Assembly (NCBI GenBank): GCA_034687125.1
Contig: JAQGBZ010000138.1
Span: forward strand, 62,001 to 126,000
Reading direction: 5' to 3'
DNA from: Neelides folsomi
Taxonomy: Eukaryota; Arthropoda; Collembola; Neelipleona; Neelidae
DNA: 64,000 nucleotides
Part shown: piece by piece, positions 1 through 64,000 of the stretch
How the letters are laid out: each line of letters begins with the position of its first letter
Position numbering within the stretch: position 1 is the first letter of the stretch
Position numbers and translations under genes: made by a program
Notes under the pieces: model-generated
Databases searched by the model: none
What the model was told of the DNA's origin: nothing
The model's input: the letters and a program-made list of their open reading frames with translations, nothing else

Positions 1-1030
1 TTTAACGCATTCAATATTCGTTAAAATTCTTATTACAAATTAAATTATTCGAAGTCTTGGATAAATAAAGAACACTTTTACTGTTATGTATTTTAAAAGA
101 TACAATAAATACTACCTACTATATTTACATTGTTCTATACATATCCTACATATATGTTAAAATACGAATCTTCTTTAAAAATTGGGCTTTATATTGATAT
201 CCGATATTATTAAAATAGTTCTATTAACATCTTGCCCTTTTTTTGTAACGAGGAAAGATGGATTGTTTGAACGGGGAAAAAATTGTACGTATTAGAATTG
301 TAAAACTTGAGAAAAACCAGTTGTGCTTCTGCTTTCTATCTACAAAAGCACTAAACTCAAATAAGGTTTTCTTCTGTATGAATGGAGAATATTGGAAAAA
401 GTTCTTAAAGAAAATTATTTTGTAGCGTCTATAAAATAACACTAAAGATAAAGATTATAATAAAAGTAAATTAAAATGCATTCATAAAAAGTTAATTAAT
501 CGTGGTTTTAATAAATACCCATATCAATAATTTTTTAATGAACGTTTGAAATTTTTCAATATTTCACAAATGGTTTAATTAATTAATGTCTTGTGTTTAA
601 CATTATTAGATATGTTATATTTATTCACAATTTAAAATATAGCATAATTTTAAATACCTTCTTAATTGATTCGATTTTCGATTTATGAATCTCAAGAATT
701 CACACTTCCAAACAGTAAAGAAAATATATAACCTAAACGTCGAACGCGCTAGATTTATACATTCTTTAAATGCTAATGCAGGAAAGTAGTTTAAAAAGAA
801 CGTTGAAGGGGGTGGAGATGCATGGATATTGAATCAATAAAGAAGTTCAAAGCAGGATAACTATGTTATCATGTTGGTATTAATGGGAGCGATTTGTTAT
901 GTTGCGAAATCTAATTGGAAGGGAAAGGAATCTAATTTAATTGAAAGCGGGCTCTCAAATACTTTCCCGTTTTTATGTGGATAAAAATGAAACGAATGGG
1001 GATGGAGATAGAGATAAACGTTCGTATTAC
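1..1030. other. Intron of the agrin gene (continues off the left edge)
   Basis: AT-rich sequence downstream, on the minus strand, of the splice donor at 1030/1029. The second Kazal exon ends in phase 1 directly before a GT donor, so this must be an intron leading to further agrin exons outside the window. No cysteine-patterned exon or repeat is visible in it. Confidence 0.7.
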
Positions 1031-1267
1031 CGCATTTGCCGGGATATTTGACGGTGATATTTCTCGCCAAACTGCAGGCCTGTCGATCCAGTTCACATCG
1101 ATTACGGTAGTATCGACCATCTGACCCGCAGACTGGCTGAGACTCGTCACTATCCCCAAAGTTCGGACAAGACGCCGGGCACTCACACGTGGCATACTGA
1201 CCGTCCCGGGATGAAACGCAGCGGGAGCCGAAGAGGCACGCCTTGTCAGCACATGGGTTCGGAGTAT
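1031..1267 (-). CDS. agrn: Agrin, exon for second follistatin/Kazal domain
   Basis: Internal exon of 237 bp, with acceptor CACAG at 1272-1268 and donor GTAATA at 1030-1025. It enters and leaves in phase 1. The translation holds ten cysteines in the follistatin-domain pattern: a FOLN half (NPCADKACLFGSRC...CECPASC) followed by a Kazal half (QPVCGSDGRYYRNRCEL...QACSLARNITVKYPGKCG). The VCGSDGxxYxNxCEL signature is typical of agrin-type Kazal repeats, which sit in the extracellular part of this heparan sulfate proteoglycan and resemble protease inhibitors. One N-glycosylation sequon (NIT) is present. The first codon is completed by one base from the upstream exon: G+AT gives Asp when joined to Kazal 1, and T+AT gives Tyr when joined to the membrane-anchor exon at 22328. 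Other follistatin-repeat proteins share the fold; the agrin assignment rests on the NtA exon upstream on the same strand. Confidence 0.92.
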
Positions 1268-4200
1268 CTGTGAAGAGAAATTGAGAGGATTAAAAACACG
1301 AAAGCCATTCTGGGCTCGAATTAAAGACGCCTCACGCCATCGACGTGGAAATATCTTCCTAATGGCCTACCTGCTGGGAATAGGTAACACGAGAGTGTGG
1401 CGACTACATCAAACCCAAGAACCACTGCGATCACCAAAGTTAGTGAAATCACTTTCTTACCACCCATTCTCAAATTAATTCCCTAGCCTCATTCGCTCCT
1501 TCCTTAATTAATAGTCCTTCTCAACGAGAGAGTTTATTCTTTCTTAAACTCCGTGCGAACCACTGTCGAGTAATTGCTTGTACTCAAACGCTAACTCGAG
1601 GTCAACGGTCGTGCTGATTCGAACTAAAGCTTATCTGGAGAAGATGAAATACGAGGGGGCGTCGTTTACAAGGAGATATTATGAGAAATGAATAGGTGGA
1701 GGGCGAGGCAGGTGAAAGTCCCGAGGAGCAAAAGACTCTGTGATGGGTAGAGAAGAAGCTGTGAAGGAGAAATGGTTCCTAAATCCACTGGCAGCTTTCA
1801 AGCCCGGACGAAAATTGCGAGTGGTGTTGAAAACATTAGGACAGTTAAAAGCAACACGCTTGCCTACTCACTCTCTTTACTCGATCCTCTTCATGAAGAG
1901 GAAGAAGAAAGCATTACATTTGTTCCATTAAGAACCGCCTTAGCCCCTGGAACTCTTTCCGCTCCTTTGCCAACTTGCAAAAAGTCGTTTGTATAATCTA
2001 ATCTACAAAATTTCGGCAATCCCTCTCTCCCTCCCGTCCCCACGTTCTCATTTCCCTGTCCCATTTTTGAGCTCCTTCTCTCTATTTCCCATTTCTGAAG
2101 TTCCCTCGACGCCTCCTCATTAAATCCCTTTCTTTGTCTCCAACAGGGACACTCCCTTTTGTTTAATTGCTAATCAGAAGGAAGACTTTATTTATTAAAT
2201 TCTCTCTCAAAGAGAGAAGACAAGATTTCCGAGGAAGGATGAGTATGTATGCAGGAACATCAATAATAGATTACTTTCCCTGGGAGATTTCCCCTTGTCT
2301 TGTTGCTGCACTGCATGTGAAGACTCAGCTACCATCATCATCATCATCACCTTTTCCGCATCATATAACATTTTCCATCCAGCTAACACATACTTTCAGA
2401 CTAACATTCAACATCATTTCCGTCTCTCTATGAGCGAAACTCTAAATACGTGTTCATAATGGGACAAAAATTCTTTATATTATGTTAAATATGGGTTTAA
2501 ACCCAAATGTATACTTTTTGTAAGAAAAAAGTTCTCTTATGTAAATACCCATGTATTAAGTATATCCAAATATGAATATGAAGCTCTTTCTTGTAAGCAC
2601 TCCATGAAGAAAAGTGAATTTGGGGATATGACCCATTCAGATTTTCCCATTTATAAGAAAAGTATGTTAAAGCAAAAAGTAGTTAATGACTTTTCCATTT
2701 ACAAACCAAAGCCTTCATTTGACTCTCCCACAATTACTCGATTAATGTTTTCTGTTTAAGGAGTTCCGCTGGCTCAGGCGAGTATTAAATTCCGGACAAA
2801 TCACTCCCTCGCCCCCTTTCTGGATTAGACATCTGAGAATGATAAATATATGAGAGAAATATGTTTCCTCCCATTACAACTTAACTCCTTTTTCTAAACC
2901 ATTTCAGAACATGAGGCCCGGAATGAAAAATGAGTGAAAGTCTGAGGCAGGTGAGGGTTCTTTCTTTGAGAATGAATAGTAAATGGGTCAATAATGCCAA
3001 TGGCACGGTAGAGAAAGAAGCCGCTGAACAGTATCGATTCATTAATCTCTTGGGCGGCTAACTTCCAAGATATGTATACAAAAACGAAGTCATAGACCAT
3101 TACATTGTTTGTTGGTCAGGACGCTGATGGGGAGTTGTGAGGAAACCGACGGTTTCCTTTTTATTCCTCGAGTGACTATCAGATTTTATGAGTAGTCATA
3201 GCGTGACATTCTGTTCCCCAATTCCCTTGTCGCTCTTGCTTCTTGATACAACGACAATATACGTATTAGTTCATACCATACATTGGCGATATGATTCTAA
3301 CGCTATAAGAAAAACTACCTATTTGAACATTGGTCGAAAACCTTCATGTTAAAAATTTGTTTCTATCTTTTTTCACCACATATGTTTGTCCAATGGTAAT
3401 TCGATATTTGTATTTTTTGGCGAAAAGAAAGAAAAGAATCCAGGACTCTAACTGTCATAAACATTTGGCCGTATATTTTATCAGCGGGCCATTTCTGGAT
3501 CCTACTATGAACTGTGGTTTCTTGAAAGAGGGAAAAAAGACAAAAAACTGACTTTCTCCTTCCTTTGTGTGTGCATTCGTTTTTCGCTCGAGTTCATTTG
3601 GGGGCATACAGATAGAATATGGATAAATATATTTTTCCTTATTTCATTTGCAGCGAAAAGATTTGAAGTAAGTACGTTTGAACTTGCATTTCCCATTTTA
3701 CCATCTGCTCAGCTTCCAGTATATTTATAAGGCCTATCTTTTGGAAAATAATGGATTTTATAAATACGGAATTCTTTTCAATCGGAAATTTGCATTTCTC
3801 CCCTCTACACCCGATTTATTCATATTGATTTCCCCCTTTTCAAATTTAATCTACTGCTATATATTGATTTCATTCTTGAACGGGTTTTCAATCTTTATAT
3901 ACAAATATATTCACTTTCCCATTCTCCCCCATGTCGAAAAATAAGAAATATGTTACTCTGTTATCGAATTTTCTCTCTATAACTCATCCTAACAATATTT
4001 CCGGTATGCAATTCTTCGTTTTTATAATATTAAGAACATACATAAATAAATTATTAAATAATAAACATAAATAGTGAATGGGCATCAATATTGGTAAAAG
4101 TATATCATTCGACGATTGTTTTTTATTGCATTAATATCTACTCTAGTATATTAATATGCTATTTGGTTCTTCTATTTTGAAATGTAAAATTCTCTAATGT

Positions 4201-4685
4201 TCAATTGGAATTTTGTTTAATATTTTGTCTAAGTTTGGAAAAATGTGATTGAACATAAAAATAACGTAAAAGAAGTAAAACGTCCGTAAGGGAATTTAGA
4301 TGAAGTGTGCATAGGTTTGGTAATGTTCTCTGTATCTTTGGTCAATTCAATAGAAAAATACGTAGAATGCAATATTTCTGATATTGAGTGAAGATTTTTA
4401 TTGCTACCATTTTCATTTATCTCAAAGTTGAGATAACGATGACTTTTTATATGTAGTAATACATTAAATGAATTATGGGAGTTATTTCTTCATGAATTTT
4501 TAAGAAATAAAAATAAATTTTTCATAACTCTTTTATATGAACATTTTTCTAAGATAACCTCAACTGAACTTAAATAAGCTGAATTATTTTGCATTCTTCC
4601 AATTCCTATGATCTTTTTATTTAAATTACAATTTATTTGATTTGGATCGTTACTTACAGATATTAGTACTACTACTTTTTTAGTA

Positions 4686-5650
4686 GGGGAGACTGGGGAC
4701 AATTGATACAGTTTTTTAAAAACTTTAATTTTAATGTTTTGTGATAACTAATAATATACAATAAAAATAATTTAAATAATCTTATGCATCTAAGATCATA
4801 TGAAAAAATTAAAAAGTTATATATTTGACTTAATTCCATTAAAATTAAATACAATTAAAAAAATTGATTTTGTTTCAATCGTACCCAATATAGGATACGA
4901 TTGATATACGTGTCGGGAACGGTTGATACAAGTTAATTATAATTAATTATTATTATGAGTTAATCATTGATTATTATTATTATCATTATCTATGTCAATT
5001 TAGTAAATTAGTAATTGAAAATTACACGACGTTGAGTGAGTTTTTTCGACTTTTTCGCGTAAATATCAAATGTGCAGGAATGAACAATCCCGTTTGGAGT
5101 AAAAGCGACTCAATAAGCAGCGAAACATTATAAATTCTACTGAAACAGAGCCTATACTTTCATATTTTTCACTCAATTTTTTTGAGGCATTCTCCTGAAC
5201 CTTTTGATCAATTCCTGCTTGTTTTCTTTGAAGTGGCATATCTTTTTAATGATAAATGAAAACTTTATCGGGTGTATCAATTGTACCCAATCCGTGTTAG
5301 TTGCTATTTAATTATATAGTTAATTAAATATGATGTTAAAATTTTAGCAAATCAGCTAGTAAATTTGAACATAATTTTAATATATTGTGGGAAAAGGCTT
5401 ACCTAAATAGATAAAACTGAATTTGTCCAAGTCAACTTTTTGTAAACTTGAAAAGTTACAAAATATGACCCGAAAATCTATTTTTAATTTTAAAAAGGAC
5501 CCCTTTAATGTCAATGCGTTCAAATTTGGGGTAATTGTTGTTAATACTTTTACACACATGCCTCATTTTTGTTGTAGCAAAATTTTAAATCTAAGAGAGT
5601 TAAATATTGAGTGTATCAATTGTACCCTGTTTCAATTGTCCCCAGTCTCC
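4686..5650. mobile_element. Non-autonomous inverted-repeat DNA element (MITE-like)
   Basis: The left end reads GGGGAGACTGGGGACAATTG, and the reverse complement of the right end reads GGAGACTGGGGACAATTG, so the element is bounded by about 20 bp inverted repeats. TA flanks both ends. Copies of a TGTATCAATTGTACCC-like motif recur inside (near 4877, 5274 and 5612). No transposase frame remains. The superfamily is not recognised with confidence. Confidence 0.75.
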
Positions 5651-5747
5651 TACTTATTAATTTTTTCAGAAACACGAAGTATTATTTAGGTAATTATTAA
5701 TTCTCAATTAAGTTAGGACCAATCAAGTACCTAGGAGTAGGATACAT

Positions 5748-5793
5748 AATTGAACATGTGATATTAGCTTAATTGAACATGTGGTATTTGCTA
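5748..5793. repeat. Tandem duplication of a 23-bp unit
   Basis: AATTGAACATGTGATATTAG plus CTT at 5748-5770 is followed directly by a near copy at 5771-5793 (AATTGAACATGTGGTATTTG plus CTA). It is a local duplication of no evident function. Confidence 0.75.
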
Positions 5794-7200
5794 AATCTCA
5801 TAATATTATGGTATGTAATATGTATATCTAAATTACATTCTGAGGTGAGTTAATTTTGTTCATTGTTTCTACAATTAAATGACGAGTGTTTTAAACACTT
5901 GCATTGGTCAAAAAAGTTTTTAAAAAATCTTAAAGTTTAAACTTTCACCATTATTTTAAGATAAAGGGGGAGTTATCTAAAGTTGGCAGTTTCTTTGTTC
6001 TTGCTACAACCTTCCAAATGCTTACGTATTAGATAGCCTCCTTACGAACTTGGCTCGATACAAAAGCTCCACAACGTCCACAAGACAATTACCATACGCC
6101 TAACTTTTCTTCTGGCTCATTATTAATTCTAAGAACTTTACATTTAGAAAGTTTTATTTCCTTTAAGATTGTGAACCATCAGCATAAACTCTTTTCGTGA
6201 ACTTTGTCTATTTCCAGTTAAAAATAATCTTAATTTTACTCTCTTAATTTAATATTTTCAATCAGTATTTTATTTATTCTATCGAACTGGCATTCTCATT
6301 TTCTTTGTTTTTATTATGGCTATGTTTTATGCATTATTTTTGTGTATTGGACATAGAATTTACTTAAAATATGCCTTTTATTTATTTTGCAGATCATAGA
6401 TCAAATTTATTTTGACAGATCATAATGTGTAATTTAGTATGAGTCTCATGGGCAGCGAGTCACACATGGATAATAAATAGCTGTAAGGAGACGATGCTTG
6501 TCAAAACGACTTGGACTCGATGTCAAGAAACCACTGATATTTTAATACTTTCCGACATCGGATCTAACAAGGGACATTCGGGGCGTTTGGAAGAAGACGC
6601 ATTTACTAAATGTGAGGCTCATAATTCCATCTGTTCCTGACTTTCCCCATTTTGTACTTCCTCGTTTGCTTGGTGGTTCATGTAACTTTTAAAAAGGCTC
6701 AAAGTTCGACGATGAGAGAATGTATAAAACAAGCTGTGAGACAAAGTGGTATACCCATTGTATATAATGTAAAGCTAAAAAGTTTAAGGAAGCGACTGTC
6801 GAGAAACACTTTTCTCTTTCTTTCACTGCAACACATTTTTCCTCCTCTCTTGTCCAACTTCGTAAACATATCATTTATCATACGGAAACTCATTTCATTT
6901 GAAGAAACTTGGCTAATTTCTCACTTCTCCTCTCTTCAACTCTCAATGGTTCAAGTATTTATAGTGAATGAAACGAAACTTGGGTTATACGGATTCTTCA
7001 TATACATAAGAAGCATATGATTTTATTAAACCCCATATGAATACTTTTCCCTCCCAATTTCGAAGGAACAGGAACTGCCAATTTATATTTCCTCAACTCT
7101 TTTGCAATAAGAGCCGCAAGCTGAGGCAAAACCCTTCAAAATTTCCCATTTAGGGTCGAATCTAATAAAAGCGAGATGATTGGGAAAGAGGTTTACTAAC

Positions 7201-7410
7201 CGCATTCGCCGGAGTGCTTAATCCGGATGGACTTTTGATTCTGACACGCGTACATTCGAAGGAGGCACTCATTTGAATAAGTGATTTCATCATTTCCGCA
7301 GACGGGACTGTAATTTGAGGAACAAACCTCAGGACATCGGCAGACGCTCCTTCCGTTCTCAACGTAGCATGTAGCTCCGAAGGCACAATATGTCTGTTCG
7401 CACGGCTCTT
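7201..7410 (-). CDS. agrn: Agrin, exon for first follistatin/Kazal domain
   Basis: Internal exon of 210 bp (70 codons), with acceptor ATTTCAG ending at 7411 and donor GTTAGT at 7200-7195, phase 1 on both sides. The ten cysteines form one complete follistatin unit: FOLN half EPCEQTYCAFGATCY...VCRCPEVC, then Kazal half SPVCGNDEITYSNECLLRMYAC...HSGECG. It has one possible N-glycosylation sequon (NYS). Joined to the NtA exon (last base G), the first codon is G+AA = Glu and the frame stays open. This puts the domain directly behind NtA, the order seen in vertebrate agrin. Joined to the alternative exon ending at 22328 (last base T), it would start with T+AA, a stop. It would be secreted and extracellular. 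Confidence 0.93.
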
Positions 7411-10400
7411 CTGAAATGAATTTAAATCGTTTATTCCTAGTAATTAATAATTTACCAAATTACCATTTCATTAAAATTTAAATTGGCCACGTATTTGCAT
7501 TTGTTTTCGAATTCGAAAATATGTTGAATTTACTTTATAAATACAGTATACATAATATGTAACATACATATGGGATGACATGTATGACTACCAAACTACA
7601 AATAATATGAATTATTGAATAGTTGAATGATTATTATTATGCTTATGATATTAAATTAAAACAGAGTACAAATATTATTATGTTAACTAATTAATATCAG
7701 TATCGATAAATGTACTATGTATTTGCATGTACCTGTATGTATTTATCTGCACGTACAAATACATAAAGAACGTAATGCATTGCAAAAAATAATATTCCTA
7801 CTTAAACCCACACTAGTGTCAAGTAGGAATAATATTAGTAGTTACATACCTACCTACATATTATTCTATGTTAGGTACCGTAAGCTTTACACAATGTGTA
7901 AATAAAAATCAATTTGGCATGAAAAATGGGACAAGTAACCGAATCGTCAATAATGTGATTTTTCAATTTTATACAAGAAGGAATGTCATGAAATGGTGGG
8001 GAAAGCAGAACTTTTCATTTTCTTTCATTTGATTTGAACCAATTCAAAGTTATTGGATGAGAAAGTGTAAACTTGCCACATTATATAATATAAGAGTCCT
8101 TTGACTCTCGGTTTGGAACTCAACGAGGTAAGAATGTCCGTATGCGAAGAACGTATTTGTCTTCCTCCCCCATGTACCCCTTTCCATCCGTTAAGGCCTA
8201 AATCAAGTGAAAACGTCACATTGAGAAAAAGGAAAGACGTCGTCGAGAAACTGTATAGTAGCTCAAAGGAACACAAGTAGGCCGTCATCAATTTGAAAAC
8301 AGAGAAAAATTGGTTTTCACTCTGTGTCTCTCCTTCACTTTTACTTTCTCGAGTTGACTCTGAGTTGCGGTGACGGTTCCAATAGATTAGATTCTCGTGG
8401 TTTTCTCCTTTGAGCAATCTCATAGTTGAACCTCGTTCGGATCAGCTCGCCACATGGCGAGCGGGACAAAGTCTGGAGAGGATGAAATAAGAACTTTCCT
8501 TGATACTCCTTCGAATCATGAGAGCATTTTGAGAGGACTGGGGTTGGATAGGCGAGTTACGGACCCGTGCACGGCATACTCATTTCTTCCCGGTCGAGGT
8601 GCCGACGAAGGAGGAGAGAAATAAAACATTTCTTTACACATCTTCACACATATTCCCTTCTCCATTTCTACATACATAACAGATGGGGAGAGAAGAAATA
8701 ACACTAACGGACTTAACTTATGTTCTACCGCAAAACATATTGGCTACATTTCCTTCTTTTAACCTAGCCTAACGTCTTGCACGCTTCCCTGAATTTTAAA
8801 CAACCCAAAGAACATTTTGGCATAATTCTCTATTCAGCAGAGATAAGTTGGTAGGGGAAAATCTCCTTCCAATTTTCACTTACAAGAAAACAACACTTTC
8901 AATTTATTACTTCGAAAAATCTGAACGAATTGGAGATGAATTATATTTACATATACTGCTATTTTTATTATAAATATTAGATAAATACACCTTTCAGGAG
9001 TTTTAAAGGAGAAACAAATAAAATTCACTGTGGTTAACACATACAAATAATACTTTTATTTACTAAGAACAATTAGAATAAATAATTTATTCGTGTTCGA
9101 TACGCGGTTAAACAATAATGAAAGCAGTGTTAACATTATAAAATAAGAATGGAAAATTAAATGTTTTACTTTAGTCTCATTGCGTGTTCAGAAAATAGAA
9201 CGAAAATGAAATAGGAATGAAATAAAATGAATGGGAATAAAAGGAAGAATTTCTCCAAAGTTGAATAAAGCTTAATTGGAAAATAACATGCAATGAAATG
9301 CTTTTTGAAAGAAGAAGGATTTCAAACAACATAGTATAAATAATTGAAAAATATTGAGCAATTTTTAATATAGACTTCTTAATATATCCTTTCCGCGTAT
9401 GAATTATTCAATGTAAATTTTTTCTTTTGAATTATTTAATCAATCAAAACGAATGTTGTAAAATTGCTCATTTTGAGTATAATTTCTCTAATGTAAGTAC
9501 ACGTTGTATCCATTTCACTCGTTGTAAATCAATCAGTAAAAAACCGAAATTCAAAGATTTGATTACAGCAATTATTCTTGAATAAATTCATTAGACACTA
9601 GCCATTTGTCAATACATATACATATACCTAAGTATAAGCTATCAACACACATCACATCAGTTCAGTAATAAGCATGTATCAACTGGTGTATACAATTGTA
9701 CATATGTGTATTTACTCTTTGCATGGAGTTTCTACACGGACCAACCGAAAGTGAAAGGATAGAGAAATGAAAATAATGTGTGCACCACGGGTTGTTATCC
9801 TAATTCCCCACTCCTTTATGTAAGTATGCTCTCAGCTCTCGACAAACACATAATTATCCAGCTACTTAGCTCTTTCTCTCCCTGTTAAGACCCATCCAAT
9901 TGAAATTGAAGGGCTGAAGCAGAGGGGAACTTGATTCCTTCATAATAACCATCGCAGAGAAAGGAACTCTCGCTCGCTCACAACGGTAGTTCCGAGTTCC
10001 TAACGAGGAAATATTCATTAAGTGAGTAGGACCAAGTTGGGACTTGAAATGTCTCTTCCCTCATTGTCAGGAATATTATGATTATGATTACTATTTGTTT
10101 GGTGTAGAGTGTAGTTGATTACGTGAGGGGGACCGAAATGTGTTTTGGCAATCTTATACAATATGAACTATATAGGTATGTGTGTTTGCATCCTCTTTGC
10201 TTGGCTTTCAGCGGCTCAAAATGTAACAGTAGAAGCGGGTGTGAGAATGGAGAGGGAACTGCCGTCTTCTCTTTTTCCCAGGACATGGACACTCTTCTGA
10301 ACTCTTGGAAGTTGAAACGGGCTGGTGGCTCTAGAGGATCCATAATACTATTAGCCTCCCCTCTTCAAAGGAGACCGCAGCATAAAAGAGGAAAGTTTTC

Positions 10401-12919
10401 ATCGCTAATTTGAGTTGACAAGTGGATTTGATGAAATGTCATGGGACGCACATTCCCCACAACTCCGCCCACCCAACATATGAAGAGATAATTTGAAATG
10501 ACATTTCCTCATTCCCACATAAACTTATTTCCGATCATATCTCTCCGTATCATCTTTTCCCATACTTGGCCACTCTCAAATCCCCTTTCCCGAGAAATCC
10601 TTTTACAATCTTTCACCACTAGGCATCATTCATATGGCGCTAACACATACAGACAGAAACGTTGATGTAGTCGTCCTTGTCATCACTACGTTCTTTCCCA
10701 CTCGTGGTTTGATTTCTCTCTCAAGAGTTGGTTTACCTTTTCCAATTGTTCCTTGAATAAAAGTTATCAAATTACACAGGGTCCTATTTCTTGGTCAGGG
10801 CTTTTTGTCGCGAAGACTAGGTTATTTGGTTGGGGAAAATGTCGGTTAGATATTTGACTTTCTTTACAGCTTTTTCTTTTTATTCAATAGGAAGAACGAC
10901 TCTTGAGAAAAACAATAAAGTTGAAAGAAGAAAATCGGTTTCTTTTTTCATACTCGCTGCAAGATTTTCTTTCATGCAGAGCATTGTCTTCAAATTTCCT
11001 TTAGAAATTGGGTATCGGAGTGACACATTATTGATCTGGGTCTTAAAGATTTGCATGCGAATATATGGCGACATACAGTTTCAAATCAAAGTTATTAATG
11101 ACTTACCATATTTACATATTTATATCTATTTATGTATATTAAGGCACTCATTATTTACTTTCATACTTTCCTCATGGTCAGTTTCAACAATAATGCATAA
11201 ATACCATTTATTCTACATATCATGTTTCTTTGAATGAAAGGTCTAATTAGGCCAAAACATACATAATTAGATTGTGTTATTTTTATCCGCTAGTTTTAAT
11301 TACATGCTCTAATACCATATATTGAACATAAATTTTGTATGTACGAGTATTATTGTATATGTATTTACGAGTTAATTAAATGTCTTAATATTTTAATATA
11401 ATACTAAATATCAAACAAACTCTATCATTTAAAAAGTAAATATCATTGCAATCTCCAAAAAGCGTACTGATTTACTGATGCTACTGATGCATAAGTATTT
11501 ACTAACTTTTAAATATTCGAAGTATTTATTTTGAGAACGTGTACATGTAATATGTAATACGTATGTATTAGTAAGTATATTATATGATACCATACTATTT
11601 ATCAAAGAACGTTCAATTCCATATACATACATGCCTAAGTAACTAATATAAGATACTAGGAGTAATTTACCATCAAATAAACCGAAGGCGCAGATGAGCA
11701 ATGATTGTCAATCAAGCTTAGGATGTAGGCTAACGGGGCCGAAGCGGTGAAAAGTCAAGAAGTGGTGAATTGGTGATTATGGCATTTTTCCTAATAATTT
11801 ACCAAGGACTCAGGGTGATTTGGACCATGAAATAATTAATAAATCAGACGTGAGTGACGTTAATTAATTACTCCTGTCCATGCCTCTCTGAATTTCAACG
11901 TTGAACTTCCGGCAATTTCTCTCCCATTTCTATTAATGGTTTCCCTCGCAGTTCGTAATATTTGAAATGGAAAGATGAACGCATGCATGAATAGAGGTAG
12001 AAAAAGCTCATGATTATTTCAGGGAAATGGGTAAAACTGTGGAGTTCATCGTGTGAGGAAGGGCATTATGCCTTGAAACTTACAGTTTTATTAAAGTCAT
12101 TTCACCAAATTGGAAATCGATACGCACCATAGCTAATTTTCAAAAAGACAAGAAAAAATTCAATTCAACTTTCCTCTTTCTACACTTTCTCATTTCACTT
12201 TCTCCAGATGGTAAAAATTCCCTGCTTAAATTTAATATATTGCTTAGCTTTTCTCATTCACGTTCACATTCATTTGGCTGTTCAATGTTATATAATTTAA
12301 AATATTCCCTTTATGAGTTGGTTTCAGAATTTGGGCCCACGACTGTAAATAAAGATATTCTTTGTTTAATCCGTAATTATACCAAGGGCACTCTGAGGGA
12401 TAAAGCAAGATTGAAATGCATAATGAAGAGCAAGACATGAATACTAATTAAAGACTTTGTATTATTTTTGGATTAATGCACTTAAATTTTTGCGTGCTCA
12501 GTGATAAGAACCTTTTACGCATGAAAATTAGATTCCCTCTCATTGCCACTAAATCACTTTATCTTATCTAAATAAGTACCTTATTTCAAAATGTAAAGCA
12601 TTTCTCCTTCATTTTCCTCAAGGGTTAATTATTAAGTTTTAACTAATTTTAAACAATACCCAGAATCTTTCCTTTTGTTAAAATAAACAATCAATGGGTC
12701 ATAGTATAAAGTAGCATAATTAGTAATTAGTAAGAATAATGTAAAACTAAAGAGTAATATCTGTAATTTAAATAATATGATTATGTAGATACAACTTATA
12801 CATATATCAAATGTACTCTAATCTAGTAAAAATTATTTAGAAAAAATTTAAAATTTCTCTATAAATCAATAACATTCATATAAGGTATCCTATACATATA
12901 TTATGTATACAGATACATA

Positions 12920-13665
12920 CACTGGACCTCGGATAAGATCAACTTCAAGGGATACATCAATTTTGGTGATCTTAACCGAGGTTGATATAAGTCATGTATT
13001 ACACATATAGGTATTAATATTATTGAAAATTAATTTATTCAAATCACGTATTGTGCAAATTATAGTATGCACATATGTGAATATTGAATTTTAATCTTAT
13101 TTCATTGGAAAATATAATGTTTTTGACGCTTTTGATCAATTTAAGAAAATATTTTGACCTATCTTTACCTATCAGTATATTCACTTGTCATATAGTGAGA
13201 TTTTTATATTTGTCGGATAAAATAGAATAATATGATTATGTAGATTTGGATTAAAAGAATATTAATCCAATTATCATATTTGATAAAAATAGGATTAAAA
13301 AATTATGGAAAGAAAAGTAATCTGACCCAAAATAGTGATTTTACAATTTTGATAGGTATTTTACATGTATTAGAACTTTAAAATTACACCAGAATGTATT
13401 CTTCTAAGAACAATAACTGTTTAGCTATCTATTTCACCTCTAATTTATAAAGTCGAACAATATTTTAAGGCTGTAGAAACAAAAAGTTGATCTTATGAGT
13501 AGTTGACGCTTCAAGGGAACAAAAATTTTGGTGATCTTAAACAAAGTTGCCATTAACCGAGGTGACACTATCCCTAGGTTTAAAGCATTACAATTCCTAT
13601 ACCTATGCCGGGAACATATAAAAAGGTGATCTTATCCGAGGGGTGATCTTAACCGCGGTCCAGTG
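12920..13665. mobile_element. Pogo/Tigger-like non-autonomous element with TA target duplication
   Basis: Terminal inverted repeats CACTGGACCTCGGATAAGAT (left) and CACTGGACCGCGGTTAAGAT (right, reverse complement), both flanked by TA. The CACTGGACC-TCGG-TAA style of terminus is familiar from pogo/Tigger members of the Tc1/mariner superfamily. Extra copies of GGTGATCTTAACCGAGG-like sequence lie inside near 12966, 13530 and 13625, as subterminal repeats. No transposase is left in its 746 bp. Confidence 0.8.
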
Positions 13666-14283
13666 TACTTATACTATATTATACACGTATATTATTCTTT
13701 TGATAAATTGACCAAAAATTCCAGGTTGAATGTTTAACGGAAATAATAGATCATCAAAATAAATGTTTATCGAATAGATGAGTTCAAAGTGGCAAAATGT
13801 TATTGTTCTTTTATCGGCCAAGCTTACAGTAGAATTGGATAATAGAATACGGGGTGGGAATATGTTGGGGAGAGCGGTTTCTTTGTGGTCCTTTCTCCTC
13901 CCATCAAGTGTAGTATAAACATAAAACTTTTAGAATTGAGTAAATTGAAAAGAGAAAGGAATAAGAACAATCGCATTAATGAGTTTACATCGACAGAATA
14001 ACTTTGAATTGCCTTTCAAAGGCAGTCCATTAGATTTGAAGGGTTCTTCCAATACGGTAATTCCAAATCAATGGCCTTCTTTATCTCATTCTAATCCCAC
14101 TGTGAAATGAAACTGAAGAGTCGGGGATAGAGAGAAAACTGAGATTTCAAACATATAAGAAAGATGAGAGGGGATTTCCAGGATGGATTCAAAAGAAAGA
14201 TTTTCCCATTTAGTATCACCTATTGCCTATAACTATTACAATAATCCATTTCATTCAACTAACGATAAGTATTAACTACTTAC

Positions 14284-14585
14284 ATATACCATATATAGGA
14301 TTGTATGTCATCTTTCCCCTTTCGACGCTTCTTCCCCTGCGACAATTTCCCCTCTGAGACTCTTTTTTGTTTTTCTCCACTTTATCCCAATGAGAAAATG
14401 CAGGTAAACAGTCGAAATATAGAATATTTAGTGTGATTCATAGTACTTATTGATATTATGTTTCTATATATGATTCATATTTTTGAAAATTGTCGCAGGG
14501 GGAAAAGCGTCGAAAGGGAAAGAAATGTCACAAGGGAAGAAGCGTCGAAAGGGGAGAGATGTCTGCATACCCATATATAGGTATA
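14284..14585. mobile_element. Foldback element with GACGCTTCTTCCCC arms
   Basis: The left arm, about 14287-14350, contains CCCTTTCGACGCTTCTTCCC and TGCGACAATTTCCC. The right arm, about 14485-14583, carries the reverse complements, with the GGAAGAAGCGTCGAAAGGGG block present twice in diverged form. The outer ends also pair imperfectly around a CTATATATGG/CATATATAGG motif. It is a palindromic non-coding element with short internal tandem units. Confidence 0.65.
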
Positions 14586-14884
14586 CTAAAGTTATACCAT
14601 ACATACTACAAACACTGTATAAATAAATATGTATATGTGTACTTATTTAGTAATTATTATTTAACTTTGACTTGATACTTACTTTACGTAAAAACGTTCA
14701 TAAAAATTAAATTTTATCAGAACTGAAAAAAGCTAAATTATACAATCATCCTAATACTCTTGTCATCGGGGTTTTCTATTCTTTAAAAATGTGTAGGTAG
14801 GATGATGATATTTGAGAGATTTCGCTTTCCCCCGTTTCAATTTTTCTCGACCACCGGGGTTTACACTTCCGTCATTATCCACTC

Positions 14885-14906
14885 CTCTCTCTCTCTCTCT
14901 CTCTCT
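14885..14906. repeat. CT dinucleotide microsatellite
   Basis: An uninterrupted CT run of about eleven units, followed by GTCTC. Confidence 0.9.
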
Positions 14907-16312
14907 GTCTCATTCCTCTTTCAATCATAGAGTCGATATAGAAAAAAAGCCTCCAAACGGGGTTCAAAGGCGGAAATAAATTTACCTGGGAATTTACCCA
15001 TATTACTCTCGAACCTCCTGAGCTTCCCTTTCAATCCTATCATCAATTTCCTCCAGATTCATATTTCATATACAGAAGGAGGCGAACCGGAATTCATTTA
15101 AATAACTCAGCCATTCTTTCAATTTTCTCCCTTATGCTCCTGAATGAATTGATATACCACCACACTGTGCAAACAGTAGTAAACTCTATTAACTTTACTT
15201 AGGAAAAGCAATTTCCCTTTTTTCCATTTCCGCCCAGCATTTCCCTTTATGTAAGTATGAAGGAATACGATGGAATTAAATGTCATGTAATGGTTAATAC
15301 GATAAATTATTTTAATGTTATGATTTAAAATGTTGTAAATTTTCGAATAATATCTATTTCATATTTTCAATTCAATTTTCCTCAGGCTTTTATGCATTTA
15401 TTCTGTAAAGTAATAACAGATAGAATGAAAGTGAAATTATCTAATGCTTATCTGGTAAAAGAAATAAAAAAGAAAGATCTGGATTGGAATTAGCAAAAGC
15501 GTTGCCTGAGGCAAAGATATTTATAAGGCACACATACTCATTCCCTCTTTTAGGAAATATCTCTTTATGGAGTCAAGGGAGGATAATAGTATTTGGCCGA
15601 AGGAGAACGAGGGTCTTTGTGGAGGGGATGTGGGAGCTTTCGTTTGAATCGTACTACCGTTCATGTCTTGTGTGCTCTACGTAGCGGTATTTAAGAAAGG
15701 CATTGCGAATGTTAGAAAAGGCCCACGTAGGGTTAACTTTCTTTTTCTCTCCTCACCAGGGTATTATCTTGAGAAATCCCATGGGACAGAAAGTGCTTGA
15801 GGAGGATAGGGAAGGGAGAACATTAAGAGTTACATAAGTGCGCTCTTCTCTAAATTGCATTGGGCAGAAATTAACCAAAACTAAGACCATATTGCAAGAG
15901 ACGAAGAGTTCCGTGGCTTCAGGACACTTTTAAAGTGAGAATTCATATGCCTTTTCAGATCATGCCTTTTACAACATCTAATAATGTTAATTGCTTGTCT
16001 TTCGAATTTTCGAATTGAGTGAACTCATTTTAACATTATGAAAGAAATATTAATTGTTTTTCAAATGTGAAAAAATACAATAATTATTTCAAGTAGTTAT
16101 ATAGTCGGTTTTCAAAACTTTGTACGATTCTAGTTAAATGCATAGATAAACTTTTTAAAGAACCTTTGAAGTTTTAATTAAAATATAAAAGTTTTTTGAT
16201 TAATATTATCTATGTACATACGTATTTATTATACTTGTATAATGTAAGATACTACATAAGTATGCATATACTACAAACATATAAGTACTCCCCAGATCCA
16301 GTTAGTTGGGGA

Positions 16313-16566
16313 GTTAGCATTTAGCGTAAAAATGAAATTCTCTTACTGCCCGAGAGGAACGAATTTGTTGTTTTTTGGTGGGATTGAATAACTTTTCCTT
16401 TGTTTAAACAATGTTTACTTAAAGAAATATTAATAAAATTACAATTAAAGATATGTTACAATAAAATAAACGTAAACGTAAAACAATTACAAATGAGGAA
16501 AATACAATAAATTCATAATTTGGGGCAGATTGAGAATTTCATTTTTACCAGATGCTAAATGCTAAC
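16313..16566. mobile_element. Small foldback element (MITE-like)
   Basis: GTTAGCATTTAGC-TAAAAATGAAATTCTC at the left is repeated in inverted orientation at 16532-16566, with a 5-nt insertion in the right arm. The region between is AT-rich and non-coding. It abuts the next inverted-repeat element, whose end is only 23 bp away. Confidence 0.7.
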
Positions 16567-16588
16567 TACTAAACAATACAATACAGTA

Positions 16589-16948
16589 CAGGGTGGGCGC
16601 GAATTAGTTATCTTTCGATAATAACTTCAAGATGACCAATTATGAATTATTTTAAGATATGCGTTTAATGGGGAATTCATTACTTCATCGTGTATCAAAT
16701 TATAAATTAAATTGCTTAAGTCATTAATAAACGATAGCTACTTTCTCCGAGAAATGTTAATTTTCTCGTTTCTCCTCGCTCTCCTTACCTCACTCCCCTC
16801 AACTTATTTCTGTGGGGATATGTCAAAAACAAAATCTACTCACAAAATACATCAATAATTCCTGAACTTAAAGCTGCAGGTTGAGAAAATTCGATTGAAA
16901 ATTAAAAAGATAATATTTAAAAAAGATAACTAATTTGCGCCCACCCGG
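16589..16948. mobile_element. TA-flanked 360-bp MITE (Tc1/mariner style)
   Basis: Left terminus CAGGGTGGGCGCGAATTAGT and right terminus (reverse complement) CCGGGTGGGCGCAAATTAGT, followed by TATCTTT on both sides. Both ends are bordered by TA. It has no coding capacity. The CAGGGTG start and TA duplication fit the IS630/Tc1/mariner superfamily. Confidence 0.8.
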
Positions 16949-17945
16949 TAGATAACCCATCAACTATCCTTACATTTATTTAAAGGTTTTAATCATCGAT
17001 CATACAATATTAAAGTTATAATTCATTGAAAATAGGCAGTTCAATCTGATCTACCCTGAATATAGTATAAATACCCCTTGATTTGATTAAAAACTTAATA
17101 ATCCACTATTATTTTTATTTGGAACCTTTGCGGTATTTTTTGGAGTTTCGGCGGAAACCAAGAAAAACTGGAAAAGAATCAATCTCGAAGCGTTTTACGA
17201 TTCTGACCTTCAATTGTATAACACTACATCTGTTATAAGTTGTTATAAATTGTAAATTGAAATAAATAATAACTATAATTTACATACATGAAGAAAAATT
17301 TAATTCAAGCCTTAGTGAGAGCTTTATAAAGCAATACATAGAATCCATTTTCTGAAGATCGTATTTTTTTCTTAACAATCTTAACACAAAGGAAAATAAA
17401 ACAGGTCTGTCTTATCAATGTATGTCAAAAAATTCTAGTAATAAAATAAATACTCTACATTATACCTCTTTTACATGTCGAGTAACAAAAAATGCGAAAG
17501 TACGGATATTAGTGTAGTGAGAATCTGAGTATCAAAGAATTGAGGTAGTTGAGTGAATTTCATGCCTTGTCCGTAGCTCAACTTTATCTTTTAACCCTTC
17601 CTAAAATTTGATCTGATATTCATAAAATATTCCTATTCAATGTTAACCTATAAAGATAAGTTGAATATATCACTAGATACACAAACAGAAGTAGAAGTAT
17701 ACGATAACCATTCTTATACTAAAAGTAAATATAATCCTTGGTATAGCCATAATTGTTCAAGCAGAATGAATCGTACATGACAAGCATACGCATATTCATG
17801 AATTTAATACTGATATATTATATTACACAGTTTGCATAATAAGTACATATTACATGAAAACATTATGAAACATATTTCATTAAAAATACTGATACAAGAT
17901 CAAAGTTGGTGAAATATGTATATAATATATGCATACTTAAATACA

Positions 17946-18368
17946 TATATATTCCTTCGGTCAAAAACTCCGTGCATTTTTGAATGAAAATAACGGTTTT
18001 ATAGAATTTCGAAGTTTATTCACGAATTATATAATCCCCATTGAGTCGAATACATTCTTCCCACCTCCATTTAAGTTCCCTGATACCTTTTCTATAAAAA
18101 TTCCTATCTAAAGAGTCAAAGTAAGCTATCACTGATTCTTTGACCTCTTCTTCACTTTTGAACACCTTTCCCCTAAGATGACGTTTTAATGGATTAAATA
18201 AATAGTAATCATTGGGAGCCAAATCAGGGCTATTAGGAGGATGAGCCAATTCGTGAAATTTAAAGCTATTAGTTTGTTTTTAACAGGAAGGGCCTTATGA
18301 GGAGTGGCATTATCGTGGAGGAATAGGTGCTCCTTCAAAAGCCGAGTTTTTGACCGAAGGAATATATA
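17946..18368 (-). mobile_element. Internally deleted mariner element with transposase C-terminus
   Basis: A perfect 25-bp inverted repeat (TATATATTCCTTCGGTCAAA plus AACTC) bounds 423 bp. On the minus strand the interior encodes only the C-terminal part of a mariner transposase. FLHDNATPHKA (around 18330-18290), the second catalytic Asp block, lies in one frame. After a single-base frameshift near 18253-18260 the frame continues as HPPNSPDLAPNDYYLF, the third Asp block of the DD34D triad, and on to a stop at 18016. The DNA-binding half and the first Asp are missing; the left-over coding part sits next to the 5' terminal repeat. It is non-autonomous and broken. Confidence 0.93.
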
Positions 18369-20465
18369 CTATCTGTAATATGGTAGATGTGGACATTTAG
18401 CGCAACTATAACTAAATATTATGGGTAGGTATGGTTGAATATGTATTGAATACTTCTTATGTATGTAAAAACTACATACCATTCTTAGGTTCAAGTATGT
18501 AGATTTGCCATAAATCTTATTATTACTTGTAAGAATAGTATGGTCTAAAATGCCCTAATAAATACAAAGTAGCAGTAGTAATGGTATTGGAGATTTAGTT
18601 AAAGATTTTACATTCCACGCATTCATGACTATATTTAAATACATCCCTTTGAGATGTGATACTCAAGCCAGTTGGGTGAAGAATCTGTCTGGTTTGTACA
18701 GCTACTGCCCCTATAGAAGATTTTATCATCTATCGGTACTTTTCAAAAGAATTTTCATTTCGCTTCCCTTTCAGAATTCCGATAAGGGGGTTTCTTCGTT
18801 TAAAGGAAAGGGTTGGGATAGGAAGTTGCCCCTTTCCTCATTTCACGGTTCCTCTGAAATAAAGGAGGGCGAACGGGATTTATAATTTTCTCTCCCACAG
18901 CCCCCATCACCCTTGAATGATTTTAAAGGGAAAGAGATACACACAACATTGTATAGCTTCTCTTATCGGAATATTACATATATCAGCAATAACTATTATA
19001 GCCAATATTTGAAAGATAACAGAAGTTGAATGAAAGTTTAAGAGTGATAGGAACGATGGGCGAATGAAGAGCTCCATTCTCGCCCCTTTATTGTCTAACA
19101 TAAGGGATTCTTCTTTTGAGGGTCTCTAACTAGTCGAACGGAGAGGAAAGAGTAATGGAAGGAATTGGGTGCTTTGTCAAAGTCGGGTCCGATTTAAGAT
19201 TCTGGATTGGGAGATGGGGGCTGAATTGTCCGCTCGTCGCGAGCTCTCGGAATGAGTCTCTTTTGGGATTTCATAAAGAGAGAATGACCAGAAGATTAAT
19301 GAATCCCACATTTATTCCCCAATTCCCTTCGGCCTCCTCTCTACTCTCTCGGCCCTAGCCTCGAGGAGGAGCAAAGGGGAAGAAAGTGAAAGTCCGCCAC
19401 TTACTCCCCATTAATTTCCCAAGGAGAAAAATAAAGGAGAGTGATGGAAATTCCTTGAAGAAATAATGTGGAGTTGAAGTGAAATGAGGGAGAGGAAAAA
19501 GTTGGTTCGCCGATTCTCTCTTGCTCGATTTTCCTTGAGCTCCACGTTCGTTAAGTTGTAACTCGGCTCCTCATAATTAAGTTAGGCGGTTTCTAAAAAG
19601 AACACTAATTTACTTTCGAAGACTGAAAGTAGAGTTGAAATCCCTAATGAAAGGGCTCGAAGCTGAGAGAGTAAATATCCTTGTTTGGGCTTCCCTTCCC
19701 CTATGCTTACAAATGTTTTCCATCGCCATCGTGTTTGTAAGTTTCATTCTTTGGTTGTTGTAACATGAACATGGCGACATACCAATAGAAAATAAGTCTT
19801 TTGTTTTCCTATAGAAAAAGAATTTTACTAATTATAGTATGATAGATTTATATATACTTATGTATGTGATAGATATTACCTATAGAAAAGTTTCTTTGTT
19901 TACTACAGATAAGTATGTAGGATAGGTATATGATATTGGAAAAGATTGACTTGCTTAAAGTCAGCAAAGGAGATTTCTATCCTGAATACTTATTATTATA
20001 CATACTGCATAGTTACAATACCACATTGTATACTGATAGAAATAAGTAAATAACGATGTAACCAATACTCAAACTTTTCCATTGATAGTTATTTTCTAAT
20101 GAACTAATGTTGATATGAACGATGCTGCATCCCTAACATGCATCGTGGATGCATGTTGCTCCTTGAATTGATGTCATTGATTATTTTGATTATATTCGTT
20201 CAAATTGTAGTTTCAAAGAATTATAGTACATGCACATAAATAAAATTATAAAATCTTGCTTATACTAATATTGTACCTGTAATACCATACTTAAGCAAGA
20301 ATAGAAAAAAAATTTAAAAGGATAATGTCAATTATTTATTTGTAAATTATCTGTATTATGAAATGATATCGAAATCTCAAAACAAGAACTTTGTTCTATT
20401 ATCTACTCTGCTATAAGCAGGCTGACCCTTCCGTTCGTAGCATTTCCAATTAATAATTAACCAAT

Positions 20466-20569
20466 GCATTTCCCGGGGTTTAGAACTTGATTTAGATTAA
20501 CATAATTATAATTTATTGTAAATTAAATTGTGTTTTGATCTAAATCAAATTCCTAACTTCGGGAAATGC
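20466..20569. repeat. Imperfect inverted repeat
   Basis: GCATTTCCCGGGGTTTAGAA followed by CTTGATTTAGAT on the left pairs with the reverse complement of GATCTAAATCAA...GGGAAATGC on the right (20537-20569). About 27 of 33 positions agree by eye. It is probably a small foldback transposon relic. Confidence 0.6.
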
Positions 20570-22327
20570 TTTGCGACTGCGACCTGCGACACGAGAATAA
20601 TTCAAAATTTTAGGTTTTTAAATATAACATGAGAATAAAATCTCTTTATAGTTAAATTCGAGAAAATTCCTCAATGGTATGGCGCATGAAACGAAGAACA
20701 TTAATAATCCAAGATGTCAAAACACATGGATATAATATGTATAATGTATCTATATTTATAGTGCCTCTTAGATTTCAAATGAAAACATTCCGAGAAAAAA
20801 ATAATTTCACAAAAATATTAAATATCATTCTTTAGAAGGATAGTAAATTCGGAACGAAGAGCAATATCCAAAATTGAAAAAAGCATCGGGGGCGAGACAT
20901 GATAATATAAAATATAATAAGGTTTCTGAAGAAGAGAAAAAGGTAAGTATTAGTTTCGTGCTCTCCTGTCATATTCATTCACAGTCGAATCGTTTCATTT
21001 CATACGAACTCACTTCAGTAAATGGAATCTCGAGATGGGGGTTGGATTTGATTTTCCGAAGACCTTGGATTCCTTTAGGTCATCATCTCATATCAGCCTC
21101 ACCCTCTCGAGAACTCAAGAGAGGCGAGAAAAGTTATACATTCCTTTTGATTCATTGCCTTGCTCGATGTCAGGTTTTATTGTAAGGACGCTGGGCCGAG
21201 AGAAGAGCAGCAAGGACCAGAAATGAGTTCAAATGTCGCGAGAAATTCAAAAAGCTAATATAAGTGAACCAACACCAAATCAAATAATTTATGGGCCAGA
21301 CCACTTTCAAGCCTTCAAAAACTATAACCAGTAGAGGAGTTGAAGCTTTTAAAATTCTCCTAAATTCTTCCCTTTTACTTGAACACGAGAACTAAATGAA
21401 ATTTCTCACCCTCCCCATTTATTATTATGAAAAGATAATATTTCTCAATAGATAAAAAGCCGGGAGGCAGAACATCCCGCTCCGCCACACTTCTCATTAC
21501 ACAGAGATCCGATGTCTCCGCGTCTCTTCCTTCATCCACGAGCTTTTCATTTATTATGCAATGACCCCTTCTTTCGTGGGCATTGTAGGGGTCGGGAAAA
21601 GAATTAAGGTATTCTTCTAAATAAATAAATTAATGGAAGTGTCATCGAATTTCCTGAATCTTCTCAATTCTATTTTCTCCTCTTCGTGCTCGATATTGGG
21701 AATTGTGAACACCTAAAGGCTCTCGGCAATTCCTTTGGTCCTTTATCCTTTCCCAAGTTGAAAAACGAAAAAACCTTTTTCTCAACAAACTCCTTTTTCG
21801 CCTTTTAAAGTTGAGACTCTCTGATATGGCTTGCATTCGAATGGCCATTCAACTCCCCCTCAATTTCAAGCTCACAGATGAGGAGAAGGGCTATTTGCTC
21901 ACAAAGAATTGTCAACTGCTACACATCCAGTATCAGATCTAGTGTGAGACTTCTTCCTCGCCCAATTCCTTCTGACATTGAGAAAGGAAGACCCAATGGA
22001 GTCTCAATATGGAAGAGGCTAACGGACCATTGAATTGCGATGGGAAGTGACCGATAAAAGCATTCAAGCCGAGTTTAAGGGGGAAGCGGAAAGTTTTGTA
22101 AAGTTTGGCTCAACAAGGCCGTGCCTTACCTTCAGCAAGAGGACTCCGACTTTTGGGAACATCTGAAAGAGATAAAAAGTGAAGAAGAAAATCTTGTTAG
22201 TAATTCCTACTCAATCACCTTTCGCTCGGTGACGAGAAAGAGAAAGTTTGGCAAAATGATAATTTGTAAATCATTAATTTGTCAATTAAGCGATAAATAA
22301 ATGAGAGAAAAGGAAGCTGTTGCTTAC

Positions 22328-23084
22328 ATCTAAAATAGATGAGAGCCCCCGAAAACGAGAGAAAGATAATGAGAAGAACGACGACGAGAAGGAGGAGAAG
22401 TGGAAGTCGACAGTGAAGCCACAAAGAGCGAAAATAGGATTCCCTTATTCCCCCATCACTCAAATCTCCACCAGGGGCAGGTCCATCATTCCGACTCCCT
22501 CGATCCTCGTTCGCCAGATTTGAACAACACAGCCGATTGTTGATGCCACTTTCTTCTTCTTTTAAAAGGTTCTGGGGATGTCCTTGCTCGAACGTCTCAG
22601 AACTGAACTTTTCTTGGATTTGTCGCACAACTTGGCTTTGATTCAGTGACAAGTTATTCCCAACTATTCCATAGGCGCTCGCAGAGTGAAAGTTCTTTTG
22701 CTGTTGGTGTTGGGCCGGAACATATTGGGGCGGAAGAGGCCCGTTGTTTCCATTATGATTAATATTGTGGTTTCCGATGTTCGGCGGCTGACGGAGGTTA
22801 TGAAGGAGCGTGGAATTTCCGGTCGCCGGCTGCCTCCTGTTATGAACCCCATTTAAGGTCGAGGCTGGGTAGGACCATTCGGGGTCTTCAAAATTGTACG
22901 AGTCATATGTCTCGTACTTGACGTGGGTGTGTTGTCGTTGCTCATTTCCATGCGACTTATTCAACGATCCATAGGCGTTGTTGGGATGCTGGGCAACGGC
23001 CGGGACTTCATGACGGTGGTTGTGAACTGGAAGGGTGTTATTTCCGTATGAGTATGAGTTGTAGACGAGGTTTGGATGCTCCAT
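22328..23084 (-). CDS. Putative alternative N-terminal exon of agrin: type II membrane anchor
   Basis: Open frame of 252 codons plus one base, from an ATG with good context (GTGATGG) and an in-frame TGA 8 codons upstream, to a donor GTAAGC at 22327-22322. Residues 1-226 have no signal peptide. They are rich in Asn, His, Gln and Tyr, with a Tyr cluster (VKYETYDSYNFED, 55-67) and a PPQY motif (118-121) of the kind bound by WW domains. Residues 227-251 are one continuous hydrophobic helix (LPLLLLLVVVLLIIFLSFSG then ALIYF). The flanking charge (Arg/His before it) predicts an N-in, type II topology. The exon ends in phase 1, one residue after the helix. Same strand, position between the NtA exon and the Kazal exons, and matching phase suggest a TM-agrin-like isoform; this link is inference. 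A possible acceptor (CTTCTTCAG ending at 23154) means a 5' non-coding exon may precede it. A short out-of-frame upstream ATG overlaps the leader. It could instead be a separate membrane protein with unseen 3' exons. Confidence 0.7.
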
Positions 23085-23720
23085 CACCAGCGGTTCCCTC
23101 TCATCACTTCAGCGGAAGTCAATGAGGGAGAGACGGAGGGCCGAAGGAAAGACCTGAAGAAGGTAAAGCATAGATTTTTTCTGTTAGTGCCTGCTTGAGC
23201 ATTCTACTGTGGCAGGGTGTTAATATCAGTAATTAAAAAGAGAGAGAAGGGTGAATTGTAAAACTTTGTAGATTTTTATTCAGGAGGCTTTATTAATGGG
23301 GGATTGAGGTGGGGTTACTCCTCAGATTGACTGATTATGTATTCTATGAGTCGGGAAGTTTGGTTGTTAGTATGCAAGGAAGGGCCCGGCTCCTTTCTCC
23401 GCTACTTCTTTCTGAATTCCCTCTAAGTGTCCCCATTGATGAGGGGACCCGAGATTTCCCTCCTTTATTTTCAAACTCCCAACTTCCACTTTAAGATTTC
23501 AAGACTTCTTAGACACACCTACCCTTTTATTCCCATTCTCTTACAACTTTCTCATGTGGAAGTGACTTAATTCCTCAACCCCTTAATATTGATAAGAAAT
23601 TGGTTAATTATACCCCTTGCCATCAACTTAAAATAAGTCCGAATTCAAAAGCCCCAAATTCCTTTGTTAATTTAATGACAAATGACTTCACTTTTAAATT
23701 ACTTTCTAATATGATTACGA

Positions 23721-23760
23721 GTACTACATATTAGTACTCGTATGTACTAATATGTAGTAC
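23721..23760. repeat. Perfect 17-bp palindromic hairpin
   Basis: GTACTACATATTAGTAC, loop TCGTAT, then GTACTAATATGTAGTAC. The two arms are exact reverse complements. Each arm is itself nearly symmetrical (GTAC at both ends), in keeping with the GTAC/ATGTA-rich simple DNA of the window. Confidence 0.85.
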
Positions 23761-23884
23761 CACCACCGACGTCATAGAAATAATCTTTGGCTCTCTTTTA
23801 CTCTGCCATGTCAATTCGGATTTTTCTTATGTGAATAGCGATCCAGAATTTCGCCAATTTTCCACGCTTGGAGCGCTCGATACT

Positions 23885-24920
23885 TAATAATCTTAACATG
23901 TAAATGATAGGAGTATTGACGGAATTTTTCACAAGTCGCCCTCGTTGAACGTCCCTATCTTGATCATGGACCACAAACCATTTTTACTCAATGTAGAGAT
24001 ATATAACAAAGAGATATCAATAATTTACTAAATATATATACCCATCATACTTCTGTAAATGATGAATGAAGAATAAAAATGAATCGGCATTATGAAAATA
24101 CATAGAGTTTAAAGCCGCTACTAAGTGAAGGGAAAGTACTTTCCGTTTCATTACTTTCGCTGCTTTTCCTTTCAAAGTTTATTGAACTTTGGTTCATCCA
24201 CCCGTCTTTTAAGTCATTTTCTCAACTCGTTAATTGTCAATTTGGATACATTTCCACCCAATTATCCTTCACAGCGTTATTTTGTCAAGAATCTTCGGTA
24301 GATTTTAATAAAGGTAACGAATTACTTTATTTCATTGCATATTTTTATCGGTTTTCTTGTCTATTCAATTCTTCATTTTATTTAATTTTTATAATAGTTC
24401 TTCAAAGTGGTTGGCGGTAATTGAGGACCTCTTCGCGTTTGCCTTCACCGTCTTCTCGATGGTACTCATACAAAGGCAAGTCCACGGCACAAGAAATAAG
24501 AATCTGAACTATTGATGGAGAAGTTCAATAGTTTTTGAATTTTGGATCCTCCACTCGTCTTTTAAGTCATAAGTTTTAATATTAAATTCTGAATTGAATA
24601 GGGAAATTATTTTATTTAGACAAGTTTCGATCTTTTGAAGCATTTACTCTGCCCATTCTTCCGATTCTTCAAAGAACGCAAACTTGAGTTTCGGAATGAC
24701 AAGTTCCGAACTTCAATTTTCATAATGAGGGCTCATTCTTCATTTAGCATTTACAAAAATGGGTATATGCATTTAGTAAACTATTGATATCTCTTTGTTA
24801 TATATCTCTACATTGAGTAAAAAATGGATTGTGGTCTATGATCATGATAGGGACGTTCCACGAGGGCGTTTTGTGAAAAATTCCGTCAATTCTCCTATCA
24901 TTTACATGTTAAGATTATTA
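23885..24920. mobile_element. Long-inverted-repeat DNA element (about 1.04 kb, 160-bp arms)
   Basis: The left arm 23885-24044 and right arm 24759-24920 are inverted copies of each other over about 160 bp. Matching landmarks are AATAATCTTAACATGTAAAT, GACGGAATTTTTCACAA, GTCCCTATC, the AGAGATATATAACAAAGAGA block and the inner ATATACCCAT. Between the arms is a roughly 0.7 kb spacer that includes a repeated CACTCGTCTTTTAAGTCAT-like segment (near 24200 and 24553). No transposase frame is visible. Confidence 0.85.
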
Positions 24921-27900
24921 GGTAACTAGCAGCATCTAACGGAATTTTTGGACGAAATTTTAGCTCATTAGCATATGTTCGTTTGAGAAGGCAGAGAAAA
25001 AAGAGACAAAGAAAAGTAAGCAAACTAATCTGCCATCTAGTTGGCGGTGGTAGTACATGCAGTATTTGCAGATAAATTAAACTAATAGGTAATCTACTAT
25101 AGTATATTTTCGCATGTTTGTTTAAAAACAAGTTTTGCCAACTTTATCTTACATTTGTAATAATTTTCGTGTCGTGTGTTTTAATTTTATCCACTACAAT
25201 TACTATTTTTTTTTTATTATTTTTGTAAAAATAAAGTATATATGATAGTATTATGCAAATTGTTTTATTCTTAAAAATAAGTAGAAAATTCAAAAAGAAT
25301 TTTTCAAAACTTCAGACTAAAGTTGAAGTTTTTTAATGAAAAAAAGTATTCGAAAGGAAATTGATGCGACGAGTGAAAATCGAAAAGTCGCAAATTAGAA
25401 TGTGAAATTTCATTTCTTGCCTTCAAATGGAAAATTAAGTCTGACATGGAAGAATTAATCATCCTTCATTTCATTTTGATTCAAAATAGGTTCGGAATGC
25501 TGAGCATTCTCATTTAACTGAAAGTCTAACACATGGGAGAAGCGTTTCTCGTGAAGACGCTCAAAATCCTTTCTCTAATCTTCAACGCCTAATTTCCTAT
25601 GTCGATAAATTAGGTGCTCGGCTTTCAGTGCGGGAACCGTATACCTATCTATAACGTATTTACTTGAGAGGGGAACAACTTTCATCCAATTTCCATTTCT
25701 TATTCTTTCCAGTCCCTCCTCTTCTCTTTATGAGCTGATCTAAAATCAAACCTTATTCGACCTTCTCCGATAAATGAGGAAAATCTACTTTTCTGAACAA
25801 ACAACAAAACAGTCTGGCTCACAATCAAATGAGGAACTTGAACTCTTTCTATGACTGGGAGAGCGAATCTGGAGATTAACGAGCTACCCAACACGACAGG
25901 TCTTTGTTCTTTGGTTCAATTTGCAACTGCTTTGAGCAATTGTAAAAACAGATGTAAATGTAATCAAACACGTTATTTGAGGTCCATAATATAAGAGATT
26001 ATTATAACATATTTAATATTGATTATCAAAACATAAACCAAACAACATTTGGTAATATACTTATTATAAAATTAGTATAATACTTTTTACTTATGATAAA
26101 AAGTATCTACATCTCTGAGTGATACATTATTGCGAATATTTATTATTTATGTAATATAAATAAATATAAGTGTAATCTAAAATTTTATATATATATATTA
26201 TACCAGAATAATTTTATGTAATTAGTAATTGAATATTATAATATTGTTGAATAATATTTGAAATAATAAGTAATTAGTTTTGATATTATATTTACTATGC
26301 ATGAATTTGTATTTAACTTAAAAACCCTGAAATGAATAGAATTTGAATAAATTTGATAATTATTATTTACGATAATTTGAGTATCTTTAAATGCGGTTCC
26401 AATGTTATCGCTATTGGGAAAGAACTCAAACTCAAATCAACACGAACTCTGAAGAAGGCACCTAATTGGGAAATTTATGACTCAGAAGAGTTAAACTTTT
26501 CTTAACGCCCAAATTGCACGAAAAGATCCTTTAGAAAACGTTAGAGACTGTGAGAGATTCTTTCGTTGCTAATGCTCAAACAAGGAGAGAGTCGATTAAC
26601 ATGTGGATGGATGAATCCCCAGGTAGTATCTCCCGAGTAATAATAATAATTTAGGTGAAGTGCAGATGAATCTCCTGAGTCCAACTAACTGTCTGTATAG
26701 CGTACGAAACACCCTTAGCTAAACTGCTGCGATGGAATCCTGAGAATCTTTTGGAAAATATCCTTTTCCACGTACTTGTGAATCTCCTAAAAAATCGGAG
26801 AAATATATACTGAGGAGAAGAACAAAATGGATTAAAAAAGAAAAAATCATCATTTGCTTTTGCAAACGTCAGCATTATGATTATGATTATTACACTTAGA
26901 GCTTTAGAGTGAGAGTGAATAGAACCTAGTTTGGAGAACTTATGTTTATGAACTATTCTTTTCTGGATTTCTACTCCCATTATAACATACATAAGTATAT
27001 ACTATATTCTTTATTCCTCATCATTTCCCTTTTATATAGGCTATCTCATTAGAAGAGTAGTATTTTGCTTAATATTTAATTAAAAATGAATTCATTCATA
27101 ATTATTCCTTTTCGAAAAGTGAAAATCGGATTTTATATTTACTGTATCAATTCATAGGCCTGCGCCTACATAGAATAAATACAGATAAAGATATTATATA
27201 TGTAAGCAAAGGACGTAAACAATGCTTTATTTTTAATCATCATATCCTAATTGTTATACAGATATATCAAACTAACGTATGGAGTTACATTTTCGAGTTA
27301 AAATTAGAATAATATAATATATACTATATGTAGATCTGGAATGGAGAGCATATATAGTACAATACCTAGTATAGAACATCGTTTCCTTCTATATGCAATG
27401 ATCAGATATCACTTTTTACTTTCCTTTTTCAATGATGCTACCAACTTCAAATTTAGATAAGAAGGAAAATAAAGAAAGTAAGAAACGAAGGGAATCTTAT
27501 CTTCTTTTTCTTTCCTCATTTTAGCTCAAAAATCCTTTATTTGTTCATTTTCAACTGTATATTGTATTACTGGTATTCAGTATATAATTTGTAATAATGT
27601 ACCGTGTATAGTGAGTGACATGGATATGCATGTATCTGTAAGTTGTGTAGGTATATTAAATAGTATAGTATGTACACACTAACACATCTTTGATTTTACT
27701 AACTCCTGTGCGCACTGAATATTAGATATAAACCGTTTGACAGTTTTCCTTACATAGAATCATCTCATAGTAATCTGAAAATATATTTATATAGACTAAC
27801 ATTATGTACGATATTTACTGATATTTACTGATATTAACATTTACGATATACAAGAAGTATATTTTTTCTTCAATTCTGAGAAAGAGTAGCAAAGGATAAT

Positions 27901-30900
27901 CTGGAAACGCATCAAGTTACAGGATTTAAGAATTCATTTTCATTAAGGGTGAGGTAAGATTGAGGGCTGAATAAACTGTTGGCCCGAGGATTCATTTCAT
28001 CTACATAGTTGCTGAAACTAGGGGAAAATTAAACTCACCGCAAGGCGCAAAGAGAAAGGGGAGAGAGAGCAATGAAAATGGAAATTCAGTCGTTAATACA
28101 GAAAAAGAGAAAAATCATATTCAAATGAGATTCTTTTTGTCGAATCCGTAGGTTCATTTTATAAATATAAATGTAGCCGTTCGTTTCCTACCATATGCTT
28201 ATTTTTATGAATATGAATACACGTGGATTTACATCTGCTTCGAGCAGAATATAAAATAAATACGACTCTTGGCACATACTTGAAAGTCTCAATTATGCTC
28301 TTCGTTTCTCCCCTCTTTCACTCTTCCTCAACTCGAAATTCTGGGTCCATATTACATTTGTGTACATTTAAACCTCTCATGGATGTTGCGAGCCGATGGA
28401 GAAGACGCCTTCAACTCTCTTTTTTAAAAGAGTTCAAAGAAGACGAAAAGAAAAATTCTTCAGGCAGCAGGTATTGTAGCATCTCATAGAATTCCCTTAT
28501 ATTCTTCCCATTTCCATACTTGCATACTTTGAATTTATACTTGAGAAACGAACAATGTACAGAATGCCAAATGAGATGTCATGTCAATGTTATCCTTTCT
28601 GCGAGCCTGCTTTTTTTCCACTCTTTTTCAGAACTCCTTTTCTTAACCTTACGAGCCTGACTTCTCCACGCGATGTTAAATGAAAGTTAAGTGTTTTTAT
28701 ATCTACAAAAGAGGTTTTATCAAAAACGAAATGTCTTTTTAAAATACCGTTTTAGGGCTTTGGGATGTCTCAACAAAATAACAAGGTAATCCACGTGCAA
28801 ACTTTAATAAAAAATGGAATTAGGATTTGAACGAATTTTACTGCTGTTTCTTTCTCCATTGTTCAAAGAAGTAAAGATGGCGTGTCGCGGAAGACAAGTT
28901 CCCATTAGGACAATTTGTGGATTCAAGGGCTTTAATAAAGTGGATGAATCAAGGTAATAATAGTACCTACCAGGGTTCAAACTACTTCTGCTGAGTGGAG
29001 AGGATGCAGGAAAAACCTCCTTCACTAAATTATTTCCAGATAAATTACCTTCCATTATTACATTAGAGAGATGGAAAAGAGGAATTCTTTCTCTTATAAG
29101 GGGACCTGGAGAAAGCAAATCCTGTAGGTGTTGAAGAGTGGAACATTCCAACTCTCTCTAATTTCCTACATTTCCACTCTACTTCGGATGCATTTGTACC
29201 TCATCACCTCCTTAATGGGATCTTTATTTCTTGCTAATGTTCAAAATTTAGAGATCTGAGAGCATCCCACTCTGAAATTCCAAGTTAGAGATGAAAACTT
29301 TCAAATACGATTCTTTAAAGTTTAAAAATTGCCAATCTTTAAATATGAATATTAAAAGAAATATGCAAACATTAAATCTTATGTGATTAAACCATAATAT
29401 GTAATTATGCTGAATCTTAAACTAACTAATAATTTATTGAATATTTTTACACAGAGGTAATTAAATGTGTAAAGACTAAATAAATATAATAAAACAATTA
29501 ATATTCTAACTATGCTTATTCTGCATACGATTGGACTTTTTAATACATGTTGGTATTGTATAATTTAATTAATTTACAATGTACTAATATACCTATTTTT
29601 GTAGTAACCATATATTTGATATTATTGTATCATACTTACATACTTACCATAAATTTATTAATATGATACAAATGTGTACCATATATGTATTTATATGGTA
29701 TACAATTACTAATACCAACCTTGGGTATGGTATGCGGGAAGTGCTACTACCTTTGATGACTCTTTATTAAAGTGTTTTTTCTTTTAGTAGACACATGAAA
29801 GAGTTACAATAAGCAAGTATTTACATTCATTATGGATATGCCTTCTTGCGTGAACATTTTGTAGTCATCCTGCTTAATTTTCCTATAGGCATTCTGCACA
29901 TCATGCATGGTTTATGATTTCATGAATATCTACATTAATAATATTGAATGTGTGCGCAATGAAGTTCATCGCTCGTTTAATAATCATTCAATCTACAAGA
30001 AGAGGGATTACTCGGTTAACTTAATTAGATTGGCAAACAGAATAAATATGAAAACTAATAAAGACTCTTTCTTTTGATATCATTACTATATATTGTATTG
30101 GTAGGTATTAACTATTTTCAAATACAATCATTCATTGGTATAAGTAATAAGTATACATATCAGTTTTACTACCAATAATTCTGGATCAACTCAAACTAGC
30201 TACAGTTCTGTCTTCTGAGTATGTAAATTGGTTGGTACATAAGAAGTAATTTAAATAAAACAATCAAATCCAATTACACTTTCATGAAAATCATTGTAAA
30301 ATTGAAAATGTTGTGGCAAATTGTTAATTTAATCAACTCTAATTAAAGTACAAAATTGGTTGAAAGGACAAAAGTTTGAGTTATATTTTAAAAGAGAACC
30401 CACATAATGCGTTGTTCGTGTGAAAGTATAAAAAGAATTGGTCCAGCAAGTTGTCTCGAACAACTTACCCATATAAAAGTACACAATTTCTAATTCTAAC
30501 TTGGAAGATTGTGAATCTCTTGATGCTGAGGGAGTAACTTTCCTATCTTTTGGGAAAAAACTAAAGTCGATGCTCGACAGTTGTGTTCATCACAATTTCT
30601 CAGGCCATAGAACAAACCAAGTTTTTGGCCAAGCAGCAGAAATCTTGGTTCGTTTCTTTCACTTTACGATTCCTTGTGTATTTCCTCCCCCATGGATCTT
30701 TAGGAATCTAAAAAATGGGAAAGTGGAGAAAGAACTTTTAAGGGAAAAAGAAAGAAAAATCGGGAGCCGAGTTAAGCAAAGCAAATTCTGAAGAGAAGTC
30801 CCACTTACGAGATCAATTTACTTCCTACCTGATCAGCATCGCTAAAGACGGAAACCATTCTGTGTAAGACCACGAGTCAAACCCTTTTGAGAATAAATGC

Positions 30901-32021
30901 ATGAAGGTATGTACTATATAAATGAATAGATAAATCTCTTCATCTCTGCTGGATAAAAGTTCACACTTGAACTGAAGTTGAAAAAATATGTAGCATAATA
31001 TTTACTATACATATAATCTTGTTATCCAAGCTCGTCTAAATTTTATATTCCAATAAACAATAATACTTGGAATAAGACATCCAAATCAAGATGTTTAATT
31101 TAGTCATTAAATAACAAATAATTATCAAATTATATTATAAACTTTAATTCTATTGTATTAATAACTTCTCTATTTCAGTATTGATAATAGAAAAGCAAGT
31201 ACAGATAGTAAATGAATTAGCTCAAGAGGATCGACCCTCCAAAATCAACTTGGAAATTCATGAAATTTTGATTAGGCGAGGAGAATGGTAGAAGTAAGAG
31301 TTAAATACTATGAATTCAGGTATCAAAATGCCTAACAGGGTATGTGGACTTTGCAAAAGATAAATTTTGCTCAATTTTTTTTAAAAATTTGCTTAATCTT
31401 CATTTGATTTTTAGAATTTGAAATCACTATAATTGATAAAATTAATAATAATTTCACTGTAGAATTCAATTTTATTTTTAGCTTACTTTAGTGTAGAAGA
31501 ACATATTATACTTGCTATATTTATGTATAAATATGGTAAAGGGAGAGTAATGGGTTTCAAAAGTAATATGAAACAGAAACATGTCCATACCTCCATGAAT
31601 TTACATATTCATCCAACGGCGGATAGACCAAATGAAGACATGATGACGGTGGAAGTCCGTCAATTTTCCCCTCTTCACAAACCACTTTGTGTCCCAGGGG
31701 AAAATTATGCGGGTAGGGAATGGGAGAAACTAGAGAAGGGATTGATAATTTCGCAGAAGAACAATGTCCACAAACTGTCAGTTTCCACAATCAACCATGT
31801 GGATCCCTTCCATGTGCGTCCCTCGAATCTCTTAACTGAACTCCCACTTTCCCCTCAACCCTTGCAACTGCAACTGTAAACTCCAACTGTGTAAATGTAA
31901 AGTCGAGATTTGTAATTTGTGTAGTTTGACTTTTAAAGTTTTAATCCAACAAGGGATGAAAAAACAGAGAATGTAATTGATTGAGGTAAAGGTTGATTCA
32001 CTTTCATGTTTCCCTTCGCAG

Positions 32022-32105
32022 GGGTGTCTGATGTGAGAGTCGAGGAAAGTCCTATTGGACTGCCACGAACCATCTCACCACGACGAAGGAAATCCTTCAG
32101 TACAC
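32022..32105 (+). other. Isolated exon-like segment on the opposite strand
   Basis: An 84-bp GC-richer segment has a polypyrimidine tract and CAG acceptor (TTTCCCTTCGCAG ending 32021) before it and a GTTAGTGAG donor after it. Only one frame is open (phase 2 in, phase 1 out). It reads VSDVRVEESPIGLPRTISPR, then RRKSFST, ending in a basic, serine-containing stretch that looks like a kinase-site linker. No partner exon is recognised on this strand, so this is a candidate only. Confidence 0.25.
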
Positions 32106-32184
32106 GTTAGTGAGTGAGTGAAAAGAGTACGGCTTTCATGCGCAATGCTTTCTCCCCAACTTCGTCCCTTCCTTTTGACCCAAG

Positions 32185-32216
32185 TTGTGTGTGTGTGGAT
32201 GTGTGTGGATGTGTTA
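32185..32216. repeat. GT-rich imperfect microsatellite
   Basis: TTGTGTGTGTGTGGATGTGT followed by GTGGATGTG. GT runs alternate with GGAT. Confidence 0.85.
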
Positions 32217-33502
32217 CTTTCCTATTATTCCCCTCACCGGTGGCCCATAATGAAAAATATGAAATTGAGTAGGAGAAACTCATTGGGAGTCGTTCTTTAA
32301 CACTTTTTTTGCCCTGGTTCTATTCCTCCAAGGCATGTATTATGGATGAAAAAGAAGAGTCTAGGAATTTTTATCTCACTCGATTGATCCCAAAAGTATT
32401 TGCAACTGGACAAGATTGCGCCTTCAAATACATTTTCCACCAAATTATTTAGAATATGAGACAATTTTGTTCAATGCCAAATCAACCTTGATGAATCATG
32501 GATTAATATATCATTTGCATTCCGAAACTTCCTTTAGTTGACCTTCATCCAATTTTCGCAAAACTTTATCAAGCATGGATCTTTGAACGAATCGTACATT
32601 AAATGTATGTACTATGTAGGCATACATAAATATGCTTTAATTCATATCATACATACACATAAGTAATATGTATCCTATTACATACAACGTCGACACTTGG
32701 TGTTAATTTCACTCTCGAGTGTAATTTAGAATTTAACTTTACTAACTCAGAAACCCGATAAAGTTTTTACGTTGGTCTTAATCAATTTTGTCACAAAATT
32801 GTATTGATTTGAACTTATTATATTAAGGTATACTATAATACAAACTTTTTATAAAATTAATGTTTTATTGTAAGAATGAAAAGTAATTGAAAAGTATAGA
32901 AAAGAATATTTTGAAAGAAAAGAACAAAATAATTAATACATAAAACAATGATTTAAGTTAATTGCAATTAGGTAATATAAAATAAGTAAACCAATTAAAT
33001 ACAGCTATTTAATTCAAAACTTAATGTAATAAATATTTTTATATTTAATGTATGAAATTGTTTATGTAAACGGAGAAAGATTCCATTTCGTTGATACGCA
33101 TTCTATTCATTTAAGATGCAGAATCTCATTTGATCTGAGAAAAAGTGAATTATTCAATACGAGACTGAATCTATAGTATTGATCGCATTTCCAGGAAGTC
33201 TCGTTGGAACAAATTAGATTACCTTTGTCACCCTAGTCTTGATTAGATTGTTTAGAAAAGTGGGAAACATAAGTCCAAAGAAATGCTAATGTAGATCATT
33301 CCATTTTATCACTTTCTCCTTTCTCATCACTTTTCTTTTATTCTTAATTTCTAATTTATTAAAATGTTAAAGAATGCTAATTTGTAAAATTTGCATTCGC
33401 ATCATGATTATTAAATAATATAAAACTTTATAAATTAAAGCAACATATCAGCATTGGTCAATAATTAAATGGGTGTATCACCTTGAGATGCGTACTCCCC
33501 AA

Positions 33503-33576
33503 CGGCGAATGAATTGAGAAAATCCTTGGTTTGACTACCTTCCTTTCCTTCCTTAATTTTCTCAATTCATTCGCCG
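33503..33576. repeat. Perfect 21-bp stem hairpin
   Basis: The arms CGGCGAATGAATTGAGAAAA(T) and (A)TTTTCTCAATTCATTCGCCG are exact complements separated by 32 nt. The outer flanks TACTCCCC and GGAGGAGTA also pair partly. See findings. Confidence 0.85.
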
Positions 33577-34162
33577 CGGAGGAGTAAACTACTAATATAA
33601 ATTGTTGATATAATCCATAATGAAATAATAAAGTTTCTTATACAAATTAATTAAATTGTTTCATTAAGATGCATAAATCACAATGAACTGAACAGTAGTT
33701 CATTTCATTAATATTATTTATGAATGTTAAATATACTAATTTGGCGGGAAACTTTAAGTTTATTGTTTCCTCCTCAAAACACCGTAGATAGTCGAAACTC
33801 GAAACCATCCAGGATTTGATTATAAACTTACTCTTAAATTAAATTGCGCTTTGCATGCGATGCGACTAATTATTACACATACTTGTATTGTACATTCTCA
33901 GCTAACTTTAAGAGTTTAAAGGAGAAATATGTAAGAGAAAGCAATCAATTTGGTTTAAGATTACAATCTAATGTTTTACAATGGTCTATGCCAGCAATTA
34001 AAATCGTAAAGGAAATCAGATATTTGTAATGTATTTAGTCGATAAATTATATATTAAAAGTAAATAACATTAAATAGGATTATAGGATACATTAGAAACA
34101 CATTGTAAACACACAAATAAACTCGCTATTGATAGCGAGTAAAGAAATTGTCCGCGCAGCAT

Positions 34163-34343
34163 ACCATCATTGGCTGACCTTTTTTTATTTCCAAAATTTA
34201 CAATGTTTCCTCGAAGATAAAAATTGTAATTAACTATTAGTTCTATAGAAATCTATAGAGATTAATATTGTTTTCTAATTGCTTCATAAAGGAGAAAACA
34301 TGGTAAAATGTTGATTTTTAAAAAGGTCAGCTAATGTTATGGT
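34163..34343. mobile_element. Short foldback element (MITE-like)
   Basis: The left end ACCATCATTGGCTGACCTTT and the reverse complement of the right end (ACCATAACATTAGCTGACCT then TTTT) pair over about 22 bp with a two-base offset. The 180-bp unit is AT-rich and non-coding. Confidence 0.6.
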
Positions 34344-35108
34344 GCTCAGACAATAAATAGGCGAGAGATAGACTGGAAAGGGCCACTAGGCTTACCCGGC
34401 TGTGATGGTAACATCACAATCTCACCAATATAAATACTGGTATATTCTGATTGAGTTTATACTGAATGAATTATTTAAATAATTTAGGACTCCTATTTTA
34501 TTATGACTCAATAAAATTTTTTATCATAATATATGTGCAGAAGAATACTATATTTCATTTGTTGTATCTTTTATGTTTGTAAATATCGCCTTCTGGTTTA
34601 ACAAAATATTTTATTCTCTAGTGTCCGTGTAAGAAAAGTAGCTTAAAGTGAATGAGTCCGTCATGCAAAGAGAAGGGAGGCCACGCAATGGCCTTTCTTA
34701 AAGTATTTCTCTATGTACATTTCATGCTATGTCAATGTCATGTCATGTCAATCAAATGCAACCCAAACAGCAGCCAACGTTTTAATGTGTCTGACAGAAA
34801 GGTCATTTTCTTCCGACTTTCCTCTCCATTCATAATCATAAAGGGGAATAATAGCCTACTTCAGTCCACTCCATTTTCTTTAAACTAACGATAAGATGAA
34901 ATCGATTTTAGAACATAACTCTTTATTCTCTTTCAGAGCACGAAGTGTCTTTAAAGGATTCCTTCACCCTTTCACACTAACTAAATTCCATACCCATTTC
35001 CGATAATACCAATGGCTAAACCTCAAGAGCTTCTTTATTACTCAAGGCGATTTCTTGTCTGTATGATTTTTACAAATATTTATTATATTACATAAAAAAT
35101 ATACACTT

Positions 35109-35517
35109 GTCATTGGCCGAAAGATATCCCGGGACATATTTAAATTTTTCGACCCTTACCCCCGGATATCTTTCGGGTCCCGGATATCTTAAAATAAATT
35201 TACAAAAATGGAATAAAAATTCCCTTTTCTCCTCCGGAAGTACCAAGCTTTTTGCCCTTGTTAATTAAAATGATATGCAATTCGATTTAAACGACATTTT
35301 TAAACATTTTATTTTTAATTTTAATATAAAATCAACAGTAAATTCCTTTTTGGGCATTTTAAATATAAATATTTAAAGGAAAATGTGATAAAAACGTGTA
35401 CTATACGTTGTATATTATGCGCTTTTGCTATTAACATACAATATGTACCCGGGTACATGGACATCTTTTGGGACCCGGATATCTGCTTCACCCCCCGTAT
35501 ATTTTTCGGCCAATGAC
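35109..35517. mobile_element. Foldback element with GATATC/CCCGGG motif arrays
   Basis: The left end GTCATTGGCCGAAAGATATC and the right end in reverse complement, GTCATTGGCCGAAAAATATA, define a 409-bp inverted-repeat unit. Immediately inside both ends are repeated CCCGGATATC and TTTCGGGTCCCGG words in both orientations. A related layout occurs at 56.99-57.53 kb. Confidence 0.75.
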
Positions 35518-35559
35518 GGTACATAAAATCAGGAAAATTATATATTTACATACATACTA

Positions 35560-37254
35560 TACCTCGTTTCATTTAGCAATGTCCCGCAGTTTTGAATTTC
35601 ACAGAAAAATTTCCGTTATCAAAATATGATTATGTTACGTTTCATGGTAGTTTATTAATTAATTATTTATTAAAGCTTCTTTTATACAAATATTATATGC
35701 ACTTTAAATTTATATTACTAATTGCAATAATATCAAAATTCGCACAATATGTGTAGTTAAGATATCAAGTATAGCAGTAATTATAATTATCAAAAGTAGA
35801 TAATGTTCATTCTGACTTTGAATCTATACTAGTGGACGAATCAGTGGAAAAATTAATGATATCTTCGAGCAAATTGTCAAGTTCCCAGTATGCAACATTT
35901 TTAAATTTTCCGATATCAATTCCAATGAAATTTTGATCAATAGCATTTTTTCAGTCTTGAGCTGTAACGAGATCACATCCAAAATATTTAATTATCTCCG
36001 TAACCGTTTGTTTGAAATCCCGCTTGGCCACGTAACCTTTTACTTGTGCCCAAATGAGTTCGATTGAATTAAAAATACAGTGGTAAGGAGGGAATCTTAA
36101 TATTGCATGTCCATTTTGTTCAGTAATTTCATTAATTTCGTACCGAATATGGTGTTCTTTGTTAGCTTTGATAATCTTGTAAAGTTCTGGTTTAATTGCA
36201 TTTTCCGGAAAGGCAATATTCTTCGAAGTTAACCAAGAAATCATATACATTTTTTGCAATTTGATGTGGAAATTTTGTTGATTCTAAAAAATATAAATAA
36301 TTTTATTAAGCTATTAAAAATATGAAAGATATTTATTAAAACGTTTATGCTTTTTTAATAAATAATTAAATCTTAAAAAATTCAAATCACATAATTACCT
36401 TTTGAGAATGTTAAGGCCATAATAATTAATACTGCCATAATAATGTTATTATCCATTATTATGGCAGTATTTAGTTTAAGCTTCGGCAAGAACTTTGTAC
36501 CGAAATCCAAGTTTTCTCAGTATTCTCTAAAGTGAAAATCTTGAGCAATTCCTTTCTTGAAATTCTGGTATTTTTGTATTTATTTCGGGTAAGAGATTGT
36601 CAAGTGTGGGAAATATTTCTAAATCAAATGATTAATTTATATTTAATTAAAGAAATTGAATGCAAATATAATTACTTTGGCTGAATTTATCGTAGACAAT
36701 TCGCCTAATCACATCAGCTGTGAAAGTGTCAATTTCTTTCCTTTCATTTCCGTTTTCCTTATTTTAATTTTTCTCTTGAACTCTTTTTTTGCATGGCACA
36801 GTACGCCGGTGAAATCCAGTGAGCAAAGCAGTTAGCTCGGTAAACTAAAATTCCAAACTATTTTTTGATCAATCTTCAAAGATTCGAGCACTTTGTATAC
36901 ATTGTCAATCATACAATCTTCTTCATGTGTCAAATGAACTTTTCTTATTTTAACTATTAAATTATCTTAACATCTATATTTATTAATATTATAACTGAAT
37001 TAACAACTGTATTAAAATTATATGTTCTGAATAATTAGAATATTCAATTTAATTAAGTAAAGAAATATGAAAATATTGAAAATTATTGAAAATTATTTAA
37101 TTGTAAGAGATTATTGAATTTCAAAAATGTTTAAGTTTCAATTTCATTATTTAACGTTATGTTAAAATACTATAATAAAATGTAACATAATCATGTTTTG
37201 GAAATTTTTCTGCGAAATTCAAAGCTGAGGGACATTGCTAAATGAAACGAGGTA
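35560..37254 (-). mobile_element. 1.7-kb DNA transposon with 80-bp terminal repeats and a gutted DDE transposase
   Basis: TACCTCGTTTCATTTAGCAA at the left and its inverted copy at the right continue for about 80 bp each and are bordered by TA, so the ends of this copy are intact. Within, on the minus strand, are decayed pieces of a transposase in order: a charged first exon (KIRKVHLTHEEDCMIDNVYK, about 36930-36865), a helix-turn-helix-like FTELTALLTGFHRRTV (36840-36790), IFPTLDNLLPEINTKI (36605-36550), RILRKLGFRYK (36530-36500), and a C-terminal exon from 36283 to 35951. That last exon reads ISWLTSKNIAFPE... and RFPPYHCIFNSIELIWAQVK, carrying the third catalytic acid (E). The stretch with the first and second catalytic Asp is deleted or scrambled around 36.42-36.50 kb. 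Compare the copy at 43.2-44.5 kb. Confidence 0.9.
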
Positions 37255-37275
37255 TAATATATGGACAACCGAAGG

Positions 37276-38023
37276 AAAAACGATTAATCTCAAAAACATT
37301 TTTAATTTAATCGTTACTAATGAATTTAAATTAATCATAAACAGCACATATTTCTATTGTGAAGATAATCAAAGTAATATAACAAATAAGAGGGGCCATA
37401 TGAGAGAATGCTATAAGGGTTGATTATAAACGTCGCTAATTACTTTGTTCATCGTTCGTTGTTTAAAGTTGGATTTACTCAAATCCTCATTTTACAAATA
37501 TTTTACTCTTTTCATATTAATACTTGGAATTGGAATACGAATTGGAACACTCATGTTGTACAAAACAATGGATTATCTTTCTTTGACATTGAACTACCAA
37601 GAATGTACAGTGAGAATTTAAAAGTTCCAGCTTCTCTCATTGCTAATTTGAAAAAGCTTTCTGATTTGATTCCCCACGAAAAGAGAGGATTTTGGAAAAA
37701 TCTTGACCCTCAATTGAACGACGCGTTTAATAATTATAGTTAATTTGCACTGGGAACAAGCGCGAGTTTTAATCGAATTATTTAAAATGCTTAAGCGGGG
37801 CTTATATGGTAACGTGCACAAGCGTTACCTGAACCCCACATATGCATATTTAAGCGGTTAGTTCAAACTCACGCGTGTTCGGAGCTCGAATCTACTATAG
37901 TTAAAAACGTTCCTCCATACATAACATTATTATAATTTGAATTCATCACTTATAATTTCAAAATTAAAAATGACGTTACTAACGCTTAAACTAAAATTAT
38001 TTTTTTTGAGATTAATCGTTTTT
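37276..38023 (+). mobile_element. Unclassified inverted-repeat element with a 107-codon relic frame
   Basis: AAAAACGATTAATCTCAAAA at the left and its exact inverted copy at 38003-38023 bound about 750 bp, starting only some 20 bp beyond the previous transposon. Inside, an open frame (about 37420-37743) ends in ASLIANLKKLSDLIPHEKRG then FWKNLDPQ. It has no homology I recognise but looks like the tail of a former transposon protein. The outermost termini beyond the paired blocks diverge (GAAGG versus GAGGGC). Confidence 0.55.
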
Positions 38024-40376
38024 GCCCTCGCTGTTCCAATTTGTACATTTGTAGACTTTTATAAGCAAAGCATATTTTTAACTTAAATAGGTATGTATAA
38101 TATGCCTAATTGGAAGTAATACATACTAAAGATTAATATGAAATGTTTGTATGCTGAATTATCAAGTATTCATAAAAGAATGTTTACCGTAGTCCAAGAG
38201 GTATGCACTCTTTGGTATTTCAAAAACTCCCATAGTATATATTTTGAGTAAAATGAAAAACAAATCATTATATTCCTCATTTCATTTTGATTTATATGCA
38301 TGGGCTAAATGTAATAATGGAATGGGAGTTAATAATATAAATTATTGGATTAATGTCCATTTAATTATTTATATTAATTCATACTATAGAGTATTTCTAT
38401 TCCACTAAACCTTTTTTCAACTTAATAAAAGGATATTTGAATTTTCTCTAATAAGGTCTGACTGACGGTGAATTGAATTGGTTTTTTTTAAATTTGTAGG
38501 ATTTTATGAAACGAATCGTGTATAATTCAGGATGGAAACACCCAAATTACTAATTGACTCATTTGGAAGAGTAATCAAGCAATTAGGGGAATTCTTTTGA
38601 TTTTTCACCCTCTACTCTATGTATTCCTGTGAGATGCTCAAGTTGATATCAAATTAAAGAGCTCGTGCTTAGTACATTTTCCCATGGGTAATTTCTTCAG
38701 ACAAATCTCGTTCCTTGCATCATCACTTAATTAATCTCACAGAATTGTGCCAAATGCTAATGAGAACAAAAGAGCCATAATTTGGCATGGACAAACTACT
38801 CTTTTAATTCGAAAATGTTATACTATATTATGAGAAGGATTTGATTTATAGCATTTCTCCTCTAGTTCCGTTTTCTCGTCTATTAAATTGACAAAACATA
38901 TTAATTTGACTGATGCCATAAAACGCTGATGGCTCGTAATTAGTAAGACTTACACGCTCACATTTCCTTGTATAAAATAGTGTTCAAATAAATTGTATTG
39001 CAGACATTTAAGTGTTATATTTCATCACATACAAAATATAACTATTAAATATGTTAAAAAATTATACCTTATCAGTAATAAATAATTTTATATGCAATGT
39101 TTTATAACTTGTTATATTTTATTTAATCAGAACTAAATATATTTACCAATTTACAATTACAAAAGCGGGGAAGACACAACAAAACAAAATTATATCATTT
39201 AATCACATGCCACATTTAAAAAATCGATATCACTAACATGGTTTTTTAAAACGCAGATTAAAAGGTTTTCAATAAATTTTAAAGAATAAATTATATAAAT
39301 TAAAATTGAAGAGTGACAATCTTTTGGCTTTCATCCTCACCAAAAAATCTTTCATTGCAAATGAATGTTGTAAAGAAGGAAAGAGTCAAATTACTTGGCA
39401 ATTAGTGAGACCGTTCAACCTTATGATGAGATGCATTTGGGCAGGAAAAGCACTCATCCTCCCGTGTGTTTCGGTGAAAGAGGAAGTAGCTCAAACTTTT
39501 GTAGGTATTCGCTCATAGTGGATTAAAAGCTTTTAGATAATTTCATACCTTTTAGCTTCATTCAAAGAAAACAAACAATTTGGGAAGTGTTTGTGCCCCA
39601 TTTGACTCGAACCATTAATTTGTTTGCATTTTAACGGAAATAAGCTAAACCTTTGGCTTTCAGTTTCACGACATAAATGTGTATACACGCTATCAAAATG
39701 AGGAATAGTCAATAATTTATATGCTGCATCACATGAATGTTAGTAGTCATTAAAACTGTTTAATTCTGACTTTACTATACACACCTAGATAATAAAATAC
39801 TCTCAATAGTCTTCTTACTGTTATATATGGTGATTATTTCTTATTGTATATAATAAGTTAATGAATAAGATACATATACTGACTAAGAATTGGTCAATCC
39901 TTATTTCGTTTGTTTAAGAAGATTGATCAAAACTATTAAATGTAAAATTTCTAAGTGTAGGTCGGAGGTACATAAATACGTACAGATATTATATTTTATA
40001 TTTATAATAAATTATTTGACACAAATGTTGTAGGTAGATTATTTGTAACCACACATTCCTCTTTTAATTTCTTGCCCATAAAAGGAGACTTTATTAAGAT
40101 AAAATATTAAATGTACTTATATTAGTTGACCTCAACGTCTAATGAGAAAATTTAAGACAGGGCTTGTAAAGTTTATTATACTTCCATTACTGGAATGCTA
40201 TCTTATGGGTATCAACATTCGCTTACTTTATGAAACACGCAGTTTGTCAAAATTCATGTTGATTCATATATTTGTTCGGAATGTAGGAGTCATGTAATTG
40301 AATATAGTGGCATGCCATCAATTCATAGTACATTCGATGTTTATTTACTAAACAAAGTTCGGCCTGTCATGGGTTT

Positions 40377-42042
40377 ATGTCAAGTTCATCAAATACAGGT
40401 GCGCATAAAATTGAATTGGCAATCATAGAAATCACCAATAAATTGGCAGATTCAGTAAAGGTTGATCATGGGCCAGTCATCAATTTAGATATCAAGGATT
40501 TGCATTCGAAGTCCGCTGACTTTGGCATTGCATTGAATCATATGAAGGAAAACATGAAAAAGGCCAATCATGACGAAAAAAATTCAGATTCTTGCATTTC
40601 ATCTTGGGGCATTAAAATGACTGAATTTTTCAACATTACATCATGGAATGTTAGGTTAGCTTTTAAACTGAGTCGGAAAAATCATCTTACAGAGTATTAA
40701 TATAGGCGTCCTTTAAATAACACAATAAGGGAAATTGTTAGGAATTTTTATTGTTCCGAAGACACATCTTGGCAATTACCTGGAATGAATGATTGTGTAA
40801 GTGTTTATGAATGCGGAGTTAAAGTTCTTAAACCGAAAAGACTTTGCTCAAAAATCTTTCGGTCTTGCACAAAGACTTCAAATTTCAACATCACGAATCT
40901 AGCGTGGGGCTTTCTAAATTTCTTGAATTTAGGCCAAGTACTGCGTCAGACAGATGTGAAACGCATGGGAATATGACATATTCTTCACTCTGCAAAGTTA
41001 AAAGGCAATATAAATGATTTAATTGCATTTGTAACATGCCAAGGCTTTAAAAATAAATGCATGTTAGGCGATTGTCATTGCATAAAAAACGCCGTTTTTA
41101 AAGATTTTCATCTTTAATTTTTAGAATTGTGTGAAATACGAAAATCTTATTCACAGTGGCAAAAAGTTAACCAGCACCCACAGTTGGATGAAATTGTGGC
41201 TGACATTGAGCTTTATTCATCTTATGTATTTCGAGCACTGAAATATTTCATTTCTCATGATTACATTGCAAAAATCCAGGCTTCTTATTTTAAAAAAATA
41301 AAAAGTTCTTTGGATAAAAATTGCAATTGGGCTGTTCTTCATGTTGACTTTGCCGAAAATTACCAATTTATAGTGCAAAATTTGGTGCAGTCTTTTTATT
41401 GGGAAAACACAAGTTATATTGTATCTTTGCATTATTATTACGGCACTTCAGAGAATAAGGTTAAATGCATCTCAACTAGCTGTATTAGTAACGCATCTCG
41501 GCATTGAACAAAGGCAGTTTACGCATTCAACACCATAGTTTTAAATTGGCTAAAGCCAATCCATTCAGACATTAAGCATATTGAATATTTTAGTGATGGC
41601 AATATTTTAGCGCAGGGCAATATAAAATTTACAAAAATTTTCATAATTTGGGCTTTCATCAAAATGACTTTTCGTTGACAGCATCATGGAATTTTTTGCA
41701 ACATCTCATGGAAAGGGGACAGTGGATGGTATTGGCGCCGCATTAAAATCAGCTGTTAGACGGCATAGCATCCAAAATCTATATACGGACCATATTTTAT
41801 CAAGCCCATGAATTGTTTAATTTTTGTCATCACAGACATGTTGAAGGCACCAGTGTAAAGTGTTTTGGGTTCCAGAAGATGAAATTAATAAGATTTGTGA
41901 AAGCTTTGATTCCAGGTTTGCAAAAGTTAGGACAATCCCCGGCACGAGAATGGCGCATCGAGTGGAATATGATAGATCCAATCTCAAATTGTTCCGGATT
42001 GGTGAGGAATTGGAGGATTTCAACTTAAAAATGAAGGACTAA
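40377..42042 (+). pseudogene. Decayed transposase-like gene (DFAENY / HGKGTVDG family)
   Basis: Consecutive frames interrupted by frameshifts and stops together resemble one transposon protein. An ATG frame 40377-40700 runs into 40701-40976 (IREIVRNFYCSEDTSWQLPG...). Next comes 41127-41507, with WAVLHVDFAENYQF, a first acidic block. Then around 41580-41750 come EYFSDG and ASWNFFATSHGKGTVDGIGA, the later conserved blocks of this type. The tail at 41860-42042 includes FAKVRTIPGTRMAHRV. These blocks are familiar from uncharacterised multicopy transposon proteins in many animals; I cannot name the superfamily. At least three frame changes make it inactive. I found no terminal repeats. Confidence 0.75.
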
Positions 42043-43177
42043 AAATTTCTGCAATTTTATCTTTATTTACTCTTTATTTAGATAAGATACAGGAAATTTT
42101 TATAAAAGAACAAATACTATACTGGCTAGTATTGAGGCATAGGTGTGGCTAGCGAGGAAGGATTTTTTTTTTTCAGTAATATCGTTTTATTTTTATTTAT
42201 CTCTGTATATATTCGGTTATTCAGTTTTTTATTCAGTTTATCTATTAGAAAAGCGACAAGCCAATTATATTTAAGCAATTCGGCGGCTGAATGCCTCATT
42301 TCCAATTGATTCTAATCATTTTTTTAATAAATGCAGGTGGTGTGTTCGTGGATGGATGTTGGGCGGGAGGGCGGGATTATAATTTTGTATATTTGTTCAA
42401 TATTAAATCAAAGATTCATTTCTGTTTATTTAAACCTTGGACCAAAATATTCCTTAATTTTTACCAACAAATAAGCCACCCTGTTATTTTTCACAATAAT
42501 GTCAATTAATATTCTTTCAGCTGAATTTGCCAAACCAATTCCAATATTAAGGTTAAGCGTGAGACATTGTTGCGAAGTTCAAAGGTGTCTCCATATCATT
42601 TGAATTTTATCTTCAGACCGGTTTGCAAGCTTTCCCATTTGTTTTCTAATAAATAAATAAACTTGAATGAAATCTTAAAAAAATTGTAAATCACTTACTC
42701 ATAAGCTGGACAGAGAACAATGAATTTACTGTCACATTCCATCGCGACTTAGAAATGCTAATTTCTACACAGTAATCATTTTTGTTTATCATTTTAATGT
42801 TATAAATCTCTTTGTTTACCCACATACTCTTTTATCGCGTTGTAATTATTTTTATTTTTAGTGTCATTTGGTCAATTTTTATCATTCATCATAACCATGA
42901 AATAAGATATTGTTGTTTTTTATATTTGATGTGGATGCAATATCTGCTCGATTCTTAAACACAGTAGTCAGTACACCTTACACGGTCGACTAATAGATAT
43001 TCTTGCAAGAAAAGCTCGCATAATATAGGGATTTGATTTTAATTAATTTAAGAAGTTTATGTTTATTTGTTTAATTTAGCCATTTCAGCTATTGTACAGT
43101 TTAGTTAATTAATTCAGTTTAGTATATTAATGCAGTTTAGTTTAGTTCATTTTGCTAAAGTTCATAAATTTTAAGTT

Positions 43178-44468
43178 ATGGCAGTAATATTTAAGAAACA
43201 AAAGTTACATTGCATTAAAAGTGACGAAGAAGAAATGGTGACTGTTTACACAAATCTAAAGCTGCTCTGTATGGTCAAGAACAACAAATTCATTTCATTC
43301 AAAGGACAAAGACCAAAAGTAAGATTTACAATAATTCAAATTAAATTATTATCGGTTATTTAAATATATTTCAACATTTTAATTATATAACGGAATCTTG
43401 TTTTATAAATAGTTGAAAGAGTTGACTGCATTGTTAACTGGAGTCTCAAAAAGGACAGTTATAAATATTTTCAATCGCGACAATGAAGAAGATCGAGAGA
43501 ATGAATATCCTCAATTTGGAATCACAAAAAGAGCACGAGAGGATGCTATTGGCAATTTCGACCAAGAAGGAATTAAGCAAATTGTCTATGAGATGTTTTT
43601 AAAAATTATACTTATATTGTCTTTTATAATACTTATATAAAACCATTACTTAATTTTTAATTAATTTGTCAGAGGGTATTTCCAACATTTGACAACCTGT
43701 TGCCAGAAATAAACACACGGATTCTTTCATTTGTAGAAAAGAATGTTGGGAGAACGACTCTTTGGCAAATATTGAGGAAAATAGGATTTCGTTTTAAAAA
43801 AGGAACAACCAGACTTACACAATAGAACAACCGTCAATCGTTGCAAAAAGGATGGAATATCTGAGGTTGAAATATTTACAAATCAAAAATTATAAAATTT
43901 TAAGGTAATATGCTAATGTGAATGTTTAAATTACAGAAAAAAACGCATATATGAAAGTGAGAATCGGATTTTTACCTTTTTAGATGAAACATGGTGCAAT
44001 CAGATTGATGTCTTAGCTTATAACTGGACTGATGGAACAAAAGAATCAAATATTAAATTTATGACTGGCAAAGGTTCTCGTGTTATTGTGACCAACAATG
44101 GAACATTCCACAATGGAGGATTTCTGGAGGATTGCTTGAATATCTTCAAATCAATTTCAGGAAAATCTGACTATCATCAAGATATGGATAATGTCAAGTT
44201 TAAAGAATGGTACATATCAAAATTTCTTTCAAAGCTCAAGCCAAAAATAGTTGTGATAATGGATAACGCTCCTCATCATTCACAAAGGTAAATATAATTG
44301 TTTTAATTTTTTACTCAGTTGTCTCATTATTTACAGTCATTTTAATGCTATTTTGTAATATGGTAATTTTAGAAAATAAAAATCCTAACCTCAAACTCAA
44401 GAAAAGATGCAATGATTGAGTGGTTACAATCCAAATACATTTCTTTCCATGAAGATACTGATACTTAG
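43178..44468 (+). pseudogene. Intron-containing Tc1/mariner-like (DDE_3 type) transposase, broken
   Basis: Exon-like segments: 43178-43318 (47 codons, donor GTAAGA); 43413-about 43595 with LKELTALLTGVSKRTVINIF, a likely helix-turn-helix; 43673-about 43875 with VFPTFDNLLPEINTRI and LWQILRKIGFRFKK, holding a stop or frameshift near 43823; 43937-44287 with FLDETW (first catalytic Asp), TGKGSRVIV, SGKSDYHQDMD and IVVIMDNAPHH (second Asp); and 44373-44468 with DAMIEWLQSKYISFHED in a shifted frame, then a premature stop. The C-terminal block with the catalytic Glu is missing here but survives in the relative at 35.95 kb. Small introns with GT/AG borders lie at the same places in both copies. No inverted repeats are found around this copy. 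Confidence 0.85.
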
Positions 44469-47400
44469 GATCACCAACATTTTTGTGAATTTTCTTTGAT
44501 TTATATGTTATATATTAAGTGACTAGATTTTTAATTCAAGGAGGAAATAAAATAAAATTGGGGTTCCAAATGTTTGCATCATTCCTCTTAGATTATGAGA
44601 TGCAGTTTTGTAAACTCATAATCTATATTAGACATTAGAAGACTACTGAATACGGTATTAGTATACCAGCTAAATGTAAGTATGCAACTCACTGTTACAT
44701 CTATGATATAATTGATATATGTTCTATAGCAGTTGCGACATTGGGAGAAAGAAGGCTAGAAGAGTCCCATCTCAAATTGCTCGTGCCAGTTGTTCAACCG
44801 TTTTCCTCCTCTCTCATTTGAATTTAGACAAGAGAAACAAAAGGCGTGAAAGGGAGAAAGTTTTGGTGCAAATGGTGCTGGGTATCATCCGTCTTAGATT
44901 TGACTCCCTGTATAAAATACACACTTGAAGAGAATAGGCCTTATGAATCTATGCATGAAGGCATGAGTTTATCTCACGACGACTTCAATCTCCCAACTCA
45001 TCATCTCTCAGAATCCATAATCTGAGAAGTCTGCGGTCGCCGTATGGCACAACTTGACCTCAACCATCTCTTTATGGCTTGCTAAATAAAGATGATTCAT
45101 TGACAACTCACCACTAACGCAGATAAAACCAAGATTTTGTTATTTTCAGTCTTACTCAAACTCACATTGCCTTATTTATTCTGGCATAAATACTTATGCA
45201 TTTGTATCACCATATGGTAAAAGAACAAATGGGAGACAAGACTCCTCTTCCAAAAACTAATGAATTAAATTACATTCTCCTTATATACATAATATATAGG
45301 TAATAAACATTATACCTATATATATTTTATAGTTGTAGTTAACATTTTTCTGTTTATGAAAATAGAATATTATATAAATTTTATTGTGGTTAGTATTTTC
45401 TTACTTATTTATATTTGAGAAATTGAGATTGGCTATGTTCATTCATTAATGTACCATATACTTAAGTATATCAACCATGAATATTATAATCTTTTGTCGT
45501 TTGCATCCAAACTTTTCGTAATAGATCCCGTTATTGTGAAGAAAAGATCAAATCCGAATGTGAGGAAGAGAGTGAAAGGGAAACGAATTAAAAGTTGAGG
45601 AAATGAATGTTGTATTTTGTCTTATGTTTCTCAAAGCCCATTATCTGCATGGGAGCTTTGAAAGTCTTGTAAACTTTGAATTCCTCCCCCCTCAGTTCAA
45701 GTCCAAAGTGAGTAATAATTCAAAAGAAGCACAGAGAGATCCTCGAATCCCGTTCTCATAAGTATATCGAGCATCAGAGTGGGAGGAAAAGAGGAAACGG
45801 TTGGAATTTCTCCGAGAGGAAGTCTCTTAATTGTGAAAATCTGATTTAGAATCCTGCGGAGGGTTGAGACAAAACTCAAAACTTGGATAAATTAGATCGC
45901 ACAAAGGAAGAGGTGGTTAACTGCTAAATTCAAAAGATGATTCCTCCCAACTATTCGAATACAACGACTCTTTGATGTTCTCAATGGGAAATTTGTTTGC
46001 CAAACAGATTTAGGGGTATATTCGACCAAACCACTTGACTTCCCCCCTTTGGACCTAATACGCCCAAATAAAAGAACAAACGTTGGCCCAATAAGTTTAT
46101 TTGATTACAACAAATCCAAAGAATTTAACTTTTTCTTTGACATTACGACTAATGACAAGAATGAAAAAAGTTTTCAATGCTTCAAAGTTAAATAAATAAC
46201 AGTTTAGTATATGCCTACTAAGCCTTATAGCTTCATTAATTGATTTTGAAATGAAAATGTTATTCAAAATCATGAATTTTCTATGTAAAACCATTTTATG
46301 AGCTATCAACAATCATAACTACAGATCTGATCTGTAGATCTGTAGTAGGTATGTATAAAATATTGTTAATACATAATTTACGTGTATTTAAAAATTTACA
46401 AGTTTATACATTACCAAATAGAATATTATTTATTACTGTTTATTTAAATAAATACCTAGATATTTCAATTATTTTAATTGTATCTATTTAAGAATTATTC
46501 TGCTAATATTTGGTCGTGCATAATTTAATACTTAAGAGTACTTTATGAATGTTTGTATCTTTGTATGTATTAGTGTATACCTATGAGAATTTTGGGGTTT
46601 GATATCGAGATGAGATGTAAAAAGTAAAGTCGTTCTCTTCTAACCAAGAGAGTAAGAACAGGTTACCCGCTAAAGAACTCGACCGGACGTAGATTTCCTA
46701 CGAGAAGTGTTGTACTTATAATGTGGGTTAAGGATAGTATAAGAATCTGTATAGCTTCTTATCTCTCGGAAGGAGGGAAAGAGGAGGAGAAAACAATAAT
46801 GTCTTCGGATGAGCCTACAATTTGCATTCCATTTGCTTACTCTGCCAGAGCTCCATGAGCTCAATCCCTCTAAGAAGAGGAGAGGATAAATCCCGGGTGA
46901 AGTAATTGACTGAGGAAACTCATCTCATTTCGGCTCATTCTCTATTTCACTGAACCCACCTCCTTCCTTGCTCCAGCTCCCCATCATCCTCTTTATGTGA
47001 AAATATGACCAAAGTATGGATTCTCTCTGGATTTCCGCTAAGCTCTCTTCGCAATCCTTGCCTCTTTCCTTCTTTCAATGCCCGAATCATTTCATTTGCA
47101 TTCCCTTTATATATAGGCATTTTTGTCAACTTACATTATGCAAATGCGGCGCACAAAAAACTCTATTACAAATTTCTCTAACGCCCTTAACCCATACACA
47201 ATAACCTCAGCTGAATACTCAAAATTAAATGAGTTTTTTAATAAAAATTAACGAGTTGAAAACCAATCATGTTTCAAGTCAAATTATATTACTCATTTCT
47301 TTAAAACTAATAATTGATTTAATAATTACCAATATCGTTATACTGTTCATTATTCATATTACTCTCATATAAATGTTGAAATTAAAAAATTGTAATTTTC

Positions 47401-50400
47401 TGAAAGTAGTATTTTGAATAGGCATATGTGAAATCGAACTGGAATTTACGTCGATATGAACGAACGCATTCATAATTCTGCGAGATGTTCATTCACCTCG
47501 CGGTAGCAGTAGTGAAAATATTCACTTTCCTCACACTCATCCTCAATATTAACATAGGTTGACAACTTCATTTAAAGGAAGGATTGATCAAGCATTTTCC
47601 CGTCTCACGTCAACCACAACTGTCATGCTGCTCCTGCATTCTGCATTAGATTTCTCTCTACGCCTCCACTTCAATTGAAAGTCAAGGGATGTTACAATTC
47701 AATTATTTTCCTTCCTGCCTTTCCGTCCGAGTTATATAACCTGGATTCTTCCTATCAAATTCTAATCTTTTTAATTGACAGAATTTGACTGGCAGTCGGA
47801 CATCCGTTTTTAATGAGAAAAAAGATCCCCATTTTAAAAATATTATTTTAATTATGAATGCATAGAGGTAAATCAAAAACTTAAGTTTTAATTTCATTTT
47901 AAAGTGTATTAAAATTGGTTATAATTTGATTGATTATAAATTTTATAAATGTGTTTAACATTGTTGAAAATGATCAAAAGTTACATACTTGTTCGATATC
48001 AAAAAATATTTCGATGAATCGATAGATTTTTTGTATATTTGCGGTTATATACTCAAGTATACAAAAATATTTTTTTTATTTTCCATCCAAAGTTTATTTG
48101 AACTAAAAAAGTAAATCGTGAAACTGGAGCTAATAGGTACAACTACAAACAAATTGGACATAAAATAAATTGAGTCAACACTAACAGCGCACAACGATTC
48201 AAAGGTAAAGGGAAAAGGGAAAAATTCGAATCGAAGCATGGGAATGAAGAACAAAGTCAAATTAGGTTTTCTCCACAATTGATTCTAATCTGAGTGAGAG
48301 GGGAGGTTATCAAAGTTAATGCCACGTTCCTTTTACTCCCTGAGATGTGGAATGAGATTAGCATCGATTCTATAGGTGTGGTCTCGGCTTAATCCTTAAA
48401 TAACTGCATATCTCTACTTCATTTTATAACCTCATCTTTCATATTACTCTCGCTTTGCATCCTCGGCATTAAATAAACATTACTTTGGTTAGTCTTCTCG
48501 TCTCATTCAGCATTATACTTTAGTTATGATGATGGAGCTTTCGAAAACCAGCTCTCAAGAATTAACAAATAAAAGTGATCTAAATTATAGATATCAAACA
48601 CTCTCGTGAATTGGTTTGCTTTGAAGGCTCGTTAAGTACTCAGCAATCATGATGAGTTGGAAGAGTGGACGTAAATACCCGACCCTTACAATCCCTACCA
48701 TTATCAAATTCGAATTGGAAGTAGCAGGGTATTTAATCAGTGGGAGTTAGAGGGATGAGGGTCATCAGATAGGCATCACTTTTTTAATGCATCGATCTTT
48801 TCTAGGAGCTTCACAATATGTGGCATACCCCATCATTTCCATTCTAAAGATGATAAACAATATTTACATGCTATGCCTCCTAGTATGAATTTTAACACAG
48901 ATACCAATCTCGAAGATTGAATATTTTACAATAAGTGAGGGTTCAGTTTTAAATAAATTCCAGCGACTGTTTATTAAATATAGTTTTTTAATTCCTTTTT
49001 TCCCACAATAATTTAAATGACTTTTTATTTTATCTAATAATAAATATTTATTAAATTATTTATGAGTAAAGTTATGTCAGGCTGACTTATCCGTATTTAA
49101 GGAAATATCGAGATATATATGATACGTAATATGTATTAGTACATAAGTATTTAATAAATTATATTAGAATATCATATCAGTGAGCCAGATGGATAAATTA
49201 TTAAGATGTAAACTTTCCTAGAATTTAGATTAAAGTGAGAAGTCAAGGCAAATGGGCGCCTGGATTGGATTCTGATGGATTTGATGGTAAGGAAGATAAA
49301 AGAGCTGGTAATGAAAGACAATGAGGTGAGGAAGTTTCATCTCATCCACACACAATCGGATTCTGGTTATGTATAAATCAAGTTATAATTAGGCTCTTGT
49401 TTTATATTCAACAGAAGTCCGACGCCTCTTCTGACATTGAGCTTCAGTCCGTCTTATCTTTGCCTAAATGAGCTCATCCTTTCAAACTTTCAAGCCGAAG
49501 GTTCTCCGAAAGGCTCTTCAGAACAGCGAGGATAAACTTTGTTCCTATTAGGGAATTTAACAGGCAGGAGCCGAAGAAAGCAGTAATTTTATTTTCCAGG
49601 TCTTCTCTACTCTACTTATAGAGATATTAGAGTTTGAAAGTATTGGACTAATAGAAATAATCTCTTTGGAAAGTTCATAAAGAAGTTCTCCGTAGACCGT
49701 CCAAATTAATGGGTCACTTTTGACATCGACTTTGAAGGGAAGAAGCGGGGAAGTTGAGGAACTCCGAGCTCCGAGAGCACTCATTTTGACTCGGGGATGA
49801 AAAGGGGCTCCCAACGAGGGAGAGCAACCAGAGAGAAGGGCAGATCTTGACATACTGACAGTAACTCCTTTTAGGTCTTCACCAAAGACTTCAACAAAGA
49901 AGAAATCTTTTCTCAAACTTTTCTCATTTGCATTTTAGGCACCCCCACCCTTCGACTCCAACTAAATTGGCCCTCAGTGGAAGAAGGCCGCAGAAAGTTG
50001 GAGACATAGAATATAGGGAAGGAAGTGAACATTGAATTCCTCAAGCCAGGCTCCAACAGACTTTTTACAAACCTTCAAAACTGTATCCATATTTTGAATA
50101 ATTACAATTTTAATGAAGAGTCTCGCATTGTGGCAATGAAGAGGTTTTAATAATAATAAGAGCTTGCGTAGAGTCAGATGGGAAGAGCATCGCCAGTTGG
50201 TAAATAGATTAGCAAGAGGGGAGAGAAAATGATGTCGAAAAGTTGAAGGATCGGAAGGGGATGGAGATCATATACAGAAGCTTCAACTTGTGTGAGCAAC
50301 CTTTCTTCATCTACGCACTTCTTGGTCGGGAAGGTTTTCTTTTATCGCCGCTCAGATGTCCTCATCATGCAAGCGGTGGTAATGAATGAACGAATTCAGA

Positions 50401-50931
50401 ATTTTAAAACAAAAAGTTTGTGCGTGGAGTTTCTCCATTCTCCAATAGATTCTCAACACAGATATGCGCTTCCTCAAATTCCAGTCCAAACGAAGTTCAA
50501 CCCCTAGCCCCGTTTTTGTCAATTAAACATGAAAGGTTATGGAGACACGCCCTACAACAACGTTGTTTTAATTCAATCGCTAATTGATATTCCCTTAATA
50601 TGAAAATGATTCGAACTGGTCATTGCATGTTGGAGGCTCCTCCAGAGCTCCAGTCATTTCATTTAACTAAATGTAAATTAACTCGCAACTTCTCACTTTC
50701 TCTGTAATTCCTATATTAGAAATGACGGATTTAAAGGAGGAGATCAGACAAATGAGAATTAAAATTCATTGGTCTCTCCATTTCTCTCTTTTAAAGTTCC
50801 ATCCTAATCTCCAAATCTTAATTAGAAAGGCAGGAAGCGGAGGACAGGGGCATGTCGAGCACAGACAGACTCTTTAATGTGAAGTCATGAGACCAATTTG
50901 GATTTATGGCCGCGAGTAAATGAGAGCCTAC

Positions 50932-51544
50932 CTGGAAAGAATCCGGTCCTGGGTGAGTTGAGCTCTTTCAAGTTGTCGAGAGTGAGAGGGAGCGGGTTAG
51001 AGGCCAGGAGAAGACCACCGTCAGTATCAACATTCAACATGAATATCTTCGTATCCCGAACTCGGACACGACTCTTGCACAACTTTTGACTTCCTTGCCC
51101 AAAGCCATCGATTTGAATGAGAGTGCTCTCAAGGCCCCGGTCTCCTTTAATTACTCTTTTGACGCGGACGCGGGCGGCGAATCTCTCTCCGCTTTTTGCA
51201 CCAAGACTATCATGTTTGTATCCATCAATGTCTGTGTCGGCCTTGGTGCTCAAAATGCCCTGTGTGGGGTGGAAGTAGATCACAGAGTCGACGACGCCTG
51301 TGAGGACCATGCGAGCTTTGTCCTTTGCTGAACTGATGGTTTCAGACAGTTCAGAGCATGACCGCTTCATTACTCGTCTCCTACTTTTATATGTTCCTTC
51401 CCTCTCACCATTGCCAGAGCTGGGATTTATGGTTCCACTGGACGTCGATTGAACAAAAATAGGGAAAATCCCGAATAGTAAAAATATAAAGAAGAGAGTT
51501 CGTCGTCGAACAGCACCACTCTCACTTCGATCCTTCAATCTCAT
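50932..51544 (-). CDS. agrn: Agrin, N-terminal exon: signal peptide and NtA (laminin-binding) domain
   Basis: ATG at 51544, open for 204 codons plus one base to a donor GTAGGC at 50931-50926 (phase 1). Residues 1-15 are charged. Residues 17-31 (LFFIFLLFGIFPIFV) form a secretory signal core, with likely cleavage near QS/TSSG. Residues 38-62 form a polar, basic linker. Residues 63-197 match the agrin N-terminal NtA domain, a TIMP-like OB fold that binds the laminin coiled coil. Landmarks: Cys63, ARMVLTGVVDSVI, FAARVRVKRVIKGD, LIQIDGFGQ, LCKSRVRVRDTKIFMLN (Cys156, the likely disulfide partner of Cys63) and LPLTLDNLKEL. Between the first two strands is an insertion of roughly 25 residues (about 92-118) compared with the vertebrate domain as I know it. 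Splicing to 7410 gives Glu at the junction and leads directly into the first follistatin/Kazal unit. Product: secreted basement-membrane heparan sulfate proteoglycan. Confidence 0.92.
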
Positions 51545-54500
51545 TTCTGCACTTCTTTATAGTATTAAATATTAAACTTGGGAGAAACTTGAGGAAACGA
51601 TGAAAAGCAAATTGCTCTTTTGACTTTTCCAATTCAAATTCCTTAAACTATTAATGAGTTTCCTCGTAAGGGAATTGGCAGGAAAGGAGCTGGTGGGCAT
51701 GAGAGTTTTGGAATAACTTTTAACTTCTGAAAATCTGCTAAGAGTTGGCAAAAGAAGCTATGAAGGAGGGTTCACAACAACGTTTGTGAAAGGCTCGAGC
51801 CCGTAATGAGGATTGACCGGTGTGAGGAAACAACCTGTTACCTTTATTCTCGAAACGAAAGCACGTCTCTTAAGAAGAGACTCTTTTTGACTCGCCCTCT
51901 CCCTACGCACAACTTGGGATATATACCCCACAGAAGAAACCTTTTGTGGCTCCCAGGGAATCTTTTATATAGGCATTCTTATAACCTTACTGACTTCAAG
52001 GTACCTTTGGGAGGATGATGTTCTTCCTACATATTCGAATTTGTTAAGGGAACCCACCTCTGCTGATTTACTTGCTCCAAAGGATACCTCCTCTCCTAAC
52101 TTATTATTATTACTCCTTCAAATGGCTAAGTACCCTCATCGGTATATGCTCAATACGAATCTTGTATAGATCACGACAGGGTACATAAAGGTCTTCTCCT
52201 AACAATCTTCCCTTCCTTAACCATTCGCTCCAGGTACCAAATATGAAAAGGACAGAGTTCTCTTTGCCTCCCACCTTCCTCTCTTTCCCTCCTAAAGATG
52301 TTCGACGTCAACCCGGCATGAAATAAGGAAAACGTCAATTTCAAATCCTACCGCACCCGACACTGATTTCTCACTGTCAAACCGATAATATGAGGAAAAG
52401 TCTCATCTTCATTGATCCATCTTTCATCTCTCTCGGAGTCTGGGGAAGAGATAATAATATTCATATATTTATTTTTAAAACATTTCAAGTATGTGAACAT
52501 TTCCAAACATTTCCATTTCATTTCATTGACATCTTTAGATTTTTTTCAATAAAAGCAGTCGCCGAGTTATGACACATAAATTAAATATGCTATACTTGTA
52601 CTAAAAGATACAGATATTATACACTTTTATTAGTATGTTTATATGAGTATATGCTTCGTATGTTTTTTCTATGAGAGTAAATACCATTTACTTACGTATC
52701 ATAAGTATGTATGTATAAACCAGTAAGTACAATATAATATACCTTAATGGTATTACATTTACATATGAGTATTGTAATACAATGAAATTCCTACATTTTA
52801 TGTAGTTTAAGAAGACTCAAATCATATTTTGATTTAACATGTTCGTGATTTTGGCTAGAGGTGTATTGAGTATCTATCTAATATTTGAAAATTCTTAAGT
52901 TCCTTAAAAGGAGATGAAGAACGAGCACATTCGTTGAGAGCATCATTGAGTAAAAATGGAGTAAGACACGTTTCGGGTTCACTTTGAGACGTGAGAATGA
53001 GGAAAAGTGAGAGGGGTTGAGGGATAAATAAGTGAAATGGTTGAGTATTAGTCGAGGAAGGATGAAGAAAGGATTAAAGGTTGACAGTTCATGCATAATA
53101 ATAGCTATCATAGCACATTATGATAATGTGACAGACACTCACATATTATACCTCTATGAAAGTACACATTGTAATTCTAATATCTGCCAGCTTTAGCTCA
53201 CATTAAAAATAAAAAAACATATTCTCCATTTTGGTAGACGGTATAAAGGTCGGGGAATGTTGTTACTTTTAAAAGTCAATTGTCGTATAAAGCTCTACAA
53301 AAATCTTCAAAATTCGAAATAAAGGTTGGAATGTTTCAAGCTCACTCTCACACACTACATGACCAACGGAATATTACTCTGATGCTGTGTATCTATCACT
53401 CAGCATCTCAGAAATTTCTTAAATATTTAATTGATGCTTTACTTATGGTTTTTGGAGTAAACATTTAAGAAATTGACTACCAAGATATACTCTACAAACA
53501 TACATAGGTGCATGTCTTAATTGAAAGTATAATATAGGTATAGTGACTACATTTTCATGACCTTTTTAACAACACTTGATACTTATTTTTAAAGTGCATA
53601 TTTGTGGAAAATCATATAACTCGTGCCTGTTACTTATATATTAAATACTACAGTACATATACAAGGTCATGTACGTAAAATAAACAGTAATAGTAACTTT
53701 TGAAGAATTTCATTAACAAAAGTTGAAACATTACTTATATTCTCGTTTTTTTGTTATAATTTATAATGTATCCACAATGTACCATATCTACCTATATATA
53801 AATATTACAAACATGAAATTTCAAAGTTCATAATGATAATGCTATTACAGATACATATACAAATGTAATGCATATCAAAGATTTATTTTAGGGTCAACAA
53901 CTAATGCTTTTTTACCTAAATTACATTTGATATTGTATTTACTTTACCCTAAAATATTTTCATTACAAGTTCCCTTTTACACATTTCATGTTATGTGCTG
54001 ACAATACACGTGAGAATATATGATCTCTAACACTTCAACACGATGAGCATTCCCGTATTCAGTTTGTAAGATCTAAAAAAAGATGTAGGGAAATTCTAAG
54101 AATGCGTGTATTAAGACAGGAGACAGTAAAATCTTCCTTATCTATTGCTTACTCCACCTTCTTTAAAAGCAAAATAAGTTAAGGCCTCCATGCGAGGTGA
54201 TAAACTGATTGAGATATTTTACTGTCTATTGAAAGTTTCCTTGTAGAGGTATATAAAAAATTAACCTTTAGTTGAAAATAACTTTAGGTGGAACGTTGTA
54301 CTTTTAGTTAGTCGGACATGAATATTTCACTTTTTATGAGAAATAATGAAAAGACTTTTAAAAAGAATATTTCCTTGTCAAGAGAAATGAAACCATTGAG
54401 TGTCAGCATAGGACTTAAGTTGGTTTTTACCCTTTTACTAACGTTCCTCCACCTTTGCCTTCAATAGGGCATGAGATAAGAAGCTGGCGGGCGTCTTTTC

Positions 54501-56990
54501 TCGTTTTAAATCCTTTCCATGCTTTTACAACTAAACAATGTGACACATTTTTCTAATTAGTCTTTGTGTAAAATGTAAAGCAAGGCGGATCCTTTCACTT
54601 TATCTCAGGAACAAAAAATTAATTGGATAAATATTCTATTTCTCGTTTGTATCGACCTGTACATACGAGGACATACAGTAGAGTACTACTCGTATTTACA
54701 TTGACAATTACTGATGGTGAGAAAATAGTACTAAATGTGAGTGTGTAGTTACTCACATTTGTCAGTATTTTTAGGTTTCTAAAATTTATGCGTTTATGTT
54801 TATGAATACAAGTAATTTGTACAAATTCAAGTAATATAAAAATATGTAATATTGTGTTTACAGTATAAGGGATAATTTTTAAGAACTTAAAATTGATAAT
54901 TATATTCTAATTGTCTTCTTTGAGTTCTTTGAAAGGGTCTTCAAATGGTTTAAGCTAAAAGAGAGAATTGTTGAGATATGCGGGAGCCGTGGACAATGGG
55001 CAAGAGGAAATCCTTTGTGAAGACGGTATAAAGAGGCGTGAAGAAATGATCTTATCACTTAACCTTGTCTCTCCCATCTCTCATAGTTAGTTAGGGAGAT
55101 GGAAGACACATGCGAGGGAAGTTAGTGTCAGCCACCGGAGACCCCATCCGAAGCATAACTCTGATTCTACAATGAGGTAACTGCAATGTAACCAAAAGGG
55201 TCCATCATCTCCCACATCGAAGAATCCCCAAAAATTCCTTCAACGAGGTAAAAAGACTTTGGAGGGCCCTTTTAGAATCAAATATTTGTCAGAAGGTTTG
55301 GGAATTGATGACATGATGTTCGGAGCGCGGCGTATTCCAACGAATATCTTCCGACTTTCGGGTTTCTTTAACAGACAAGACTCTTCGCATAAATCTATCC
55401 TTTCATCTATAAACCCCCCGACTTTGAGCCGAGGAAATGAAATTGCCCTCCCCAAGAAATGGGTGACAAGGAAGGACAAAAGTTTAATTTTCACTTGAAA
55501 AAATTAGAAGGAACCTTGAAGGCGATTTAGAAAAGAATTCTTACCCATATCTTCCCTTTTGTTCAATCCACAAATTCCTTTCCATTTTATCCTTTTCACT
55601 TTAAATCTCTGCATTTGGTTTAAAAACTTCTTCCAAGAATTTCGTTTTCGAAAATTGTTTATATAACTAATTATCTTGGGTTAACCTCCAAAAACTTGAA
55701 TCTAAATCCTACATTATATAAAATACCTTGTTATCTCTATTTTTATCCTAGAAATCCCTTTTGTATGAAACTTAAATTTTGTATTTTTACTACAAATGAA
55801 CCAAACTTCTTTCCAAATGACAATCCTTCGAGAGATTTTGTTTGTAATTCCACAAAGGCGTCCAATATTATCTTCAGACATTTTAACTTGTAAAACTGTC
55901 TCGTTAGGGATAGAGAATTTTAATGTAGAAATCATTGGAACAATACTTTTGACTCTGAGTCTGTCAGACTCAAAGAATCAGATATGGTATTGAGTATAAA
56001 CAAAAAGCCTTTTATCCCTTTTATTATATCAACTGACGCCCTATAATGTAGCGGGATGTAATGGAAGGTATTTTAACATATTTATGTATGCGACAGTCTT
56101 CGTCTTCAACGTCCCGACTTTACCGGTTGCCCTGTTATCCTTCAGGTTTCATATTAGAAGTATCAGATTTGGGATGGATCCGTTCGGAGAAGTGGAAAGA
56201 ATAATAATCATGCATTATTCATGAACTTCATGAGCTCACCTTTTTGTCTCCGTCTCATTCGTCTCGACTTCTGCCCCAAATAAAACTGCTCTATCGCTCG
56301 CTAACACTCTCATTCACTTTACTTGCTTTAAATGAGCTGAAGTCTATAAATGCCAGCTTCCTCGCACCCTCCTCGCTCCTTTTTATCTAATAAATTCGTC
56401 TTCTTTTAGTTGTAGTTTACTGCCCAGTACTTTCCTTTAAATTCTTCCAGTTTGCTTTGCCCATTTTTAAATCCATTTGATGAAAGATGTTTTTTATTGA
56501 GTGATATCATGGAATCCATTCTGCCACGAGTGATAAATGGCTTTGTCGAGGAAAGAAGGTCAAAATAGGGTTAGACCCTTGTAATCAACGGCTTAACACG
56601 TACACCTCATCCCCATTTCATTAAAAACATTTAACACCTCAAATACCTTCATTTATCATTTTCTTTACCTTACACTGTTTCAGCTTACTGCAATATGAAA
56701 TAATGCATAGATATCCATTATTTATTACAGATGAATCAGATGATATACGAGAGAATATCATTTCTGTTAAAAGAAGAGCACATACAAATATTTGATGTAA
56801 TTTGTATTATTCAAATCAAAAGTAATCATTTTTCTTCATTATAAAGATATTGTTAGCGTCAATGTTTTAGTAGATAGTACAATAGATATAAATACTGTTT
56901 CACTAGTACATGTAACATAAAATTTTAATATCTACTTTGTTTGACATATGCAACACTCGGCTCATTGGTAAACGTTAACTTAAAAACAGC

Positions 56991-57529
56991 ATTGTCTCGA
57001 AATCTACTCCCGGGTACCTTTTAAAATCCTACCCCTGACCCCCGGGTAACATATCGAACCCGGGTACATATCGAGTACCGGTTACCTTTAAAAATTTGAG
57101 GAAATGCCAATTGAAAATTATATTTTTTCCTTAAGTTTACAATAAATCTTCATAAGAAGTAACTTTAATATAATTATTTTAAATGTATATAATTCATGTT
57201 TACTCCATTTTCCATTGTTTGATACACTTTACGTCAACGGTAAAATGATGTGGAGCGCTTTTTCTACTATATTTTCAGCATATTTTACTTTTAAAGTTTA
57301 AATCCTATGTAAATTTCCTCTAAATTGCTTAAACTTATTTAAGTTACAAATTCAATTTTAGGCTTAGGCTAAATTGATAGTTCTGTCAATTAAATATAAC
57401 GTTTTCCAAGCTCATAAATTGAACTATTAATGATTTAGACCCAGGCACCTTTCGAGACCCGGGTACCTTTTAAAATCTCATGTTAGATCCCCGGGTACAT
57501 ATCGAGTACCGGGCAGATATCGAGACAAT
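56991..57529. mobile_element. Foldback element with CCCGGGTACC motif arrays
   Basis: The end ATTGTCTCGAAATCTACTCC (left) pairs with ATTGTCTCGATATCTGCCCG (right, reverse complement). Several CCCGGGTACCTTT and ATATCGAGTACCGG words in both orientations lie within 100 bp of each end, with an AT-rich core between. The organisation is like the element at 35.1 kb although the terminal words differ. Confidence 0.75.
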
Positions 57530-60500
57530 ACGGTACTCAACTCTATGGTTGTTTTCCCCTAAACCTTTTAAGTATTTATTTACAAGTTCACTTTGTTTGA
57601 AAAATAATCTATCCTGGAAGTTATTACAAAAGAGTTATTTATCACTTTATAATATTCCAAAGGATTGTTCAAAAATGCTACCCGAAGATCTCAGAGATTT
57701 TACAATGCCCTAATTTAGTCAGTGGGCAGGCAATGTTTTAAAAGCTTTATATATAACCCTTTCTTCTCTTGGCATCATCTCTGGGCCCAATCGACTTTTC
57801 TTACTTAAAAGGAGAAAAGGGAAGGCCTTCACTTGTTTTTATCTCTCTTCTGTCATGATTGTTACTTCCCTCTTTCTATTGTTTTACTATTTTACAGTAT
57901 TTATCATTTTATGTGAGGTCTTTTGATTTATGAATTTATAGTTTTAATAATTCTTGAATTTCTTTATTATCCCATTGGCAGTTCTTTAATACTCTTTGAG
58001 ATGTTTTAAACTAGAAGTTGTTTCATTTCTCTTATCCAACGATAAGTAAAGAAAGATGTTAAAAAATTCAAGATGTTTCATATCTTCAATCATTTTTAAC
58101 TTTTGTCTATATTAAAATGTAATACATTATTATCGCTATTATACATAATACTAATTACATAGTATTCATCTCATGTAATGTATAAATGCAATAAGGTAGT
58201 TTTGAGATTCGAATAGAGATGAAATTCCTCCAACACGGTTGATTAGTTTATATACCTCGTAAAATGTTAATAAAGTGAGTAGGTGCCTACATAATTGAAC
58301 CCAATCGAGTTGCTTTTAATAGACTAATAAATCGTTTAACAATAACTAATATGGTCTTATACATAACAAGAGTCTTAGTAAATTATTTGAGTCAATTAAG
58401 TTCCTAACGGTATGATCAAATTAACATCATCATATTTAATATTTGATAAGATAGTCGCTAAAAATACATAGTTATGTAAATATTTACATATTATTTATCA
58501 TGCATCAAACTCCCACCATTTCTATACTAATAGTCTTCATTAAAATAATTCCATCTTATCAATATTTTCAATATTTTTACAAAACAACCTATGTATAAAT
58601 GAGAAAATTTATAAATGAGTATTAAATGAATACAATCACCAAAAAATCCTTTGTTGGCTGGTATCTTGGTAAAAATCTTATGTTCTCTATAGAAGAACTT
58701 TGACTTTAATATTGTAGAACTTTCTCGTGCAATGTAATCCAATGTAGGATAAGAAGTTAGTTATTGTAATAGCATTATATTATAAGTTATCTAGGTACGC
58801 TTACTACCATAGATATATATTGTAGACCAAGTAGCTGAGGGTCTATTGATTGTATGGTTACTGGTAATAAGAACAATAAGAGCGACGAGTATTTAATAAT
58901 CAAGATGAGGGATGAAACCCGAAGCTTTCTTTGATTGGGACAAGAGTTAAGCGGCCTAATTTACCAGGTTCGTATTGCATAAGAATGAGTTTCCCAGCGT
59001 GATTCTAAAGAGCATCCACCCAGTGAGCATATCTCCGTTTATTTGATGGGAGAAGGTCGGAGCCAACCGAGTTAGTCAAGACGACCCTTCATTTTTACCA
59101 ATAAAGAATTCCGAGTCACTTTCTATCTTCTTTACTGACCGTTCATCATCCAAGACGCTTAAAACCCCTGCATTGAAACAAACCGTCTTCACCTGTATGC
59201 ACTTTTGCAGTCAAAAGTAACCGCCGGGCGCCTCCAATTCCAATTTAGTAACCGTAGGGTACCTCTTCGAAAATGTTTCCTTCGCACTTAATGAAGTCAC
59301 GATGACCCGTTCATTTGCCATATAAAGCAATTTCAACAAGTTTTTGCAAATTTTATGATTCTACACTAATGAATCATATTTCCTTCGTCTACCTTTTACA
59401 AGCAGACTGATCATGTGACCACCCTTGACCATGAATAAATTTGTTTCGGACGCCACTTTGTGCTCACAAAAGTTAATATTGATTAAGGTCCAAATCCAAA
59501 GCAAAAACTTTGGAATTTCAAAATTATTAAAGGTATGCATGAAATCGTAGATAAATAAAAGGTAGTTACCTACCTATATAATTATGATTATACTTGTCCA
59601 ATTTACATCATTAATGGTACCTAAACCCAACTATTTTATTGTTAGTTGCACGATTCATACTTACAATTAGGCATTTATGTATTCGTTGTTAAATATAAAT
59701 ACTTTTGTGGGATGTAAAGTGTACACAAATTGAAGATTTTTAAAAGTGTTTAATTCGCGTAAGTCGGATAATTTAAATGGATCAGTATAAAAGAAATAGA
59801 CCACCCAAAGTCTCTTGAGATGAATTGAAATCTTAATGTGTTTTCAACCCATTCCACACCATAAAGGTAGAAGAATAGGCAATGATTATCTCGGATCAAC
59901 GAAAAAACGAACGTGAAAACATGAATCCATTCAAACGGACATTACAAAGTGAAGAGTCCCGCTGAATTATAAATTATTATTCCTTCATTTGGTTCATGAA
60001 CAGACCCAGAGTTGCCTTTGGAAAACCATATAAGGATTCATGGGACGAACCACGACTCCAATTCAATTTATGCACAAAATAGAGTCGAAGGTGAAGAGGG
60101 CTTTTAAACAACTGCCTCGCTATCTCTCTTGAAAAGCATTGTCCAATTCATAGCATTTCCTCAACAATATATTTACACACACTATGGGAAATGCTACACA
60201 CGTGAAATGGAAAGTGAAAACAAAGGATTAGATTGGCATATTGAAGCTCATTTTCAAGGTATCATCACTCTTAAGTGATTCTCTTCACTTCAAATGTAGA
60301 CTTTTAGTGAATCAATTTACGAACGTAAATAAAACCGTACAAAACATAGGGACAGTTGTACGTAAAATAATTAGGAGCGACTCTTGGTTTCACTATAGCA
60401 GTTTGATTTCATTGGATCAAAACCTCGCCCTAGTTTTATATTTATTGTTAAGAGATTGAATTCTTAGCTTCGAGTGAATCGAACGCCTTAAGAATATTAT

Positions 60501-63500
60501 AAAAAACTCGGAAGAAGAAAAACTCTTACGCGCCCGTCTTAAACCATAAATATGTACATTGGGATCGGAGAGATTAGATAATATATGGCATCGAGGTCGG
60601 ATGGGTTAATTGCATGTATCTTGTATTCTCCACTGGTGAAAGCCTCGGCGTACCACCACGCTTATAAAAATCTCGCCTTACCAAAAGATTGGAGTTGATG
60701 CCTCAAGGAGCAGAGGAATTCTGTTTTTACACACTCGTGTAAGGGATATTATCGGCCCCATTACATTCGTTTGGAAGTGGAAATCGAAGAAGTATATTAA
60801 AGCTATTGACAGCATCTTCTCGCCAAGCTTTCCCTATCTCTTCCACTATTTAATACCAGTCGTTTCATATAAAGAGATATAGGTACAAGGATTTGTTTGG
60901 GGTTTGCAGGAGAAATGCCATTTCCTTACGTGGGCATCATGGACGGGGCAAGGGAATCAAAGTAGGTATGTGTCTGTCTGCCGAATGAAGTAAATTCTAA
61001 TAGCTCTCCGGCCATAACGCAAGTTTTTCATTTGCTACTGAATTCATTTACATATTGAACAAATATCAAATTCAAATCAGTTTGTCACCCCGAAACCCAC
61101 CTACTCTATATCCCTATTACATTCACCAGTCACTTCGTATCATCTTCGTATCATTCCAACTTCTCTTCCTTGGGGCTTTAATGGGGAGAATGCTTCAAGT
61201 TCATCTTGGCACGTGTTTCTCTTACTTCTCATTGTAGTTATGTACTCTCGATCCTTTTTCCATGTAAGGGTCGGAGAGTTTCAAAGTTTCGAGCCCCAGG
61301 AAGAAATTTAAAGGGACCCTCATGAGGAAACAATGAAGAAGAAAAAGGAAATGCTCTCGAAAAAATGTGAATAAATTAGGGGCCGAAGGGTCTATTAGTA
61401 AGTGTTAAGGCCTTGATTACATGGATGGAGAGTGATAAGAGAATATGTCCCTATATTTTTAAAAAACTTTCCGTCATTCTAAATAGTATTTCTTAGGAAA
61501 GCGAATATGAGTACTCTATACCTAGTATATTTGTTAGTTATACCGAAACAATTCTTAAAGACTTGCATTTCGAGTTCTTTGAATATGAATTGCATTTAAT
61601 GGCTAACGTGGTTTTGGAGATGCGGAAAGAAATTATGTTACTGGTTTAGTCGTACGGGGGAGGTTTAAGGGAAGATATGGGATCTTCCATCGGGCGACGA
61701 CAACAACATTCACCACCATAGCTTGTAAAAGCTGGAGTGATAGGAGTGATAGCTCTCTAAGGAATCTCTCTCGATGGCGATGATGGCACAGGTAGAATGG
61801 AGATAAGAGAACCACATAGGTAGACACGATGTTCGTATTTCACTGTCTATGCAAAAGATCTGTGAATTTATATCTGCTCTTTTCCGTATGGGGAGACGCC
61901 CAAAATAGAGAGTAGTTTCTTATAACGATAAACTCCGTTCTACGTGAGCCCCTGGATGGGGAAGAAAACATGAGAAATCTATATAATGGATTGCTCAAAA
62001 AAATACCATGTCTGGATATTTCTTAAATATGACCGGCTCTGCATGGAATACCTACATTGGATGGCGTGCACAAATTTCAACATCTAGATGTTGAAGTGAA
62101 GATGCATCTTCACAACACCAACACCCTATTTGTGATGATGAAAATAGGCGAGTGCTTTTTGTATTTATAACTACTCAAAGAATAAATTATATTAGAAGTT
62201 ACAAATTATGAAAGCTGAAAGTGGGGAACATCTTTCCAGGCTGACCTTATAAAAAGATTCAAGTGTGAAATTATAATAACATAGTAGACATAATTTCCTT
62301 TTTAATCCAATATTGCTTTTAAAATCTCATAACCAATATAAAAACTTGAGATATAATTGTAAATGATAGTAGTAATGCCAAATAGGAGTATATGAATGGT
62401 TTTAGGGGGCAGTTTTTGACCCAAAGATGCTTATCATTCATACAACATCGCAGCAATTCAAAATAATCCCATGGTTAGTTTGATATAGTGGAGTACTCAA
62501 TAACTTAATAAGGAAATTTGTGTAGTAAAATAGATTACTCGAAACGAGTGTAGGGTCGGAATGACCGTTGAGTATTTAATGCACGTGTGAAGTTGATTTT
62601 CTCGATTTTACTCCAAAATTAGTAAAAGAATAAATTCTAGCTCCTTATTATTTCGTTTTATTATTGTACACACTCTTTCTTAAAGCTTAAATTTTATTTA
62701 AATTCGTACCAGTATATTAAATACATTCCAAGTTATATTTTATTGTCAAGAACTGAATTACAGTAGTAATGTTGAACCTGTTACGTTATGTAGTACAAAT
62801 ACTAATACTTGAGCTGTGAGATCCGAGTGATAATTACATATATCCATTGATTTTAATGGAAAATTTATAGTAATAAATTTAAATTATTATAGACTCTCGT
62901 TATATGAGGATGAAAGGATTCACACAAAAGAAAAATATTTGCTTCATTTAATCCTTTACAATATTTTAAATACGGATCAATTTTCAGAATGAAGTCTTTT
63001 GAATTGGTTTAAAAACGGCAACCGTCTTGATATAAATCAAAATTTATTACATAAGAATATCTTTTTCCCTTAGTCAAACTTAAAGATCCGTTCATTTGCA
63101 TCTGTTCAATTCTTTCCCTTTGATCATATCTTCGAAATCGTGATTTATAGAAATTTGGCACTGATTTTTTTAAACTGCCACAATGCTACTGGGGATGAAG
63201 CACATTAACTTGTCAGAATCAGAAGAAGGATGAAAAATTTCTACATATTATCCAAAAGGAATAAAAAAGCTTAATATATTACATATAAATATTTTTCATC
63301 ATTTTCATCTCATCGTCCATTTGGGAAAACGTTTATTGTGATTTGATTATTTGTAATACACGAAAAAGTGTAGTATGTATGGTAGTATACCATAAAATTG
63401 AAGTGAAAGGAGCAACTCCTTAATGGGCTTAATTCAGCAGGAGAAAACTCAAAGGCTAATGGGATTGAGAAGAATAATGAGAATGGCAGTTAGGTGCCTT

Positions 63501-63661
63501 ATTAGGCACATGAAAGTAAATGAACAGAAAAGAATAAGGGGCCAGATACTGATAAGAAGATTCAAAATCTTCAAGAGTGAGTAATAATAGGAAGGAACGG
63601 TGACCAGGTTTGGTATAACTATAATAACTAAACTCATGTATCAATTAGTTCACCTTCTCCT

Positions 63662-63702
63662 TGGGTGGTTGGTGCCGCGGACGGTGGGGATAAAACCACC
63701 CA
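63662..63702. repeat. 9-bp stem hairpin
   Basis: TGGGTGGTT and AACCACCCA flank a GC-rich 23-nt loop (GGTGCCGCGGACGGTGGGGA then TAA). It is unusually G-rich for the region. Function unknown. Confidence 0.6.
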
Positions 63703-64000
63703 GGCTCCTTCTAAGAAATTATGCTCACCACAATCGTCCGAAATGGATTCCACATCTCTTCTCCTGAATATGATCTTGGTTCATTACATACCTAAGTATG
63801 TACTATATATATAGGTATAGTACATATGTACTAGTAGTTAGGTTTCCTTAATTCGAGCGAGTAAACTTCTGAGTCCTCTCTCGACTTCCTCTCATTTACC
63901 TTGATTCATGGCATCCTCCCTCCCGCTTTAATGACCATAAACTTTGTAAAAAACCGTAAATAATTCTCTCCATCTCCAGAAAATGTTTTATGAAATTAGA

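Follow-up and report, generated by a model that had tools for sequence, protein, structure and literature searches.

A candidate membrane-anchoring first exon in a springtail agrin gene and its predicted counterparts across arthropods

We analyzed a 64,000-nt window of the Neelides folsomi genome (assembly GCA_034687125.1, contig JAQGBZ010000138.1, positions 62,001 to 126,000), the minus strand of which holds the 5′ end of an agrin gene, whose later follistatin (FS), laminin-EGF and laminin-G exons lie outside the window. All features described below are on this minus strand. The gene opens with an NtA first exon (50932..51544), i.e., a hydrophobic start followed by an NtA domain (PF03146, E 1e-10), with a phase-1 donor (CCAG|GTAGGC). 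Two follistatin/Kazal exons, FS1 (7201..7410) and FS2 (1031..1267), both have phase-1 acceptors and start with AA and AT, respectively. The NtA exon was the only NtA match in the whole genome, and comparing it with solved structures returned no match at E 0.001. Kazal and laminin-G matches were obtained on the minus strand of the contig, while laminin-EGF domains were recognized by eye only. Overall, the locus combines the features of an agrin: NtA at one start, and an array of FS/Kazal, laminin-EGF and laminin-G domains on one strand. Based on the FS region and among the best 120 of 955 matches, the closest agrins were those of other springtails, with identities of 62% for Orchesella dallaii, 60% for Allacma fusca and 45% for Folsomia candida.

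Three candidate N-termini can be proposed for this gene: NtA, membrane-anchored, and short secreted. The last would derive from a signal-peptide-like alternative first exon (1371..1467) that ends in SCYLFPA and has a phase-1 donor. It joins FS2 across a 103-nt intron (junction codon GAT, reading ...CYLFPADTPNPC), and would give a secreted agrin lacking both NtA and FS1. To place these starts among relatives, we used 156 distinct proteins, combining the best 120 of 955 agrin matches with the best 120 of 615 from an annelid-agrin search. These are mostly gene predictions, and several are Kazal-rich without resembling agrin (P0005, P0032, P0071, P0121, P0122, P0131, P0132 and others). Starts of the SP-CYLFP type occurred in 12 of the 156, from insects, spiders, a mite, an annelid and gastropods. 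The CYxFP-type gastropod and annelid entries P0142, P0147 and P0120 carry a long extra sequence ahead of the signal-like helix, which could mean that the start was wrongly chosen or that these are a further membrane form. Separately, the intron between the membrane-anchoring exon described below and FS1 contains fragments resembling a mariner-type transposase (HPPNSPDLAPNDYYLF, 18016-18368).

The candidate membrane-anchoring exon (22328..23084) lies on the agrin strand and between the NtA and FS1 exons (51544-50932 and 7410-7201), in the same intron, as originally predicted. It consists of exactly 252 codons plus one base and ends in a phase-1 donor (AGAT|GTAAGC). Its single transmembrane (TM) helix, LPLLLLLVVVLLIIFLSFSGALIYF, occupies residues 227-251 (22332..22406) at the very end of the exon, and was identified through both hydropathy and a helix profile: the top 19-residue hydropathy window, starting at residue 231, scored 3.06, compared to a best window of -0.72 within the first 40 residues. 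Judged by hydropathy, the exon product has no signal peptide, and a Pfam scan found no NtA domain in it. The 226 residues ahead of the helix form a long cytoplasm-like tail, with a PPQY motif at residues 118-121 (22722..22733) and 11 tyrosines. In each of these respects, i.e., length, donor phase, a lone 25-residue helix at the exon end, and tail composition, the sequence agreed with the original prediction.

We then evaluated whether this frame behaves as coding sequence. Stop to stop, it spans 297 codons and runs to 22215, compared to a longest ORF of 239 codons (mean 132) in 60 first-order simulated 64-kb windows. The codon-type log-odds of the exon was +0.114, versus -0.265 ± 0.086 (maximum -0.031) for 169 intronic segments, each taken in the best of three frames, and dropped to -0.284 for the read-through past the donor. 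Since 2 of the 12 training exons were read in the wrong frame, and since one antisense frame, interrupted by 8 stops, outscored the sense frame (+0.199), these log-odds indicate an exon-like composition rather than a specific frame. No second copy of the exon was found in the 75-Mb genome (840 contigs).

The original prediction further held that this exon joins a Kazal exon, and this part had to be revised. Because the exon ends in T in phase 1 and FS1 begins with AA, a direct join to FS1 reads TAA, and we rejected it. The likely partner is instead a 33-nt microexon (22130..22162; acceptor TTTTTATCTCTTTCAG, donor AAG|GTAAGG) located 165 nt downstream of the TM exon. The microexon mends the frame, with TAT at entry and GAA at exit, and encodes the linker VPKSRSPLAE flanked by split codons for Y and E. 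The product then reads Y-VPKSRSPLAE-E into EPCEQTYC of FS1, and the joined frame of TM exon, microexon, FS1 and FS2 is open throughout.

This microexon was identified in a scan of the 14.9-kb stretch between the TM exon and FS1 for phase-1 mini-exons whose two joins both stay in an open frame. Ranked by splice sites alone, it came top of 10 candidates. At tight thresholds (at least 13 of 15 acceptor pyrimidines and at least 8 of 9 donor positions), which were chosen after seeing the microexon, it was the sole candidate in the window on both strands, and 1 of 300 simulated introns contained such a candidate. A first mini-exon scan that required KPR or similar residues, as in insect linkers, had found none; the open translation of the intron includes four KPR-like peptides, none with a fitting splice pair. 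The microexon peptide played no part in the ranking, yet matches the common arthropod linker in place and length. Specifically, 31 of the 33 retrieved proteins fitting a linker pattern (8-13 residues allowed) have an 11-residue linker, which is also the length given by the microexon. A termite linker (MTYKPRPPIIE) has the same length, and a spider linker (YVPQAKKSSTAE) resembles the microexon peptide. The residues of the microexon linker differ from those of most insects, and linkers are longer in many Hymenoptera and weevils.

A direct join of the TM exon to FS2 or to a later FS exon would yield a membrane agrin lacking FS1 as well as the linker. The TM exon to FS2 join is open (TAT), and in relatives the third type of first exon does join FS2, but this route leaves both the strong-site microexon and the linker length of the family unexplained, and the TM forms inspected in other arthropods follow the order helix, linker, FS1. 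We therefore consider it improbable. The NtA exon, for its part, can be followed in an open frame by FS1 (GAA) as well as by the microexon (GAT), and since the Folsomia NtA-type entry P0002 reaches FS1 without the 11-residue linker, use of the microexon may be confined to the TM form in springtails. For that form, skipping the microexon into FS1 creates a stop at the junction, so that a full-length product keeping FS1 would need the microexon.

Next, we evaluated the homology of the helix and linker to predicted TM-agrins of other arthropods. A search of the 75-Mb genome (E ≤ 10) with the TM, linker and FS1 segment of a termite agrin returned only two matches, both with modest E values: FS1 (E 0.015) and the TM exon (E 0.039, 40% identity). 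A helix profile built from 19 arthropod TM-agrin segments ranked this ORF first of 875 ORFs scored across 104 kb of the contig, at 22.1 bits and with the next ORF at 6.2. Including the linker, the exon scored 24.9, and none of 2000 helix shuffles reached this value (maximum 18.8). A protein search with the TM exon and the first 10 residues of FS1 matched none of 1119 candidates at E ≤ 10; because it missed insect TM-agrins as well, this search says little about springtails. None of the four springtail entries (P0001-P0004) has a TM start; each of them represents a cluster, and two, P0003 and P0004, start only at FS1 or within it. Overall, these comparisons support homology of the helix and linker with those of predicted arthropod TM-agrins. 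The central claim of the original prediction, i.e., an alternative first exon leading to a type II membrane-anchored agrin, is thereby supported by homology as well as by layout. At the sequence level, the exon shows the features of TM-agrin: an N-terminal helix without signal peptide or NtA, a start between the NtA exon and the FS array, and open joins to FS2.

The same evidence weighs on the possibility that the ORF has nothing to do with agrin and belongs to another gene, single-exon or nested, that ends at 22215 or at the TAA created by FS1. Such a gene would account for a frame that continues to 22215, for the TAA of the direct FS1 join, and for the lack of detected sequence relatives of the tail, but the read-through beyond the donor scores as intron, the helix and juxtamembrane residues match TM-agrins, and the donor and microexon suit an agrin linker, which makes this reading very improbable. 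Least credible is a decayed and unused exon left open by chance: its 297 open codons exceed the 239 of the longest simulated frame, its composition is exon-like, and the donor, microexon and reading frame are intact.

The codon split at the junction provides a further view of this arrangement. We identified 93 rows matching a junction pattern, many of which fell inside an FS repeat and were set aside by eye. Among TM rows with the pattern on the linker, the split-codon residue was Tyr in 34, His in one and Asn in one, and it was Asp in 12 NtA-type rows. Decapods, outside the pattern, have Asn or His before VPYE. In the springtail gene, the split codon is TAT for the TM exon and would be GAT for an NtA exon spliced to the microexon. 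Tyr, His, Asn and Asp are all encoded by NAY codons, which fits first exons with different last bases meeting one shared acceptor exon that begins with AT or AC, as the springtail microexon does. Exceptions were observed among NtA-type rows (His in P0025, Tyr in P0033, Asn in P0010 and P0016, Leu in P0007), in a mite TM row (Ser, P0155) and in spiralian NtA forms (Gly, P0096 and P0143). In Helicoverpa armigera, an NtA form (P0098, ...VKD) and a TM form (P0099, ...NNY) share an identical sequence over the first 379 of the 1780 residues that follow the junction. The NtA-form chain 8s9p has Asp at the same place ahead of its linker, which leans towards an ancestral rather than a convergent origin of the membrane form beyond arthropods. 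In the vertebrate TM form, this residue is Tyr.

We next examined how widespread type II starts are. Counting as TM those proteins in which a helix lies just ahead of FS1 and is itself preceded by a cytoplasmic part, and leaving out the CYxFP type, 66 of the 156 retrieved proteins had a type II start. Going by their species names, these came from 12 arthropod groups: Hymenoptera (26), Coleoptera (9), Decapoda (9), Lepidoptera (8), Hemiptera (3), Ephemeroptera (3), Xiphosura (2), mites (2, labelled Acari), and one each of Blattodea, Stomatopoda, Scorpiones and Araneae. A looser earlier class had called 57 of 120 proteins TM, one of them (P0076) being of the third type, while the stricter class missed a soft tick TM form (P0154) spotted by eye. 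Among 19 entries from named spiralians, none was classed as TM, in a set where several sequences are incomplete, all are cluster representatives, and the CYxFP type falls outside the class. The predicted secreted/membrane switch is thus supported, but it is not special to this lineage; it appears, from these sequences, to be common to arthropods. Likewise, an intracellular part of about 226 residues, which the original prediction set against the short one of vertebrates, is indeed found here, but long tails are usual among the retrieved insects and crustaceans: tails range from 68 to 476 residues in insects, from 148 to 191 in crustaceans, and from 284 to 288 in the two mites, while they are 28-30 residues long in the four entries from horseshoe crabs, a scorpion and a spider (overall range 28-476).

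Compared to the 66 arthropod tails, the springtail tail showed no significant match (best E 0.08). The motif [AS]YG[VI], usually as SYGVY or AYGVY, was detected in 46 of 50 insect tails (0.88 expected from shuffles), which are not independent since 26 are from Hymenoptera, and in none of 16 non-insect tails. The springtail tail contains it once, as AYGI (22665..22676; shuffle probability 0.008), and lacks the second tyrosine of YGVY (AYGIV). PPxY was found in 12 of 66 tails (4.1 expected from shuffles), 8 of these from Lepidoptera and with the motif in varying places, and its presence in the springtail tail has a shuffle probability of 0.05; PPQY is not generally conserved. We therefore rejected PPxY as a conserved tail signal, and the suggested signalling through WW-domain partners is only weakly backed. 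As [AS]YG[VI] is better conserved than PPxY, motif conservation favours a tail acting through tyrosine motifs rather than through WW-domain partners.

In vertebrates, as described in two earlier studies, an alternative start replaces NtA and gives a type II membrane protein (PMC2874008, PMC1939731); this membrane form predominates in brain (PMC2874008), and its intracellular region is short according to a figure legend (PMC2874008). The springtail gene resembles this system in family, in the NtA-replacing start and in the predicted type II product, but differs in having 226 intracellular residues and a linker on a separate microexon; the length of the intracellular region sets it apart from the vertebrate variant, but not from arthropod TM-agrins. 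The nearest likeness is to insect, crustacean and chelicerate agrins, which share the helix, mostly a Tyr split codon, often an 11-residue linker, and FS1, many of them with long tails, while their tails do not match that of the springtail significantly and vary in the presence and place of PPxY. Database records list these TM-type arthropod entries as "agrin" or "agrin isoform X", or else as hypothetical proteins. C. elegans AGR-1 has a signal sequence, no NtA and seven FS domains, and 5′ RACE reportedly detected a single isoform and no membrane form (PMC1939731). AGR-1 resembles the third springtail start, with a signal peptide and neither NtA nor FS1, and the two starts may correspond. Agrin was not found in two Drosophila species (PMC2874008). 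This study, the closest found on agrin evolution, covers NtA and other domains of invertebrate agrins and, in its passages on these, describes no membrane form outside vertebrates. Among the titles and abstract openings of the agrin papers surveyed, no arthropod membrane agrin is named.

Given these results, it is highly probable that this agrin gene has alternative starts, and that the one located in the NtA-FS1 intron leads to a type II membrane protein through a microexon-encoded linker. Transcription would begin inside that intron, and the microexon would be included in the transcript. The resulting protein would consist of 226 cytoplasmic residues, one uncleaved signal-anchor helix, and an 11-residue linker mostly from the 33-nt microexon, with the follistatin, laminin-EGF and laminin-G domains forming the extracellular part. 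Such an agrin would be pericellular, staying attached to its own cell instead of entering the basal lamina via NtA, and its tail would be open to cytoplasmic partners, most plausibly through tyrosine motifs. More speculatively, the springtail microexon could act as a gate, with inclusion giving the full receptor and skipping giving a junction stop and a short membrane stub, and arthropod TM-agrin could be a surface proteoglycan receptor whose intracellular part carries a conserved tyrosine motif (Y-G-V/I, in insects mostly within SYGVY); we regard this extension as unlikely.

A choice between secreted and membrane agrin has been described for vertebrates, and the sequences compared here point to the same kind of choice, at one split codon, across arthropods. 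If TM-agrin is as widespread among arthropods as these predicted proteins suggest, the membrane form would be at least as old as arthropods. The long tails, with their conserved tyrosine motif in insects, would make a cytoplasmic function of agrin testable in insects that carry the gene, such as beetles and bees.
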